Assembly: GCF_014190875.1 (NCBI RefSeq)
Contig: NZ_JACHVS010000001.1
Location: 2,666,001 to 2,730,000, forward strand
Direction: 5' to 3'
DNA from: Paeniglutamicibacter cryotolerans
Lineage (GTDB): Bacteria; Actinomycetota; Actinomycetes; Actinomycetales; Micrococcaceae
DNA: 64,000 bases
In this document: positions 1 to 64,000 of the stretch, piece after piece
Layout: every line of letters begins with the position of its first letter
Numbering within the stretch: position 1 is the stretch's first letter
Program-made: the position numbers and the translations under genes
Notes under the pieces: generated by a model
The model's database searches: none
What the model saw: only the letters and a program-made list of their open reading frames with translations
What the model was told of the DNA's origin: nothing

Positions 1-397
1 CGACGAGTCGGGCGTGGATCCGGGACAGTCCCGGATCGGCCACGCACATGTCTGCGCCAGCACGGCCGATCGTGTGTTCGCCGCGCAGCAACGGTAGCCG
101 CGGCCCCGGATCCGGGCCCTCTACGACGACCAGATGCAATGCCCGGGCGTCTGGCTGCGCCGGGGCCAAGTCAGACCGGGGGAGGGGCAGGGCCGTAGTG
201 CTTAGCAGCAGATGTCCGTGCACCGGCAGCCGCCCGATCCTCTGAATTGGCACCGGGCCCAAGAACCAGATGCAGAGGCCCGTGGTCTCGGCCAGCAGCG
301 CCGCCAACCCGGCGCCGGAAGAGGGTACGTCACCCTCTAGACATGCTTCCCACGCAACCTCCGGACTGCATCCGGTCAGAGTCAATTGAAGCGCCAT
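1..397 (-). CDS. FHA-domain protein, N-terminal part (runs off the left edge)
   Basis: An uninterrupted minus-strand frame begins at ATG 397 and leaves the window after 132 codons. The start has a GAGAGGAAG ribosome-binding site. Residues about 88-132 carry an FHA signature: a GEHTIGR strand, then GAD, then DPGLSRIHARL, matching the family's GR...S..H core for binding phosphothreonine. Residues 1-80 show no recognised domain. In related actinobacteria an FtsK/SpoIIIE-type ATPase with an N-terminal FHA region can lie beside tad genes, so that is the first candidate for the missing part, but only the FHA region is visible. It is transcribed divergently from the tad operon, with 237 bp between the two starts. 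Confidence 0.75.
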   Translation of the reverse strand, partial: MALQLTLTGCSPEVAWEACLEGDVPSSGAGLAALLAETTGLCIWFLGPVPIQRIGRLPVHGHLLLSTTALPLPRSDLAPAQPDARALHLVVVEGPDPGPRLPLLRGEHTIGRAGADMCVADPGLSRIHARLV

Positions 398-634
398 GGG
401 GGTCTTCCTCTCGTGTCGGGCAGCCCCGGTCGTGGCAAGACTATCGACGGGCCGGGGTCGTCCGGCTATGTTGTCGGCAGTCTTGTGGAATTTCATGAAG
501 TGGCGACAACGGTTATCCACACTTCTGTTCCTGCCCTTGTGGAGCTGGGCCCCGGCTCTGTAGTCTCGGCGCTAACTCGCCTCGGCGGTGCCATCGCGGG
601 TGATGGCACCGGCCGGGCCATTCGGAGGCGGACC

Positions 635-1861
635 GTGGATGGCATTCGAATCGTTGAAGATGAAGTCCGGGAGCTGATCCGGCGGCAGGGCCTTGACCCC
701 GCGCTGCAGGGAACCGAGATCAGGCGCCTGGTCGATGATGCCGTGCGCGATTACGACGAGCGTTCTATGCTTGGTTCGCTGCCGATGTTGACCGACCCGA
801 TGACAGCACGACGCAGGATCTTTGACGCGGTTGCGGGGCTCGGGGCGCTGCAACCGTTGCTCGATGACCCGGAAGTCGAGGAAATCTGGATCAACGGGCC
901 CAGCGAGGTCTATTCGGCCAGATCGGGTGTTTCGGAGCTAACCTCGATCCGTCTCGAAGAGGTCGAGGTGCGCAACCTCGTCGAACGCATGCTGAAGGCA
1001 TCGGGCCGCAGACTGGATCTCTCCCAGCCCTTCGTCGACTGTCAACTGTCCGACGGATCGCGCCTGCATGTGGTGATCCCAGATATCACACGTCGACATT
1101 GGGCGGTGAATATTCGCAAGTTCGTTGCCCGTGCCAGCAAGCTGGAACATCTCGTGGATCTCGGTTCGATCAGCCGTGGCGCCGCCCATTATCTGGACAT
1201 GGCAGTCGGGGCCGGTCTGAACGTTCTGATTTCGGGGGCGACGCACGCGGGAAAGACCACGATGCTCAACTGCCTGTCGGGATCCATTGGGCCGCGGGAA
1301 CGGGTGGTCACCATCGAGGAGATCTTCGAGTTGAAGATCCCGCTGCGTGACGTGGTCGGGCTCCAATGCCGTCAGCCGAACCTAGAGGGCCAAGGAGAAA
1401 TTAACATGCGCCGGCTCGTCAAGGAGGCCCTGAGGATGCGCCCGGATCGATTGATCGTCGGCGAGGTACGCGAGGCGGAGGCACTGGACATGCTGATCGC
1501 GCTGAACGCCGGTATGCCTGGGCTATGTACCATCCACGCAAATGACGCCCGATCTGCAGTTACGAAAATTTGCACGTTGCCGCTGCTCGCCGGGGAAAAC
1601 ATCTCCTCGAGTTTCGTGGTGCCCACTGTGGCCGCCTGCATCGACCTAGTGGTCCATTGCTCGCGTACCCCCGACGGGCACCGGTACGTCTCCGAAATAC
1701 TGGCCCTGGGCCGACGTGTGGAGAACGGGGCCATTGAAACGAACTGTGTATTTGCCATGGAAGGCGGGGAATTGGTGCTGCAGCAGGCGGCTGACCTGTC
1801 CCATGGAAAATTCATTGCTGCGGGGATCGACGTAGCGGCCCTGGGGAGGGCAGTGGCGTGA
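635..1861 (+). CDS. tadA: TadA/CpaF-family secretion ATPase
   Basis: This 408-residue protein belongs to the type II/IV secretion ATPase superfamily that powers tad/Flp pilus assembly at the membrane. The Walker A motif is GATHAGKTT with its lysine at residue 207, followed by a VTIEEIFEL acidic box and a Walker B region (RLIVGEVREAEALDML). The HANDARSA stretch is typical of the CpaF branch. The frame is open from 386, but GTG 635 was chosen because GGAGG lies 6-7 bp upstream, the size fits the family, and an earlier start would overlap the divergent FHA gene. It overlaps the next gene by 4 bp and heads a tightly coupled operon. Confidence 0.9.
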   Translation: MDGIRIVEDEVRELIRRQGLDPALQGTEIRRLVDDAVRDYDERSMLGSLPMLTDPMTARRRIFDAVAGLGALQPLLDDPEVEEIWINGPSEVYSARSGVSELTSIRLEEVEVRNLVERMLKASGRRLDLSQPFVDCQLSDGSRLHVVIPDITRRHWAVNIRKFVARASKLEHLVDLGSISRGAAHYLDMAVGAGLNVLISGATHAGKTTMLNCLSGSIGPRERVVTIEEIFELKIPLRDVVGLQCRQPNLEGQGEINMRRLVKEALRMRPDRLIVGEVREAEALDMLIALNAGMPGLCTIHANDARSAVTKICTLPLLAGENISSSFVVPTVAACIDLVVHCSRTPDGHRYVSEILALGRRVENGAIETNCVFAMEGGELVLQQAADLSHGKFIAAGIDVAALGRAVA

Positions 1862-2709
1862 GTCTGCTGCTGGGTCTGGGCCTCGGGATGGGACTGTTTC
1901 TGGTGTGGGAGTCCTGTTGGAGCCGGCCGGCCATCGACCGACGTCCGCGGCAGGGACGCCTGGAACTGCTGCTGGTGCACGCCGGCATGGAGAAGATCAG
2001 CCGCGGAGGCTTCGTCTATGCCACAGCGACAAGCGCGGTGCTGGCAGGGCTGTTGGTCCTGATCCTGACCGGGGCACCGCTGATCGCGGCGACGTTTGCA
2101 CTGTTTGGTGCACTGCTCCCGCTCACGGTCATCCGATGGCGGGCGAGGAAACGAACAGCGGATCTTCGCGAGCAATGGCCCGATGTGGTCGATCACCTGC
2201 GCTCGGCGATCAGGGCGGGTCTCTCGCTGCCAGAAGCGCTCGTCCAACTCGGACAACTCGGCCCCGAGTCGTTGCGTCCGGCATTTGTAGAATTCGCCCT
2301 TGACTACCGTGCCACAGCTCGATTCGAGGAATCCGTCGAACGACTGAGATTACGCCTGGCCGACCCGGTATCGGACAAGATCATCGCCGCACTGCTCATC
2401 ACTCGGGAGGTCGGCGGTTCGGACTTGGGTGAAATGCTCGGGACGCTCTCCTCATTCTTGCGCGACAGTGCCCGCACCCGCGGTGAACTCGAGGCCCGCC
2501 AGTCATGGACGGTCAGTGCAGCCCGGCTGGCAATCGCCGCGCCATGGGTCATCCTGTTGTTGCTGGCAAGCCAACCGGCAGCGGTGCGGGCCTACTCGTC
2601 TGTCGCCGGATCGCTAGTGCTGCTCTCCGGCTTGGCCATCTCCGTGATCTGCTATCGCGCCATGCTCAGCATCGGAACCCTGCCGACCGAAGAACGAGTC
2701 ATTCGGTGA
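1858..2709 (+). CDS. tadB: TadB-like type II secretion F-domain membrane protein
   Basis: This 283-residue protein starts at a GTG overlapping the tadA stop by 4 bp. An N-terminal hydrophobic helix (residues 1-15) is followed by two more helices (about 55-90), a cytoplasmic T2SSF region (about 100-220, with the pattern DHLRSAIRAGLSLPEAL) and C-terminal helices. Proteins of this kind form the inner-membrane platform on which the TadA ATPase works. Position directly after the ATPase and before a second T2SSF protein supports TadB. Substrate and surface structure cannot be told from this gene alone. Confidence 0.85.
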   Translation: MSLLLGLGLGMGLFLVWESCWSRPAIDRRPRQGRLELLLVHAGMEKISRGGFVYATATSAVLAGLLVLILTGAPLIAATFALFGALLPLTVIRWRARKRTADLREQWPDVVDHLRSAIRAGLSLPEALVQLGQLGPESLRPAFVEFALDYRATARFEESVERLRLRLADPVSDKIIAALLITREVGGSDLGEMLGTLSSFLRDSARTRGELEARQSWTVSAARLAIAAPWVILLLLASQPAAVRAYSSVAGSLVLLSGLAISVICYRAMLSIGTLPTEERVIR

Positions 2710-3647
2710 GCCCCGTGGTGGCGTTATCCCTGGTGACGGGTCTGGGGCTCGGCCTCGGACTGTGGCTGATCCTAGTCAGGCTGCCGATAATGCGCAGAGT
2801 GTCCTTTTCCGAGCGCATGGCTCCATATCTGCGCAGCGGACGCGTCGACTCCCGGTTGCTGAACGAACCACTGTCCGCCCAGACGCCGTTCGGACCCTTG
2901 GGTCGCATCCTGGCGCCTGTGCTCGGCGACGTGGTCAAACGGATCAACAGGTACAACCCGACCAGTGAGTCTCTTGCCCGCCGCCTCCGGCGCGCCGGGC
3001 TTGAGCTGAGCGCCTCCGATTTCCGGGCCAGGCAGCTGATCTGGGCCGCGGTTTCCGCGTTTTGCTGTTCGGTGCTCATTGGCCTCGGCATCGCTGCGGG
3101 CAACTTCAACCCGACCCTAGCCGTCGTCCTTTTGATCGGTTCATGTTTGGGCGGATATCTGCTGCGCGACTGGTGGCTGGGGGAGCAGATCACCCGGCGC
3201 TCCCGGCGCATCCTTGCCCAATTCCCCACGATCGCAGAACTCATGGCGCTGGCCGTCGGTGCGGGGGAGAGCACGCTAGGCGCGGTGGAGCGCGTTTGCC
3301 GGATCTCCAGAGGGGATCTGCGCGATGAATTCGCTGCAACCTTGGCCGATGTACGTTCGGGGAGATCGCTGGTTGCCGCGATGCAGGGCATGTCCGACAG
3401 AGTCCGGTTGACCGCCATGACCCGCTTCGTCGACGCAATTGTCGTGGCCACTGAGCGGGGAACCCCGATCGCAGCAGTCATGCGTGCCCAAGCACAGGAC
3501 GTGCGCGATACGGCCAAGCGGGAACTGATGGAGACAGCCGGGCGGAAGGAGATTTCGATGATGGTTCCGGTGGTGTTCGGGATCCTGCCACTAACCATCG
3601 TTTTTGCGGTTTTCCCGGGAATTTCGCTGATCGACATGAACTACTAG
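2706..3647 (+). CDS. tadC: TadC-like type II secretion F-domain membrane protein
   Basis: The start was set at GTG 2706, which overlaps the tadB stop by 4 bp. The frame is open further upstream, but that part lies inside tadB. The 313-residue product has an N-terminal helix, a helix pair near residues 115-160, a T2SSF cytoplasmic domain (PTIAELMALAVGAGES onward) and a C-terminal helix that ends the protein. It is the expected partner of TadB in the platform. The next gene, a pilin, begins 63 bp downstream. Confidence 0.85.
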   Translation: MSPVVALSLVTGLGLGLGLWLILVRLPIMRRVSFSERMAPYLRSGRVDSRLLNEPLSAQTPFGPLGRILAPVLGDVVKRINRYNPTSESLARRLRRAGLELSASDFRARQLIWAAVSAFCCSVLIGLGIAAGNFNPTLAVVLLIGSCLGGYLLRDWWLGEQITRRSRRILAQFPTIAELMALAVGAGESTLGAVERVCRISRGDLRDEFAATLADVRSGRSLVAAMQGMSDRVRLTAMTRFVDAIVVATERGTPIAAVMRAQAQDVRDTAKRELMETAGRKEISMMVPVVFGILPLTIVFAVFPGISLIDMNY

Positions 3648-3710
3648 GTGACATGAATGCCTGGAACACAGACCGAATGGATGCAAGCAAAGCAAGTGGA
3701 AGGAACGAGG

Positions 3711-3941
3711 ATGAACAAGCTGGGATTACGTGAGTTGGGTACGACTGCGATATTGCTCTGCTCGGCCCGAATCGTTGGGCTGGTGGAGCGGATCAAGCGC
3801 GATGAACGGGGAGACGTGCCGGGGTGGGTCATGATCACCCTCATGTCGGCAGTCCTGGTAGCCGCACTGCTGGCCATCGCCGGGCCGCGGCTCGAGGGCC
3901 TGTTCAACCAAGCCATCAACAGGGTCTCCGGACTGGACTGA
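3711..3941 (+). CDS. Flp-type small pilin candidate
   Basis: This 76-residue protein starts at ATG 3711 behind GGAAGGA; an in-frame ATG at 3657 is less likely because it lacks such a site. After a basic segment (RIKRDERGD) comes a single hydrophobic helix, VPGWVMITLMSAVLVAALLA, then a short amphipathic tail. Small size, a G-containing junction before one N-proximal helix and location after TadB/TadC fit an actinobacterial Flp pilin subunit. No prepilin peptidase gene is visible in the window, so processing is inferred. Confidence 0.7.
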   Translation: MNKLGLRELGTTAILLCSARIVGLVERIKRDERGDVPGWVMITLMSAVLVAALLAIAGPRLEGLFNQAINRVSGLD

Positions 3942-3948
3942 ACCGGGC

Positions 3949-4380
3949 ATGGAGCAGATGGGTCAACAGGCACCGCCTGGTCGGAGGGGCGGTACCAGAC
4001 GCGGAGACATCGAACAGGGTTCGGCCATCGCGGAGTTCGTGATGGTTTCAGGGCTGTTGCTTGCCGTCTTCGCCTCGGTGCTGCAGCTGACCCTGGTGCT
4101 GCATGTGCGCAATACGTTGCTCGACGCGGCTGCTACCGGCGCCCGCTACGGGACGCTGGCCGACCGCGGCCCCGGTGACGGGGCCCAACTGACCCGGGAG
4201 TTGGTCTCCAGCGCGCTCAGTCCCCGCTTTGCGTCAGATGTGCGGGCGGTCAGCCGCGAGATCGGCGGGCGGCAGGGGCTGGAAATATCCATCAATACCG
4301 GACTTCCACTCGTCGGTTTTTTCGCCCTGGGAGCCGAATTGCGCGTCACTGGAGAGGCAGTGCGCTATGGCGGAGGATGA
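3949..4380 (+). CDS. TadE-family pseudopilin-like protein
   Basis: This 143-residue protein has a basic N-terminus, then GSAIAEFVMVSGLLLAVFAS (from about residue 24), the classic TadE signature with a conserved glutamate at the start of a membrane helix. The C-terminal domain, about 95 residues, would face outward. TadE-like proteins are minor pilins or assembly factors of tad systems. The gene lies 7 bp after the pilin and overlaps the next TadE-like gene by 14 bp, which suggests translational coupling. Confidence 0.8.
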   Translation: MEQMGQQAPPGRRGGTRRGDIEQGSAIAEFVMVSGLLLAVFASVLQLTLVLHVRNTLLDAAATGARYGTLADRGPGDGAQLTRELVSSALSPRFASDVRAVSREIGGRQGLEISINTGLPLVGFFALGAELRVTGEAVRYGGG

Positions 4381-4798
4381 GCCGGGGACTCCGGCGGGAG
4401 AATCAGGTTCGGCGATGATCGAGTTCGTATTCCTTGTCCTGTTACTTCTGGTGCCGCTGGTCTATCTGGTTGTAGCCTCATCCCAGCTCCAGGCCGCAAG
4501 CTATGCGGCTGTCGGGGCTGCAGATCATGCGGCAAAGGTCTTCGTTTCCGCATCCAACCCCACCGCGGGCAAGGCTGCCGCTCAGGACGCCATAGCGGTG
4601 GCCCTGGGAAACATGGGCATTGCTGCATCGCGGGCTGAGGTCGACTACTTCTGCTCAGCAACCTGCCTGAGCCCCGGCAGCACGGTGACCGTCAGCGTGC
4701 GCATCGCCACCGTGCTCCCCTTCCTGCCCGATGGTGTCGCGCTGAACACGGGATACGTCGGCGCCACTGCTACGCATCGGATCGACCGGTTCGGATGA
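4367..4798 (+). CDS. Second TadE-family protein
   Basis: The start was placed at ATG 4367, inside the end of the preceding gene; the frame is open from 4229. The 143-residue product has the TadE pattern GSAMIEFVFLVLLLLVPLVY at residues 14-33, with the invariant glutamate at the helix start. A soluble domain follows with two cysteines close together (YFCSATC), possibly a disulfide outside the membrane. It is paralogous in layout to the upstream gene, as expected for the TadE/TadF pair of pilus loci. Confidence 0.8.
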   Translation: MAEDEPGTPAGESGSAMIEFVFLVLLLLVPLVYLVVASSQLQAASYAAVGAADHAAKVFVSASNPTAGKAAAQDAIAVALGNMGIAASRAEVDYFCSATCLSPGSTVTVSVRIATVLPFLPDGVALNTGYVGATATHRIDRFG

Positions 4799-5247
4799 GC
4801 AAGGAGAAAGGGGCGCCATCGGGCATCGAATCGGGGCAAGCGACGGTGCTGATCATAGGCATGATCGCGATTTGCCTGCTGGCCATCAGCGCCACTCTGG
4901 CCGCCACGGCGGTGAACTCCGCTTCCCGGGCCCTGCTTGCCGTTGCGGATGGGGCGGTGGCAGCCGCCGCGGACAGTTACACGCTGAGCACCGTCGGCCG
5001 GTCCCCGGCCAGGCTGCGGCTGAGCCCGGTCGACGTGCACAATGCAGCATCCGATTATCTCGCCGATACCGGGGCAGGCGAACGGTTTGCCGCGCTGCGG
5101 ATCACTGATGCGACGGTCGACCCGGACGGGATCACCGCGCGCCTGTCACTAGGGGCAACCGTCCACCCGCCCATCGTCGGATGGTTCGTCCCCTCTGGGG
5201 TGGGGATTACGGTCGACGTCCGCGCCCGCACCGTCCTGACGCGCTAA
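4795..5247 (+). CDS. Rv3654c-like TadE-associated membrane protein
   Basis: The start overlaps the preceding stop as ATGA. The 150-residue product has one N-terminal helix beginning GQATVLIIGMIAICLLAISA, then an alanine-rich region with AVADGAVAAAADSY, and ends in a small domain. This arrangement matches the actinobacterial family typified by Rv3654c of Mycobacterium tuberculosis, which sits at the end of tad operons. It is the last gene of the tad cluster; prfB begins 20 bp downstream. Confidence 0.75.
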   Translation: MSKEKGAPSGIESGQATVLIIGMIAICLLAISATLAATAVNSASRALLAVADGAVAAAADSYTLSTVGRSPARLRLSPVDVHNAASDYLADTGAGERFAALRITDATVDPDGITARLSLGATVHPPIVGWFVPSGVGITVDVRARTVLTR

Positions 5248-5252
5248 TGCCG

Positions 5253-5258
5253 TAGGCT
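5253..5258 (+). promoter_or_regulatory. Putative -10 element (TAGGCT) of prfB
   Basis: TAGGCT lies 9 bp before the prfB ATG, a distance that would give a leaderless or nearly leaderless transcript, common in actinobacteria. No good -35 hexamer is seen 16-18 bp upstream. The same hexamer occurs before ftsE (6472) and smpB (9796). Confidence 0.4.
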
Positions 5259-5267
5259 GGAGACACC

Positions 5268-6377
5268 ATGGCTTCTACTGACTTTCCCGCCGAAATCCGT
5301 TCGCTCCGTAACACCTTCCAGACCATCGAGAAGGTCTCCGACGTGGAGCGCATCCGCGCCGACATTGAAATGCTGTCCGAGGAGGCCGGCGTCCCCGACC
5401 TCTGGGACAACCCCGCCGCGGCACAGGTTGTCACCTCGAAACTCTCGCATCGGCAGTCCGAGCTCGAAAGACTGGAATCCATCGGTTCGCGCATCGAAGA
5501 CCTCGAGGTGCTGGTGGAGCTGGCCGCCGATGAGGGCGACGCCGATTCTCTGGCGGAGGCGGAAAAGGAGCTCGTCTCCGTCCGCAAGGCGCTCGCCGAC
5601 TTGGAAGTCGTCACTCTGCTCTCGGGCGAATACGATTCCCGCGAGGCCGTGGTGACCATTCGTTCCGGTGCCGGCGGCGTCGATGCGGCGGACTTTGCCG
5701 AAATGCTGTTGCGCATGTACCTGCGCTGGGCCGAAAAGCGCGGTTACCCCACCAGGGTCATGGACACCTCCTATGCCGAAGAAGCCGGGCTGAAGTCCGC
5801 CACGTTCGAGGTCAACGCGCCCTACGCATTTGGCACCCTATCCGTCGAGGCGGGCACCCACCGGCTCGTGCGGATCAGCCCGTTCGACAACCAGGGCCGC
5901 CGCCAGACCTCGTTCGCCGCTGTCGAGGTCATCCCACTGATTGAACAGAACGACTCGGTGGAGATCCCCGAAAACGAGATCAAGGTCGATGTCTTCCGTT
6001 CCTCGGGCCCCGGGGGCCAGTCGGTGAACACCACCGACTCCGCCGTGCGCATGACTCACATCCCCACGGGCATCGTGGTCTCGATGCAGAACGAGAAGTC
6101 GCAGATTCAGAACCGTGCCGCCGCACTGCGTGTGCTGCAGTCCCGCCTGCTGCTGGTCCGCAAGGAGGAGCAAGACGCGAAGAAGAAGGCACTCGCAGGT
6201 GACGTGAAGGCGTCGTGGGGCGATCAGATGCGCTCCTACGTGCTGAATCCATACCAGATGGTCAAGGACCTGCGCACCGAACACGAGGTCGGAAACACGT
6301 CGGCCGTGCTCGACGGTGAAATTGACGACTTCATCAACGCCGGCATCCGCTGGCGCGCCGAGGGCCGCCGGGCCTAA
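5268..6377 (+). CDS. prfB: Peptide chain release factor 2
   Basis: This 369-residue class I release factor ends translation at UGA and UAA. The SPF tripeptide that reads the stop codon is at residues 204-206 and the GGQ motif that triggers peptidyl-tRNA hydrolysis at 249-251, inside [15 protein letters not shown]. The N-terminal coiled-coil domain and the C-terminal basic end are complete. The frame is open throughout, so no programmed +1 frameshift site of the E. coli type is present. It stands before ftsE, as in many actinobacteria. Confidence 0.97.
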
Positions 6378-6471
6378 CCTCCCGGCATTGTTGCGTCCAC
6401 CGACTTCCAAGGCTTCTCACAGGTTGTCAGACACGCTGCGTAAGTGCCGTTACCCGGGCCCCGATGCCCGA

Positions 6472-6477
6472 TAGGCT
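6472..6477 (+). promoter_or_regulatory. Putative ftsE promoter (-10 TAGGCT, weak -35 TTACCC)
   Basis: TAGGCT at 6472-6477 lies in the 184-bp gap between prfB and ftsE, with TTACCC at 6450-6455 (16-bp spacer) as a poor -35 match. It would give ftsE a leader of about 80 nt. It is supported only by sequence likeness. Confidence 0.4.
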
Positions 6478-6561
6478 GAAACAGCCGATGCAGCACCACC
6501 CCCACTCCCGAACCAAGTCCCGAATCCGCCACCGCATGCCGGTGGTTATTCGGGCGGAACC

Positions 6562-7347
6562 GTGATGATTAGATTCGAGCACGTCACCAAGGTCTACGAT
6601 GCGAAGACCCGTCCCGGTCTCGATGACATCGACATCGAGATCAACCGCGGCGACTTCGCCTTCCTTGTCGGGGCCTCCGGCTCCGGAAAGTCCACCTTCT
6701 TGCGTCTGGTCCTGCGTGAAATCACCGCGACCAACGGATCCGTCCACGTCGCGGGTCAGAATGTCGCCCGGATTCCATCTTGGCGTGTGCCCAAGCTGCG
6801 CCGCGGCCTCGGTGTGGTTTTTCAGGACTTCCGACTGCTGCCCAACAAGAACGTTTTCGAGAATGTCGCCTTCGCGCTGCAGGTCATCGGTACCAACCGC
6901 AGCGTGATCCGCGAGCAGGTCCCGGAGACCCTCAGGCTGGTCGGTCTCGAGGGCAAGGGCAAGCGGATGCCCCACGAGCTTTCCGGCGGAGAGCAGCAGC
7001 GCGTGGGCATTGCCCGGGCCATCGTGAACAAGCCAGCCATCCTGCTGGCCGATGAGCCCACCGGCAACCTGGACCCCGCCACGAGCGTCGAGATCATGAA
7101 CGTGTTGGACAGGATCAATCAGAACGGCACCACGGTCCTCATGGCCACGCACGACAACGACATCGTGAACACCATGCGCCGCCGGGTCATTGAACTCTCC
7201 GCCGGAAAAATCGTGCGTGACGAGGTCGCCGGCGAATACACCACGATGATTCCGATCATCAACCAGGACGGCAGCCGTCAATTGCGCAAGGCAAACCCCA
7301 AGGACCAGGCAATCGCCCCCTTCGATCCGGAAGATGAAGCACTGTGA
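6562..7347 (+). CDS. ftsE: Cell-division ABC-type ATPase FtsE
   Basis: FtsE pairs with FtsX at the division site and transmits ATP binding to a cell-wall hydrolase outside the membrane. Walker A (GASGSGKST) has its lysine at residue 43, the signature LSGGEQQR begins at 140, and Walker B ([11 protein letters not shown]) has Asp164-Glu165. At 261 residues it is about 30 longer than typical FtsE; the extra part is the polar C-terminal tail after GEYTTMIPI. Start is ATG 6562, the first of two tandem ATGs. It overlaps ftsX by 4 bp. Confidence 0.95.
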
Positions 7348-8258
7348 GGCTTGGATTCATCCTGCGCGAGGTCGGCTCCGGCCTTCGCCGTAACCTTTCC
7401 ATGGTCATCTCCGTGGTGCTCGTGACCTTCGTTTCGCTGACGTTCGTCGGTGCGGCGGGCCTGCTCCAATTGCAGATCACGCAGATGAAGGGCTTTTGGT
7501 ATGACAAGGTTCAGGTGGCAGTGTTCCTGTGTGACGAGAACTCCGCGTCGGTGACCTGTGCCGACGGCAAGGTCACCGACACCCAGCGCGGGGAGATCAA
7601 ATCGGCCTTGGACTCGGATGTACTCAAGCCGTATGTGGATACCTACGACTACGAGTCGAAGGATCAAGCGTTGGCGCACTTCCGCGAGCAGTTCCAGAAC
7701 TCGCCGATCGTCGACAGTGTGACGGCCGACCAGCTGCCCGAGTCCTTCCGCGTCTCGCTGCTGGACCCGGAAAAGTACGGCGTGGTCAACGAGGTCTTCT
7801 CGTCGATGAAGGGCGTTGACGTGGTTGTCGACCAGCGTGAATTGCTGGAAACAGTCTTCTCGATGATTAATATCGCCTCCTATGTGGCATTGGGCATCGC
7901 CGGGGTGATGATTGTGTGCGCTGTGCTGCTGATCGCCACCACAATCCGGTTGTCCGCGTATAGCAGGCGCTTGGAAACGGGCATCATGCGCCTTGTTGGC
8001 GCGTCTAAGACTGCCATCCAACTACCGTTCGTGCTTGAGGGCGTCATCGCCGGTTTGATCGGCGCTGTGCTGGCGTCGGGCGTCTTATGGGCGATGACGG
8101 AATTTCTCATCGACGGCAAATTGGCCAAGGACTATCCCGACACGGCGTTCATTTCCACCGGTGAGATTTTCCTGATCGCACCCGGGTTGTTGCTGCTGGG
8201 AGCGGTATTGGCTGGTGTATCGTCGATCGTGACCTTACGGCGTTACTTGAAGGTTTAG
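7344..8258 (+). CDS. ftsX: Cell-division membrane protein FtsX
   Basis: This 304-residue protein starts at a GTG overlapping ftsE. Helix 1 is near residues 18-45. A large extracellular domain (about 50-170) follows, which in the family contacts a peptidoglycan hydrolase; it contains two cysteines ([12 protein letters not shown]) able to form a disulfide. Three helices follow (about 180-205, 230-255, 270-295), giving the usual FtsX topology. The M23 peptidase gene 58 bp downstream is the natural candidate for the controlled hydrolase. Confidence 0.95.
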
Positions 8259-8316
8259 TGGCGCCGGTCCCCGGATCGGCTTCGAAGTAGTGAACTCATA
8301 GATGAGGGAGTACCCG

Positions 8317-9792
8317 TTGGGTGAAGGTTATTGGTGCCGCATGGGCCGGTCCGGAGTGGCTGGAGCCATGGCTGCAGCCTTGGTCATGTCCATGGCATCG
8401 GGCGCAGCCGCGGACGAACTCGATGACCGCAAGACGGCCATTGAGAAGAACCTCGAGACCTTCGAAGAGGACCTGGACTTCCTGGACGACGACATCGTCC
8501 AGACCGGAGCCAAGCTACAGGAATTCCAGGCCCAGCTGCCCGCTGCCCAGAAGGCCCTGGCCGAGGCCCAGGGGCGCGTCCAGCGTGCCTCCGACGAGGT
8601 AACCGATCTCGGGCGCCGGCTCCAGGGTGCCAAGGACTCCCGCGATGGGATCCTGCTTCAGATGGCCAAGGACAAGGTCGCCGCCGATGAGTCCCGCAAG
8701 ATTATCGGTCAGATTGCCACCCAGGCATACAAACAGGGCGGCTTGTCGAGCAACCTGAGCTTGATCCTGGGCGCCGGCGCCGACGGAAACTTGGCCACCG
8801 GCATGGATCTGGCAGACCAGGCCATGCGTAGCCAGAACGCCGTCTTGGGCAAGCTCTCGCAAAAGGGAGCCACCGACGCGAACTCGCAGCTACGTCTCGG
8901 GGCCGTCGAGGAGGATATCTCCGGACTCAAGGGAATGGCTGATGCCGCCTTGGCGCGCGAGCAGGTCGAGCGTGACGATGCCGAAGCCAAGAAGACGGCC
9001 GTCGACGGACTGATCTCCCAAACCGAGTCGCTTAGCGCCAAGTTGCTGGCGGAACGGCCGCGGATCCAGCAAAAACTCGATGCCCAGCAGGCCGATTACG
9101 ACAAGGTCAATCTGGACATCAAGAAGCGCCAGGACAGGCTGATTGCCGAAGCCGCCGCCAAGAAGCTGCGAGAAGAAGCTGCGGAAGCCAAGCGCGTGGC
9201 AGCTGCCAAGATCGCATGGGAGCGTGCCCAAGCGAAGAAGGCCGCCGAAGCAAAGCGGATTGCCGATGCGGCGAACCGGAAGAAGGCCCCCTCCGAGAAA
9301 AAGGTCGCCAGCACATACAAGAAGCCTACTTATGTGCCGCCGGTGCCAGTGGCTAAGCCCGAGCGTAGTTCGTGGGGCCTGATCAAGCCCGTCGCCGGTG
9401 GGCGCCAGACTTCGAGCTACGGATGGCGTCCGACGCCTGCCGGCACCATCGACTACGGTGGGCGCGGTGGCTACGTGCACGCAGGTGTCGACTGGGGCTT
9501 CGGCGGCGTGTGCGGTGCCCCGGTCATGGCTGCAGCCGACGGCGAGGTCTGGGTTGCCGGGTTCAGCGGAACCTCGGGCAATAAGGTCACCATCAGCCAT
9601 GGCGTGGTGCGGGGCAAGGCCCTGGCTACGAACTACCACCACATGCGAAGCATCACGGTGTCAGTCGGCCAGCATGTCCGCCAAGGCCAGATCATCGGAT
9701 ATGTCGGTACCACCGGAAACTCCACCGGCTGCCACATGCACTTTGAGACAGTGGTCAATGGGTCGACGGTAAATCCGCTGGGCCTGCTGTAG
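8317..9792 (+). CDS. Secreted coiled-coil M23 endopeptidase, probable FtsEX-controlled hydrolase
   Basis: The product has a signal peptide (hydrophobic part GVAGAMAAALVMSMASGAAA), a long Glu/Lys/Ala-rich coiled coil to about residue 330, a Pro-rich linker, and an M23 (LytM) domain. Zinc ligands are the H-x3-D pair HAGVD (His388, Asp392) and HMH (His473, His475) by this numbering, so the site looks active. TTG 8317 was chosen because GAGGGAG lies 6 bp upstream; ATG 8302 or 8341 are alternatives. EnvC and PcsB use the same coiled-coil plus catalytic or LytM layout to dock on FtsX. Function in daughter-cell separation is inferred from layout and position. Confidence 0.85.
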   Translation: MGEGYWCRMGRSGVAGAMAAALVMSMASGAAADELDDRKTAIEKNLETFEEDLDFLDDDIVQTGAKLQEFQAQLPAAQKALAEAQGRVQRASDEVTDLGRRLQGAKDSRDGILLQMAKDKVAADESRKIIGQIATQAYKQGGLSSNLSLILGAGADGNLATGMDLADQAMRSQNAVLGKLSQKGATDANSQLRLGAVEEDISGLKGMADAALAREQVERDDAEAKKTAVDGLISQTESLSAKLLAERPRIQQKLDAQQADYDKVNLDIKKRQDRLIAEAAAKKLREEAAEAKRVAAAKIAWERAQAKKAAEAKRIADAANRKKAPSEKKVASTYKKPTYVPPVPVAKPERSSWGLIKPVAGGRQTSSYGWRPTPAGTIDYGGRGGYVHAGVDWGFGGVCGAPVMAAADGEVWVAGFSGTSGNKVTISHGVVRGKALATNYHHMRSITVSVGQHVRQGQIIGYVGTTGNSTGCHMHFETVVNGSTVNPLGLL

Positions 9793-9795
9793 CGG

Positions 9796-9801
9796 TAGGC
9801 T
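9796..9801 (+). promoter_or_regulatory. Putative -10 element (TAGGCT) of smpB
   Basis: TAGGCT lies 44 bp before the smpB ATG, directly after the stop of the M23 gene. It matches the hexamers before prfB and ftsE; no convincing -35 is seen. Confidence 0.3.
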
Positions 9802-9844
9802 AGTACTTTCGATCAATTCAGCATCGGGCAAGAGAGGATTCCCC

Positions 9845-10330
9845 ATGGCCAAGGACAAAGACACCGGCGAAAAAGTGGTTGCCACCAACCGCAAGGCTCG
9901 GCATGACTATGAAATCCTCGACACTTACGAGGCCGGCATGGTGCTCAGCGGTACCGAGGTGAAGTCATTGCGCGAGGGCAAAGCCTCGTTGGTGGACGGT
10001 TTCGCTATCTTCTACCGTGACGAGCTCTACCTGGAAAACGTCTACATTCCCGAATACCTGAACGGCTCCTGGACGAACCATGCGGCCCGGCGCCGGCGCA
10101 AGCTGTTGCTGCATCGTCAGGAACTCACGAAGATTTCACGCAAGATCATGGAATCCGGCTTCAGCATCGTACCGCTGCGTCTGTACTTCAAGGGCGGACG
10201 GGCCAAGGTCGAGATCGGCATTGGCCGGGGCAAGAAGGACTACGACAAGCGCCAGTCGTTGCGCGAGCAGCAGGATAACCGCGAGGCATTGCGGGTGATG
10301 CGCGACCGCAACCGCGGAGTGCGCGACTAA
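9845..10330 (+). CDS. smpB: SsrA-binding protein SmpB
   Basis: This 161-residue protein binds tmRNA and brings it to stalled ribosomes. Family landmarks are NRKARHDYEILDTYEAG near the N-terminus, GTEVKSLREGKASL, and the basic tail KKDYDKRQSLREQQ, which enters the decoding centre and mRNA channel. It starts at ATG 9845 behind an AGAGAGG site. Its partner RNA gene ssrA lies 111 bp downstream on the same strand. Confidence 0.97.
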   Translation: MAKDKDTGEKVVATNRKARHDYEILDTYEAGMVLSGTEVKSLREGKASLVDGFAIFYRDELYLENVYIPEYLNGSWTNHAARRRRKLLLHRQELTKISRKIMESGFSIVPLRLYFKGGRAKVEIGIGRGKKDYDKRQSLREQQDNREALRVMRDRNRGVRD

Positions 10331-10441
10331 CCATCTACGGGTGTGCGGAATACACGGATGCACATTTGGGTTACTATAGGTATCTGCGGTCTTGATCGCA
10401 GGTGTTGGGGAGGCGTAAGCCGCCCATTGACAACAAAATAC

Positions 10442-10809
10442 GGGGATGATCGGTTTCGACGGTGTGAGTCGCGACATGTGAAGCGGGCCGAGGATGCAAA
10501 GTTATCTCGTAAACGCTCTTTGCAAAACAATAAGTGCCGACTCAAAGCGCACTGACTTCGCTCTCGCTGCCTAAGCAGCCAGACCAGTCCGTTAGCCAGG
10601 GGATGCTATCGCCCCTGATCCTAACGTCATTTAGATAGCCACTGCGGGAAGTCAACGTTACCGGGACGACTCGCATAATTTAGGTAACTGTGCCCGGATC
10701 AGCTGCTTGTTTGCATGACGGCTGGGGCAGAGAAATTCCAACGCAAACTGCGCCCGGAGAAGACCTGGCAACACCACATCGGACGGGAGTTCAATTCTCC
10801 CCATCTCCA
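10442..10809 (+). ncRNA. ssrA: Transfer-messenger RNA
   Basis: The 5' end GGGGATG pairs with CATCTCC at 10802-10808 to form the tRNA-like acceptor stem, and TTCAATTC at the T-loop position precedes it. CCA is not encoded after the discriminator A at 10809. The tag reading frame runs from GCC 10536 to TAA 10574 and reads ADSKRTDFALAA, with the hydrophobic ALAA end recognised by Clp proteases. A strong terminator follows at once. Confidence 0.95.
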
Positions 10810-10812
10810 CTT

Positions 10813-10843
10813 AAAAGCCCCCGGCGATGCCGGGGGCTTTTTT
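10813..10843 (+). terminator. Intrinsic terminator of ssrA
   Basis: A perfect 10-bp GC-rich stem (10816-10825 with 10829-10838, loop GAT) is preceded by an A run and followed by six T. Confidence 0.93.
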
Positions 10844-10992
10844 GCTATTCTGGCTCAGGGCTCTAGAAGGCGTGACCGGTCCAGAAATAGGCTAAGAGCC
10901 GGGTTGAACCGTTCCATGCATAGAATGGAAACAAGACATAGCACCGGCGAGGTGAAGCAATCGCTCCGACCCGAGCATTGAGTAAGGCAGGC

Positions 10993-12318
10993 ATGAAAAA
11001 GAAGCTGCGCGGGAAAACACAGGGTATGAAGCAGGCCGTTGGCAGTAGGCCGGAAGCTGCCAAGATAAAGCCCGGTGTGCCAGTATCCTCGGAATCAACT
11101 GGTTCACAGAAGATCCCCTCGACCTCACAGCCGTTCCCCGAAGAAGTCACGCTGAAGACGACGAAAGATGAAGCGGGACCCACGGAGGGGGCGTCTGGGG
11201 CCGGTGATGCCGATGCAGGCGGGATCCTGGAGCATAAGCCGAGATCATCTCCAGGAAACGTTGGTGCCGGTAAACCTCAGGCTGGTTCCAACGCGAGCCT
11301 AACCTCGGAAGAGTCGAAGACCGGCTTGGTGGCGGAGGCGCCTAGTGGTGTGACCGCGGCCCGAGTCGATGTTGCCAATTCAGGCAAGCCTCGCATTGAT
11401 GCAAATATCGATTTGCCGGTATCGCTCTCCTCGGCTGAGCCCGTCACCGATAAATCCCCGGGGGTGGGATGGAAGGCATCAGTCGCGGATGTTAAAGCCA
11501 AGAAGGAAGCAGGCGATCAGGCCGTTCTGGCCGGCCATGTCGATCAGGAGGAACCGGCCACCGCTTTAACCTTGGAGTCGCAAAATACTGCAGAAGTAGT
11601 TGTTGCGACTCCTTCCGAAGTGGAAAAAGTTACCGCGAAGGGAGAACAAGGGGCGGAGCACAGAACCGTCGGCGCCAAGGACCCGATGTTGCATGTACAC
11701 GCTGAAGGTGGAGTCGTTCCAGCTAATCAGCTCGGAGCCGCATCCAGGTTGCCTGAATCGGCTGTTGATGTGGAAATGGAAACCGTCGATATTTGCGGGA
11801 AGACACCTGGAAGGGACGCAGTGGTCGAGTCCGTTGCGCGTTTTACGGATGCCTCTGGGCCAACACATGTCAATGAGCCCAAACCCGCCCCGGAAATGAT
11901 GATTTCGGAGCGTGTACCTTCCGTGGGCAACGGCTCGGCCTATCGTGCCCTGGCTTTCGTGCTTGAGGTGGCCATGCTGGGCTCCGTAAGTCTTTGGGCT
12001 ATCAGCGCGTTACCTTTCTCGGTGCTCCTCTCGGTGCTGGTGGTGGCCTTGCCGCTGGTGATCTTCTGGGCTGTGTTCATGTCGCCTCAGGCCCCCATCC
12101 GATTGCGCTGGCCAGTCCAACCCATAGTCGCCCATCTGTTGTTCGCCGGGGGAGCCGGGCTGCTCTTTGCTGCGAACCAGCCGACCATTGGTCTGACGAT
12201 GGGTGCGCTGACGCTGTTCAGTGCGATCCTGACCGTCGTCCAACGAGCGATGCTGCTTGAAACCGGAATTGTTGCTCCTCCTTACCAAAAACCCGCTGGT
12301 CGGCGCGCTGCACGCTAG
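10993..12318 (+). CDS. Long disordered protein with C-terminal DUF2568/YrdB-like membrane domain
   Basis: This 441-residue protein starts at ATG 10993 (AAGG 5 bp upstream); TTG 10978 is possible but lacks a site. Residues 1-310 are Lys/Glu/Ser/Pro/Ala-rich with no recognisable fold and look disordered. Residues about 315-430 contain four hydrophobic helices (starting ALAFVLEVAMLGSVSLWAIS) and a middle FMSPQAPIRL, resembling DUF2568 (YrdB) membrane proteins, which are usually only this part. The function is unknown. The long tail has less extreme GC3 than neighbouring genes, and the gene sits directly after ssrA, a frequent integration site, though no att repeat was found. Confidence 0.65.
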   Translation: MKKKLRGKTQGMKQAVGSRPEAAKIKPGVPVSSESTGSQKIPSTSQPFPEEVTLKTTKDEAGPTEGASGAGDADAGGILEHKPRSSPGNVGAGKPQAGSNASLTSEESKTGLVAEAPSGVTAARVDVANSGKPRIDANIDLPVSLSSAEPVTDKSPGVGWKASVADVKAKKEAGDQAVLAGHVDQEEPATALTLESQNTAEVVVATPSEVEKVTAKGEQGAEHRTVGAKDPMLHVHAEGGVVPANQLGAASRLPESAVDVEMETVDICGKTPGRDAVVESVARFTDASGPTHVNEPKPAPEMMISERVPSVGNGSAYRALAFVLEVAMLGSVSLWAISALPFSVLLSVLVVALPLVIFWAVFMSPQAPIRLRWPVQPIVAHLLFAGGAGLLFAANQPTIGLTMGALTLFSAILTVVQRAMLLETGIVAPPYQKPAGRRAAR

Positions 12319-12390
12319 AAAGGGGTCCGGTGGTTCGCTGCAACGTCCATGGCTGTCGGCAATTGCATTCAGTTCCCGGCCACGGATCAG

Positions 12391-12759
12391 CTAGAGCAGC
12401 AAGGCCAGGCCAGCTCCGGCGAATGCAGCGAGTACACCGGCCGCCATAGTTCCCAGGGCATTGATCAAGGCTAGCGTGGTCCTTCGCGATTGAATTAGCC
12501 TTACGGTTTCAACACTGGCGGTGCTGAACGTGGTGTACCCGCCCAACAATCCGGTTCCGAGAATCAGGGCAACGGTTGGGGTGAGACAATGGAGCGCGCC
12601 AAGCCCCGTAACGAAACCGAGAAGTACCGATCCCGAGACATTGATGAGTATCGTTCCTACTGGGAGCGCTGTACGGAACCTTGCCCTCACCAATCCGTCG
12701 ATCATGAAACGGAGCCCGGCGCCGAGCCCGCCAGCGAGAGCGAGCAGCAGGACGGTCAT
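12391..12759 (-). CDS. crcB: Fluoride channel FluC/CrcB (second copy)
   Basis: This 122-residue protein has four membrane helices and the family marks GGLGAGLRF, NVSGSVLLG (pore asparagine) and GLLGGYTTFST. Fluc proteins export fluoride as dual-topology dimers; actinobacteria often carry two adjacent unequal copies that may form a heterodimer. It overlaps the upstream crcB as ATGA and is the last gene of the minus-strand fluoride locus. Confidence 0.93.
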   Translation of the reverse strand: MTVLLLALAGGLGAGLRFMIDGLVRARFRTALPVGTILINVSGSVLLGFVTGLGALHCLTPTVALILGTGLLGGYTTFSTASVETVRLIQSRRTTLALINALGTMAAGVLAAFAGAGLALLL

Positions 12760-13301
12760 TGCTGCCCCCGACTTAAGCCCAGCGGATCGACGTCATGGCC
12801 GGGGGGCTGACGATATTGCCTCGCGGCAGCCCAGATTCCGACGAAAGCAGCTCCGGTTCCTAGAAGGAGGCTTGCTCCGAGATACAGAAAAGCCACTAGC
12901 CCGCGGCCAGCATCAAATAAATGCATGGCATCTACGGACAGGCTGCTGTAGGTGGTGAATGCTCCCATGAAGCCGGTGCCCACCAGCAGACGGAGGAAAC
13001 GTCGTCGTCCCGTATCCGGGCCTCGTCGGACCAGGCCCTCGAGTAGTACGCCCAAGAGAAAGGCACCGAAAACGTTGATGATCAAGGTCGGAACGGGCCA
13101 ACCGTACGGGGCTGGCAGGAGTAATTCCAAACCGTAGCGGGCAGATGCGCCGAAACAACCGCCTGCCATGACCAGCAAAACATAGCCGGGATGCAGATGG
13201 ATGGGGCGTTGGGGCGGGACCGTGAGAGCGACGTCAATTTCTCTCGGGAGGTGTTCCCGGTCCGGGCCAGGGTCCGCGGGAGAAGGCTTGCCCTGTTCCA
13301 T
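12756..13301 (-). CDS. crcB: Fluoride channel FluC/CrcB (first copy)
   Basis: This 181-residue protein starts at ATG 13301, overlapping the usp stop by one base; a TTG three bases earlier is also possible. A polar N-terminal extension of about 40 residues precedes the four-helix Fluc core, which has GGCFGASARYGLE, the pore motif NVFGAFLLG and GFMGAFTTYSS. It is coupled to the second copy and lies downstream of the disrupted enolase and fluoride riboswitch. Confidence 0.93.
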   Translation of the reverse strand: MEQGKPSPADPGPDREHLPREIDVALTVPPQRPIHLHPGYVLLVMAGGCFGASARYGLELLLPAPYGWPVPTLIINVFGAFLLGVLLEGLVRRGPDTGRRRFLRLLVGTGFMGAFTTYSSLSVDAMHLFDAGRGLVAFLYLGASLLLGTGAAFVGIWAAARQYRQPPGHDVDPLGLSRGQQ

Positions 13302-13834
13302 CAAAGCCGCTCATGCTCCGGTTGCGGGTCCAGCGGGACGATCATCACCGGACGGGCCTGGTGGTGGGCAAGATGCACGGCAACGGAACCCATTACGAGT
13401 TCCTCCAGTAACGCTTCAACCCCGCGTTCGCGGGTGCCCACGAGGATCACGGACGCCTGGACCCTATCCGCCAGGCGGTTCAGGGAACGAGCGGGTTCTC
13501 CAGCCTCCGAAACCAAGGCCCAGTCGATGGCAGTGCCTGCCAGCTCGACGTCGATCCTTTGGCGGAGTAGCCCTATAAGGCGATCGCCATCGCCGGGCTC
13601 ATCGATCCCATCGGGGTCGATGAGGGCCGAAGTATCACCCTTCTCTTTCACGAGATAGCGGCTGGCATCCACATAGACGAAGACGATGCCAACGTTCAGC
13701 CCGCTGGCAAGCGCTGCACAGTGGCGAACGACGGCGAGCGGCTGACCCGGCATTATCCCCGCGACAATGGGGCCGGTCATCGGCAGTACACGGGATATTC
13801 CTGCTGTCTCGGGAGGAAGCGGGTGCTGTGTCAT
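13301..13834 (-). CDS. Universal stress protein family (UspA domain)
   Basis: This 177-residue protein starts at ATG 13834 behind GAGAGGAAG. The frame continues upstream to 14035, but that part translates as the C-terminus of enolase and belongs to the pseudogene. The Usp fold is shown by GPIVAGIMPG at the N-terminus and the nucleotide-loop pattern VGTRERG...MGSVA..LAHHQARPVMIVP at the C-terminus. Usp genes are known companions of fluoride riboswitches and crcB. It is coupled to the downstream crcB pair. Confidence 0.85.
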   Translation of the reverse strand: MTQHPLPPETAGISRVLPMTGPIVAGIMPGQPLAVVRHCAALASGLNVGIVFVYVDASRYLVKEKGDTSALIDPDGIDEPGDGDRLIGLLRQRIDVELAGTAIDWALVSEAGEPARSLNRLADRVQASVILVGTRERGVEALLEELVMGSVAVHLAHHQARPVMIVPLDPQPEHERL

Positions 13835-14238
13835 GGATTCCACTTCCTCTCGGGCAGCAGGGGAAGCCCCTCGGGGAGTCCGGGCCTGCCACTGGCCATT
13901 GCCAATGGGTCGATTATACTTGGCCACGCGTTCTCTGCGGGCCGGATCCCCGGAATTGAGATGGGAGCAACCGGATTCAACCACCAGATCCGCAATGACA
14001 TTGTTTGTGCTTTCCCCGGATCGGTGCGAAACCATCGCGACGGATCTGCCAGTCAGAGCTAAACCAAGCTATCGACTATCTGGCTCAAACTGCCTGCCGG
14101 ACTTAGCTTGAGCAAAACGGATATTGCCGAAGTATCTCTCTCGTCAACAGCGATTGGTTCCGCTAGAGAAAAGAACTCGTCCTCGCTGATTAGTTGTTCG
14201 GCTGCACCCAAGGATGTGACCATGCCCATCCAGAAGGT

Positions 14239-14245
14239 CGCCTCG
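14239..14245. repeat. Target-site duplication, left copy (CGCCTCG)
   Basis: This 7-bp copy of the host target abuts the left end of the IS21 element and is identical to 16907-16913. Confidence 0.93.
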
Positions 14246-14313
14246 TGTTTAGACGGAGCTTTTGGTAGCACGTGCGTAACGATCCGGTAGCACGCGTGTA
14301 AGCAACCGGTAGC
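14246..14313 (+). repeat. Left terminal repeat region of the IS21 element
   Basis: The outer inverted repeat TGTTTAGACGGAGC is followed by GGTAGC at 14264, 14286 and 14308, an exact 22-bp period. Such multiple terminal repeats are transposase-binding sites in IS21 elements. Confidence 0.9.
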
Positions 14314-14390
14314 GCTTCGGGACGTTCAAAGTCAGGATTGCTTTCACCCACGACACCAGGTCGGGGACAGTGAAAGGAAGACTGACGGTA

Positions 14391-16043
14391 ATGGCTGACT
14401 ACAGACACATCATGGCCCTGCTGGTGCAGGGCCATTCGTACCGACAGGTCCAAGGCAGGGCAGGCTGCTCGCACCGCACGATCGCCAAGGCCAGCCGGGT
14501 CCTTGCCGATCAAAAGCTGACCACCCGTGAGCAGATCGACGCGCTCACCGATGAGGACCTCGACCGGCTGTTCGACGACGGCCGCAAGGCCGTGAGCGGT
14601 GAGTTCGTCCCCGTCAATGTCGAGGCCGTGGTGAAGGCACGCATCGGTCGGAAGAAGCCACCGTTGAAAGTCTTGTGGGCCCGCTACCTGGACACCGCGC
14701 ACACAGACTCCGCCCGGTTTTACGGCTATGAGCGGTTCTGCCAGATTATTGCCGAGCACGTCAAGGTCAACGACCTGACCAGCCCGCTGTCCCACGAACC
14801 CGGACACACGATGCAGGTCGACTGGGCCGGCACCAAGATGCAGCTGACCGATCCGATCACCCAGGAAACCACGAAGGTCTCGCTCTTCGTGGCGTCCTTA
14901 CCGTATTCGGGAATGATCTTCGCCTACGGGTCCCTGGATGAGAAGCTTCCCGCCTGGTGCCAGCTGCACCGGAAGGCCTTTGAATACTTTGAGGGTGTCA
15001 GCCAGCTGGTCATTCCCGATAACGCCTCGACCGCATCGAACCAGATCAGCCGGTATGAAAAGGCCCGGGATGTGAACCAATCCTATGAGGCCTTCCTTGA
15101 GTACTATCAAACCGCGGCAGTCCCGACCGGCGCGTATAAGCCGCAGGAGAAAGGCAACGTCGAGGCGGGGGTTAAGGTCTCGACCAATTGGATCATCCAC
15201 TACCTGCAGGGGCGGCGTTTCGCGGGTCTGGATGAGCTGAACGAGGCCGTGGCCGAACAGGTGGAGATGATCAATGACCGCACGCCCTTTCGCGGGGAGA
15301 ACCGCTCCCGACGCGATTGGTTCCAGGATGCTGAACGCCACGAACTCATCGGCCTCCCGGCCGAGCCGTGGCAGCAGGTTTACTGGCGCAAGGCGAAAGT
15401 CTCCAGGGACTGGCACGTGCAGGTCGACACGGTTAAATATTCGGTTCCGCACCAGCTCGCCGGGCAGATCCTGGACGTGCGGATCGTGGGTGAGCAGGTC
15501 ACCGTGCTTGCCGGTGGGCTCGTGGTTGCTTCGCACCGGCGTGGTGCGCAGCGTCATTCCTACGTCACCGATCCCGAACATGCGCCGCACGGGTATGAGG
15601 ACATCTCACTGCTCTGGACCCGTGCCTATTTCATCCGGCAAGCAACAAAGGTCGGCCCCTACACGGTTCAGGCGCTGGCTCGGTTGCTGGATCGGAAAAA
15701 GATCGAAGCGCAGGGCTACCGCTCCTGCATGAACATCCTGGCACTGGGCAAGGGCAACAACCGCGCCCTGCTGGAGCAGGCCTGCCATGACCTCTGCGTG
15801 CAAGACGAGCGGAACCCTGTCAGTTATACCGCGCTCAAACATCGCATCACCGCCCTGCGGGCGGCCTACGCCGGGCGTCCGGGCGTGAGCGCACCGGCAT
15901 CGCCGCAGTCCGGCGCGGGGCCGGTGACCGCGGGTGCCAGGGATACCAGCAGCGCCCATCTGGGCGGGATCTCGCAGTTCAGTCTCGAGGCCTTGAGAAG
16001 CACCGCCGCAACCGAGGAAACGAAGGAGGAGGACCATGCTTGA
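14391..16043 (+). CDS. istA: IS21-family transposase IstA
   Basis: This 550-residue DDE transposase starts at ATG 14391; GTG 14370 is an alternative. The N-terminal helix-turn-helix (GHSYRQVQGRAGCSHRTIAKA) binds the ends. The rve catalytic core has Asp144 (MQVDWAGTK), Asp210 (VIPDNAS) and Glu258 (EKGNVEAGVK). A C-terminal Mu-type beta domain follows (VDTVKYSVPHQL). All catalytic residues are present and the frame is unbroken. It overlaps istB by 8 bp. Confidence 0.95.
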   Translation: MADYRHIMALLVQGHSYRQVQGRAGCSHRTIAKASRVLADQKLTTREQIDALTDEDLDRLFDDGRKAVSGEFVPVNVEAVVKARIGRKKPPLKVLWARYLDTAHTDSARFYGYERFCQIIAEHVKVNDLTSPLSHEPGHTMQVDWAGTKMQLTDPITQETTKVSLFVASLPYSGMIFAYGSLDEKLPAWCQLHRKAFEYFEGVSQLVIPDNASTASNQISRYEKARDVNQSYEAFLEYYQTAAVPTGAYKPQEKGNVEAGVKVSTNWIIHYLQGRRFAGLDELNEAVAEQVEMINDRTPFRGENRSRRDWFQDAERHELIGLPAEPWQQVYWRKAKVSRDWHVQVDTVKYSVPHQLAGQILDVRIVGEQVTVLAGGLVVASHRRGAQRHSYVTDPEHAPHGYEDISLLWTRAYFIRQATKVGPYTVQALARLLDRKKIEAQGYRSCMNILALGKGNNRALLEQACHDLCVQDERNPVSYTALKHRITALRAAYAGRPGVSAPASPQSGAGPVTAGARDTSSAHLGGISQFSLEALRSTAATEETKEEDHA

Positions 16044-16809
16044 TCATCATCTGACCGACGATGACATGGGGCTGTTTACCGGGTTGCGGATGACAGCGTT
16101 CGGCCAAAGCGTCATCGACATCGCCAACGACTCGGCCTATGACGAATGGACGTTTTCGCGCAAGGTCCGTCATGCACTGGATCAGGAGATCGCGGCCCGG
16201 GCCCAGCGTCGGGTGGTGAAGCTGCTCAAGGAATCGAAAACGCCGAACCCTGCTGCCTGTGTTGAAGACATCCACTACCTGCCGGACCGGAGCCTGAACC
16301 GGGAGGTCGTGGCACGGCTCGCGTCCTGCCAGTGGATCGAGCACACCACGAACCTGGTGATCCTGGGCAAATCAAGCGTCGGCAAATCGTATTTGGCCCA
16401 AGCCCTGGTCAACGCGGCCTGCCGGCACGACTACACGGCTCGCTACTTCCGACTTGATGACCTGGCGAACAAGCTCGCGGTTTATCGTCGGGGTGATGCC
16501 GAACGGCTGACGTTCCTGGGCAGCCTGCACGACTGCGATGTTCTGGTCCTGGATGACTTCTTGACCACGCCGATTAGCCCGGAGACCGCGAGCGAACTGC
16601 TCAATATCCTGGCGGGGCGCGAACACCGTGGCGCCACGGTGGTGACTTCTCAGTTCGATCCCGAGGACTGGTACAAGTCGCTGCATGATGCGGTGATCGC
16701 CGAATCGATCCTCAACCGCATCGTTTCCAGCAGTGAGTTGGTCCAGCTTGATGGGCCCAATATGCGTCGGCGTAAGCATACGGGTCCGGGAGATGAGCCG
16801 GTGAGCTGA
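16036..16809 (+). CDS. istB: IS21-family AAA+ helper ATPase IstB
   Basis: This 257-residue AAA+ ATPase of the DnaC/IstB type selects target DNA and stimulates IstA. Walker A GKSSVGKS has its lysine at residue 117; Walker B VLVLDDF has Asp173-Asp174; a sensor-type TSQFDPEDWY follows. It starts at ATG 16036 behind GGAGGA, within the end of istA, so translation is coupled. Confidence 0.95.
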   Translation: MLDHHLTDDDMGLFTGLRMTAFGQSVIDIANDSAYDEWTFSRKVRHALDQEIAARAQRRVVKLLKESKTPNPAACVEDIHYLPDRSLNREVVARLASCQWIEHTTNLVILGKSSVGKSYLAQALVNAACRHDYTARYFRLDDLANKLAVYRRGDAERLTFLGSLHDCDVLVLDDFLTTPISPETASELLNILAGREHRGATVVTSQFDPEDWYKSLHDAVIAESILNRIVSSSELVQLDGPNMRRRKHTGPGDEPVS

Positions 16810-16838
16810 AGCGATCGGTGCTGGCGCGAGGGCTCGGT

Positions 16839-16906
16839 GCTACCGGGTCCTCGCACCGGTGCTACCGTTTCGCTCCACATGCGCTACCGAAAGCTCCGTC
16901 TATACA
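16839..16906 (-). repeat. Right terminal repeat region of the IS21 element
   Basis: GCTACC (inverted GGTAGC) occurs at 16839, 16861 and 16883, again a 22-bp period, followed by the outer inverted repeat ending TATACA at 16906. Confidence 0.9.
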
Positions 16907-16913
16907 CGCCTCG
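16907..16913. repeat. Target-site duplication, right copy (CGCCTCG)
   Basis: This copy is identical to 14239-14245 and directly follows the terminal CA of the element. Confidence 0.93.
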
Positions 16914-17723
16914 TTTCGGCCATGGGATCTACGAGGTTTCGAATTGGGTGGTCATCCCGACATTTCCTGGGGGAGGCGACCAGCTCGACCAGGCGATGGA
17001 AATGTCTATTGAAAAGATGCTCTCCGAGCTCGAAGAATGAGTTGGCGACCGGTTCTGCGGCTCGGTCCATGCGCGATGTGCCAGATTGCAGTCCAATGGC
17101 TTCGGTTGCCTCGCCGCTCAGGTCTAAGACACTCTTCAGCGTCGGAACGCTTAGGTGCGTCCTCGCCATCAGTGGCCAAACCGATGTTGAATCCTCAGCT
17201 GCCGGGGACTGGCGTCGTGAACGCGACAAATCTCCATGCACCATTCAAGCGTTTGCGGATATGTATCTGCACCGACTGGAGCGATCATGAATTCTTGGAG
17301 GGCCCAGGCTCGACTGTATGCGCTCCGCCGGTGCTGAGATTAAATGCGGTACGGTAATTAGCCTCGGGCTGCCAGCTGATCGCAAGATCCACGTTTGTGC
17401 TTCCAGCCCGGACTGATTCTTGATCCCATCCGAGAAGCGTAGCGCGCTGCCCAGAGGCTCTTGTACGGACCAAGGGCGTTAGCATGGCAAGGTTCCGATC
17501 CCGTCCGCTACCCCAGCCAATGTCTCTGCACCCCCTGCCCCGGCCATGCAGGTCCGTCGTCACACAGATTCTTGGCTTCCGGGACACCGGTGGAGCCTCC
17601 CTCGGGGACCGAGCGGTCGAACACGAGCCCGCCGATGGAGTGGAGCTTGACCTGAAGGGTCGGAAATCCACGGGAATCAAGGATCGGCCAGGCGCTGACA
17701 GGGAAGAGACTAAGTTCGCTCAT

Positions 17724-18001
17724 CGTCTGCTCCTGATTGCTTGGTTGGCGATGGAGGCGTTGAAGAAACGGGTGAGCGGTATACCAGCGTGAACGTGAAT
17801 CCGCGGCTCTCCGCAGGCTGGCAGGTTCGTGGTGCAGTTTCTAGGCGGCCGGTGCACTGGTTGGGGGAATACGAGCGGCGAGCCGTGGGGAAACTGCGCG
17901 GATATGTTCTGCATCGGCCGTTGAAAGGATCGGGAACTTCATTATCGATTGAACCGGTGGCGTGGATCTTAGAATGACAAACATACCTCCCATCAAGTAA
18001 A
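17724..18001 (-). other. Leader between the fluoride riboswitch and the enolase start; no convincing gene
   Basis: The 278 bp between the aptamer and ATG 17723 contain one small minus-strand frame (17993 to 17841, 50 codons), but its start lacks a properly spaced ribosome-binding site and its product is unlike anything recognised. It may be a lost small gene or simply leader. No clear terminator hairpin with a T run was found after the aptamer, so the mode of control is open. Confidence 0.4.
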
Positions 18002-18066
18002 GGCAGGAACCATTAGCCGAAAAGGCGGTTCGGGCCACGAGCGGCTCCGGTGGGATCCATCACCTC
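18002..18066 (-). promoter_or_regulatory. Fluoride riboswitch (crcB RNA motif)
   Basis: On the minus strand, GGTGATGGATCCCACC forms the first hairpin with the conserved GATG in its loop side. Further on, AACCGCC, a TTTT loop and CGGCTAATGGTTCCTGCC complete the motif. The parts correspond to the crcB consensus: hairpin with GATG, AAcCGCC...GGCTgATGg, and a 3' TCCT segment. Loop GGATCC can pair with GGTTCC (one mismatch) as the pseudoknot. The main deviation is CTAATG for the commoner CTGATG. It precedes enolase, usp and two crcB genes, all known members of this regulon. Free fluoride would favour expression. Confidence 0.82.
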
Positions 18067-18143
18067 TATTGACAGTACAGTCTCTGGCAGCTGGCACGAT
18101 CGATGATGGCGGAACTATCAGCAAAGACCACCAACCAGGCTCA

Positions 18144-18776
18144 TCAGGGTCGTATTGGCTCGGTTCCGACCACCCATAGGGCCTGGCGGATTTCCGGGTC
18201 TAGGCCCGGGGCAGTTGTATCTATGGTGCTGCCCGGAGCGATGCCTGCGGCAAGGCATTGGCGAAGTGCTTGGGGGGCGGCATCGTTGATCCGCACCACC
18301 ATCACGAGGCCTGCTGCTGCGCGGTCGAGCCTGATCGCTGTTCGGTGTTCCATGGAGCCGTCGGCTGCGGGGATCGGATCCCCATGCGGGTCGGCGGTGG
18401 GGAACCCTAGGCGCTCCTCGAGCCTGCGCACGAATTGCTCGGAGACCGCGTGTTCGATCCGCTCCGCCTCGTCGTGGACCTCATCCCAGCCGTAGCCGAG
18501 CTCGTTGACCAAGAACGTCTCCACCAGCCGGTGTCGGCGGACAACCGATAGAGCCGCATCGAGCCCGAGGGCGGTGAGCGTCACTGCGCCGTAGGGCGGG
18601 TGCACCAGGAGGCCCTTGCCCACGAGCTTGCGCACCATCATAGTGACCGAGGCGGGGGCGAGCTCTAATTTCACCGCCAACGCGCCAGTGGTCACCGGAG
18701 TGTCTTCCCATTCTGTGAGCCCGTACACGGTCTTGAGGTAGTCCTCCTCGCTGCTGCTCAGTCGATCGGGACTCAT
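18144..18776 (-). CDS. DtxR/MntR-family metal-dependent repressor
   Basis: This 210-residue protein has an N-terminal winged helix (SEEDYLKTVYGL... TTGALAVKLELAPASVTMMVRKL), a dimerisation and metal-binding region (RRHRLVETFLVNELGYGWDEVHDEAERIEHAVSE) and a C-terminal FeoA/SH3-like domain, the full DtxR layout. With Mn or Fe bound, such proteins repress uptake genes. It overlaps the upstream permease gene by 4 bp and is cotranscribed with the ABC importer it most likely controls; a matching palindrome lies at 21337-21354. Confidence 0.9.
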   Translation of the reverse strand: MSPDRLSSSEEDYLKTVYGLTEWEDTPVTTGALAVKLELAPASVTMMVRKLVGKGLLVHPPYGAVTLTALGLDAALSVVRRHRLVETFLVNELGYGWDEVHDEAERIEHAVSEQFVRRLEERLGFPTADPHGDPIPAADGSMEHRTAIRLDRAAAGLVMVVRINDAAPQALRQCLAAGIAPGSTIDTTAPGLDPEIRQALWVVGTEPIRP

Positions 18777-19675
18777 GAGCTCACCCCCATTGTTGTCCGA
18801 ACTGCTGCCGCTGTGTCTGCTGCGGCCTGCCTGCGCCGACGTATCACTGCCGCGACTCTACCCTCGCGTGGGGCGAACAGATAGGCGAGCAGGAAGAATC
18901 CGGCCTGGGTCAGCACCACCGAGGCTCCGGTGGACAGGTCAAGGTGGTAGCTGGCGTAGATGCCGATGACTGCCGCGCCGCAGCCGAGCCCGGCTGAGAT
19001 CAGCAGCATCTTGTTGAAGGAGCGAGTCAGTAGGAATGCCGTCGCACCGGGGGTAATCAGCATCGCCACGACCAGGATGATGCCCATGGCCTGCAGGCTC
19101 GCCACGACGGTGAGGGCCAGGAGCCCTAGCAGGATCGCGTTCAAGGCCCGTGCGTTGAGCCCGATGGCGTGTGCATGGACCGGGTCGAAGGCCAGCAGAG
19201 TGAGGTCCTTGCGCAGATAGAGCACGGTGCCCAACGTGATGGCGCCGAGCACCAGCACCTGGATCAGTTCCGGGCCGCCGGCACCGAGCACGTTGCCGAA
19301 GAGGATATGGCCCAGATCGACCTGTGATGGGGTCTTGGCGACGATGGCCAGACCGAGCGCGAAGAGCGTGGTAAACACGATCCCGGTCACTGTGTCGGGT
19401 TTCAGCGAGGTGGTGGAGCGCAGCGAGCCGATCAGGTAGACGGCGCCGAGCCCGAAGACCAGTGCGCCGACGGTAAAGGGCAGTCCGGCCAGGTAGGACA
19501 GCGCCACGCCCGGCAGTACCGCATGGGAGATCGCGTCACCCATCAGCGACCATCCCATGAGCACCAGCCAACAGGAGAGCACCGAGCAGACCAACGCAGC
19601 GGCGAGCGTGACCAGCAGGGCGTTGGTCATGAAGCCGTAGCCGAAGGGCTCGGTCAGGAAATCGATCGGGTTCAC
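18773..19675 (-). CDS. Metal ABC transporter permease (manganese type)
   Basis: The start was set at GTG 19675, 3 bp after the ATPase stop; the open frame further upstream lies within the ATPase gene. The 300-residue product has 8-9 hydrophobic helices and the ABC-3 family pattern, including GWSLMGDAISHAVLPGVALSY and DPVHAHAIGL. It forms the membrane channel of a Mn/Fe/Zn importer. The family alone does not fix the metal; the partner binding protein and DtxR regulator favour Mn. Confidence 0.9.
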   Translation of the reverse strand: MNPIDFLTEPFGYGFMTNALLVTLAAALVCSVLSCWLVLMGWSLMGDAISHAVLPGVALSYLAGLPFTVGALVFGLGAVYLIGSLRSTTSLKPDTVTGIVFTTLFALGLAIVAKTPSQVDLGHILFGNVLGAGGPELIQVLVLGAITLGTVLYLRKDLTLLAFDPVHAHAIGLNARALNAILLGLLALTVVASLQAMGIILVVAMLITPGATAFLLTRSFNKMLLISAGLGCGAAVIGIYASYHLDLSTGASVVLTQAGFFLLAYLFAPREGRVAAVIRRRRQAAADTAAAVRTTMGVSS

Positions 19676-19677
19676 GG

Positions 19678-20424
19678 CTACCGCGTTTCGCTCGGCGCAT
19701 GGCCGAAGGTGAGGGCCAGGTTGGCGTCGGTGAGGACCGCGGCTGGGGCGCCGGAGGCCAACACCCGACGGTGCAGCAGCAGTGCGCTGCTGCACAGCCG
19801 CGGGACCTGGGCCAGGTCGTGGGTGGAGATCAGGATGGTGGTGCCGGTCCGGTTCAGTTCCCGCAACTGGTCGGTGATCAGTTGTTCGGAGCCGATATCC
19901 ACCCCGGCGAAGGGCTCGTCGAGCAGCATCAGCTTCGCGCCCTGGGCGATGCCGCGGGCGACGAACGCGCGCTTCTTCTGCCCGCCGGAGAGCTCGCCGA
20001 TCTGACGGTGGGCCAGGGCTGTGAGGTCAACGCGTTCGAGCGCCTCGGCCACGGCTGCCTTGTCCGCGTGGCCCGGGCGGCGGGTGCGGCCCATATAGCC
20101 GTAGCGGCCCATCATCACCACCTCGCGCACGCTCACCGGGAAGGTCCAGTCCACGGCCTCGGCCTGTGGCACGTAGCCCAGAAGTCCGAGCTTGCGGGCT
20201 GCTGCGGGGGAGTGGCCGAAGAGCCGCACGCTGCCGCTGCTGGGCGCCTGGAGGCCCATGATCGACTTGAACAGCGTCGATTTGCCGCTGCCGTTGACTC
20301 CGATCAGTCCGCAGAGTTCACCGCCGGCCAGCTCATAGTCGATTCGCTCCAGCGCGGTGTTCCCGCCGTAGCGCACGGTGAGCCCGGTGATGGTGATGGC
20401 ATCGTTTGCGCGGTCAGTCCGCAT
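19678..20424 (-). CDS. Metal ABC transporter ATPase (manganese type)
   Basis: This 248-residue ATPase has Walker A GVNGSGKST, signature LSGGQKKR and Walker B LMLLDEPFAGVD. The stretch VPQAEAVDWTFPVSV with VVMMGRYGYMG is typical of the MntB/SitB branch of the family. It overlaps the end of the binding-protein gene by 11 bp and is followed 3 bp later by the permease. Confidence 0.92.
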   Translation of the reverse strand: MRTDRANDAITITGLTVRYGGNTALERIDYELAGGELCGLIGVNGSGKSTLFKSIMGLQAPSSGSVRLFGHSPAAARKLGLLGYVPQAEAVDWTFPVSVREVVMMGRYGYMGRTRRPGHADKAAVAEALERVDLTALAHRQIGELSGGQKKRAFVARGIAQGAKLMLLDEPFAGVDIGSEQLITDQLRELNRTGTTILISTHDLAQVPRLCSSALLLHRRVLASGAPAAVLTDANLALTFGHAPSETR

Positions 20425-21346
20425 GGCGCTGGCCTTCCAGGATGAGGTTGAGGTCGTAATCGATCAGCTCCAGGAATGTCGGGACCGGCCCGTCGGGCCC
20501 CGAAAGCGAGTCGACGTAGAGTGGGCCACGCAGCGGTACCCCGGTGGCCTCTGCGACGCGTTGCTGCGCTCCGGGGTTGATCGTGGATTCGCAGAACAGC
20601 GCCGCTGGTCGAAGCCGGGTGACGAAGTCGATCTGGGTGCGGATCTGCCGGGGTGTCCCTTCCGAGTCGGAGTTCACCGGCCACAGGAAGCTTTCTTTCA
20701 GGCCCAGGTCACGGGCCAGGTAGGAGAAAGCCCCCTCGCAGGTGGCCAATGTCGGTTCGGGCACCGTGGCCAGGGCCGCGCGGGCGTCGTCGAGCATGAG
20801 TTGCAGCTTGGCGTTGGTGGCCGCGGCGCGGCCGGCGAAGTAGTCGGCTTCCCGGGGCAGCAGTGCGCTGAGGGCATCGCGGGCGTTGAGCACGTATTGC
20901 TGGGAGGCGACGGGAGACATCCATGCGTGCGGGTTGGGCCTGCCGGTGTAGGTGCCGGAGCCGATGTCGGCTGGTTCGATGCCGGCCGAGAGCACCGCAT
21001 GCGGGGCATCCAGGCCCCTGACGAACGGTTCGAACCAGCGCTCGAGCCCCAAGCCGTTGTCCAGCACCAGGTCGGCCTCGTGAACCCGAACCAGGTCCGA
21101 GGGGGTGGGCTCGTAGCCGTGGATCTCCGTGCCGGGTTTGGTGATCGAGACGACCTCGACCTTCTCCCCGCCGACCTCGCGGACCAGATCGGCCAGCACG
21201 CTGAAGGTGGTCAGTACCACGGGCTTCTCCCCGCTCGCTGCCATGGGGCCGGGGGAGGCGCAGCTGGCCAGCGCCATGGCGGCGCAGGCGGCGAGCAGCG
21301 CGGGCTTCAGCGGGCGTCGTCGTTGACCGCCCAAGAATTTAGGCAT
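20414..21346 (-). CDS. Manganese-type metal-binding lipoprotein of an ABC importer
   Basis: This 310-residue cluster A-I solute-binding lipoprotein has a signal ending in lipobox LASC (Cys29). Metal ligands by family position are His76 (EIHGYEP), His140 (NPHAWM), Glu204 (CEGAFSY) and Asp279 (VDSLSG). The H-H-E-D set is that of Mn/Fe proteins such as PsaA and MntC, and there is no His-rich loop as in Zn proteins. The start at ATG 21346 lies inside an 18-bp palindrome; the frame is open further upstream, but that part contains the hairpin at 21378. First gene of a four-gene operon ending in the DtxR regulator. Confidence 0.9.
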   Translation of the reverse strand: MPKFLGGQRRRPLKPALLAACAAMALASCASPGPMAASGEKPVVLTTFSVLADLVREVGGEKVEVVSITKPGTEIHGYEPTPSDLVRVHEADLVLDNGLGLERWFEPFVRGLDAPHAVLSAGIEPADIGSGTYTGRPNPHAWMSPVASQQYVLNARDALSALLPREADYFAGRAAATNAKLQLMLDDARAALATVPEPTLATCEGAFSYLARDLGLKESFLWPVNSDSEGTPRQIRTQIDFVTRLRPAALFCESTINPGAQQRVAEATGVPLRGPLYVDSLSGPDGPVPTFLELIDYDLNLILEGQRHAD

Positions 21347-21354
21347 GGCTAAAT
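21337..21354 (-). promoter_or_regulatory. Palindromic operator, DtxR/MntR type, over the start codon
   Basis: ATTTAGGCATGGCTAAAT is a near-perfect inverted repeat (ATTTAG-N6-CTAAAT) like the TTTAGG...CCTAAA sites of Mn-sensing DtxR proteins. It includes the start codon (21344-21346) of the binding-protein gene, so a bound repressor could block a leaderless or short-leader transcript. Confidence 0.65.
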
Positions 21355-21377
21355 AGTGCTGCACGGGGTGCCAAAAC

Positions 21378-21419
21378 GCAAATGCCGGTCCCGGAAAAGA
21401 ATCCGGGACCGGCATTTGC
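21378..21419 (-). terminator. Long hairpin after hisN, probable terminator
   Basis: A perfect 17-bp stem (21378-21394 with 21403-21419) with an 8-nt loop lies between the hisN stop and the metal-transport operon. It reads out of hisN on the minus strand; the T run after it is weak (GTTTTGG). Confidence 0.7.
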
Positions 21420-21437
21420 CGTGGACGGTTGCGCGGA

Positions 21438-22235
21438 TCAGCCGCCGTTGAAGATCTGAAGCACCGCGTCGTGCAGCAGTGAGTTGCTGGCCAGCGCATT
21501 GCCGCCGTCGCAGCCCTCAATGCCCTCGACCGAGGTGAAACGCCCGCCGGCCTCGCGTACGATCGGGACCAGCGCCGCCATGTCGTAGAGGTTCAGTTCG
21601 GGTTCGGCGGCGATATCCACCGCGCCTTCGGCGAGAAGGCAATACGACCAGAAGTCGCCGTAGGCGCGCGTGCGCCAGACCTTCTCGTGCAGCTCGAGCA
21701 TGTCATCGAGTTGCCCGCGTTCCTTCCAGCCTCCGAGGCTGGAATAGGATACCGAGGCGTCGGCCAGCTCGGAGACTCCGGAGACGCGCAGCCGGGTCGC
21801 CGCGGCCATCGACTTGCCGGTGTACGCGCCCATGTCCTTGGCGGCCCACCAGCGCTTTCCTAGAGCCGGTGCGGAAACGAGCCCTACCACCGGCTCGCCG
21901 TCGTCGATCAGCGCGATCAGCGTCGCCCAGACCGGCACGCCGCGGACGAAGTTCTTGGTGCCGTCGATCGGGTCGATCACCCAGCGCCGGGTGCCATGCC
22001 CGGTGCTGCCGAACTCCTCGCCGAATACGGCGTCGCGGGGCCGGGCGCGGGAGAGATGCGAGCGGATCGACCGTTCGGCGGCACGGTCCGCGTCGGTGAC
22101 CGGGCTCAGGTCCGGCTTGGTGTCGACCTGCAGGTCCACGGCCTTGAACCGGGACATCGTCAGGTCATCGACCGAATCGGCGATGACGTGGGCCAGTCGC
22201 AGATCGTCGTTATAGGTCATTGCGTCGTTGCTCAT
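21438..22235 (-). CDS. hisN: Histidinol-phosphatase, inositol-monophosphatase family
   Basis: This 265-residue enzyme has the metal-binding marks FGEEFG, WVIDPIDGTKNFVRG and LNLYDMAALVPIVREAGG of the inositol monophosphatase superfamily. The VPVWATLIAL and PELNLYDMAA variants resemble the actinobacterial HisN group that dephosphorylates L-histidinol phosphate in histidine synthesis. ATG 22235 (MSNDAM) was chosen over 22262. Substrate assignment rests on resemblance; a plain inositol monophosphatase is the alternative. It follows rsgA by 63 bp on the same strand. Confidence 0.85.
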   Translation of the reverse strand: MSNDAMTYNDDLRLAHVIADSVDDLTMSRFKAVDLQVDTKPDLSPVTDADRAAERSIRSHLSRARPRDAVFGEEFGSTGHGTRRWVIDPIDGTKNFVRGVPVWATLIALIDDGEPVVGLVSAPALGKRWWAAKDMGAYTGKSMAAATRLRVSGVSELADASVSYSSLGGWKERGQLDDMLELHEKVWRTRAYGDFWSYCLLAEGAVDIAAEPELNLYDMAALVPIVREAGGRFTSVEGIEGCDGGNALASNSLLHDAVLQIFNGG

Positions 22236-22298
22236 GGGATTAAACCTATCCCAGCGGGGCACCGCTCCGCCCGTTCATTGAGCCGGGTCGACACCGGT

Positions 22299-23402
22299 TC
22301 AGAACACCCCGAGTTCCTTGGCCTCACCGGTTTCCTCGTGTCCGAGCAGGCGGCGGAAAGAGGTCAGCCGGGCGTCGCCGGCGGAACCGGCCGAACCGGC
22401 GGCCACCCAGGTGTCCAGTGCGCATCCGGGCTCGGTGGCCTTGTGCGTGCAGCCGCGCGGACAGTCCAGCGCGCCCGGGGCCAGATCCGGGAAGGCCTGC
22501 AGGATGTTGTCGGGTTCCACCAGGGCGAGCCCGAAAGAGCGGATCCCCGGTGTGTCGATGATCCACGTGCCATCGGGAGCGTCGTCGACGCGCAACGCGA
22601 GTGCAGAGGAGGAGGTGTGGCGGCCGCGGCCGGTGACGGCGTTGACGTTTCCGGTGGCACGCTCGGCGCCGGTGAGTGCGTTGACCAGCGTGGACTTGCC
22701 GACTCCCGAGTGCCCGATGACCACCGAGACCTTGGACGCGAGCATCTCGCGCAGTTCCTCCACCGGGGTGCCGGCCAAGCGGGCCGAGAGCCCGTCGGCG
22801 CTGCGCGCGTCGATGCCAGTGGCGTCCTGGGCGGTGGTGCGGGAAATGACGATGTCCATGTCCAGGTGCCGGTAGTTGTCCAGCAGCTCGGTCGGATCCT
22901 TGACATCGGCCTTCGTCACGCACAGCAGCGGACGGATGCCCGCGTCGAAGGCAGCGACGATGGCGCGGTCGATGAACCCAGTGCGCGGCTCGGGGTTCGC
23001 CGCCGCGACGACGATCACCAACTGGTCGACATTCGCCACCACCACGCGCTCCACCGGATCGGTATCGTCCGCACTGCGGCGCAGCAGCGTACTGCGGTCC
23101 TGGATGCGCACCAGCCGGGCGAGGGTGTCCGGCTCCCCGGAGGTATCGCCAACCAGCGAAACGAAGTCGCCGGGGACCACGGGGGAGCGGCGCAGCTCGC
23201 GGGCACGGGCGGCAATGACGATCCGCTCCTCGGGGGTGTCCTCGTCGAGGATGGCCGTATAGCGGCCGCGGTCCACGGTGATGATGCGCCCGGTCAGGGC
23301 GTCCTCGTAGGCAGGCCGGTCCTTGGTGCGCGGGCGGGTGCCCTTCTTGTTCGGCCGAACCCGGACATCGGATTCGTCCCAGTCGCGTGCGTTCCGTGCC
23401 AT
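22299..23402 (-). CDS. rsgA: Ribosome small-subunit GTPase RsgA
   Basis: This 367-residue circularly permuted GTPase has an OB-fold N-terminus, then the GTPase motifs in permuted order: G4 (VTKADVKD), G1 (GHSGVGKSTLVNALTG), G3 (DTPGIRSFGL). A C-terminal zinc finger follows (DCPRGCTHKATEPGC). It helps late 30S maturation. ATG 23402 (MARNARDW) has GAGG 8 bp upstream; the frame is open to 23444 within aroA's end. aroA ends 4 bp upstream, a pairing common in actinobacteria. Confidence 0.95.
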   Translation of the reverse strand: MARNARDWDESDVRVRPNKKGTRPRTKDRPAYEDALTGRIITVDRGRYTAILDEDTPEERIVIAARARELRRSPVVPGDFVSLVGDTSGEPDTLARLVRIQDRSTLLRRSADDTDPVERVVVANVDQLVIVVAAANPEPRTGFIDRAIVAAFDAGIRPLLCVTKADVKDPTELLDNYRHLDMDIVISRTTAQDATGIDARSADGLSARLAGTPVEELREMLASKVSVVIGHSGVGKSTLVNALTGAERATGNVNAVTGRGRHTSSSALALRVDDAPDGTWIIDTPGIRSFGLALVEPDNILQAFPDLAPGALDCPRGCTHKATEPGCALDTWVAAGSAGSAGDARLTSFRRLLGHEETGEAKELGVF

Positions 23403-23406
23403 CGTG

Positions 23407-24738
23407 CTAGCCTCGTGCCTTTTTGGTTCCGCCGGTGGCGGCAAGTTCTTCCCAGAGCCGGGCGAATTCCGGCATGGTCTTTGCTGTTGTTGCTATGTCC
23501 TCCACGGCGATGCCGGGCACCGCCAAGCCGACGATGGCACCTGCCGTGGCCATGCGGTGGTCGGCGTAGGAATGGAAGGTTCCGGCCTTCAACGGCCGCG
23601 GGCGGATGATCAGCCCGTCCGCCGTCTCCTCGACATCCCCGCCGAGGGCGTTGAGCTCAGCCGCCAGAGCGGCAAGCCGGTCGGTCTCGTGCCCCCGGAG
23701 GTGCGCAATGCCGGTGAGCCGCGACTCTCCCGTGGCCAGCGCGCACAACGCGGCAAGCGTCGGGGCCAGCTCGGACGATTCATCCTGCTCGATGCCGCGG
23801 ATCTGGGCGCCGCCGGTCACCCGCAGCACCGAGTCTTCACCCAGCTCCACGTCGGCGCCCATGCGCGCGAGGATGCCGCGCCAGGCGTCGCCGACCTGTG
23901 TGGTCTCGCGCGGCCAATGCGGAATGCGGATCGTTCCGCCGGTGGCCAGAGCCGCTGCAAGGAACGGGCCGGCGTTGGACAGGTCGGGCTCCATGGCCAG
24001 ATCGAAGGCGCGGATCGGGCCCGGGGAGACGAACCAGCGTCCCTCGGTACCGTCGTCGACCCGAACACCAAGTTCGCGCAACGTCGCAACGGTCATCCTG
24101 ATGTGATCCGGGCTCGGGACCTTGTCCCCGGTGCTGATGATTTCCAGTCCGCTGAGTGTGCGTGCGCCAATGAGCAGTAAGGCGCTGATGAACTGCGAGG
24201 ATTCGGTGGAATCCAGCTCGATGCGGCCGCCGGCAAGGGCACCGGTGCCGGTGAGCGTAAACGGCAGCTGCCCCGGTTCTCCGGACTCGTGCAATGCCAC
24301 GCCAAGGTCTTTGAGCGCATCGATGACCGGGCGCATCGGGCGCAACCGTGCGTGTAGGTCGCCATCGAATGAAACGATCCCGTTCGCCAACGCGGCCAGC
24401 GGCGGCACGAAGCGCATGACCGTTCCGGCCAGGCCGCAGTCGATGGCCACCTCGCCCAGGTCCCTGGACTGATCGATGGGTTCGACCAGCAGGTCCACCC
24501 CGTGTTCCCCGATGACCGATTCAATCCGGGCCCCCAGTGCCCGCAACGCCTCGACCATCAGGTCGGCGTCGCGGGAAACCAGCGCATTACGCACCCGGCA
24601 CGGCCCGTCGGCCATGGCCGCGAGCAACAGGTAGCGGTTGGTCAGGGATTTGGAAGCGGGTACCACTACGGTGGCGTCCACCGGTCCTGTGGGATGCGGT
24701 GCATCCCACAGGGGAAGGACGGTAGTGCTGTGGGGCAT
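23407..24738 (-). CDS. aroA: 3-phosphoshikimate 1-carboxyvinyltransferase (EPSP synthase)
   Basis: This 443-residue enzyme joins shikimate 3-phosphate and phosphoenolpyruvate in aromatic amino acid synthesis. Marks are ASKSLTNRYLLLAAMADG, CGLAGTVMRFVPPLAAL, DSTESSQFISALLL and the C-terminal YADHRMATAGAIVGL. Length and both inside-out alpha/beta halves are complete. Its ATG shares one base with the doxX stop, and rsgA follows after 4 bp. Confidence 0.96.
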   Translation of the reverse strand: MPHSTTVLPLWDAPHPTGPVDATVVVPASKSLTNRYLLLAAMADGPCRVRNALVSRDADLMVEALRALGARIESVIGEHGVDLLVEPIDQSRDLGEVAIDCGLAGTVMRFVPPLAALANGIVSFDGDLHARLRPMRPVIDALKDLGVALHESGEPGQLPFTLTGTGALAGGRIELDSTESSQFISALLLIGARTLSGLEIISTGDKVPSPDHIRMTVATLRELGVRVDDGTEGRWFVSPGPIRAFDLAMEPDLSNAGPFLAAALATGGTIRIPHWPRETTQVGDAWRGILARMGADVELGEDSVLRVTGGAQIRGIEQDESSELAPTLAALCALATGESRLTGIAHLRGHETDRLAALAAELNALGGDVEETADGLIIRPRPLKAGTFHSYADHRMATAGAIVGLAVPGIAVEDIATTAKTMPEFARLWEELAATGGTKKARG

Positions 24739-25238
24739 TATTTCTTGATCACCTTTTGCGCTGTCTTAACTGCTTCGTCGGCGCTTTTGCGCAATTGGCG
24801 GCCGGCGTCCTTGCCCAGGTGCTGTGTGCGCCAGGCCAGGGACGGTTTCCCGGCCGTATCGGCTGCGGCAAGAAGTACGGCGCCGACCAGCGAAAGGTTC
24901 TTTAGCAGCGATGAGCTGCGGTCCTTGAATCCGGTCTGGGCCGCTGAATCGGAGACCGCGGTCACTGCGGAGGTTCCCACCAGGAGTAGCGCAGCGGTTC
25001 GGGGGGCTTTGCCAAGGGCCAGCAGTATTCCGGCCCCGACCTGCACTCCGCCGATGATGCGGGCCATCAGCACGGGGTGCTCGGCTGCGGTGCTCGCCTG
25101 CGGCACTAGCGAGCTGACGCGACGCAGGTTCGGTTCGAGGCTGCGTGAGGTTTCCAGGGGTTTACGCAGGCGCTCGAGGCCGGCATAAACGAAGCTTGAT
25201 GCGAGAAGCGGACGTGCAATCAACCGGATTAGGGACAT
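24738..25238 (-). CDS. DoxX-family membrane protein
   Basis: This 166-residue protein starts at ATG 25238 with a strong GGAGG site 6-7 bp upstream. It has hydrophobic helices around residues 5-20, 62-80, 85-105 and 120-135 and the DoxX patterns RPLLASSFVYAGLERLRKP and ARIIGGVQVGAGILLALGK. DoxX proteins are linked to thiol and redox stress in actinobacteria. Here the gene is divergent from sigH, which fits a redox setting, but no direct role can be read off. Confidence 0.85.
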   Translation of the reverse strand: MSLIRLIARPLLASSFVYAGLERLRKPLETSRSLEPNLRRVSSLVPQASTAAEHPVLMARIIGGVQVGAGILLALGKAPRTAALLLVGTSAVTAVSDSAAQTGFKDRSSSLLKNLSLVGAVLLAAADTAGKPSLAWRTQHLGKDAGRQLRKSADEAVKTAQKVIKK

Positions 25239-25321
25239 GCGAACCTCCAAGAAGAATTCAGACTGGTCGAGACAACTCATCCTAGTCTCGCAGAAATCCC
25301 TGCCGGTGCCCGGTTCGACGC

Positions 25322-25347
25322 GGAATACATCGCCAGCCCGGGGCGTT
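25322..25347 (+). promoter_or_regulatory. SigH/SigR-type promoter of sigH (GGAAT-N18-GTT)
   Basis: GGAAT at 25322-25326 and GTT at 25345-25347 are separated by exactly 18 bp, the consensus used by thiol-stress ECF sigma factors SigR and SigH. It lies about 150 bp before the sigH start, so sigH probably drives its own expression. Confidence 0.78.
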
Positions 25348-25495
25348 GACACAATCAGCCGTGGCAATTGGGCCTGCGGAAGTAGTCCGGGGAGCCGTGG
25401 CATCGGGCAGGGCAGGAGGGACATGGGCTATGACCATATTAACGGCGTGGAAATCGATGATTCCGAGCAATCTGTCCGGCGTAGACTGGGCCGTA

Positions 25496-26146
25496 ATGAC
25501 CGAGAGCAAAGAGAGCACCGAGATCGTTCCGGTTGCCGACGAGACCGATGATCAGCGTCGCGAGCGCTTCGAGCGTGATGCGTTGCAATACGTTGACCAG
25601 TTGTATTCGGCCGCCATGCGCATGGCGCGCAATCCGGCCGATGCCGAGGACTTGGTGCAGGAGGCCTATACGAAGGCCTATTCCGCTTTCCACCAGTACA
25701 AGCCCGGCACGAACCTGAAGGCGTGGCTGTACAGGATCCTGACGAACACCTACATCAACCTCTACCGGAAGCGGCAGCGCGAACCTTTACGCACGAACAC
25801 CGATCAGGTGGAGGACTGGCAGATGGCGCAGGCTGCCGAGCATTCCCCGATGGGGCTGCGCTCGGCCGAGGCCGAGGCCTTGGATCATCTGCCCGATTCC
25901 GACGTAAAGAACGCATTGCAGGCCATCCCCGAGGAGTTCCGCCTGGCTGTGTACTTTGTCGATGTCGAAGGATTCGCTTATAAGGAAGTGGCCGAGATCC
26001 TGGGTATTCCCATCGGAACGGTGATGTCCCGGCTGCACCGCGGTCGTAAGCAATTGCGTGAACTCCTCTCCGACTACGCGGCAGACCGCGGCGTTGGAAA
26101 TGCCAAGAGTGAACGGGCAGAAGCGCCCGGTCAGGAGAAGAAATAA
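25496..26146 (+). CDS. sigH: ECF sigma factor SigH/SigR (thiol and heat stress)
   Basis: This 216-residue group IV sigma factor has region 2 ([31 protein letters not shown]..., with [17 protein letters not shown]) and region 4 ([45 protein letters not shown]). These stretches match actinobacterial SigH/SigR. The frame is open from 25346, but that point lies in the promoter, so ATG 25496 was chosen. It overlaps the anti-sigma gene by one base. A longer form from an upstream start, as known for SigR, is possible. Confidence 0.92.
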
Positions 26147-26412
26147 TGGGTGACTGCCAATCGCTGGGCGACTGCGACGACAAGCGCATCGTACGGCTCT
26201 ATGAGTATCTGGATGGTGCCTTGACGGTTCAGGACTTGAAGGACGTCAGGGAACACCTTGAGCACTGTTCGGAATGCACCGAGGAATACGATTTGGAGTG
26301 CATTATCCGTACTGTGGTGAAGCGTAGCTGCCAAGAAATCGCGCCAGCTGCCTTGAAGTCCAAGATCATCTCGCGGATCAGTGAGATTCGAGTGGAAATC
26401 GGTCACGCGTAG
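26146..26412 (+). CDS. rshA: Zinc-binding redox anti-sigma factor (RsrA/RshA type)
   Basis: This 88-residue protein carries the ZAS signature H-x3-C-x2-C as HLEHCSEC, plus earlier cysteines (CQSLGDC) and later ones (LEC, RSC) that can take part in disulfide switching. In the family, reduced zinc-bound protein holds the sigma factor and oxidation frees it. The gene starts at ATG 26146 within the sigH stop, giving coupled translation. Confidence 0.9.
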   Translation: MGDCQSLGDCDDKRIVRLYEYLDGALTVQDLKDVREHLEHCSECTEEYDLECIIRTVVKRSCQEIAPAALKSKIISRISEIRVEIGHA

Positions 26413-26427
26413 CGGTCACCGCAGTCG

Positions 26428-26475
26428 TTGAAGTCCGGCCCCGGGTTCATGAGAATCTGGGGCCGAACTCTTCAA
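26428..26475 (+). terminator. Hairpin after the anti-sigma gene, possible terminator
   Basis: TTGAAG and GGCCCC (26428-26442) pair with GGGGCC and CTTCAA (26459-26475), with small internal mismatches and a 16-nt loop. It lacks a clear T run. Confidence 0.5.
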
Positions 26476-26634
26476 GTGGGACGATCTTCCTTTTATTCGA
26501 ACATGCACACCCTAACCACCGCGTCCACCCGCCCTCGTGCCCCTGTGAATAACCCGACAAGCCATGCCTGAACTGATCTTTCAGTGAATCATTGACATGC
26601 ACAGAGGCGTTTGGGAGTCCTTCAAAATGCCGGT

Positions 26635-27995
26635 ATGTCATCGCATGCTAGTTCCATGCTCGATACGGGAAAAACCCAGGAATCGAACCGGACGTACCGC
26701 TCCGAGGCGGACCCCGGAACCACACCTCGGAGCCCCGGGCGCGCCCGCCTCACCGCATTCACCGCCGCCTTGGCCACCCTGACCCAAGGAGGCGCCGAAC
26801 GCGAACTCATCGAGCTGATCACCAAAACCGAACAGGCCAAGGCAGCCCTGGCAGCCCTCGAAGCCCGCACAGCCACCGCCCTGGACACCGCCGCCGCACC
26901 CGCCACGCACAAGCCGGGATCAAGAAAAAGGTCCAGGGCCGCGGCGTCGGCACCGAAATCGCCCTGGCTCGCCACGAGGCGCCGGCCGAGGGACGTAGAC
27001 ACCTCACCTGCTCACGCATCCTCACCGATGACCTGCCAGCCACCATGTACCGCTTCAGCCGCGGACGTATCACCGAGGGTCAGGCCATGGCCATCGCCCA
27101 CCACGTGCGCAAACTTACCCTGTCGCCCGCGCGGAAGTTGACGAGCGACTGAACGAACAGCCCGATCTGTTCACGCGGCGAGGGAGCCAAGGCCTTGGGC
27201 AACCGGGTCCGGGTCCTGGCCCAGGAACTGGACCCCCGGGACATGCTCGAAAAGGCAGAGGGCGCCCGCTCCAAGCGCTACCTGGCCATCTACCCGGCGG
27301 CCAACGCGATGATGAAGCTCACCGGAATGATCCCGGTGGAGGCGGGCCTGCTGATCAACCAGGTTCTGGATGACCTCGCCGATTCCCTCACCACCACCGG
27401 GGCCGCCCAAGGCCGCACCCGCACCCAGTTACGCACCGACGAATGCTGCTCCCTGCTCACCGGAACTCGAACCACCGTCCCGCGGGTGGAAATCACGCTG
27501 GTCATGAGCGAACGCACCCTCTTCCGCGGAAGCCGCGAACCGGCGCACCTCACCGGCTACGGCACGGTTCCGGCGGACTGGGCCAGGGCCCTGATCCACG
27601 GACCGGATACCAGCACCGGGGACCCGGGGGCCGAGCGCTGGATCCGATGTCTCTACACCGCACCCGGCTCCGGGGAACTGATCGGCATGGACTCCACACG
27701 CCGGCTCTTCCCGGCCGGTTTGACCCGCTTCATCAAGATCCGCGACCGGTACTGCCGCACACCGGGCTGCGACGCCCGGATCCAGGACATCGACCACGTG
27801 TTCGGCTGGGTCCTGGGTGGACTGACTACAGCGAAAAACGGGAGGGGTTGTTGCAAGGGCTGCAACCTGGACAAGGAGATCCCCGACTGGTCCGCGACCG
27901 CGGTGCCCGGGGAACGACATGCGGTGGAGATAACCACTCCGACCGGGATGACATACCGCTCCACAGCGCCACCACCGCCGGGCGCCGGAATGTAA
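26635..27995 (+). pseudogene. DUF222/HNH endonuclease-like gene with several frameshifts
   Basis: The N-terminal part in frame 1 (AALATLTQGGAERELIELIT) switches frame near 26,910 to GIKKKVQGRGVGTEIALARH and RFSRGRITEGQAMAIAHHV. It switches again near 27,130 (AEVDERLNEQPDLFTRRG) and again near 27,190, after which the frame is open to 27995. The final part has DUF222 features and an HNH end (CRTPGCDARIQDIDHVFGW, then GGLTTAKNGRGCCKGCN). These multicopy actinobacterial genes often decay. Three frame changes make it inactive unless the sequence has errors. Confidence 0.85.
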
Positions 27996-28076
27996 CCCAA
28001 ATACTACCGAGGCCGCTCCTTGGTTCCTTGCGGAACTTTGAGCCGGCGTTCGAGCTGATCATAATGGGGCATGCGA

Positions 28077-28114
28077 ATGCCGGCCCCGGTTCCATCTGGA
28101 ACCGGGGCCGGCAT
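28077..28114 (-). terminator. Perfect long hairpin downstream of the bL37-like gene
   Basis: A perfect 17-bp stem (28077-28093 with 28098-28114, loop ATCT) lies 18 bp past the small gene. It starts ATGCCGG, as does the hisN hairpin at 21381. A T run is missing. Confidence 0.65.
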
Positions 28115-28131
28115 GATGTGCATGGGGATGC

Positions 28132-28206
28132 TTAGGTGTTGGGGCGCTTACCGTGGTTGGCTCCGCCGCGCTTGCGGTCCTTGCGCTTGCGTGATCGCTT
28201 GCTCAT
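28132..28206 (-). CDS. 24-residue basic protein, bL37-like ribosomal protein
   Basis: ATG 28206 has AAGGAG 6 bp upstream and the frame ends at TAA 28132. The product is extremely basic: MSKRSRKRKDRKRGG followed by ANHGKRPNT. Small actinobacterial proteins with a basic start and the ANHGKRPN ending correspond to bL37, found in mycobacterial large ribosomal subunits. The strong start site and hairpin behind it support a real gene. Identification is from memory of the motif. Confidence 0.7.
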   Translation of the reverse strand: MSKRSRKRKDRKRGGANHGKRPNT

Positions 28207-28315
28207 GGTTGCTCCTTTTCATGGATGCCTTTTAGGTCGGATCCAGTCTCGCACAGGAGCACATGTGATTCCTAACACGTCAGTCGTGTGGCGTCGTGTC
28301 GTGAGCGGCCCGTCA

Positions 28316-28918
28316 TCAGGGACGTGGTTCGGGCAGGCCCAACCAGGAATACCAGCCGCGGTGCAGAACAAGCCAAGCCATGAGCCCGTATCCGGCCTGG
28401 CCCGGCAAGCCGCCGTTGGCTGCGAGGTCAGTTCGCCATTGGGCATGATTAAGCAGGGGAGTGAACGTATCGACGTAGTGGTGGTGCCTGCGTGTGGCGA
28501 CATCCGCGAAAACGGTGGAGAGCTCACCCAGGCGGCGGTTGCGCTCATCGTCCAATCCGGGAGCGGGGCCAACAACGATGGCCTTGATGCTCATCTGAGA
28601 AGCGGAATCGAGGATGTTTGCCAGGTTCAGCCTGCTGCGAGCGGTGGAAAGCCCTAGGTCAAGGTCGCGGTCCGACAATGCGACAACGAGACGGTTTTCG
28701 CAGTTATCTCCGAAACGCCGGGATGCCTCATCGAACCACCGCGAGGCAAGAGCCTCGGAACCTTCTCCCGGAGCGGCCAACGAATAACTCTCGAAGCGGG
28801 TCTCGTCGCTGGTTGTCCGGGCCAAAACACGGCCGTACCAGCCAAGAGCCCGCGGGTCGCCATGGCCGGCGAGTAGTTCGTCGCCAATGGCGGTAAGGCG
28901 GATGGTGCGGTGTTCCAC
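28316..28918 (-). CDS. SGNH/GDSL-family hydrolase-like protein
   Basis: This 200-residue protein starts at GTG 28918 (GAAAGG 6 bp upstream). Block I reads TAIGDELLAGHGDPRALGWYGRV, where GDE takes the place of GDS, so the usual nucleophile serine is not in its standard position. A middle ALSDRDLDLGLSTARSRLNLANIL resembles the family. The C-terminal region has HYVDTFTPLLNHAQWRTDL, a candidate Asp/His area. The substrate is unknown, and the altered block I raises the possibility of a non-catalytic or differently catalytic member. Confidence 0.65.
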   Translation of the reverse strand: MEHRTIRLTAIGDELLAGHGDPRALGWYGRVLARTTSDETRFESYSLAAPGEGSEALASRWFDEASRRFGDNCENRLVVALSDRDLDLGLSTARSRLNLANILDSASQMSIKAIVVGPAPGLDDERNRRLGELSTVFADVATRRHHHYVDTFTPLLNHAQWRTDLAANGGLPGQAGYGLMAWLVLHRGWYSWLGLPEPRP

Positions 28919-28970
28919 AAATGACCTTTCTAGGGGTTCTACGCCCACCTTAGCAGTCAGCCAAGTGAGG

Positions 28971-29001
28971 AAGGGACGGAACACATTGTGTTCCGTCCCT
29001 T
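28971..29001 (-). terminator. Terminator-like hairpin after kgd
   Basis: A perfect 14-bp stem (28971-28984 with 28988-29001, loop ATT) lies 40 bp past the kgd stop and before the SGNH gene. The following bases are not T-rich. Confidence 0.65.
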
Positions 29002-29040
29002 CCGTCACGCGTTTATTCGTCTTGCTGTGGTACCCGGCGC

Positions 29041-32000
29041 TTAGCGCTGGAAAGCCTGCTGCAGCAGGATGGACTGCTCAACCTCATGTCGCTTGTGCGT
29101 ACCGGTGGAGGTGGCTGCAGAGGCCGGGCGCGAGGCGACCCGTACGGTGCGGTCCAGTTCCGGAAGCAGATTCAGCGCAATGAACGGCCACGGGCCCTGG
29201 TTCTCGGGCTCGTCCTGTGCCCAAACGATTTCCGCGTTCGGATACTTGGCCAGCTCGGCGCGGATCTCCTCGAGGGGCAGCGGGTAAAGCTGCTCGACAC
29301 GGATGATAGCGGTCTTCGTGTCATTGGCCTTCGTCCGGGCCGCGGCCAGGTCGTAATACAGGCGGCCAGAGACCAGAAGCACTCGATCGACATCGGCCGG
29401 GTTCAGGTTACCCTGATCGGCGATGACCGACTGGAACGTGCCCTGCGTGAAATCCTCGACCGACGAAGCGGCGGCCTTAAGGCGCAGCAGCTGCTTCGGG
29501 GTGAAGATGACCAAGGGCTTGCGCGGACGGGCATAGGCCTGGCGACGCAGCAGGTGGAAGTGGTTCGCTCCCGTGGACGGGTTGGCAACGACCATGTTTT
29601 CCTCGGCGCACATCTGCAGGAAGCGTTCGATGCGTGCGGAGGAGTGGTCCGGGCCCTGGCCCTCGTATCCGTGCGGCAGCATGAGCACCAGCGAGGAACG
29701 CTGGCCCCACTTCTGCTCGGCGGAGGAGAGGAACTCGTCGATGACCGTCTGGGCGCCGTTGACGAAGTCGCCGAACTGGGCCTCCCAGAGCACCAGGGCG
29801 TCCGGACGCTCGACCGAGTAGCCGTATTCGAAGCCCATGGCCGCGTATTCGGACAGCAGGGAATCGTAGATCCACAGTTTTGCCTGGTCGTCGGACAGGT
29901 GCAGCAGAGGGGTCCACTCTTCGCCGTTGAGGCGGTCGTGGAAGACCGCATGGCGCTGCACGAAGGTACCACGGCGCGAATCCTGGCCGGCAAGCCGGAC
30001 CGGCACGCCTTCCATGGACAACGAACCAAAGGCGGCCAGCTCGGCGAAGCCCCAGTCGATGCCGCCTTCGCGGGACATCTTCTCGCGGCGTTCCAGCAGG
30101 ACCTTGAGCTTCGGGTGGACGGTGAAGTCCTCCGGGACGGCCAAGTGTGCTGCTCCGATGTGGGCCAGCGTCGCCGGGGAGATCGCCGTGGGGTTCTCCG
30201 TCGGCAGCGCAGCCTCGTCGTTACGCTGTGCGGTGGGCAGTTCCAGGTCGTGCACCGAGGTGGCGCCGGTGGGAATGACCGGGATGGGCGAGGTCTGTGC
30301 GGCGTGGGTCTCGGCGAAGACCCGCTCCAGGCGTTCCTGGTAGTCGCGCAGAGCCTGGTCGGCTTCGTCCTGCGTGATGTCGCCGCGGCCAACCAGGGCC
30401 TCGGTGTACAGCTTGCGGGTGGAGCGCTTGGCCTCGATCAGGTTGTACATCATCGGCTGGGTCATTGAGGGATCGTCGCCCTCGTTGTGGCCGCGTCGAC
30501 GGTAGCAAACCATGTCGATGACGACGTCCTTGTTGAACAGCTGGCGGTATTTGAACGCGAGCTGGGCAATGCGGACGACGGACTCGGGGTCATCGCCGTT
30601 GACGTGGAAGACCGGCGCCTGGACCATCTTCGCGACGTCGGTGGAGTACACCGAGGATCGCGAATTGGACGGCGAGGTGGTGAATCCGACCTGGTTGTTC
30701 ACGACAACGTGGATGGTGCCGCCGGTGCGGTAGCCCTCCAGCTGCGAGAGGGTCAGGGTTTCGGCTACGACGCCTTGGCCGGCGAATGCGGCATCACCGT
30801 GTACCAGGATCGGCAGCACGTTGAAGTTGCCTTCGCCCTGGTCCATGCGGTCCTGCTTGGCGCGCACGATGCCCTCGAGGACCGAGTCGACGGCCTCCAA
30901 GTGCGACGGGTTGGCGGCCAGGTAGACCTTGGTCTGGTTGCCCTGGTCCGAGGTGAATTCACCCTCGGTGCCCAGGTGGTACTTCACGTCGCCCGATCCC
31001 TGGACGGAACCGGGGATCTGGGTGCCTTCGAATTCGCGGAAGACCTGTGCATAGGTCTTGCCGGCGATGTTGGTCAGCACGTTCAGGCGGCCGCGGTGGG
31101 CCATGCCGATGGCAACCTCGTCCATGCCCTGGTCGGCAGCGTCGGAGATGATGCCGTCGAGCAGCGGAATCAGCGATTCTCCGCCCTCGAGGGAGAAGCG
31201 CTTCTGGCCGACGAACTTGGTCTGCAGGAAGGTCTCGAAGGCCTCCGCGGAGTTCAGTTTCGACAGGATGCGCAGCTGCTCTTCGCGGGTCGGCTTGGAG
31301 TACTTGTGCTCCAGCTCGTCCTGGAACCAGTGGCGCTCGACCGGGTCCTGGATATGCATGTATTCGATGCCGGTGGTGCGGCAATAGGCATCGCGAAGCA
31401 CACCGAGGATATCGCGCAGCAACAGGCGGTCCTTGCCGCCGAAACCGCCGGTGACCCACTCGCGGTCCAGGTCCCACAGCGTCAGGCCGTAGGTCTGGAT
31501 GTCAAGGTCCGGGTGGCGTCGCTGGACGTATTCCAGCGGGTTGGTGTCGGCCATGAGGTGGCCGCGCACGCGGTAGGAGTGGATCATCTGCTGGATCCGG
31601 GCGATCTTGTTGATCTGCAGGTCGATGTCGACCTGGTTGTCGACGGACCAGCGCACCGGTTCGTACGGGATCCGCAGCGCTTCGAAGATCTCGTCGTAGA
31701 AGCCCTGCTCGCCGAGCAGCAGGGACTCGATCAGGCGCAGGAACTCGCCCGAACCGGCACCCTGGATGACGCGGTGGTCATAGGTGGAGGTCAGCGTGAT
31801 GACCTTGCCGATGCCCTGCAGGGCGACGGTCTTCGGGCTGGCGCCGCGGAATTCGGCCGGGTACTCCAGCGCGCCGACGCCCACGATGGTGGCCTGGCCC
31901 TTGGACAGGCGCGGCACCGAGTGCACCGTGCCGATGCCACCAGGGTTGGTCAGCGAAACCGTGGTGCCGGCGTAGTCGTCGGCCGTCAGCTTATTGTTGC

Positions 32001-32793
32001 GGGCGCGCTTGATCAGTTCCTCGTAGGTGTTCCAGAACTCGGAGAAGGAGAGCGTCTCTGCCTTCTTGATATTCGGAACGGCCAGCATGCGGCTGCCATC
32101 GGGCTTTGGCATATCGATCGCGATGCCGAAGTTCACGTTGGCTGGCTGGACGGCCATGGGCTTGCCGTCGATTTCCTCGAACGTGACGTTCTGCGAGGGG
32201 AAGAGCTTCAGCGCACGGATCACGGCGAAGCCGATGATGTGGGTGAAGGAGACCTTGCCGCCGCGGGCGCGGGCCAGGTGGTTGTTGATGACCACGCGGT
32301 TGTCGATCAGTGCCTTGGCCGGAACGGCGCGGACGGTGGTGGCTGTCGGAACCGTGAGGCTGGCTTCCATGTTGGTAACGATGGCCTTGGCCGGACCGCG
32401 CAGCGGGGTCTTCTTGGACTCGCCCGCGGTGGCGTTGACGGCCGCGCTCTTGGGCAGCTGTGCCGGAATGGCCTGGGCCTTGGTGATGGGCGCCGGGTTT
32501 GCCGGTGCCTTTGCGGCTATCGGGGCGGCCGGAAACGCCGGGGTTTCTGCCGGGCGTGCCGAGGTGGCGGCATTGGCGGCGCGAGGGGCTCCGGTGACCG
32601 GAGCGGCGGGTGCCGGTGCGACAGGTGCGGCGGGAGCGGCAGCTGCGGGTGCGCCGTCGAGGGATTCGAAGATCTCCCACCACTTCTTGTCTACTGAATT
32701 CTTGTCCTTGAGGAACTGCTGGTACAGCTCATCGACGAGCCATTCGTTCCCACCAAACTCTTCGGTCAGTCGGTGGTGCGATTGATCTGGCAC
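29041..32793 (-). CDS. kgd: Multifunctional 2-oxoglutarate metabolism enzyme (E2o-E1o fusion)
   Basis: This 1250-residue fusion is typical of actinobacteria. Residues 1-45 (NEWLVDELYQQFLKDKNSVD) form the E1o N-terminal segment. An Ala/Pro linker (about 48-130) leads to an E2o-like acyltransferase domain (about 130-370; HIIGFAVIRALK, STYDHRVIQGAGSGEFL) with no lipoyl domain. The rest is E1o with the ThDP motif GDAAFAGQGVVAETL...NNQVGFTT and HRGRLNVLTNIAGK. It decarboxylates 2-oxoglutarate in the TCA cycle together with a separate lipoylated E2 and E3. It is monocistronic by position. Confidence 0.96.
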   Translation of the reverse strand: MPDQSHHRLTEEFGGNEWLVDELYQQFLKDKNSVDKKWWEIFESLDGAPAAAAPAAPVAPAPAAPVTGAPRAANAATSARPAETPAFPAAPIAAKAPANPAPITKAQAIPAQLPKSAAVNATAGESKKTPLRGPAKAIVTNMEASLTVPTATTVRAVPAKALIDNRVVINNHLARARGGKVSFTHIIGFAVIRALKLFPSQNVTFEEIDGKPMAVQPANVNFGIAIDMPKPDGSRMLAVPNIKKAETLSFSEFWNTYEELIKRARNNKLTADDYAGTTVSLTNPGGIGTVHSVPRLSKGQATIVGVGALEYPAEFRGASPKTVALQGIGKVITLTSTYDHRVIQGAGSGEFLRLIESLLLGEQGFYDEIFEALRIPYEPVRWSVDNQVDIDLQINKIARIQQMIHSYRVRGHLMADTNPLEYVQRRHPDLDIQTYGLTLWDLDREWVTGGFGGKDRLLLRDILGVLRDAYCRTTGIEYMHIQDPVERHWFQDELEHKYSKPTREEQLRILSKLNSAEAFETFLQTKFVGQKRFSLEGGESLIPLLDGIISDAADQGMDEVAIGMAHRGRLNVLTNIAGKTYAQVFREFEGTQIPGSVQGSGDVKYHLGTEGEFTSDQGNQTKVYLAANPSHLEAVDSVLEGIVRAKQDRMDQGEGNFNVLPILVHGDAAFAGQGVVAETLTLSQLEGYRTGGTIHVVVNNQVGFTTSPSNSRSSVYSTDVAKMVQAPVFHVNGDDPESVVRIAQLAFKYRQLFNKDVVIDMVCYRRRGHNEGDDPSMTQPMMYNLIEAKRSTRKLYTEALVGRGDITQDEADQALRDYQERLERVFAETHAAQTSPIPVIPTGATSVHDLELPTAQRNDEAALPTENPTAISPATLAHIGAAHLAVPEDFTVHPKLKVLLERREKMSREGGIDWGFAELAAFGSLSMEGVPVRLAGQDSRRGTFVQRHAVFHDRLNGEEWTPLLHLSDDQAKLWIYDSLLSEYAAMGFEYGYSVERPDALVLWEAQFGDFVNGAQTVIDEFLSSAEQKWGQRSSLVLMLPHGYEGQGPDHSSARIERFLQMCAEENMVVANPSTGANHFHLLRRQAYARPRKPLVIFTPKQLLRLKAAASSVEDFTQGTFQSVIADQGNLNPADVDRVLLVSGRLYYDLAAARTKANDTKTAIIRVEQLYPLPLEEIRAELAKYPNAEIVWAQDEPENQGPWPFIALNLLPELDRTVRVASRPASAATSTGTHKRHEVEQSILLQQAFQR

Positions 32794-33251
32794 GGTTTTA
32801 CGCCTCTTCCCTGATTGCCGATTTGTCTTCCATGGTCCTGCGTCGCGATGGGGTGTGCGCAGACGCGGGCATGGTCCTAGACCTGCCGTCCAGTCTAGTG
32901 ACTAACCGGGCCCCGGTGTTAATTTATGCGGCGCGCATCACAATTGAAATTAGTCAGGGGTTCCCGATCCGGGACCCGTAGGCAGCGCAGTGCCCTGCCG
33001 GGGGTGCCTGTGCAGGTCATCCGGAGGACACCATCAAAGTGTTCCGATAGACTGTGATCCTTATGGACAGTCACTCTCGGTGCCGGCCAGCCGCGTCACA
33101 GCGCAGCGCCGGCAAATCACGTCTCTGCTTGCCCAGCTCATCCGCTTCCGCCTTGGAGCCTTCCAGATCAGGTCATCCCCGATGCCGTCAGCTTTCGAAG
33201 TCCAGGCCGTCGCGCATGCCCTACCCCGTTGCACCGGGGGTGGGACGCTAA
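32794..33251. other. Divergent intergenic region between kgd and the CNNM pair
   Basis: No gene is seen. Likely promoter elements are TAGACT on the minus strand near 32895 (towards kgd) and TAGACT at 33048-33053 on the plus strand, about 200 bp before the first CNNM gene. No riboswitch fold was recognised. Confidence 0.4.
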
Positions 33252-34580
33252 ATGGAATGGCTCCTACTCCTACTCGGCCTGCTGCTGATTCTCGGCACCG
33301 GCTTCTTCGTCGCAGTCGAATTCTCACTTGTTGCACTGGACCAATCCACCGTGCAACGTGCGGTGGACGAGGGTGATGCGAAGTCCGCCGCCCTGCTGCG
33401 CTGCCTCAAATCGCTATCCACCCAGCTTTCCTCATGCCAGCTGGGCATCACCCTGACTACCTTGTTGACCGGCTATGTAATCGAACCGTCCGTCGGAAAA
33501 CTGCTGCAGGTACCGCTACGGGCGCTGGGGCTGGGTGACAGCGCCGTACCGGTCAGCCTGATCGTCGCGATGCTGTTGGCCACCCTGCTTTCAATGGTCA
33601 TCGGCGAACTGGTGCCCAAGAACCTGGCCATTGCCAAGGCCTTCGAGATCGGGCGCGCCGTCGCCGGACCCCAACTGATCTTCACCGCCGTGTTCAGGCC
33701 CGCGATCGTCGTGCTGAACGGCTTTTCCAACAAGGTGCTTCACCTGTTCGGGCTGGAGGCCAAGGAGGAGATCTCCGGGGCCCGCAGCCCGGCCGAGCTT
33801 GCATCGCTGGTGCGCCGCTCCGCCGAAATGGGAACGCTCGATGCCGACACGGCAAATTTCGTGAACCGCACGCTGCGCTTCTCGGAGCGTTCGGCCGCCG
33901 ATGTCATGACGCCGCGGATCAGGATGCAGACGGTACACAAGGACGCCTCGGTCAATGATGTCATCGAGCTGGCCCGACGCACCGGCTATTCACGCTTCCC
34001 CGTGGTCGATGACTCTGCCGACGACATCCAGGGCGTGTGCCATGTGAAAAAGGCCATCGGCATTCCCCGCGGCAAGCGTGACAGGCTGGTGGCCGCCAAC
34101 ATCCTTTCAGACATCATTTTCGTTCCCGAAACCGTCCATCTGGACACGTTGATCCAGGAGCTGCGCGAGGCGAACCTCCAAGTTGCCGTGGTCCTGGATG
34201 AATACGGGGGGACGGCCGGCATGGTCACGTTGGAGGACCTGATCGAGGAAATCGTCGGTGAGGTGTCCGACGAGCATGACCGGGCGCTGGTTGGCGTGTT
34301 GCAATCGGCGTCGGGCAATTGGACCTTCCCGGGCCTGCTGCGCCCCGACGAGCTGGTGGAAAAGGTGCCTGGGCTGCAGATCCCGGACGACGCCGCCTAT
34401 GAAACGGTCGGCGGGTTCCTGATGTCCGAGCTGGGGCGCTTGCCCGAGGCCGGGGACCGGATCGAGATCCCTTCCGGGGTCCTCGTCGTTGAATCCCTTG
34501 ATGGACGCCGCGTGGACCGGGTCCGCTACGAACCGACCCCCGAGCCGCAAGACTCCGAGCACGAGGGGGAGTCCAAGTGA
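33252..34580 (+). CDS. CNNM/HlyC-CorC family membrane protein with CBS pair (first)
   Basis: This 442-residue protein has a DUF21/CNNM membrane domain (residues about 1-190; FFVAVEFSLVALD, MVIGELVPKNLAIAKA). A CBS pair follows (about 205-330; DVMTPRIRMQTVH, YSRFPVVDDSADDIQGVCHVK, LQVAVVLDEYGGTAGMVTLEDL), then a C-terminal CorC/HlyC domain with FPGLLRPDEL. Members are linked to magnesium or other divalent cation transport. It overlaps the second copy by 4 bp; the pair is probably a heteromeric system. Confidence 0.9.
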   Translation: MEWLLLLLGLLLILGTGFFVAVEFSLVALDQSTVQRAVDEGDAKSAALLRCLKSLSTQLSSCQLGITLTTLLTGYVIEPSVGKLLQVPLRALGLGDSAVPVSLIVAMLLATLLSMVIGELVPKNLAIAKAFEIGRAVAGPQLIFTAVFRPAIVVLNGFSNKVLHLFGLEAKEEISGARSPAELASLVRRSAEMGTLDADTANFVNRTLRFSERSAADVMTPRIRMQTVHKDASVNDVIELARRTGYSRFPVVDDSADDIQGVCHVKKAIGIPRGKRDRLVAANILSDIIFVPETVHLDTLIQELREANLQVAVVLDEYGGTAGMVTLEDLIEEIVGEVSDEHDRALVGVLQSASGNWTFPGLLRPDELVEKVPGLQIPDDAAYETVGGFLMSELGRLPEAGDRIEIPSGVLVVESLDGRRVDRVRYEPTPEPQDSEHEGESK

Positions 34581-35668
34581 ACGACTTCATGGGACTCTTC
34601 TGGCTCGTCGTGCTCCTGCTCGGCAACGCCTTCTTCGTTGCTGCCGAATTCGCCGTGATGAGCGCCCGGCGCAGTCAGATCGAACCGTTGGCCGATGCCG
34701 GCAACAAGCGCGCCAAGACCGCGCTCAAGGCCATGGAATCCGTGTCGCTGATGCTGGCAGTCTGCCAGCTCGGCATCACCGTGTGTTCGCTGCTGATCCT
34801 GAATGTCGCCGAGCCGGCGATCCACCACCTGCTGGCGGCCCCGCTGCATCTGTTGGGTATGCCGGAGGCACTGGCCGGGAGCGTAGCTTTTGTGCTTGCC
34901 CTGCTGACCGTCACGTTCCTGCATGTGACCTTCGGTGAAATGGTGCCCAAGAACATCTCGGTCTCCCTGGCCGACAAGGCGGTCATGCTGTTGGCGACAC
35001 CACTGTTGTGGCTGTCCAAGGCGGTGTATCCGGTAGTGGTGTCCCTGAACTGGATGGCCAACCGTTTCCTGCACCTGCTCGGCGTCCAGCCGAAGGACGA
35101 GGTCAACTCCAGCTTCACCCGCCAGGAGGTGGCCACCATTGTTGCCGAATCGACCCGCAGTGGGCTGGTCGAAGACGATAGCGGGCTGCTCTCCGGTGCC
35201 CTGGAATTTTCGCAGTACACCGCCGAAATGACCATGGTGCCGCTGGGGGAGCTAGTGACTCTGCCGCTGGGAACCACCGTGGCGCAATTCGAAAAGGCGG
35301 TCAGTCGAACCGGATTCTCACGCTTCGTGATGGAGGGACCGGACGGCACGCTGGCCGGTTACCTGCATATGAAGGACGTGATGAACCTTCCGGACTCTCG
35401 TTACCACGACCCGATTTCGGTCTCGAAATTGCGTGCGCTGGGCAATATGCGCGCCGCAGAGGAGATCGAGGACGCGTTGGTGGTCATGCAGCGCAACGGA
35501 TCGCACCTCTCCCGGGTGATCAGCCCGGACGGGGTGACGCTCGGCGTGCTGTTCCTGGAAGATGTACTTGAACAGCTGGTCGGGGAGATCCGCGATGCGA
35601 CGCAGTCCCAGGGGCTGCGTCGGCAGAACGAATCCGGTGATAATGAAAATGACTCGCATTTGAGTTAG
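34577..35668 (+). CDS. CNNM/HlyC-CorC family membrane protein with CBS pair (second)
   Basis: This 363-residue protein starts at a GTG overlapping the first copy. It has the DUF21 domain (FFVAAEFAVMSARRSQ, CQLGITVCSLLI, TFGEMVPKNISVSLAD) and a CBS pair (TGFSRFVMEGPDGTLAGYLHMKD). It lacks the C-terminal CorC domain and its last CBS is divergent (LSRVISPDGVTLGVLFLEDVLE). The length difference from its neighbour suggests distinct roles within one complex. Its 3' end contains the operator-like repeat of the zinc importer. Confidence 0.9.
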   Translation: MNDFMGLFWLVVLLLGNAFFVAAEFAVMSARRSQIEPLADAGNKRAKTALKAMESVSLMLAVCQLGITVCSLLILNVAEPAIHHLLAAPLHLLGMPEALAGSVAFVLALLTVTFLHVTFGEMVPKNISVSLADKAVMLLATPLLWLSKAVYPVVVSLNWMANRFLHLLGVQPKDEVNSSFTRQEVATIVAESTRSGLVEDDSGLLSGALEFSQYTAEMTMVPLGELVTLPLGTTVAQFEKAVSRTGFSRFVMEGPDGTLAGYLHMKDVMNLPDSRYHDPISVSKLRALGNMRAAEEIEDALVVMQRNGSHLSRVISPDGVTLGVLFLEDVLEQLVGEIRDATQSQGLRRQNESGDNENDSHLS

Positions 35669-35671
35669 AAT
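35645..35671 (+). promoter_or_regulatory. Possible Zur-type operator and -10 of the zinc importer
   Basis: An inverted repeat AAATG-actcg-CATTT (35647-35661), in an AT-rich patch, ends 4 bp before TAGAAT (35666-35671), a good -10. The AAAATGA half resembles Zur half-sites, but the palindrome is imperfect. A Zur-type regulator gene lies 4 kb downstream. Confidence 0.5.
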
Positions 35672-35708
35672 GGAAGCAATGATTCGACAGCTTCCGAAGG
35701 GTCCGCAG

Positions 35709-36668
35709 ATGGCCCGCTCCCTCCGCACCGTCGCAGCCCTGGCCGCACTGCTCCTGGTGAGTGGCTGCGGCGGCGGTGCCGTAGCATCCCCGCCCACCCC
35801 GGAAGCCGGGGTGGGCGGGATCCGCGTGGTGGCTTCCACCAGTGTGTATGCGGATGTGGCCCGGGCTGTCGGCGGTGACCGGGTCGATGCCACTGCGATC
35901 ATCGACAAGACCTCCCAAGACCCGCACTCCTATGAGGCGACGGTCCGCGACAAACTCGCCGTCTCCAGGGCGGATCTGGTCATTGCCAATGGCGGTGGAT
36001 ACGACGTGTTCATCGACGCCTTGGCAGGGTCGCTGAAGCTCGCACCCGACACCATCATCTCGGTCGTGGGGCTCGATTCCGAGGCGCATGACACCCATGC
36101 GGAAGGATCCTCGGCTGAGGCCGCGTCCGGCCACGACCACGGGGGAGCCAATGAACACGTCTGGTATGACCCCCATGTCGTGGCCGAGCTTGCCGACACC
36201 CTGGCCGCGCGATTCTCCGCCCTGGAGCCGGAATTTTCAGAGCGCTTTGCCGCGAACGCCCGGAAATTCTCTGCGGGCACGGAAAAAATCGAGCGCCGGC
36301 TCGAAAACCTGACCGCCGGAGGCGGCTCGAAGAGCTTCGCGATGACCGAACCCGTCCCTTATTACCTGCTGACCGAGGCTGGCATGAAGGACGCCACCCC
36401 GGAGGGGCTGGGCGAGGCCATGGAATCTGGCGGAGACGTGCCACCGCTGCTGCTCAAGCGGCTCTCGGACGGACTGCGGTCAGGGGCCTACGACGTGTTT
36501 GCCTACAACTCGCAGACCTCCGGCCCGCAGACCGAGGCGGCGCGCAAGGTCGCTGAACAATATGGGGTCCCCATCTTGGACTTCACCGAAACGCTTCCCG
36601 CCGGCGACAGCTACCTGTCCTGGATGAACGACAACGTTAACCACTTGGAGGCCGCACTTGAACACTGA
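35709..36668 (+). CDS. znuA: Zinc-type metal-binding lipoprotein of an ABC importer
   Basis: ATG 35709 (MARSLRT) has GAAGGG upstream and begins a lipoprotein signal with lipobox VSGC; ATG 35670 and 35679 are in frame but lie at the likely transcription start. The 319-residue product has a metal ligand in DPHSYEA, a His/Asp-rich loop (AHDTHAEG, GHDHGGANEH) and VWYDPHVV. The His-rich loop marks Zn-binding members of cluster A-I. It is coupled to the ATPase gene, overlapping it by 11 bp. Confidence 0.9.
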   Translation: MARSLRTVAALAALLLVSGCGGGAVASPPTPEAGVGGIRVVASTSVYADVARAVGGDRVDATAIIDKTSQDPHSYEATVRDKLAVSRADLVIANGGGYDVFIDALAGSLKLAPDTIISVVGLDSEAHDTHAEGSSAEAASGHDHGGANEHVWYDPHVVAELADTLAARFSALEPEFSERFAANARKFSAGTEKIERRLENLTAGGGSKSFAMTEPVPYYLLTEAGMKDATPEGLGEAMESGGDVPPLLLKRLSDGLRSGAYDVFAYNSQTSGPQTEAARKVAEQYGVPILDFTETLPAGDSYLSWMNDNVNHLEAALEH

Positions 36669-37500
36669 GACCAACCCGAGGCCCACAGTGGCGAAGACGG
36701 GCGTGGAACCGGTGGTGCGGCTGCGTAATGCGGGGCTTCGCTTTGGAGAACGCGTGCTCTGGTCCGGGCTCGACCTTGATATCGCACCCGGAGAATTCCT
36801 TGCGGTGCTCGGGCCCAACGGCTCGGGAAAGTCGTCCATGGTGAAGACCCTGCTGGGCCTGCAACCGCTGACCAGCGGCACGGTGGAAATCTGTGGCAAG
36901 CCGGTCACCCGCGGTTCACGGCTGGTCGGGTCCATCCCGCAGCAGCAGCATTTCGCCCCCGACACTCCGCTGCGTGCCAGGGACCTGGTCGCCTTGGGCA
37001 TCGACGGACACAAATGGGGTCCACGCATCTTCCATAAGAAGCTGAACCGCAAGGTCGATGAGCTGCTCGAGCGGGTCGGGGCCACCAGCTACGCCGACCG
37101 TCCGGTAGGCGTGCTCTCCGGCGGCGAACAGCAGCGGCTACGCGCGGCCCAGGCCCTGAGCGATGATCCGCGGCTGCTCCTGTGCGACGAACCGCTGCTC
37201 TCGCTGGACCTGCACCATCAGCAGGCAGTGTCCTCGCTGATTCACTCCGAGGCCTGCGACAAGGGTGCCGCCGTCGTCTTCATCACCCATGAGATCAATC
37301 CGATTCTGCAATATGTGGACCGCGTGTTGTACCTGGCCGGAGGCCGATTCCACATCGGTGCTCCGAGCGAAGTCATGACCTCCAAGGTGCTCTCCGAGCT
37401 TTACCAGTCACCCATTGAGGTCTTCGAGTCCCACGGTCGCATTGTGGTCGTCGGGATGCCTGATGCCGTCACCCACCAGCACCCGGTCGAAGGGGAATAA
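36658..37500 (+). CDS. znuC: Zinc-type ABC transporter ATPase
   Basis: This 280-residue ATPase has Walker A GPNGSGKSS, signature [15 protein letters not shown] and Walker B LLLCDEPLLSLD, with HEIN as the switch histidine. TTG 36658 lies within the end of znuA; a later GTG could be the true start, since residues 1-20 look unstructured. It stands between the binding protein and the permease. Confidence 0.9.
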   Translation: MNTETNPRPTVAKTGVEPVVRLRNAGLRFGERVLWSGLDLDIAPGEFLAVLGPNGSGKSSMVKTLLGLQPLTSGTVEICGKPVTRGSRLVGSIPQQQHFAPDTPLRARDLVALGIDGHKWGPRIFHKKLNRKVDELLERVGATSYADRPVGVLSGGEQQRLRAAQALSDDPRLLLCDEPLLSLDLHHQQAVSSLIHSEACDKGAAVVFITHEINPILQYVDRVLYLAGGRFHIGAPSEVMTSKVLSELYQSPIEVFESHGRIVVVGMPDAVTHQHPVEGE

Positions 37501-37505
37501 GTCCA

Positions 37506-38393
37506 GTGGACTTCAACGAAATCCTGAAAACCGTCTTCAGTTTCGAGGACTACGCTGAACTGCTGCCGCTGGTGGTCAATTCGTTGCTGGCCGGTGCCCT
37601 GCTGGGGCTGGTCGGTGGGCTGGTCGGCGTGTTCGTGATGATGCGCGACATGGCCTTCGCCGTGCACGGCATCGCCGAACTCAGTTTTGCCGGTGCCGCC
37701 TTCGCGCTGCTGATCGGCGCCAACGTGGTTGTCGGTTCCCTAGTGGGTTCCATTGCCGCATCGCTGGTGCTGGGACTGATGGGTGCGGCGGCCAAGGACC
37801 GTAACTCGATCATCGGGGTACTCATGCCCTTCGGCCTGGGCCTGGGCATCCTGTTCCTCGCACTCTACGAGGGCCGCAGCGCGAATAAGTTCGGCTTGCT
37901 GACCGGTCAGATCGTTGCCGTGGACCAGGTCCAGCTCGGACTGTTGGCCCTATGCGCCGTGGTGGTGATCGTCGGGCTGGTCGCCATCTGGCGGCCGCTG
38001 ATGTTCGTTTCTGTCGACCCGCAGGTGGCAGCGGCCCGAGGCGTGCCCGCGGCCAAGCTGTCCGTGGCGTTCATGCTGCTCCTGGGCCTGGCAGTCGCCC
38101 TGTCGATCCAGATCGTCGGTGCGCTGCTGGTGCTTTCGCTGCTGATCACTCCCGCCGCCGCTGCCGTCCGAGTGACGGCTCGCCCGGCGCTGACCATCGT
38201 GCTCTCGGTGGTCTTTGCGATGGTTTCGGTCGTTGGTGGCATTCTGCTGGCCTTGGCCGGACGGTTGCCGATCAGTCCCTACGTGACGACGATTTCGTTC
38301 CTGATCTACGTGGTCTGCCGGGTGATCGCTTGGCGCCGGGAGGTGGCCGGCAGGCGTGAAAAGCAGCCCGCCGCGCTTCCGGTCGCGGTGTAG
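37506..38393 (+). CDS. znuB: Zinc-type ABC transporter permease
   Basis: This 295-residue ABC-3 family permease starts at GTG 37506, 5 bp after the ATPase. It has 8-9 hydrophobic helices and family patterns MMRDMAFAVHGIAELSFAGAA and DPQVAAARGVP. The conserved order znuA-znuC-znuB with a Fur-family gene nearby supports high-affinity zinc uptake. Confidence 0.9.
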   Translation: MDFNEILKTVFSFEDYAELLPLVVNSLLAGALLGLVGGLVGVFVMMRDMAFAVHGIAELSFAGAAFALLIGANVVVGSLVGSIAASLVLGLMGAAAKDRNSIIGVLMPFGLGLGILFLALYEGRSANKFGLLTGQIVAVDQVQLGLLALCAVVVIVGLVAIWRPLMFVSVDPQVAAARGVPAAKLSVAFMLLLGLAVALSIQIVGALLVLSLLITPAAAAVRVTARPALTIVLSVVFAMVSVVGGILLALAGRLPISPYVTTISFLIYVVCRVIAWRREVAGRREKQPAALPVAV

Positions 38394-38799
38394 CGTAGCC
38401 GGGACCAAGGGCAGTGCCGTTGTCGTAGTTGCACCCAGCCACACCGGGTGCATTCCTCGCCTGACATGTGGTTTACCCGTTCGGGCATAGGCTCGTCCAC
38501 AAGGATTCGCCGTACAAAAATACCCGCCGTTGCCATGGCCAGCTTGCTGGTAATGGTGGGAGCGGAAGTCGTCGCCCTGTGCAACACTCTGGGCACACGC
38601 AAGGGCCGGCTGCAGCAGTACCGCGGTGGCAAGTGCAAGACCGTTCAAACGGTGTCCCCGAAAAGGGGAAATGCGGCCAATCAACCGGGTGGCTCACGAC
38701 GCCCACGGAGCTAGCCACCGCTACGGTGAAGTATCGGGCCATATACCTGCCACGGCCATTGAAAAGACCTGAACATGCCCATCGGCCACGATCAGGCAG
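38394..38799. other. Region without an intact gene downstream of znuB
   Basis: A plus-strand frame from 38448 to 38714 contains a hydrophobic segment (AVAMASLLVMVGAEVVAL) that could be the old signal peptide of the decayed gene that follows, but nothing here is recognised. Base composition is lower in GC than the flanks. A small hairpin TCCCCGAAAAGGGGA is near 38655. Confidence 0.35.
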
Positions 38800-39313
38800 G
38801 TGAATCCCAAACAATACACCGGATACATCCAGGCCTCCTGCGACGAGATGAAGGCGCATTATCCGAACCAGGTAATTGTCTATGGACACCGGGAAACCAT
38901 GGGGTGCACCATTCTTCGAAGCAGTGCCCGCTTTCCCCTTTTCGGATTGAAATGCCGCCTAACTATCCGCGGGCTCCGGCATGAAGTTCGTTGTACTCCA
39001 TGAAGGTGCACATATCAGGACCTTCAAAGTCAGCGCCAAGAAGCATGGAAGAGGTTACATCAACAAGGGCGAGCGCCGGCTGGACAAGGTCTACCGGACG
39101 CGTAGCGGACAAGGCATCGAGCATCTTGCCGACCCCATGGCGTGGGCCATGGGCGGGGGAGAGGCTATAGCCAGAGTTGTTCCGGAGTCCGAGGAACGAC
39201 AGCGAAGCGGGTCCTTGCGGGGAAAATGCATTAGCAGTATTGCGGCCCGGCGAACGGGGTACTCACTGGAACCTGACGTTCAAATTCCCGGGTCGCCACC
39301 TTCCCAGCGCTAG
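38800..39313 (+). pseudogene. Remnant of a secreted metallopeptidase-like protein (HEGAH motif)
   Basis: Two overlapping frames join into one protein-like sequence. The first has NPKQYTGYIQASCDEMKAHY and ETMGC (38800 to about 38978). The second has MKFVVLHEGAHIRTFKV, ERRLDKVYRTRSGQGIEHLAD and AWAMGGG (38981-39313). HEGAH fits the HExxH zinc motif, and EHLAD may supply further ligands. The frame change and the absence of a clear start mark it as decayed. The parent family is not identified with certainty. Confidence 0.5.
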
Positions 39314-39407
39314 TGAGCCGCCATGCAGCCGGCCTGTCGGCAGCGGACGGGACCGCACTACTTACGATACGGCGTAGGGCCGGCCAACGGGTCGGTTCAG
39401 CCAACGA

Positions 39408-39845
39408 CTATGCTGCACCGGCGGCTGCCGTGGCCGTGCAGGCTGGGCACAAACCGTAGATCTCCACCGTGTGCGAGGGATCGGAGAACCCGTTTTCCCG
39501 GGCCACTCGCGTCGCCCAGGCCTCAACCGCCGGAGCCTCGATCTCGACGGCCTTGCCGCACTTGCGGCAGACCAGGTGGTGGTGGTGGTGCTCGGCCCGG
39601 CACTGGCGGTACATCGCCTCACCCTCCAGGCCACGCAAGACGTCGACCAGGCCGTCTTCGGCGAGGGACTGGAGCAGCCGGTAGACGGTTGCCAGCGAGA
39701 CCTTCGCTCCGTCGTCCATCAACCAGCGGTGCAGTTCCTGGGCACTGACGAAATCATCGACCATGCCCAGCGCGGCTGTCACTGCCAAACGCTGTTTAGT
39801 GACACGCTGTTCGCTGCCACGACGTTCGGGAGCCGGTGTGCTCAT
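39408..39845 (-). CDS. zur: Fur-family regulator, probably Zur
   Basis: This 145-residue protein starts at ATG 39845; the frame is open further upstream. It has a winged-helix domain (RVTKQRLAVTAALG, SAQELHRWLMDDG, VSLATVYRLLQSLAEDGLVD), the metal-binding HHHHHLVCRKCGK and a second zinc pair CPAC. Position beside the zinc importer favours Zur over Fur. It is transcribed towards the pseudogene and away from the metallo-beta-lactamase gene. Confidence 0.85.
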   Translation of the reverse strand: MSTPAPERRGSEQRVTKQRLAVTAALGMVDDFVSAQELHRWLMDDGAKVSLATVYRLLQSLAEDGLVDVLRGLEGEAMYRQCRAEHHHHHLVCRKCGKAVEIEAPAVEAWATRVARENGFSDPSHTVEIYGLCPACTATAAAGAA

Positions 39846-40005
39846 CGGTGCGATACTCCTTGGAACGGGGCGGGATTGCCTGGGCTGGTGCGGGGACGGA
39901 GCCGGGGACAAACCCGGTTGCCGCTGCCTCCAGCCTACCAGCGGGCCATGTGGGAACCGGGTTGCGACGGTAGCCCCAGGCCGTGCCCGCCAGTACGCTG
40001 ATGCC

Positions 40006-40662
40006 ATGAACATCACGAAATTTGGGCATGCCTGCGTTCGCATCGAACAGGCCGGCAGGGTATTGGTGATCGATCCCGGGAGCTGGAGCGATGCGGCTGC
40101 GGCGCTTGCCGACGTTGAGGCCATCCTCATCACCCACGAACACGCCGACCACCTGGACCGGGAAACCGTGCTGCCCCTGCTTGCAGCCACCCCGGACATG
40201 GCGCTGTACGCGCCGGCAGGACTTGCCGCTACGCTGCGATCCGCCGAGCCGCGGGCCGCGGAACGGATCATTGACGTGGTTCCCGGCACAGAACTTCGGG
40301 TGGCGGGCCTGTCGGTACGGACCTATGGCGGACAGCACGCGGTGATTCACGGGCTGCTGCCGGTGGTTGACAACATCGGCTACCTGATCGATGGCAAGCT
40401 CTTCCACCCCGGCGACAGTTTCGTGGTGCCCGACGGCGTTGCCCCGACGACACTGTTGATCCCGCTGCATGCGCCTTGGGCCGACGTCGGATCGACCATC
40501 GACTACCTGATTGCCATGCGCGCCGCACTGGTGTTGCCGATTCACGACGCGCTGCTCAATGAGCGCGGGCTGGCGTTGGTGTCAGGGCTCCTGGAACGCT
40601 TCGGCCAGCGCTATGGCAGCCGGTTCGAGACCTGGTCAACAGGAGACAACCGCGAGATCTAG
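40006..40662 (+). CDS. Metallo-beta-lactamase fold hydrolase
   Basis: This 218-residue protein has the MBL signature THEHADHLD (HxHxDH) near residue 45, a later metal aspartate in FHPGDSF and a C-terminal histidine (LPIHDALL). It resembles UPF0173/UlaG-like hydrolases. ATG 40006 was chosen; the upstream open frame has no supporting features. It is convergent with the Cds1-like gene (stops overlap by 4 bp). Substrate unknown. Confidence 0.85.
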
Positions 40663-41765
40663 TGCCCGCCCCAGACCCCGGTTTCGAGAAAGGCGTCGAT
40701 GACTCCGGTGTAGGGTGCCGGATCGATGCCACCGGCGGCGAGCCATGAGTCTTGGCCGTAGGTATCGGCGTAGCGTTCGGATCCGTCGCAGATCAGCGAG
40801 ACGACCGAGCCGGTGCGGCCCTCGGCGCGCATCGAGGCGATCAGCTGCCAGGTCAGCCACAGGTTGGTTCCGGTCGATGGGCCAGCGCCGAGCCCGGCCC
40901 ATTCCTGCAGATGGCGCATGGCTGCCACTGCGGCACCGTCGGGCACCGTGTGGATGGCGTCGATTACCGAGGGGATGAAGCTGGGTTCCGGCCGGGCCCG
41001 GCCGATGCCCTCAATGCGGCTCGCGCGACCGGACACGGCGCGCGGATCGCCTCCGTCCGCCCAAGCATGCCAGGCGGTGGCGAAGACCGAGCCTTCGGGG
41101 TCCGCGACCGCCAGCCGGGCATCGAGGCGGTGGTAGCGCAGGTAGCGCCCGATGGTCGCCGAGGTACCGCCGGTGCCGGCGCCCACGATAACCCAGGCCG
41201 GGACCGGATGCTCCTCCATGCGCAGCTGCTCGAAGATCGATTCGGCGATGTTGTTGTTACCGCGCCAGTCCGTGGCACGCTCGGCGTAGGTGAACTGGTC
41301 CATGTAGTGTCCGTTGGTTTCGGATGCCAGCCGTTCGGCCTCCGCATAGACGGCGGACGGATCCGAGACCAGGTGGCAGCGGCCTCCGAAGCCCTCGATC
41401 AGTTTGATTTTTTCGGGGCTGGTGGTGGCCGCCATGACGGCGATGAACGGCAGGCCCAGCAGCCGGGCGTAATACGCCTCGGAGACCGCGGTGGAGCCTG
41501 AAGAGGCCTCCACGATCGTGGTCCCCCCGGTGATCCAACCGTTGACCAGTCCGTAAAGGAAGAGCGAGCGGGCCAGCCGGTGCTTCAGGCTTCCGGTCAG
41601 GTGTGTCGACTCGTCCTTGAGATAGAGGTCGATGCCCCAATGCGCGGGTAGCGGGAGACGGTGCAGGTGGGTGTCGGCGGAGCGGGCGTTGTCGGCGTCG
41701 ATCAAGCGCACCGCACGGTCGACCCAGGCCCGGGTCGCTGTATTTGAAGCTGAAATGTTGTCCAC
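40659..41765 (-). CDS. PLP-dependent cysteine synthase-family enzyme, Cds1-like (cysteine desulfhydrase)
   Basis: This 368-residue fold-type II PLP enzyme starts at GTG 41765. The PLP lysine is in [11 protein letters not shown]; the phosphate loop is [39 protein letters not shown] and [24 protein letters not shown] match the group of M. tuberculosis Rv3684 (Cds1), which releases sulfide from cysteine. A cysteine synthase role is the alternative. It is divergent from a sulfurtransferase gene, which fits sulfur metabolism. Confidence 0.85.
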
Positions 41766-41869
41766 CCCCACCACACTAGTCGCGCCCGGGGGTCCCTTCA
41801 GCCAGCGCCGGGCGGCGTGGTGCACAATGGGTGGCAAGCGGATCACCCGGCATGAGGGAGAAACTGATA

Positions 41870-42751
41870 ATGAAGCAGGACCAACTGATCGGGGCCGGGG
41901 AACTGGCCCGGCTGCTCGAAACACCGGCCCGCATCGTGCTGCTGGACGTGCGCTGGGCGCTCGGGGATCCGAACGGGTTCGAGCACTATGTGGCCGGGCA
42001 CCTGCCCGGTGCCGTGTTCGTGGACCTGGACACGGAGCTCGCCGGATGCGCATCAGCGGCTGCCGGGAGGCATCCGCTGCCCGATCCCGGGGACTTCGGT
42101 CGGGCCGTGGCCCGGTGGGGCATCGGCTGCGGTGACGTGGTGGTGGCCTACGACGATTGGGGTTCGATGGCTGCGGCCAGGGCCTGGTGGCTCTTGCGCC
42201 ATGCCGGGATCATCGGGATACGGGTGCTCGATGGAGGACTCGGCGCCTGGAAACGCGCCGGCCTCCCGCTGGAGGCCGGCAAACCCGGGCCTGTTTCTCC
42301 GCCGGCTGACCCGGTGGACGTCGGATGGGGGCAGCTGCCGGTTCTGGATATCGAGGCTGCCGCTGCCTTCCCGGGACAGGGTGTGCTGCTCGACGCCCGG
42401 CCTGCGGAGCGCTTCAGGGGAGAGGCCGAGGTCCTTGACCCGCGCCCGGGGCACATCCCGGGGGCACGTAATGCGCCAGCCCTGGCCAACTTGGATGCCG
42501 AGGGGCGCTTCCTGCCGGCTGCCGTGCTGCGCGATCGCTACGCCGGGCTGGGCATCACCCCCGAAACCGGCCCGGTGGGCTCCTATTGCGGCTCCGGGAT
42601 CACCGCGTCCCACCAGCTGTTGGCGCTGGGCATCGCCGGGATCCAGGGCGTGCTCTATCCCGGATCCTGGTCGCAGTATGCGGCTGACCCCGGGCGTCCG
42701 GCCGAGCTGGGCGATCCGGGCGGGCTGGCCAGTACCGGCACCAAGGCGTAG
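41870..42751 (+). CDS. Rhodanese-type sulfurtransferase
   Basis: This 293-residue protein has tandem rhodanese domains; the first is inactive (residues about 10-140), and the second has the active-site loop CGSGITA after [11 protein letters not shown]-like loops occur in thiosulfate and 3-mercaptopyruvate sulfurtransferases (SseA type). Start is ATG 41870 behind GAGGGAG; ATG 41852 is possible. It is divergent from the Cds1-like gene. Confidence 0.88.
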
Positions 42752-42760
42752 GTTCGAATC

Positions 42761-43870
42761 ATGATTGGTCGACCCGTCCCGCCGCCGCGCGGTTCCCAGC
42801 CCCGTTCCTCCCGACCCTCGAGCGTCGGGGCCATGGGCATTGCCGAACCCGGGGGGCCGCTGGTTCCGCTGCGCGTCGAGCGCCGGGCGGCCGGGCCCCG
42901 CGATGTGCTGATCGACATCGAATTCTGCGGCTTGTGCCATTCGGATGTACATGCCGGTCGCGGGGAGTGGGGAGCGCGGACGCTGCCGCTGGTGCCAGGG
43001 CATGAGATAGTCGGCATCGTGCGGACCGTCGGGCCGGAGGCCGACGATTTCCGGGTGGGGGACCGCGTGGGCGTGGGGTGCCTCGTGGATTCCTGTCGCG
43101 ACTGCGAACAATGCGATGCGGGGCTGGAGCAGTTCTGCGGCGCATCGGTGGGGACCTACGGGGCCCGGAATACGCGCACCGGCGAGTATACCCAGGGCGG
43201 CTATGCCAGTTCCATCGTGGTCGATTGCGCCTACGTACTGCGGATTCCGGACGGGCTTGACCCGGCTGCCGCCGCCCCGCTGCTCTGCGCCGGGATCACC
43301 ACCTATTCGCCGATGCGCCACTACGGAGTGGCGGCGGGGGACCGGATCGGCGTATTGGGCCTGGGCGGGCTGGGGCACACGGCGGTGAAGATCGGGGCCG
43401 CGATGGGCGCCGATGTCACGGTGTTCACCTCCAAGGAATCCAAGCGGGCAGCCGCCTTGGAGCTGGGAGCCGCGAGGGTGGTGGTGACCGGCGACCAGGA
43501 AGCCATGGCCGAGGCATCTGACACGCTGTCGCTGCTCATCGATACCGTGGCGGCGCCGCACGACCTGGGTCCCTTCCTGGCCACGCTGCGCAGGGACGGG
43601 GCGCTGATCCAGCTGGGCCTTCCCTCCGGCCCGATGCCGCCGGTGGACGTGGGGCGGCTGATCTCGCGCCGTCTGCGCTACGGTGGTTCGCTGATCGGCG
43701 GGATAGCCGAAACCCAGGAGATGTTGGACTTCTGCGCCGAGCACGGGGTGGTCTGCGACGTCGAGGTGGTGGGCGCGGATGCGCTGAACACTGCGTGGGA
43801 CAGGATGGTTGCCGGTGATGTGCAATATCGTTTTGTGTTGGACGCCGGAACCCTCCGCGCGACGAACTAA
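42761..43870 (+). CDS. Zinc-dependent alcohol dehydrogenase (CAD/YahK type)
   Basis: This 369-residue medium-chain dehydrogenase has catalytic zinc ligands in GLCHSDVH and PGHEIVG, the structural zinc cysteines CRDCEQCDAGLEQFC, and the nucleotide loop GLGGLGHTAVKIGAAMG. The VGCLVDSC and NTRTGEYTQGGYAS stretches are typical of the cinnamyl-alcohol/aldehyde reductase group using NADP(H). The first 30 residues are unconserved, so a later start is possible. It lies 9 bp after the sulfurtransferase gene. Confidence 0.9.
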   Translation: MIGRPVPPPRGSQPRSSRPSSVGAMGIAEPGGPLVPLRVERRAAGPRDVLIDIEFCGLCHSDVHAGRGEWGARTLPLVPGHEIVGIVRTVGPEADDFRVGDRVGVGCLVDSCRDCEQCDAGLEQFCGASVGTYGARNTRTGEYTQGGYASSIVVDCAYVLRIPDGLDPAAAAPLLCAGITTYSPMRHYGVAAGDRIGVLGLGGLGHTAVKIGAAMGADVTVFTSKESKRAAALELGAARVVVTGDQEAMAEASDTLSLLIDTVAAPHDLGPFLATLRRDGALIQLGLPSGPMPPVDVGRLISRRLRYGGSLIGGIAETQEMLDFCAEHGVVCDVEVVGADALNTAWDRMVAGDVQYRFVLDAGTLRATN

Positions 43871-43879
43871 GGAGCATCA

Positions 43880-44305
43880 GTGAGCACGTTGTTCACCAAG
43901 ATCATCAACGGGGAGATCCCCGGCCGCTTCATCTGGAAGGACCCCGAGCTGGTCGCCTTCCTGACCATCGGCCCGATCACCGACGGACACACGCTGGTGG
44001 TGCCCCGCGCCGAGGTCAACGAATGGACCGACGCCCCCGAACTCATGGCCAAGCTCACGGTCGTAGCCGGACACATCGGCCGCGCGCAAAAGCGGGCCTT
44101 CGGTGCCGAGCGCGCCGGGCTGATGGTCGCCGGATTCGAGGTCCCGCATCTACACGTGCATGTGTGGCCGACCAATTCGCTGGCCGACTTCGACATCTCG
44201 CGGGCCGATGCCAACCCGGATCCCGCGAAGCTCGATGCCAACGCAGAAGCGCTGCGCGCTGCCCTGCGCGAGGACGGCTTCGACGAGGTCGTCCCGACGG
44301 CCTAG
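43880..44305 (+). CDS. HIT-family nucleotide-binding hydrolase
   Basis: This 141-residue protein has the histidine triad HLHVHVWP (residues about 91-98) and the N-terminal TLFTKIINGEIPGRFIWKD of the Hint/HIT branch. Such proteins hydrolyse AMP-linked substrates. It starts at GTG 43880, 9 bp after the dehydrogenase; its stop overlaps the convergent hrpA stop by 4 bp. Confidence 0.92.
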   Translation: MSTLFTKIINGEIPGRFIWKDPELVAFLTIGPITDGHTLVVPRAEVNEWTDAPELMAKLTVVAGHIGRAQKRAFGAERAGLMVAGFEVPHLHVHVWPTNSLADFDISRADANPDPAKLDANAEALRAALREDGFDEVVPTA

Positions 44306-47300
44306 GACAGCGCGCCGCCGTCCCTGATGGCGGCGCGGATGCGCTTCTCGGAGACCGAGTAGGCGGTACCCAGTTCCTGGGCGAACTGGCTGACCCGGAA
44401 CTCCTCGATCATCCACTTCACCTTCGCCAGTGCAGGGGGCGTCCCGGTGCCGGGAACCAGCTTCTCCAGCGCGGCGTCGTAGTCGTCCTCGAGGGCCTGG
44501 ACGGCAAGCATTGCCGCGTTGTCGCGGTTCACGTTGCCGGCCTCCAGCTTGTCCAGCCGCTTTTCGATGGCCAGCACATAGCGCGGCAGCTGGGCGAGCT
44601 GGGCGTAGCCGGTGCGCGCCACGAATCCGGCGTAGACCAGTTGCGAGAGCTGCATCCGGATATCGCCCAGCGCGTTGACCAGCGCCAGCGACGAGGCCTT
44701 CTTGATCCGCTTTTCGATGCGGCGCACGCTCGAGAGGATCTTCTCCACGATGGCGGTGACCGTGAAGACGGTGTCGATCAGCTCGGCGCGCACCTGCTCG
44801 TAGATGGACTGGAAGGACGCCGGGTTCCAGGGCAGCTCCTCGGGCAGTAGTTTGTCCACCGCCGCCATCGTGCAGTCCTGGATCAGCGATGCCACCGAAC
44901 CATGCGGGTTCTGCGTGAAGACCAGTTTTTCCTGGTTGCTCAGATGGTCCAGCACGTAGCGCTCGGGGGAAGGGACCTTGAGCAGCAGCAAGCGGATGAC
45001 GCCGGCCCGGTGGGCGGCGAGCTGCTCGTCGGTGTTCCGGAAGACGGTGAGCCGCACGGAATCCCCGGCGTCTGCCAGCCCCGGGTAGGCAGTGACCTGC
45101 TGCCCGGAGATCGTCGTGACGACCTTGCGTTCGATGACGCCGTCGTTCCCGAACCCGGTATCCCAGTCCCTGAGCCCGTCGCGCTCCCAAGGCGAGGGGC
45201 CCCCCGGTCCGTGGGGAGCCTTGGACTTGGCCTTGCCGGTGGCGGCCTTGAACGCCGCGGCCTTCGAAGGACGGGCCTCCTTCGGGGTGGCCGGCACCTC
45301 GGAGAGGCCGAGCGATGCGGCAAGCGCCGCGCGGTTCGCCGCGGCCAGGGACTGCTGCAGGTAGCCCAGGTCCTTGGACTCATCCAGGATCCGCGCCGAG
45401 GAATCGATCACCTGGAAGGAAGGCTTCAGGTGCGCCGGGACCGCATCCCAGTTCCACGAGCGGGGCGGTATGACCACGCCCTTGAGCCGGCGCAGGACGA
45501 GCTCGAGGGATGCCTCCAGCTCGTCGGTGGCCGGGTCGAAATCTGATTCCAACGTGGCAACCGCCAGGCGCGCCACATCGGGGGCCGGCACGAAGTTCTT
45601 GCGCACGGCCTTGGGCAGGGACTTGATCAGTGCCGTGACCAGCTCCGTGCGCAATCCCGGGATCAGCCAGCGGAAGCGTGCCGGATCGAGCTGGTTCAAG
45701 AAGAGCACCGGTACGCGGACGGTGACCCCGTCCGATTCCCCGGCCCCGGCAACCGGGTTGAAGTCGTAGGACAGGTCAAGGTCCAGCGAGCCGTGCTTCC
45801 ACGTGCGCGGGTAGGCGGTGGTGTCCAGTTCTTCGGCGTCTGCCTGCAGCAGGGCATCGGCGTCGAAATCGAGCAGTGTCGGATGCTCTCGCCGGGCCTC
45901 CTTCCACCAGGTATCGAAGTGCCGCTCGGAGACCACCTCGGCGCCGATGCGCGCGTCGTAGAACTCGAACAGGTCCTCGTCCGAGGCGCGCAGGTCGCGC
46001 CGGCGCATCCGGGTTTCGAGTTCCTCGATGTCTTCGAGCAGTGCCCGGTTGCGGTGGAAGAACTTGTGGTGGGTTTTCCAGTCGCCCTCCACCAGGGCGT
46101 GCCTGATGAACAGTTCGCGGCTCAGCACCGGGTCCACGCGCCCGTATTGGATGCGCCGGGTCGGGATGACGGGCAGCCCGAACAAGGTGACCTTCTCGTA
46201 GCCCATCACGGTGCCCATCTTGCGCGACCAATGGGGTTCCGAGTAGCTGCGCTTGACCAGGTGCGGCGCGACGGACTCGACCCATAGCGGGTCGAAGCGC
46301 GCGGCGGTGCGGGCCCAGAGCCGGCTGGTTTCCACCAATTCGGCAGCCATCACCCAGTCCGGGGACTTCTTGAACAGCGCCGAACCGGGGAACACGGAGA
46401 AGCGGGTGCCGCGCGCGCCCAGGTAGTCGCGCTTGCGCTCGTCCCAGGAACCGATGTGGCCCAGCAGCCCGGAGAGCAGCGAGATGTGCACCGGCTCGTG
46501 CTTCGCCACCGGATCCACCGGATCGGGGGAAAGCACGATGCCCAGCGGCTTGGCCAGCTGGCGCAGCTGGGAGAACAGGTCCTGCCATTCGCGCACGCGC
46601 AGGTAGTTGATGAACTCGTTCTTACACAATCGGCGGAACGCGGAGGAGGAGAGCTCCTTCTGCTGTTCCTGCAGGTATCCCCAGAGGTTCAGCAGCCCGG
46701 TGAAGTCGGATTTGTCGTCGCTGAAGCGCTTGTGCAGCTCGTTGGCGCGCTGGCGCTTGCCGGTCTCTTCGGAGGGGCGCTCACGCGGGTCTTGGATACT
46801 CAGGGCGGCGGCGAGCACCATGACCTCCTTGGCGCAGTCGCGCTTGCCGGCCTCCACGATCATCCGGCCCAGGCGCACGTCCACCGGCAGCTGGGCGAGC
46901 TTGCGCCCGACGATGGTGATGCCCGCGTCGCGGCCCTCCTGGACGGCTCCGAGTTCGCGCAGCAGGGAGACGCCATCGGTGACGGCTTTCGCGTCAGGGG
47001 CCTCGACGAACGGGAAGTCGGCGATGTCCCGGGCGCTTTTGACCACGCCCATCGCGCTCATCTGCAGGATCACCGCTGCCAGGTTGGTGCGCAGGATCTC
47101 CGGATCGGTGAACTCCGGACGCGAGGCGAAGTCCTCCTCCGAATACAGCCGGATGGCGATTCCGTCGCTGACGCGCCCGCAGCGTCCCGAGCGCTGGTTG
47201 GCGCTGGCCTGCGAGACCCGTTCGATGGGAAGGCGCTGGACCTTGGTGCGGTGGGAATAGCGCGAGATGCGGGCTGTGCCGGTATCGATCACATACTTGA

Positions 47301-48267
47301 TGCCCGGCACCGTCAGCGAGGTTTCGGCGACATTCGTTGCCAACACGATGCGTCGCTTGGAACCGGGGTGGAAGACGGCATGCTGTTCGGCCAGCGAGAG
47401 CCGGGCGAACAACGGCAGGATCTCGGTACCGGTCAGGCGCTTGTTGGTCTGTACCCGGGCCCGCAGGGCCTCGGCCGCATCGCGGATCTCGCGTTCACCG
47501 GAGAAGAAGATCAGGATGTCGCCCGGGGCCTCGGTGGCCAGTTCGTCCACCGCATCGCAGATGGCATCGAGCGGGTCTCGGTCCTCGACGGCGTCATCGG
47601 GATCCAGTTCGTCATCGTCCATGCCCTCGGCAGGGTTCAGCGGGCGGTAGCGCAGCTCCACCGGGAAGGTGCGCCCGGAGACCTCGATGATCGGGGCCGG
47701 AACGGGCTCGCGGGACTCGGCGCCAATCGCGGCGGGGGAGGCAAAGTGCTGCGCAAAGCGCTCGGGGTCGATGGTCGCGGAGGTGATGACCAGCTTCAGG
47801 TCGGGGCGTTGGGGCAGCAGCTGGCTGAGGTAGCCGAGCAGGAAGTCGATGTTCAGGCTGCGCTCGTGGGCCTCATCGATGATGATGGCACCGTACTTCT
47901 TGAGCATCTTGTCGTGCTGGATCTCGGCCAGCAGGATGCCGTCGGTCATCACCTTGACCCGGGTTCCACGGGAGACCTCGCCGGTGAAGCGGACATGGAA
48001 GCCGACCTCTTCGCCGATGGTGGTGCCCAGTTCCTCGGCGATGCGCTCGGCCACTGTGCGCGCGGCCAGGCGGCGCGGCTGGGTGTGGCCGATCATGGCC
48101 TTGGTGCCGTAGCCGAGCTCGAGCAGCATCTTGGGCAGCTGGGTGGTCTTGCCGGATCCGGTTTCACCGGCGACGATCACGACCTGATTGTCGCGGATCG
48201 CCTCCATGATGTCGTCGCGACGACCGGAGACGGGAAGGGATTCGGGGTAGGAAATGGTGATCGCCAT
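44302..48267 (-). CDS. hrpA: ATP-dependent RNA helicase HrpA
   Basis: This 1321-residue DEAH-box helicase has Walker A AGETGSGKTTQLPK (residues about 32-45), the DEAH box IIDEAHERSLNIDFLLG, SATIDPERF, motif V ATNVAETSLTVPG and motif VI QRSGRCGRVSDG. HA2, OB and long C-terminal DUF3418 regions follow, giving the full HrpA size. It is implicated in mRNA and ribosome rescue work in bacteria. Convergent with the HIT gene. Confidence 0.96.
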   Translation of the reverse strand: MAITISYPESLPVSGRRDDIMEAIRDNQVVIVAGETGSGKTTQLPKMLLELGYGTKAMIGHTQPRRLAARTVAERIAEELGTTIGEEVGFHVRFTGEVSRGTRVKVMTDGILLAEIQHDKMLKKYGAIIIDEAHERSLNIDFLLGYLSQLLPQRPDLKLVITSATIDPERFAQHFASPAAIGAESREPVPAPIIEVSGRTFPVELRYRPLNPAEGMDDDELDPDDAVEDRDPLDAICDAVDELATEAPGDILIFFSGEREIRDAAEALRARVQTNKRLTGTEILPLFARLSLAEQHAVFHPGSKRRIVLATNVAETSLTVPGIKYVIDTGTARISRYSHRTKVQRLPIERVSQASANQRSGRCGRVSDGIAIRLYSEEDFASRPEFTDPEILRTNLAAVILQMSAMGVVKSARDIADFPFVEAPDAKAVTDGVSLLRELGAVQEGRDAGITIVGRKLAQLPVDVRLGRMIVEAGKRDCAKEVMVLAAALSIQDPRERPSEETGKRQRANELHKRFSDDKSDFTGLLNLWGYLQEQQKELSSSAFRRLCKNEFINYLRVREWQDLFSQLRQLAKPLGIVLSPDPVDPVAKHEPVHISLLSGLLGHIGSWDERKRDYLGARGTRFSVFPGSALFKKSPDWVMAAELVETSRLWARTAARFDPLWVESVAPHLVKRSYSEPHWSRKMGTVMGYEKVTLFGLPVIPTRRIQYGRVDPVLSRELFIRHALVEGDWKTHHKFFHRNRALLEDIEELETRMRRRDLRASDEDLFEFYDARIGAEVVSERHFDTWWKEARREHPTLLDFDADALLQADAEELDTTAYPRTWKHGSLDLDLSYDFNPVAGAGESDGVTVRVPVLFLNQLDPARFRWLIPGLRTELVTALIKSLPKAVRKNFVPAPDVARLAVATLESDFDPATDELEASLELVLRRLKGVVIPPRSWNWDAVPAHLKPSFQVIDSSARILDESKDLGYLQQSLAAANRAALAASLGLSEVPATPKEARPSKAAAFKAATGKAKSKAPHGPGGPSPWERDGLRDWDTGFGNDGVIERKVVTTISGQQVTAYPGLADAGDSVRLTVFRNTDEQLAAHRAGVIRLLLLKVPSPERYVLDHLSNQEKLVFTQNPHGSVASLIQDCTMAAVDKLLPEELPWNPASFQSIYEQVRAELIDTVFTVTAIVEKILSSVRRIEKRIKKASSLALVNALGDIRMQLSQLVYAGFVARTGYAQLAQLPRYVLAIEKRLDKLEAGNVNRDNAAMLAVQALEDDYDAALEKLVPGTGTPPALAKVKWMIEEFRVSQFAQELGTAYSVSEKRIRAAIRDGGALS

Positions 48268-48676
48268 GGTTCTCCCAGTCTAGCGAGGTGCCGGCCAGCA
48301 CCGATGCACCGGGGGTTGGCGGGAGCTGTCCCCTGCCCCTCCGGGGATCAAACTGATCCGGTGGTCACCGGCACGCCGAGATGATTGGTCAAGTCGATGT
48401 CAAACGAACAGCCGTTAGCCCCCGTGAAACGCGTACAAAAACCGACAAATAGCCAGATTTTAATCAAAACCGTCCATGAGATGTAGTCATTTTCGAACAA
48501 AGGATCTGGATATTGCCGAAGCATGGACACAATGTGAGATGCTTCACAGGTAGGATCTAAAGCGTTCGTGGTGCGACGTCCGGCAACGGATTTCGTTTGA
48601 CTGAGATCGCGAACAAGCCCGGCCCAACGTCGTTGAAAACGGGCGGAACTCGCACGTCGTGAAAGGTATTTCTTTA
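48268..48676 (+). other. Long upstream region of the TrpX-type importer; no gene seen
   Basis: There are 409 bp without a gene between the divergent hrpA and the importer. GC is lower than average (48,400-48,560). TAGGAT at 48551-48556 could be a -10, which would give a leader of about 115 nt. Short complementary pieces CGACGT (about 48,575) and ACGTCG (about 48,653) could pair just before the start, but no known riboswitch or T-box was recognised. Confidence 0.4.
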
Positions 48677-49675
48677 ATGAAATTTGCAAAAACTGCCAAG
48701 CTGTCCGCCGGCCTCTTCGCCGTCGCCCTCCTGGCAACCGCATGCGGAGGTGCCGGGGATAGCCCGGCAGCGACCCCGGATGCAACCAAGCCGGTCAAGA
48801 TCGGCATTTCGCAGATCACCAAGCACCCGTCCCTTGACCAGGTGCGCGAGGGCTTCATCAAGGGCCTGGCCGACGCCGGTTACAGTGGCGACAAGGTTGC
48901 CCTGGACATCCAGAACGCCCAGGGCGACCAGGCAACCAATGCCTCCATCATGGGCAAGTTCGCCGCCGACAAGCTGGACCTGGTCATGGCCATCGCCACG
49001 CCGACCGCCCAGGCTGCAGCTTCTGCCATGCAGGACACACCGATCGTCTTCTCCGCAGTCACCGATGCAGTGGCGGCCAAGCTGGTCAAATCCGACGCGG
49101 AGCCGGGCGGCAACGTCACCGGCACTTCGGACAAGAACCCGGTGAAGGAGCAGCTGGAGCTGCTCAAGGCGCTGAGGCCCGAGGCCAAGACCGTTGGCAT
49201 CGTCTACTCCTCGGCCGAGGTGAACTCCGAAGTCCAGGTAAAGATGGCCAAGGAAGCCGGCGCTGAGCTCGGCCTCGAAATCAAGGAAGCCGCGATTTCT
49301 TCCTCCACCGAGGTCCAGCAGGCAGCCCAGTCGCTGAACGTCGACGCCTTCTATGTGCCGACCGACAACGCTGTCGTTTCGGCCCTCGAAGCACTGCTCC
49401 AGGTCTCCTACGACAAGAAGATCCCGGTCATCTCCGCCGATGGTGAGTCCGTCGAACGTGGCGCCACCGCCACCTATGGCATCAACTACGAGAAGCTCGG
49501 TGAGCAGACCGCCGCCATGGCAGTGAAGATCCTCAAGGGCGAGGCCACACCGGCAACAATGCCGGTCGAAACCCTCGACGATGTGGAGCTGTACCTGAAC
49601 GTCGACGCCGCGGCAAAAGTTGGAATCACTTTCCCGGCCGACATGCTTGACAAGGCAGTCAACCTCAAGAAGTAG
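48677..49675 (+). CDS. ABC transporter substrate-binding lipoprotein, TrpX family
   Basis: This 332-residue lipoprotein has a signal with lipobox ATAC. The ABC_sub_bind (TrpX-like) fold shows in VKIGISQITKHPSLDQVREGF, AIATPTAQAAASAM, VGIVYSSAEVNS and GINYEKLGEQTAAMAVKILKG. Known relatives take up tryptophan or other amino acids; the ligand here is not proven. ATG 48677 was preferred to GTG 48659. The permease and ATPase follow. Confidence 0.88.
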   Translation: MKFAKTAKLSAGLFAVALLATACGGAGDSPAATPDATKPVKIGISQITKHPSLDQVREGFIKGLADAGYSGDKVALDIQNAQGDQATNASIMGKFAADKLDLVMAIATPTAQAAASAMQDTPIVFSAVTDAVAAKLVKSDAEPGGNVTGTSDKNPVKEQLELLKALRPEAKTVGIVYSSAEVNSEVQVKMAKEAGAELGLEIKEAAISSSTEVQQAAQSLNVDAFYVPTDNAVVSALEALLQVSYDKKIPVISADGESVERGATATYGINYEKLGEQTAAMAVKILKGEATPATMPVETLDDVELYLNVDAAAKVGITFPADMLDKAVNLKK

Positions 49676-49779
49676 CACTACCTCTGCAGTATCTGGCCCC
49701 ATAGGGCCGACAACGGTGGCCGGCCGGAAATCTCGACCGGCCACCGTCCCAATTCATTTCGAGAAACGCAAGGATCCCC

Positions 49780-50709
49780 ATGATCACCGCGGTTGAATTA
49801 GGCCTGATCTACGCGATCATGGCACTCGGGGTCTATCTGACCTTCCGCATCCTGGACTTCCCCGACCTGACGGTTGATGGAAGCTTCACCACCGGCGCGG
49901 CAGTCGCCGCCGTCGGCATCGTCAACGGCATCAACCCGCTGGTGGCCACGCTGCTGGCGTTCTTCGCCGGAGCCGCAGCCGGTACCGTCACCGGACTGCT
50001 GCACACCAAGGGCAAGATCAACGGTCTGCTGGCCGGCATCCTGACGATGATTGCCCTCTATTCGATCAACCTGCGCATCATGGGCAAGGCCAACGTGCCG
50101 CTACTTGGCGAAACCACGTTGATCACCCCGCTGCGTGACGGGAAGATGCTTGGCACGGTCTTCTCCGTGGCGATCTTCTTCGCCCTCGCGCTGCTGGTGA
50201 AGTTCGCCATCGACTGGTTCCTGCGCACCGATGTCGGGCTGGCCATGCAGGCCACCGGCGACAACGAGGAAATGATCCGCAGCTTCGGCGTCAGCACCGA
50301 CAACCAGAAGATCCTGGGCCTGGCCCTGTCCAACGGACTGGTGGCCCTCTGTGGTGCCTTCATCGCGCAGTACCAGGGTTTCGCAGACGTCGGCATGGGC
50401 ATCGGCCTGATCCTGATTGGACTGGCATCGGTCATCATCGGGCAGGCGATCTTCGGTTCGAAGTACATCTGGATCGCCACGCTCGCAGTGATCCTCGGCG
50501 CCGTACTCTACCGCCTGGTCATCCAGCTGGCGCTGAGCGCCGGCCTGGAGCCAAACGACATGAAGATGATCTCCGCCATCTTGGTGGTCATCGCGCTGGT
50601 GTTGCCGCAGTGGAAGGGCTTCTCGAAGATATCTGCCCGCATGAAGGGGTCCTCCGCCGCTACGAACAAGACGGATAGTGCCTCGGCACAGAAGGAACCG
50701 GTGGCCTGA
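49780..50709 (+). CDS. ABC transporter permease of the TrpX-type importer
   Basis: This 309-residue permease of the branched-chain amino acid/BPD_transp_2 class has 8-9 helices. GIYAIMALGVYLTFRILDFPDLTVDGSF-like N-terminal pieces (seen as FRILDFPDLTVDGSFTTGAA) and GDNEEMIRSFGVSTDNQKILGLAL are typical of the partner of TrpX proteins. It starts at ATG 49780, 104 bp after the binding protein, and ends 2 bp before the ATPase. Confidence 0.88.
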   Translation: MITAVELGLIYAIMALGVYLTFRILDFPDLTVDGSFTTGAAVAAVGIVNGINPLVATLLAFFAGAAAGTVTGLLHTKGKINGLLAGILTMIALYSINLRIMGKANVPLLGETTLITPLRDGKMLGTVFSVAIFFALALLVKFAIDWFLRTDVGLAMQATGDNEEMIRSFGVSTDNQKILGLALSNGLVALCGAFIAQYQGFADVGMGIGLILIGLASVIIGQAIFGSKYIWIATLAVILGAVLYRLVIQLALSAGLEPNDMKMISAILVVIALVLPQWKGFSKISARMKGSSAATNKTDSASAQKEPVA

Positions 50710-50711
50710 TC

Positions 50712-51503
50712 ATGCTTGAAGTCAACAACATCTCCAAGACCTTCTTCCCCGGAACCGTCAATGAGCGCAAGGCGCTGCGCGAGGTCAACCTGAACCTCGG
50801 TGCCGGCGAATTCGTGACCGTGATCGGCTCCAATGGCGCCGGCAAGTCAACGATCCTGAACATGGTCGGCGGCAAGCTGCGCCCGGACACCGGCTCGGTG
50901 ATCATCGACGGCAAGGACGTCACCAAGCTGCCGGACCACGTGCGGGCACGCTTCATTGGGCGGGTCTTCCAGGACCCGATGGCGGGCACGGCGCCGAACA
51001 TGACCATCGAGGAGAACATGTCCCTCGCCCTGGGCCGCGGAACGAACCGCGGGCTGGGCTTGGGCGTGACCAAGGCGAAGCGGGTACGCTTCGCCGAGGA
51101 ACTTCGGTCCCTGGAACTCGGCCTCGAGAATCGGATGAAGTCCAAGGTCGGCCTGCTCTCCGGCGGCCAGCGCCAGGCGCTGTCACTGCTGATGGCGACG
51201 TTCAGCGGACCCAAGATCCTGCTGCTCGACGAGCACACGGCGGCACTTGATCCGCAGCGTGCCGCGCTGGTGGCCCGTCTGACCGAGGAAATCGTGGAGC
51301 GTCACCAGTTGACCACGCTGATGGTCACACACAATATGGAGCAGGCGCTGCGGTTGGGCACCAGGCTGATCATGATGCATGACGGCCAGATCATCCTGGA
51401 CCTGGACCAGGAACAGAAGTCCAGGATGCAGGTATCGGACCTGCTGCACGAATTCGAGAAGATCAAGGGCGCACAGCTCGACGATCGCACGATGCTGCAG
51501 TAG
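50712..51503 (+). CDS. ABC transporter ATPase of the TrpX-type importer
   Basis: This 263-residue ATPase has Walker A GSNGAGKST, signature LSGGQRQALSLL and Walker B ILLLDEHTAALDP, with His in THNME. The DEH variant (instead of DEP) with TAALDP is common in this subfamily. It closes the three-gene importer and is followed by a terminator. Confidence 0.92.
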   Translation: MLEVNNISKTFFPGTVNERKALREVNLNLGAGEFVTVIGSNGAGKSTILNMVGGKLRPDTGSVIIDGKDVTKLPDHVRARFIGRVFQDPMAGTAPNMTIEENMSLALGRGTNRGLGLGVTKAKRVRFAEELRSLELGLENRMKSKVGLLSGGQRQALSLLMATFSGPKILLLDEHTAALDPQRAALVARLTEEIVERHQLTTLMVTHNMEQALRLGTRLIMMHDGQIILDLDQEQKSRMQVSDLLHEFEKIKGAQLDDRTMLQ

Positions 51504-51526
51504 TCACCGGCCACCCACGGCAGGAT

Positions 51527-51562
51527 AGGGGAGTCGCCTTCAGGGCGGCTCCCCTTCTGTTT
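51527..51562 (+). terminator. Intrinsic terminator of the TrpX-type operon
   Basis: A 12-bp stem with one G-U pair (51527-51538 with 51544-51555) and short loop is followed by TCTGTTTG, 23 bp past the stop. Confidence 0.8.
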
Positions 51563-51579
51563 GTCCGGGTGGCGGCCGG

Positions 51580-52198
51580 TTATGGCTCCGACGGCCGGGA
51601 AGGGCGCGGCATTGCACCAGGAAATACCGCTTGCCCCGGTGCGTCCCAGTACTCCCGCGCGTAACCCTTGCAGGGACAGATGCTGAACCTATCCACGATT
51701 GTGATCAGGCCGAAGCCGACGTCCGCGCGCGGGAACATAGTTCCGGGTGGGTAGGAAGATCTCAACGAGCAGCCACAGGTCCCGCGAATCGGCCGGCAGG
51801 TGTCCGTCAAGTGCGACGGTGAGATGCCGCGAACTGGACGGGGCGTCGAGGACCTTATCCTCCTCCAGCCGGCGGTCCTGAACGGCATCGGCGCGGATCC
51901 AGGACGCATGCTCGATGACCCGGTGGCCGTCGAGCAGGTCGAACCACGCCGACACCGGCCCCTTGGGAAGCAAGACGTTGCCGCCCCGAGGGGGACCGGC
52001 GGAGGGCTGGAGCAGATCGGTGCGTACATGCTCAGGGGCGTAGGCGTATCCCGGCACCGGGAAGTCGCCTTCCCCCAAACAATCAGGGGCGTGCGGGTGT
52101 CGACCCTGGCAGTGTCGCCCGACACGCCCCGCACCCAACGTCCACTGGATTGCAGCCGCAGCAGCCGCAGCAGCCGCAGCATCCGCGCCTCGGTTCAT
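51580..52198 (-). pseudogene. Unrecognised gene broken by frameshifts
   Basis: Protein-like text moves between minus-strand frames: YAYAPEHVRTDLLQPSAGPP, VSAWFDLLDGHRVIEHASW and HLTVALDGHLPADSRDLWLL in one, then ADVGFGLITIVDRFSICPCK and AREYWDAPGQAVFPGAMPRP in another (after about 51,740). The 5' part meets a 9-bp repeat that reads CCGCCGCCG in the frame continuing from cls. I do not recognise the family. Either a decayed gene or a sequencing shift explains it. Confidence 0.5.
52152..52181. repeat. Short tandem repeat, unit GCAGCCGCA
   Basis: Just over three copies of a 9-bp unit lie at the start of the broken gene downstream of cls. On the minus strand one frame reads Cys-Cys-Gly repeats, another Ala, another Leu/Arg. 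Confidence 0.75.
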
Positions 52199-52223
52199 CG
52201 GGGTCGGCCGGGTTGATGGGGGT

Positions 52224-53726
52224 TTACTGCAGGGCGGAGGTGAGCCGGGCCAGGTTGTCCAGCACGGTGGATCGCAGCGGCTGGCGCATCCATTCCTCGA
52301 GGGTCAGCTCGCGGCTGATCGAACGGTAGCCGTCCTCGACGGCGCGCATGTCGCGCACGAACGACTCTCCGCGGATCAGCATCGAGACCTCCATGTTCAG
52401 TCCGAAGGAACGCATGTCCATGTTGGATGAACCGATCAGCGCCACGTCGGAATCGATGGTGAAGTGCTTGGCGTGCAGGATATAGGGGGCCGGGTAGAGG
52501 TAGATCCGCACTCCGGCGCGCAGCAGCTGCTCGTAGTAGGACCGTTGCGCGTGGTAGACCAGCGCCTGGTCGCCGATCTCCGAGACGAACAGGTCGACCG
52601 GCACACCGCGCTGCACTGCGGTGGTCACCGCGAACATCAGCGACTCGTCGGGCACGAAGTAGGGCGAGGTGATGACGATGCGTTCCTGGGCACTGTAGAG
52701 CATGCCCAGGAAAAGGCGCAGGTTGTTCTCGCCCTCGAAGCCGGGGCCCGAGGGGACGATCTGAGCCTGCAGGTCGCCGCGCACGTCGTGGGGATCGATG
52801 AACGCCGGGCCCAGTTCGCTGAAGCTGGTGGCGGAGTCGGCGTACTCGGCGCGCTTGACGCCGTCGCGGATCACCTGACCGGTCTCCGAAAACCAGTCGG
52901 AAATGAAAATCGCGTCCAGCGCCGCGACGACCGGCCCTTCGACCCGGGCGACCAGCTCCTTCCACTTCAGCCCGCGCTTGATGTTGGACTTCATGTTGTA
53001 GGTCCGGTCGATGAGGTTCAGTGAGCCCATGTAGCCGACGCGGCCGTCGATGATCAGGATCTTGCGGTGGTTGCGCAGATCCGGGCGCTGCAGCTTGCCC
53101 TTCAGCGGCTGCAACGGCAGCATCAACTCCCAACTGGCACCCATCGCGGTCAAGCGCTCCCGGGTTTCCCGCGAGTACGGCTTGCGCATCGAGGCCCAGT
53201 GGTCGAGCAGCACGTTCACGTGCACGCCGCGGGCCACAGCGCGCTCCAGGGCGTCGAAGAACGGTTCGGTGGTGGCATCGAGGGAGAGGATGTAGAACTG
53301 CACGTGAACGTATGCGGTGGCCGTTTCGACCTCCGCCGTCATGGCGTCCAGCGTTTCCTGGTAGCCGCCGAGCAGCGTCGCGCCGTTGCCCTCGAGCAGG
53401 GGCAGCGCGCCCAGGTTCGAGTTCAGTTCGGTCAGCGAGTTGAACCACTGCGGAGCATCGGGATCGTCGTGGTGGTCGTTCTCGGTGACCGACTTGATGA
53501 ATTCGTTGATTTCGGCCTGGACCTTGCGGCGCTTGCGCGGAAGCTTCGGGCTGCCGATGATCAGGAACAGGACCACGCCCAGGGAAGGCAGGAAGAAGAT
53601 CGCCAACAACCAGGCCATGCCCGATGTGGGGCGGCGGTTGCGTGGCACGATGATGACGGCCAGGGCGCGAATCAGGATATCGATGACGAGGACTGTGATG
53701 ACCCACCAGGTGGCATTATCGAACAC
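52224..53726 (-). CDS. cls: Cardiolipin synthase
   Basis: This 500-residue phospholipase D-superfamily enzyme has two N-terminal helices (residues about 8-28 and 38-60) and two HKD motifs: HRKILIIDGRVGYMGSLN and HAKHFTIDSDVALIGSSN. It condenses phosphatidylglycerol molecules to cardiolipin at the membrane. ATG 53726 gives the full family length. Neighbouring genes give no operon hint. Confidence 0.93.
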   Translation of the reverse strand: MFDNATWWVITVLVIDILIRALAVIIVPRNRRPTSGMAWLLAIFFLPSLGVVLFLIIGSPKLPRKRRKVQAEINEFIKSVTENDHHDDPDAPQWFNSLTELNSNLGALPLLEGNGATLLGGYQETLDAMTAEVETATAYVHVQFYILSLDATTEPFFDALERAVARGVHVNVLLDHWASMRKPYSRETRERLTAMGASWELMLPLQPLKGKLQRPDLRNHRKILIIDGRVGYMGSLNLIDRTYNMKSNIKRGLKWKELVARVEGPVVAALDAIFISDWFSETGQVIRDGVKRAEYADSATSFSELGPAFIDPHDVRGDLQAQIVPSGPGFEGENNLRLFLGMLYSAQERIVITSPYFVPDESLMFAVTTAVQRGVPVDLFVSEIGDQALVYHAQRSYYEQLLRAGVRIYLYPAPYILHAKHFTIDSDVALIGSSNMDMRSFGLNMEVSMLIRGESFVRDMRAVEDGYRSISRELTLEEWMRQPLRSTVLDNLARLTSALQ

Positions 53727-53827
53727 GGGTATTTTCCTCTGCTGTGGATGGGACTCAGCCCCACGCTATAGGAAAAGCGGTTCCCGGCGGGGGTATTGCC
53801 GGTGTCAAAGTGAATTGTGCCGCGTCG

Positions 53828-55312
53828 TCATCCATGGTCGCCCCGGAGCAGGGCCAGCCGTTCGGATTCGCGCGGGGACTGGATGACGGAATTGCCGGCT
53901 CCGTCGAAGGTCTTCACCGGGCGCATCGCATCCCAGGGCCGCCAGCCCGGATTTCCCGTCGTGGCGAAGGAGACCCAGGCGCCATGCATCGCATCGGCCA
54001 GCGCCTGCGGGGCATCGGGCCCGACCAGTGCCACGGCATCGGCACCCCCCAGATGGTCGAACACGAAACCGAGTTCCACGGCGTGTGCCGCGCCCAGCCG
54101 TTGCACCGGGCTGGGCCAGCCGAACTCGTAGACATACGTCGAACCACCGTTGGCCAGGCGCGCATCGGCCAGCCGGTGCGCGGGAATCCGCAGCAACTGT
54201 TCCGTGAAAACGGCTCCGAGCACCTCCCCGTTCGAGGCCCCGGGCCGGTTAGACCGGAAGAGCCGCAGCGTCTCGGCTGGGATGTGCAGGCGGTGCCGGG
54301 CCAGTGCCAGGGCCAGCCGGTCGACCCGGTCCGCCAGCCCGGTGGGTACAAGCCAGAGCCGGGCTTCCTCGGAAGTGGTGCCGATGAGCAGGTCGATGCC
54401 GCCGCCGGCAACGTGCTCCAGCGCCTCGTCCGGGCTGCGCGGGATCAGTGGCAGGCCGATGCTCAAGGAGAACCCCGGCGCCCGGGATAGCGGTCCGCCG
54501 CCCGGGGCCACACGGGTCTGGGCCGCCAGGATGTCCGCGGCCGGGACCTCGGAAAAAGCCGGCCGGGTGGTGTCGATGCCGAGGTCGTGGGCGATCGCAT
54601 GGGTTGCCCGCGCACTCTGATTGGACGGGAGCGCGTTCAGCGGCGCACTTTGGATGATGGCCCGCTGGATCAGGGACGCCGCCCGTTGGTGGGCCAGCAA
54701 CGCGGCAACAGTATTGCCTCCGGCCGAATGGCCCACCACGGTGACCCGCGCCGGATCACCGCCGAAGGCCCTGATATTCCTGGCCACCCAGTCCAGCGCG
54801 GCCAACTGGTCCGCCAGGCCCCGATTCAGCGGGGCACCGTCGAGCACGCCGAAGCCCTCGGCACCGAGACGGTAATTGGGGGCGACGAAGATCAATCCGT
54901 CGCGGGCGAACGCGCCGCCATCGTAACCCTCGATGGCATTCGACCCGCGGGTGAGGCCGCCGCCGTGAAAGAAGACCAGAACCGGGCGCAGGTATTTGCC
55001 GGGTTCGGCCGGGACGCAGATGTTCAGATTCAGGTATCCGTCACCGGGGACCCGGACGGAAGGCAGCAACCGGCCAAGTGCCCCTGGATAGGGGACCTGA
55101 GGCGCGGTGGGGCCCGGGGTCGAGGCGTCGAACTCGGTAACCCATTCGGGGGCGCGGGCCGGCGGGCCGAAGCGGTGCATGCCCACGGGCGCCGCCGCAT
55201 AGGGGATGCCCAGGAACCGGTGGATTCCCCCGGCGGCGATGCCGCGGACCGGACCGCTGGCCGTATAGACAAGCAGGCGCTCGCCGGCATCGGAGCGGTG
55301 GGTGAGGCTCAT
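53828..55312 (-). CDS. Type B carboxylesterase (para-nitrobenzyl esterase family)
   Basis: This 494-residue alpha/beta hydrolase has oxyanion HGGG (FFHGGGL), nucleophile GHSAGG, and a C-terminal catalytic histidine in AAHAVELGFVFDHLGG, with an acidic residue expected near GTTSEEARLW. N-terminal GPVRGIAAGGIHRFLGIPYA is the family start. ATG 55312 (MSLTHRS) was chosen; the frame is open to 55426. No signal peptide is seen. Natural substrate unknown. Confidence 0.9.
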   Translation of the reverse strand: MSLTHRSDAGERLLVYTASGPVRGIAAGGIHRFLGIPYAAAPVGMHRFGPPARAPEWVTEFDASTPGPTAPQVPYPGALGRLLPSVRVPGDGYLNLNICVPAEPGKYLRPVLVFFHGGGLTRGSNAIEGYDGGAFARDGLIFVAPNYRLGAEGFGVLDGAPLNRGLADQLAALDWVARNIRAFGGDPARVTVVGHSAGGNTVAALLAHQRAASLIQRAIIQSAPLNALPSNQSARATHAIAHDLGIDTTRPAFSEVPAADILAAQTRVAPGGGPLSRAPGFSLSIGLPLIPRSPDEALEHVAGGGIDLLIGTTSEEARLWLVPTGLADRVDRLALALARHRLHIPAETLRLFRSNRPGASNGEVLGAVFTEQLLRIPAHRLADARLANGGSTYVYEFGWPSPVQRLGAAHAVELGFVFDHLGGADAVALVGPDAPQALADAMHGAWVSFATTGNPGWRPWDAMRPVKTFDGAGNSVIQSPRESERLALLRGDHG

Positions 55313-55487
55313 CGCATCGGTCTCCTGCCGGCTGAGGGGGCAACCCCCGGGATGGCTCCACGATAACCCCGCTTCGGGCGCCGTGGAAGAGCTGCTCAGT
55401 TGCGCCTCCGGGTTGGGCGTGCGCAACTAGTGGGGTGGAAGCCACCGAGGGGCATCATGCTGCCCGCCCGGCTGGGACCGGCACGCG

Positions 55488-55850
55488 GTGGACGCGGTGC
55501 GCTACGGGGCCAGCAGCTTCCTGCCCCAGGGCAGCACCCCGGAGTTCGCCTGTGAATTGATCAGGACTGTGCGCGCCGGGCATGCGGTGATCGCGCCGCA
55601 GGCCCTGGGAGCGCTGCGCACCGCGGAGCCGGACCCTGCACCCCCGACGCCGGAGCTGTACGTCACGCTGGGCGAACGCGAGGTGCTGGCTGCCGTGGCA
55701 CGCGGACTGGCTAACCCGGAGATCTGCGCCAAGCTGTTCCTGGGCAAATCGACTGTCAAGACGCGCATCGGCGCGATCCTGCGCAAGCTTGAACTGCGCG
55801 ACAGGGTCCAGTTCGTCGTGTACCCATACGAAAACCGCGTCGGACGCTGA
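55488..55850 (+). pseudogene. 5'-truncated NarL/LuxR-type response regulator
   Basis: The 120-residue frame begins in what is normally the last third of a receiver domain (VRYGASSFLPQGSTPEFACE, IRTVRAGHAVIAPQAL). A LuxR helix-turn-helix follows (LGEREVLAAVARGLANPEICAKLFLGKSTVKTRI). The phospho-acceptor part is absent, and only about 175 bp separate it from the divergent esterase start. Either it is a remnant, or a short DNA-binding protein is still made from GTG 55488. Confidence 0.7.
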
Positions 55851-56007
55851 GCCGAAGGTGAGCTGCGGCACCGAATGAGGTCAAAGCGTGGGACATGCCG
55901 TACTGTTCATGGAAGCCAATACGCTTCTTCTCGAGGTTAGTTGCGGTTAGGCCCGTACAATGATCGCCATCGTTGTGCGGGTCGACTTATTTAACCGCCC
56001 CGGTGCC

Positions 56008-56436
56008 TCAGTAGTCGATGTTCTTCGCCAGGTCGGGGTTCTCGCGTTCCCACTGCTCGCGGATGCGGGCGGTCAGGAAGCCGACCCAGGACATGAAGTG
56101 GAAGAACCCGGCCATGGCGATGGTCATCCATCCGCTCAACGGCTCACGGCCTGTCGACAGTAGCCATACGCCGTAAATCGCGATCACCACGGCGAAGGCG
56201 GTCGGGATGGAGCTCTGGATCCTGATGTTGCGTGGTTTCATCGGCGTTTTGGAGCCGTTGACGTACATGCCCTTGACGTACATGCCCTTGGCGTAGGAGT
56301 AGGGGCCGTACTGGTCCCGGAGCCGCTTGCGGTCCCGAATGTAGTTTTCCGGGGGTGGTTCATTGGGTGCCGGCTGCTGTGCCGGTGGTGGTGGGCCCGA
56401 AGGCGTCTGCCGCGGGGGCTTCTGGCGCTGATCCAC
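56008..56436 (-). CDS. Small membrane protein of unknown function
   Basis: This 142-residue protein has a Pro/Gln-rich N-terminus (about 30 residues), a basic middle part with a short repeat (AKGMYVKGMYVNG), then two hydrophobic helices (IPTAFAVVIAIYGVWLL and MTIAMAGFFHFMSWVGFLTA) and a charged tail. Start ATG 56436. I do not recognise the family. It lies downstream of the tRNA on the same strand. Confidence 0.65.
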   Translation of the reverse strand: MDQRQKPPRQTPSGPPPPAQQPAPNEPPPENYIRDRKRLRDQYGPYSYAKGMYVKGMYVNGSKTPMKPRNIRIQSSIPTAFAVVIAIYGVWLLSTGREPLSGWMTIAMAGFFHFMSWVGFLTARIREQWERENPDLAKNIDY

Positions 56437-56546
56437 CCAGCGATTTTATCCACAAGAGCGTGGCGAAGGAGCTTGACCAGGCGGGTGGAACTGCCCATGG
56501 CCCGCGGCGGGCGCCCAATGCCGGAAGGGCAGGGCAGGGCAAGACA

Positions 56547-56579
56547 AAAGGAAAAGGCCCCCGGCGCAAGCCAGGGACC
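56547..56579 (-). terminator. Terminator of the tRNA-Arg gene
   Basis: On the minus strand a 10-bp stem (56570-56579 with 56556-56565, loop TTGC) is followed by TTTTCCTTTT, 11 bp past the tRNA end. Confidence 0.85.
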
Positions 56580-56590
56580 TTAGTCCAGTG

Positions 56591-56666
56591 TGGTGCCCTC
56601 GGAGGGATTCGAACCCCCGACCTACGGTACCGGAAACCGACGCTCTATCCCCTGAGCTACGAAGGC
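56591..56666 (-). tRNA. tRNA-Arg (anticodon CCG)
   Basis: The minus strand folds as a 76-nt tRNA with CCA encoded. The acceptor is GCCTTCG with CGAGGGC; the D arm has AGCTCAGGGGATAGAGC; the anticodon loop TTCCGGT gives CCG; the T arm is GGGGGTTCGAATCCCTC. Confidence 0.95.
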
Positions 56667-56885
56667 ATGCCGGAATTTACTGAGCAGCAACACGTGCAAC
56701 TTTTCATTCCCGGCGTGGGAACATCAACGAGCTTAGCAGTAGTTGGGCGGGCATTGACAAATCGGCTGCCGCGCCGTGCGTTGAATCCGCATCGGAACCC
56801 GGCGCAAAAGCATGTGGGGCAGGGAACGTTGCCGCTCCCACGTCATAACGCAAATCCCGGTCCTTCGCCCGGTTATCCTTGAGGG

Positions 56886-58526
56886 GTGACTCCAGAAGAA
56901 CTCTCCTCAGCCATTTCCGCCTGCCTCCGCGATGCCGTCGCCGATGGCCAGATTTCCGTCGAGGTCCCCGACGAGGTGCGGGTGGACCGACCGAAGAGCC
57001 GGGAGCACGGTGACTGGGCCACCAACATCGCCCTGCAGCTGGGCAAGAAGGCCGGCATGAACCCGCGCGACTTCGCCATGATCCTGCAGGAGCGACTGCT
57101 CGGCATCGACGGCGTGACCAAGGTCGACATCGCCGGACCAGGATTCCTGAACATCACCCTCGATGCCGCGGCCGCCGGCGAACTCGCCAAGGTCATCGTC
57201 GAGGCCGGTCCCGCCTATGGCAAGAACGACGCACTGGCAGGGCACATCATCAACATGGAATTCGTCTCGGCGAACCCGACCGGCCCGCTGCACATCGGCC
57301 ATACCCGCTGGGCCGCCCTGGGCGATTCGATCGCCCGCGTGCTCAAGGCCAGCGGCGCCGAGGTGACCAGCGAGTACTACATCAACGACGCCGGCAACCA
57401 GATGAACGTCTTCGCGCGCTCCGTCTACAACCGCATGCACTCTCTTCCGGTCCCCGATGGAGGCTACCCGGGCGAGTACATCAAGGAACTCGCCGACATC
57501 GTCGCCGCCGCGCACCCGGATGTGCGCACGCTGACCGAGGCCGCCGCGCTGCCGATCATCCGCCACGCCGCGTACACAGCGCAGATGGCAGACATCAAGG
57601 ACACGCTGAAGGACTTCGGCGTCGAATTCGACGTGTATTTCTCCGAGAGTGGGCTGCACGACGGCGGTGCCGTCGAAAAGGCCGTCGAGCGCCTGCGCGA
57701 ACAGGGCCACATCGACGACACCGACGGCGCCGTCTGGCTGCGCACCACAGACTTCGGCGATGACAAGGACCGCGTGCTGATCCGCGCCAACGGCGAGCCG
57801 ACCTACTTCGCCGCCGACGCCGCGTATTACCTGTCCAAGAAGGACCGCGGTTTCGAAGAGAAGATCTACCTGCTCGGAGCCGACCACCACGGCTATGTCT
57901 CGCGGCTGAAGGCCATCGCGGCCTGCGCCGGAGATGACCCGGAAAAGAACATCCAGGTGCTCATCGGCCAGCTGATCTCGGTCAACGGCGCCCGCCTGTC
58001 CAAGCGTGCCGGCAACATCATTGAGCTGCGCGATCTGATCAACTGGCTCGGCGCCGACGCGCTGCGCTACTCGCTGGGCCGCTACCCGGCCGATTCGCCG
58101 ATGGCCATCGACCCGGAACTGCTGAAGAAGAACACCAACGACAACCCGGTGTTCTACGTGCAGTACGCCCACGCACGCTCCTGCGCAGCAGCCCGCAACG
58201 CGGTGGCCAAGGGTGTCGAGCGCACCGTGTTCGACGCCTCGCTGCTGACCCACGAGACTGAAAACGACCTGCTCGCAGCCCTGGGCAGGTTCCCGTCGGT
58301 GGTTGCCGCAGCAGCATCCTTCCGCGAACCGCACCGCATCGCCCGCCACATTGAGACCGTTGCCGGCGCCTACCACAGCTGGTACGCCGCCTGCCGCGTC
58401 ACCCCGGTGAACGACGGAGCCGTCCAAGACATCCACCGCACCCGACTATGGCTCAACGACGCCACCACCCAGGTCCTGGCCAACGGGCTGGATCTGCTGG
58501 GTGTCGGCGCGCCGGAAAAGATGTAA
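56886..58526 (+). CDS. argS: Arginyl-tRNA synthetase
   Basis: This 546-residue class I synthetase has an N-terminal Add-1 domain, the HIGH motif as GPLHIGHT (about residue 137), a DALRYSLGRYPAD region, and a C-terminal DALR anticodon domain. The KMSKS position is replaced by LSKRAGN, as in many ArgRS. GTG 56886 is the only start fitting the length. It begins a run of same-strand biosynthesis genes; lysA follows 4 bp later. Confidence 0.96.
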   Translation: MTPEELSSAISACLRDAVADGQISVEVPDEVRVDRPKSREHGDWATNIALQLGKKAGMNPRDFAMILQERLLGIDGVTKVDIAGPGFLNITLDAAAAGELAKVIVEAGPAYGKNDALAGHIINMEFVSANPTGPLHIGHTRWAALGDSIARVLKASGAEVTSEYYINDAGNQMNVFARSVYNRMHSLPVPDGGYPGEYIKELADIVAAAHPDVRTLTEAAALPIIRHAAYTAQMADIKDTLKDFGVEFDVYFSESGLHDGGAVEKAVERLREQGHIDDTDGAVWLRTTDFGDDKDRVLIRANGEPTYFAADAAYYLSKKDRGFEEKIYLLGADHHGYVSRLKAIAACAGDDPEKNIQVLIGQLISVNGARLSKRAGNIIELRDLINWLGADALRYSLGRYPADSPMAIDPELLKKNTNDNPVFYVQYAHARSCAAARNAVAKGVERTVFDASLLTHETENDLLAALGRFPSVVAAAASFREPHRIARHIETVAGAYHSWYAACRVTPVNDGAVQDIHRTRLWLNDATTQVLANGLDLLGVGAPEKM

Positions 58527-58530
58527 CTCC

Positions 58531-59949
58531 ATGGCTCGTTCACCGCTCGCCCCCGAATGGTTGTCCTTCCCCGCCGATGCCAACACGCTGCGCCCGATCG
58601 AATGGGCCGCCGGTGTTTCCCGGTCCGCTTCCGGTGCGCTGTCCGTCCAGGGCATCGATGTCGCCGCGCTGGCACAGGAGTTCGGCACGCCGCTCTTCGT
58701 GCTCGACGAGGACGACTTCCGCGCCCGGGCCCGGGACTTCAAGACGGCGTTCGACGCCGCCTTTTCCGAGCTCTGCGGTGGGGTCGACGTGTACTACGCC
58801 GGCAAGGCGTTCCTGAGCGTCGAGGTGGCCCGCTGGGTGACGGCGGACGGCCTGCGCCTGGACACCTGCTCCGGCGGCGAGCTGGCGGTGGCCCGTGCCG
58901 CCGGTGTTCCGGCGGCGAACCTCTCGCTGCACGGCAACAACAAGTCGGTCACCGAGCTGCGCACCGCCCTGGAGATGGACCTGGGCCGCATCGTCGTGGA
59001 CTCGATGGACGAGCTGGCGCGCGTGGCAAAGCTGGCCGCGGAGGCCGGTGTGAAGGCCAACGTCATGTTGCGCCTGACCCCCGGCGTGCACGCGAGCACC
59101 CACGAATTCATCGCCACGGCGCACGAGGACCAGAAGTTCGGCCTCTCCATGCTGCCCGATGCCTCCGGCACGGCCCCGGCCGTGGCTGCCGCCGCCTACG
59201 CGCTGGCGCACGGCTCCATCGAGCTGCTGGGCCTGCACGCGCACATCGGTTCGCAGATCTTCGAGCCCGAGGGATTCGCCCTGGCCGCGCAGAAGCTGCT
59301 CGGTTTCCTGGCCGGGATCAAACAGCGCCACGGCGTCGAGCTGCCCGAGCTGGATTTGGGCGGCGGCTACGGCATCGCCTACACCGAGACCGATACCCCG
59401 CGCCCGCCGGCGGAGCTGGCCGCCGCGATGGCGGCCGTGGTGGGGGAGTCCTGCCTTGAGCTGGGAATTTCGGTCCCGCGGATCTCGATCGAGCCCGGCC
59501 GAGCCATTGCCGGACCCTCGACCTTCACGCTCTACGAAGTCGGTGTGCGCAAGAGCGTCCTCGTCGAACACGAGGGTGAGCTGCTGGAGCGCCGCTACGT
59601 CTCGGTGGACGGCGGGATGAGCGACAATGCCCGCCCGGTGCTCTACGACGCCGACTACAGCGCCGTGTTGGCAAGCCGTGTGACGGCCGCGGAGCCGATT
59701 ATTTCCCGCGTGGTTGGCAAACACTGCGAGTCCGGTGACATAGTCGTGAGGAACGTTTACCTGCCCGGGGACATCGCCGCGGGGGACCTGCTTGCCGTCC
59801 CCGCCACCGGCGCCTACTGCTGGGCGATGGCCAGCAACTACAACTACCTGGCCCGTCCCGGTGTTGTGGCGGTCCGCGGCGGCGAAGTCCGCCAGCTGAT
59901 CCGCAGGGAAAACGAATCTGACCTATTGGCCCGTGATTTGGGAGTGTAG
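58531..59949 (+). CDS. lysA: Diaminopimelate decarboxylase
   Basis: This 472-residue PLP enzyme makes lysine from meso-diaminopimelate. The PLP lysine is in VYYAGKAF; other marks are LDTCSGGELAVA, GLHAHIGSQI, DLGGGYGIAY, EPGRAIAGPS and the substrate-binding CESGDIV. ATG 58531 was chosen, 4 bp after argS. The N-terminal extension of about 30 residues is usual for actinobacteria. Confidence 0.95.
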   Translation: MARSPLAPEWLSFPADANTLRPIEWAAGVSRSASGALSVQGIDVAALAQEFGTPLFVLDEDDFRARARDFKTAFDAAFSELCGGVDVYYAGKAFLSVEVARWVTADGLRLDTCSGGELAVARAAGVPAANLSLHGNNKSVTELRTALEMDLGRIVVDSMDELARVAKLAAEAGVKANVMLRLTPGVHASTHEFIATAHEDQKFGLSMLPDASGTAPAVAAAAYALAHGSIELLGLHAHIGSQIFEPEGFALAAQKLLGFLAGIKQRHGVELPELDLGGGYGIAYTETDTPRPPAELAAAMAAVVGESCLELGISVPRISIEPGRAIAGPSTFTLYEVGVRKSVLVEHEGELLERRYVSVDGGMSDNARPVLYDADYSAVLASRVTAAEPIISRVVGKHCESGDIVVRNVYLPGDIAAGDLLAVPATGAYCWAMASNYNYLARPGVVAVRGGEVRQLIRRENESDLLARDLGV

Positions 59950-59955
59950 TACCCC

Positions 59956-61242
59956 GTGAAGACACTGAAGGTGGCCCTGCTCGGCTGTGGCAATGTGGGG
60001 GCGCAGGTCGCCCGCATCCTGCTCGAGGACGCAAGCGAGCTGGCAGCCCGCGCCGGAGCGAAGCTGGAACTTTCCGGCATCGCGGTGCGCAACATCGAAG
60101 CCAAGCGCGACGTCGAACTGCCGCGCGAACTGTTCACCACCGACGCGTTGGCCCTGATTGCCGACGCCGACGTGGTCATTGAACTGCTTGGCGGGATGGA
60201 ACCTGCGGGCGAGCTGATCTCGGCCGCGCTGGCTTCCGGCGCGTCCGTGGTGACCGGGAACAAGGCCCTGCTGGCCGTCCGCGGCGCGGAACTCGGTGCC
60301 CTGGCGGCCGCCAACGGCGCCCAGCTGCGCTACGAGGCGGCCGTGGCCGGAGCGATCCCGATCCTGCGCCCGATCACCGACAGCCTCTCTGGTGACCGCA
60401 TCACCAAGGTGATGGGCATCGTCAACGGCACCACGAACTTCATCCTGGACGCCATGGACACCACTGGTGCCCAGTTCGCCGACGTGCTCGCCGAGGCACA
60501 GGCACTGGGCTACGCCGAGGCCGACCCGACGGCCGACGTCGAGGGGCACGATGCCGCTGCGAAGGCCGCGATCCTGGCCTCGCTGGCCTTCCACACCGAC
60601 TTCGACCTGGCCGACGTTCACTGCGAGGGCATCAGTTCGGTGTCGGCGGCTGACGTCGCAGCAGCAGCGGACGCAGGCATGGTCATCAAGCTGTTGGCCA
60701 TCGCCGAACGCCTTGAAGCGGGGATCGCGGTGCGCGTGCACCCGACCCTGCTGCCCCGCAAGCACCCGCTGGCATCAGTACACGGCGCGTATAACGCCGT
60801 GTTCGTCGAGGCCGAAAACGCCGGCGAGCTGATGTTCTACGGCGCCGGCGCCGGCGGGGCGCCGACGGCTTCGGCCATCATGGGCGACACCGTTGCCATC
60901 GCCCGACGTCTGGTGGCCGATGCCCCGGTCATTGCCTCCGGGGTCCGGGGATCCCAGCCGGCGCTGCGCTTCGACCAGATCGCCACCAGCTATTGGATCT
61001 CGCTGCGCGTGGCCGACGAGTCAGGCGTGCTCTCGCGCATCGCCGCCCTCTTCGCCGAGCACGGGGTCTCCATCGAGCTGCTGCGCCAGTCGGTCGTTGA
61101 CTCGGCGGACGGCGGATCGGCGTTGCTGCGCATCGTCACCCACAAGTCGACCGAGGCTGCGCTTGCCGCCACCGTCGCCGCCGTCGGGAAGCTCGACGTC
61201 GTCAAGGAAGTAACCTCCGTACTTCGAGTTGAAGGAAACTAA
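59956..61242 (+). CDS. hom: Homoserine dehydrogenase
   Basis: This 428-residue enzyme reduces aspartate semialdehyde to homoserine. The NAD(P) loop is LLGCGNVGAQVARIL; GIVNGTTNFILDAM and AEADPTADVEGHDAAAKAAILA are the catalytic-region signatures; an ACT domain (residues about 350-428) provides threonine control. It starts at GTG 59956 and is directly joined to thrC. Confidence 0.96.
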   Translation: MKTLKVALLGCGNVGAQVARILLEDASELAARAGAKLELSGIAVRNIEAKRDVELPRELFTTDALALIADADVVIELLGGMEPAGELISAALASGASVVTGNKALLAVRGAELGALAAANGAQLRYEAAVAGAIPILRPITDSLSGDRITKVMGIVNGTTNFILDAMDTTGAQFADVLAEAQALGYAEADPTADVEGHDAAAKAAILASLAFHTDFDLADVHCEGISSVSAADVAAAADAGMVIKLLAIAERLEAGIAVRVHPTLLPRKHPLASVHGAYNAVFVEAENAGELMFYGAGAGGAPTASAIMGDTVAIARRLVADAPVIASGVRGSQPALRFDQIATSYWISLRVADESGVLSRIAALFAEHGVSIELLRQSVVDSADGGSALLRIVTHKSTEAALAATVAAVGKLDVVKEVTSVLRVEGN

Positions 61243-62343
61243 GTGGCCCACCAGTGGCGCGGAGTCATCCGCGAATATGCCGAACGCCTGCCCGTAACCG
61301 AGTCCACGAAGGTGATCACCCTCGGCGAGGGCGGGACCCCGCTGGTCTTCGCGCCGGCGCTGTCCGAGCTCACCGGCTCGAGCGTCTACCTCAAGGTCGA
61401 GGGCATGAACCCGACCGGTTCGTTCAAGGACCGGGGCATGACCATGGCCATGACCGCCGCCGTCGCCGCGGGCGCCCAGGCCGTGGTGTGCGCCTCGACC
61501 GGCAACACCTCCGCCTCGGCGGCCGCCTACGCGACCCAGGCCGGGCTCAGGTGCGCCGTGCTGGTGCCGGACGGGAAGATCTCCATGGGCAAGATGTCCC
61601 AGGCGATCGCCCACGGGGCCGACATCCTGCAGATTGACGGCAACTTCGATAACTGCCTCGAGGTGGCCCGCAAGCTTTCCGAGAACTATCCGGTGTTCCT
61701 GGTGAACTCCGTGAACCCGGCCCGCATCGAGGGCCAGAAGACCGGTGCGTTCGAAGTGGTCGATTCCCTGGGCGACGCCCCGGACTACCATGTGTTGCCC
61801 GTGGGCAATGCCGGCAACATCACTGCCTACTGGAAGGGCTACAAGGAGTACGCCTCCGAGTACACCAACGCTGCCGGCAAGACGCTGGCACCGGTATCGA
61901 CCAAGACGCCGATCATGTGGGGCTTCCAGGCCGCAGGCGCCGCACCGATCGTGCTGGGCCACCCGGTCACCGAGCCGGACACCATCGCCACCGCCATCCG
62001 CATCGGCAACCCTGCTTCCTGGACGCAGGCCGAGGAAGCCCGCGACGAGTCCGGCGGACTCATCGACTCGGTCACGGACGACGAAATCCTTGCCGCGCAC
62101 CGCTGGCTCTCCTCCCGCGAGGGCGTCTTCGTGGAGCCCGGCTCCGCGGCTGGCGTTGCCGGGCTGATCAAGCACCACGGTGCGGGCCACGTCCCGGCGG
62201 GCAAGACCATCGTGATCACGGTGACCGGTCACGGGCTCAAGGACCCGGACTGGGCGCTGAAGGGCGCCGACGGCACACCGGTTGAGCCGACGAAGGTCGC
62301 CTTCGACGTGCTAGCCGTCGCGCAGTCCCTCGACCTGGCCTAG
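61243..62343 (+). CDS. thrC: Threonine synthase
   Basis: This 366-residue PLP enzyme of fold type II turns O-phosphohomoserine into threonine. The PLP lysine is in [11 protein letters not shown], and the phosphate loop is [21 protein letters not shown] 61243 follows the hom stop with no gap. thrB begins 14 bp after its stop. Confidence 0.96.
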
Positions 62344-62357
62344 GGGAAACGCGCACC

Positions 62358-63293
62358 ATGAAGAAGATCGCGGCCGGACAGCGCATCAGCGTGAGGGTTC
62401 CGGCAACCACGGCCAACCTGGGCCCGGGCTACGACTGCCTCGGGTTGGCCCTGGGCATTGCCGACACCCTCGAGGTCGAAACGACGGCCGATGCCGCGGT
62501 CACGGTCCGGGTCACCGGTGAGGGAGCTGCAACGCTCCCCACCGATGCCTCGCACCTGATTGCCCGCACCATCCTGGAACGCTGGGCCGAACTCAGCCTG
62601 GAGGCTTCGGGGCTGCTGATCCGGGCGACAAACCTCATCCCGCACGGACGCGGCATGGGCTCCTCCGCCGCCGCCATCGTCTCCGCGCTGATGGCGGCCG
62701 ATGCCTTGGCTCCGGAGGAGCTGCGCTGCGGCACCGAGGGCATTTTCCAGGCCTCGGCGCGCTGGGAGGGACACCCGGACAACGTCGCCCCGGCCGTCTA
62801 TGGAGGGCTGACCATTTCGTGGGAGGAACGCGGCGTCTTCCGCACGGCACCGGCCCCGATCCACGCCGACATCGTCCCGGTCATCGCCATCCCCGAAATT
62901 GAACTCTCCACCCATGAGGCGCGCGGGCTGCTACCTAGCGCCGTGCCGCATGCCGTCGCCGCGGCAAACGGCGCCCGGGCCGCCTTGCTGATGCATGCGC
63001 TGGCCAACGATCCGGCGCTGCTGCTCGATGGTACCGTCGACTACCTGCACCAGGACTTCCGCGCCCCGGCGATGGCTCAAAGCGCGGCGCTCATCGCCGC
63101 TTTGCGCGCCGCTGGTTTCCCCGCTGTGGTCTCCGGTGCCGGTCCCACGGTTCTGGTGCTCGCCCCCGACGCCGCGGCGGCCGCCGCCGCCCAGGTGCTG
63201 ATCAGCGCGCATGTCGCCGCCGATCCGTCGGTTTCGTGGCGTGTCCTGATGCCCGGCGTTGACAATGCTGGTGTTAGAGTGGAAGTGCACTAG
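62358..63293 (+). CDS. thrB: Homoserine kinase
   Basis: This 311-residue GHMP kinase phosphorylates homoserine. Marks are VPATTANLGPGYDCLGLAL, the ATP loop PHGRGMGSSAAAIVSAL and the C-terminal VVSGAGPTVLVL. It is the last gene of the hom-thrC-thrB operon; its end may overlap promoter elements for rho. Confidence 0.96.
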   Translation: MKKIAAGQRISVRVPATTANLGPGYDCLGLALGIADTLEVETTADAAVTVRVTGEGAATLPTDASHLIARTILERWAELSLEASGLLIRATNLIPHGRGMGSSAAAIVSALMAADALAPEELRCGTEGIFQASARWEGHPDNVAPAVYGGLTISWEERGVFRTAPAPIHADIVPVIAIPEIELSTHEARGLLPSAVPHAVAAANGARAALLMHALANDPALLLDGTVDYLHQDFRAPAMAQSAALIAALRAAGFPAVVSGAGPTVLVLAPDAAAAAAAQVLISAHVAADPSVSWRVLMPGVDNAGVRVEVH

Positions 63294-63623
63294 CGGCCAG
63301 AATGGTTCCTGCCCCCTTTAGTTAGGGCGGACGCCGCGGATCGTGCCCCTGGGGAAACCTCTTTTCTCGGTTTATCCCCAAGCAACGATTTCCGTTCCTA
63401 GTCGCAGGCATGTCTCCACGTTTCCTTGCGTTGCCCCAGTCTCCAAGCCTTGATCCGGACCTGTGGGATATTGCAAAGAAGGCAGTGGGGGGATTACTCC
63501 GAGAGCCCTTTCCAACACCATGGGAATCGCGATCGACCGGCACCGCATCTGACGCGGTGCCCGGAAAACCAATACCGTGGACCGTTCCGATACGGTTTGC
63601 CCGACGAGGGGGAAGGAACCTTC
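63294..63623 (+). other. Long leader region of rho; no gene seen
   Basis: The 330-bp gap holds an imperfect hairpin (63350-63380, GGGGA/AACC pairing with GGTT/TCCCC), TTGACA at 63259-63264 inside the end of thrB, and GGAAGGA just before the rho start. A long leader before rho is known in other bacteria and can carry autoregulation. No coding frame here looks real. Confidence 0.45.
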
Positions 63624-64000
63624 GTGACCGAAACCACCAGCCTTACTGCAGGCGTGGACAGCAATACCCCACCCAAGACCACCGGCCTAGCCGGCCTGAA
63701 GCTTGCACAGTTGCAGGCTCTGGCTTCACAGCTGGGCATCACCGGCGGATCGCGGATGCGCAAGGGCGACCTGGTGACCGCCATTACGGCGCACCAGCGT
63801 GGCGGCTCCGTCGCGGATCGCGCCCCCAAGGCCAAGGCTGTCGAGCCCGTGGAGGCGGCAGCCGAAAAGGCCCCGGCCAAGCGCGCCAACAGCCGTGCCA
63901 AGGCAACTGAGGAAGCCCCCGCAGCAGCGGAAACAGCACCTGCCGAGGAAGTAGCCGAGCCGCGGGCAACCCGTGGACGCGGCCGTAGCCGCCGTGCCGA
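63624..64000 (+). CDS. rho: Transcription termination factor Rho, N-terminal part (runs off the right edge)
   Basis: The frame from GTG 63624 (GGAAGGA upstream) is open for 125 codons to the window end. Residues about 22-55 (LAGLKLAQLQALASQLGITG, RKGDLVTAI) form the Rho_N helical domain. An Ala/Glu/Lys/Arg-rich low-complexity insert follows (EEAPAAAETAP, TRGRGRSRRA), as in actinobacterial Rho proteins, where this insert precedes the RNA-binding domain. The ATPase part is outside the window. Location after thrB matches other actinobacteria. Confidence 0.9.
   Translation, partial: MTETTSLTAGVDSNTPPKTTGLAGLKLAQLQALASQLGITGGSRMRKGDLVTAITAHQRGGSVADRAPKAKAVEPVEAAAEKAPAKRANSRAKATEEAPAAAETAPAEEVAEPRATRGRGRSRRA

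Follow-up and report, generated by a model that had tools for sequence, protein, structure and literature searches.

A probable remnant of a fluoride-resistance operon, with an IS21-family element inside its enolase pseudogene, in Paeniglutamicibacter cryotolerans

Positions 12391-18073 of the window (the full 64,000-nucleotide stretch analysed, on contig NZ_JACHVS010000001.1 of P. cryotolerans) contain, in minus-strand order, an RF01734 aptamer, a broken enolase gene with an IS21 element inside it, usp, crcB1 and crcB2, which raises the question of whether these parts once formed a single operon and how it came apart. The first-pass annotation had described a locus on one strand; this holds for the aptamer, the enolase, usp, crcB1 and crcB2, all on the minus strand, but not for istA and istB of the element, which lie on the plus strand. 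The locus is very probably a damaged remnant of a known type of fluoride-resistance operon, in which the sensor and both exporter genes survive and the glycolytic genes are lost or ruined. In the joint reading preferred here, with a probability of about 0.85, this is a decaying fluoride operon: the phosphoglycerate mutase gene (gpm) would have been deleted, frame changes would have broken the enolase gene (eno), and a young IS21 element would then have inserted, cutting off the riboswitch and leaving the exporters intact.

Riboswitch leader and exporter genes

The fluoride aptamer proposed in the first-pass annotation was confirmed by the Rfam check suggested there. The RF01734 covariance model matches positions 17997..18073 of the minus strand over its full length (1-64) with 42.6 bits, above the gathering threshold of 34 by which membership is assigned, and an E-value of 1.9e-8. 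A leader model (R1) built from 18 sequences, the window being one of these rows, scored 75.7 bits at 17969-18073 of the same strand. Its consensus fold is a 13-pair stem in two parts, one pair of which occurs as A-U, G-U and G-C among the 18 rows. In the relatives, the counterpart of 17969-17996 is predicted to pair with the 3' end of the aptamer and to hide the ribosome-binding site and start; in the fluoride-bound aptamer this 3' end would no longer pair with the ribosome-binding site, and translation would be allowed. The leader of one aligned relative (L013) folds differently from the others. In the window the expression platform (17969..17996, minus strand) is weakened, with a C-U mismatch at one position of the consensus stem and a predicted energy of -6.4 kcal/mol, compared with -11.2 to -18.9 kcal/mol for the same 50-base segment in 17 aligned relatives. 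A weak off-state, and hence poor off-control, is predicted for this leader.

At the other end of the locus the three genes of the export half are open and closely packed on the minus strand. The gene usp (13301..13834) encodes a universal stress protein, as had been claimed, and its stop overlaps the start of crcB1 (12756..13304), which in turn overlaps crcB2 (12391..12759) by 4 bases, in accordance with the coupling of the two crcB genes noted earlier. The Usp domain (PF00582, 4.2e-10) lies in an open frame, 13301-14035, that also includes an enolase C-terminal piece (PF00113, 8.5e-10). Identity between the window Usp and the Usp of ten operons is 46-56%, or 48-56% within the alignment. Both crcB products match PF02537 (3.8e-24 for crcB1, 2.9e-23 for crcB2), and with 82.6 and 85.4 bits against a cut-off of 32.9 these adjacent proteins constitute a Fluc fluoride channel pair, which would let fluoride out of the cell. 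The crcB2 product also exceeds the cut-off of TIGR00494 (84.5 against 80.45 bits); among the matches listed, that of crcB1 falls short of the curated NCBIfam cut-offs for crcB. These are the only two PF02537 matches in the whole genome.

The ratio of third-position to first-plus-second-position changes, measured against the intact operon of Arthrobacter psychrochitiniphilus GP3 (L120), was 1.13 for usp, 1.32 for crcB1 and 1.31 for crcB2. For the same three genes, six control comparisons of L120 with two further intact operons gave 1.05-1.31, so that the codon-position patterns are like those of intact relatives. A consensus scan found no promoter directly upstream of usp; it returned 3 promoter-like sites against 1.8 expected, with models that do not cover all actinobacterial promoters. 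The exporter genes look intact and presumably work, their expression now presumably coming from another promoter or from read-through.

Enolase pseudogene, lost gpm and the IS21 element

The enolase had been called ruined, and colinear pieces in shifting frames were indeed found on both sides of the element. The 5' part of the pseudogene (16907..17723, minus strand) covers approximately residues 1-292 of the intact operon enolase with at least five frame changes, and carries the Enolase_N domain (PF03952) at 17508-17723 (2.8e-11); the 3' part (13910..14245, minus strand) covers approximately residues 298-405 with one frame change and supplies the Enolase_C match given above. Compared with the L120 enolase, the E-values were 3e-37 upstream and 2e-20 downstream of the element (ungapped sum statistics, two-piece database). 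The upstream pieces, between which the frame changes, correspond to residues 1-67, 61-121, 134-149 (weak, E 0.26 alone), 150-162, 164-198, 200-222 and 219-292 and the downstream pieces, again in changing frames, to 298-353 and 353-405. No single open frame with the catalytic residues of a functional enolase is present, the pieces lying in several frames, and where metal ligands and lysine are expected the motifs are unlike those of intact operon enolases. The codon-position ratio against L120 was 0.85 for the N piece and 2.07 for the C piece, compared with 1.42 and 1.54 for intact enolase; the C piece looks more conserved than neutral, so that its decay would be recent or partial. The one intact enolase of the genome, the housekeeping gene, lies elsewhere (C1:2192888).

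The first-pass annotation saw in the enolase a replacement of the target of fluoride. The intact operon enolases examined suggest rather an extra enzyme of ordinary chemistry, since their active-site motifs are kept with one exception: eight rows were viewed, and each of 10 motif tests on 15 operon rows was passed by 14 or 15 of them. Most of the misses are harmless variants; the exception (L132) carries GDKGG in place of GDEGG and so differs at a catalytic position. That the operon serves to supply a fluoride-insensitive enolase is thus disfavoured, although second-shell effects may play a part. In a quick tree with long branches, one row of which is a wrongly framed piece (the third copy in G204), nine housekeeping rows separated from 16 others (branch 100), which is only a hint that the operon enolases form a clade apart.

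Between the aptamer and the start of eno, relatives carry a gene that was missing from the earlier gene list, whose other members (eno, usp and the crcB pair) were correct. An open gpm lies between riboswitch and enolase in seven relatives' loci (L036, L037, L042, L044, L050, L055 and L116), and that of L120 is a phosphoglycerate mutase by NCBIfam TIGR01258 (192.3 bits, cut-off 81.7). In the window the corresponding gap is 273 bases long (17724..17996, minus strand). Alignment of these 273 bases gave no gpm remnant above chance, 250 of 300 shuffles scoring at least as high as the real sequence; the fractions were 157/1000 for the N-terminal part of gpm and 610/1000 for the C-terminal part. On visual inspection, the codons directly following the aptamer look like a gpm start; this candidate was rejected, as it scored no better than shuffles and two registers fit. 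Judged from the relatives, gpm has been lost from this locus.

The element itself (14246..16906, plus strand, opposite to the operon) is 2661 bases long and has the features of the IS21 family, namely istA, istB, terminal inverted repeats and a short target repeat. The gene istA (14370..16043, plus strand) matches NF033546 with 208.8 bits (cut-off 160); istB (16036..16809, plus strand) matches PF01695 over its cut-off (155.8 bits) and NF038214 under it (177.3 against 200 bits). The 7-bp target repeat CGCCTCG is present in perfect copies at 14239..14245 and 16907..16913. The genome contains four further full-length copies of 100% identity and one split copy; a plasmid search with the element as query returned a single partial match, over 12% of the query. 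Because of the four identical full copies and the perfect target repeats, the element is considered young and, with frame changes on both sides of it, it probably struck an enolase gene that was already dead. An insertion that came first and killed the operon, the frame changes following later, could account for the position of the element within the enolase remnant and for the perfect repeats. Such an order is improbable, since all copies in the genome are 100% identical, yet the enolase has changed frame several times to one side of the element and once to its other side, and gpm is lost as well. In the preferred order, gpm would have been deleted and eno turned into a pseudogene by frame changes before the young element landed in eno and separated the riboswitch from usp-crcB1-crcB2.

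Intact relatives and repeated loss of the glycolytic half

A single-sequence Usp search of genome contigs found no relative; with an alignment of 11 Usp sequences as query, named genomes yielded 121 relatives, and 80 of these were retained. Examined by tblastn, 41 of these 80 loci contained usp-crcB1-crcB2, with neither gpm nor eno leaving a trace at the search threshold (Micrococcales), 12 contained gpm-eno-usp-crcB1-crcB2 (one with an extra weak istB-like match), 19 had usp alone at that threshold and the remaining eight were mixed. The leader model matched 41 of the 80. It overlapped the start of gpm in all 12 named loci with gpm and eno, several of which are model-building rows or identical to one, and L036 and L055 also have the leader, so that a riboswitch-type leader precedes gpm in 14/14 gpm-eno loci. 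In the Cryobacterium loci and several Leifsonia loci the leader match lies between usp and crcB1, not before usp.

A tree was calculated from 68 loci and 408 columns, comprising 59 of the 80 named loci with all three proteins and nine others; the other 21 named loci were left out, usp, crcB1 or crcB2 being undetected. Neither gpm nor eno occurs in 48 of the 68, both in 14, enolase alone in three, and three are remnants. All 14 loci with both genes have leader-gpm-eno-usp-crcB1-crcB2 on one strand with short gaps, and for this reason one former transcript, as proposed in the first-pass annotation, is the simplest reading of gene order in the relatives. The annotation would have yielded to an absent covariance-model hit or to related genomes in which aptamer and crcB genes never shared a transcript; the model matches, and the relatives have aptamer leader and crcB genes in one gene row. 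The closest locus compared is the intact operon L120, sister to the window with support 100/98; the end branch of the window is long (0.67), and its exact place in the tree is therefore less sure. The window does not contain the full riboswitch-gpm-eno-usp-crcB-crcB set in order on one strand and is classed as a remnant rather than an intact member, because gpm is undetectable and eno is a pseudogene. Its descent from such an operon is indicated by the enolase pieces, the gene order and the sister relation to L120. The ancestral state suggested by the relatives would be a fluoride riboswitch over one gpm-eno-usp-crcB1-crcB2 transcript, in which the additional copies of phosphoglycerate mutase and enolase would sustain lower glycolysis.

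Two further remnants were found. Arthrobacter sp. H-02-3 (L122) has the leader, a short gpm start and then the enolase C-terminus, corresponding to one large deletion; in Arthrobacter sp. ISL-65 (L145) a longer gpm start is fused into the enolase C-terminus by a different deletion. The three remnants occupy three separate places in the tree, and the starred branches force three changes. Among the loci compared, loss of the glycolytic half with the export half kept has thus occurred on at least three occasions. As the two Arthrobacter deletions leave no more than about 600 bases between leader and usp, coupling without gpm-eno seems workable, and with a conserved aptamer (42.6 bits) and intact crcB genes it might be supposed that leader and usp-crcB1-crcB2 are still one fluoride-controlled unit in the window, joined by read-through across the element or by a promoter in its end. 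This is unlikely: the IS genes oppose the operon strand, 2661 bases are interposed, and the weakened leader hairpin is predicted to give poor off-control.

Within the genus, RF01734 was found in two of 15 genomes, one of them an 88% complete MAG, and in 27 of 295 sampled family genomes, 19 of them over the cut-off (stricter filters, with weak matches lost). Each of the 15 genus genomes has exactly two PF02537 matches. In 11 of 14 genus relatives the crcB pair occupies the same chromosomal place, together with dtxR, hisN, rsgA, aroA and an orf446 relative, and no riboswitch accompanies it; in G001 and G003 a usp-crcB-crcB set is located elsewhere, and the contig of G011 is too short to place its pair. 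Such a diverged pair beside dtxR could mean that the parts never were one unit, a genus-native crcB pair having ended up next to a riboswitch and an enolase fragment with which it has no connection. We regard this as highly improbable, the window usp and crcB genes being nearer to operon versions of other genera (55-74%, L120) than to the genus pair (crcB1 about 36-45%), and the gene order equalling that of intact operons. Two loci of another genus (L038 and L052) have leader-usp-crcB-crcB between smpB and dtxR-znuBCA-hisN, the same surroundings as in the window. The operon is also borne, with two leader matches, by the conjugative plasmid pZXY21 of Arthrobacter sp. ZXY-2 (L226), and it can therefore move. 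G011, assigned to the genus of the window, falls on another branch of the operon tree, which fits transfer without proving it.

Relation to known fluoride operons

The kind of operon is already known. In Enterobacter cloacae FRM, a fluoride riboswitch precedes the operon ppaC-uspA-eno-gpmA-crcB-orf5249 on genomic island GI3; fluoride induces this operon, which was tested by knockout and complementation, and transcripts of eno and uspA rose 177-fold and 121-fold (Table 1 of PMC5533749). The likeness lies in the combination of uspA, eno, gpmA and crcB in a single operon preceded by a fluoride riboswitch. As described there, ppaC comes first and crcB is single, whereas the relatives of the window have gpm-eno-usp-crcB1-crcB2 and the window itself is without gpm, its eno broken by frame changes and the element. 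Raised enolase production is one bacterial answer to fluoride, and enolase is often found in riboswitch operons, as stated in a 2024 review (PMC11139923).

Closer counterparts are the Arthrobacter operons (A. psychrochitiniphilus GP3, A. cryoconiti L121 and pZXY21), which have the genes, order and strand of the window, with 55% (usp), 63% (crcB1) and 74% (crcB2) identity for L120. Unlike the window, and as emerged from the comparison with related loci that had been proposed earlier, they have a whole gpm, an intact eno with no IS inside, and a strong leader hairpin. The usp-crcB1-crcB2 loci of Micrococcales share the export half and, unlike the window, lack a gpm or eno trace at the threshold used. 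A literature search by titles and abstract openings, most subscription papers being beyond reach, found no account of the actinobacterial operon or of its decay. What is new here is the anatomy of the locus, together with the finding that the glycolytic half has been lost repeatedly. As a fluoride operon the locus is of an ordinary kind; its state of decay is unusual.

It is tempting to speculate, as a possibility rather than an expectation, that in soil actinobacteria the operon splits along a fixed line, gpm-eno being expendable and repeatedly lost, and the Fluc pair and Usp being kept, able to leave riboswitch control and to become the sole, constitutive exit for fluoride. If so, a cell that exports fluoride continuously would no longer need an emergency enolase. 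The locus reveals which half of a multi-gene defence against fluoride persists during operon decay. Growth in fluoride has long been viewed as limited by inhibition of enolase; if repeated loss of the extra enolase accompanies kept or unswitched export, this view would become testable across strains with and without gpm-eno.

Fused enolase and stress-protein frame on plasmid pZXY21

In the operon of the conjugative plasmid pZXY21 (Arthrobacter sp. ZXY-2, locus L226), enolase and universal stress protein (Usp) are contained in a single open frame of 621 amino acids (L226:3980-5845), in which the domains PF03952, PF00113 and PF00582 were found. Unlike this arrangement, the enolase frame stops before usp in the 12 named chromosomal loci with gpm and eno. 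A gene for an MFS transporter (L226:6842-8074) overlaps the end of crcB2 on the same plasmid.

A second leader upstream of the operon

The operon of pZXY21 is immediately preceded by a gene (L226:2188-3057) encoding a Cys/His-rich protein of 289 amino acids, which has a fluoride-riboswitch-type leader of its own (L226:2092-2203, 56.7 bits with the leader model). Neither Pfam (E <= 1e-3) nor NCBIfam (E <= 1) yielded a match to this protein, and 164 relatives of it were found at E <= 1e-3. Additional leader matches preceded the main leader by about 1 kb in the relatives' loci L126, L127, L131, L132, L133, L135, L136, L140 and L145; the gene behind the additional leader was inspected in L226, L127 and L132 only.

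Further enolase sequences and neighbouring metal genes

The operon enolase of Arthrobacter sp. ISL-48 (L132) is full-length and carries GDKGG, versus GDEGG in the others, which possibly reflects an inactive enzyme or a sequencing error. Another enolase-like match, split over two frames, lies in genome G204 (C11:702465-703213; loci L224 and L225), about 1.6 kb from a below-threshold RF01734 match at 700744.

The stretch directly upstream of the window riboswitch (18144-21520) encodes, on the minus strand like the riboswitch itself, a metal ABC transporter as well as a DtxR/MntR-like regulator, the transporter being absent from this chromosomal place in most of the other Paeniglutamicibacter genomes examined.
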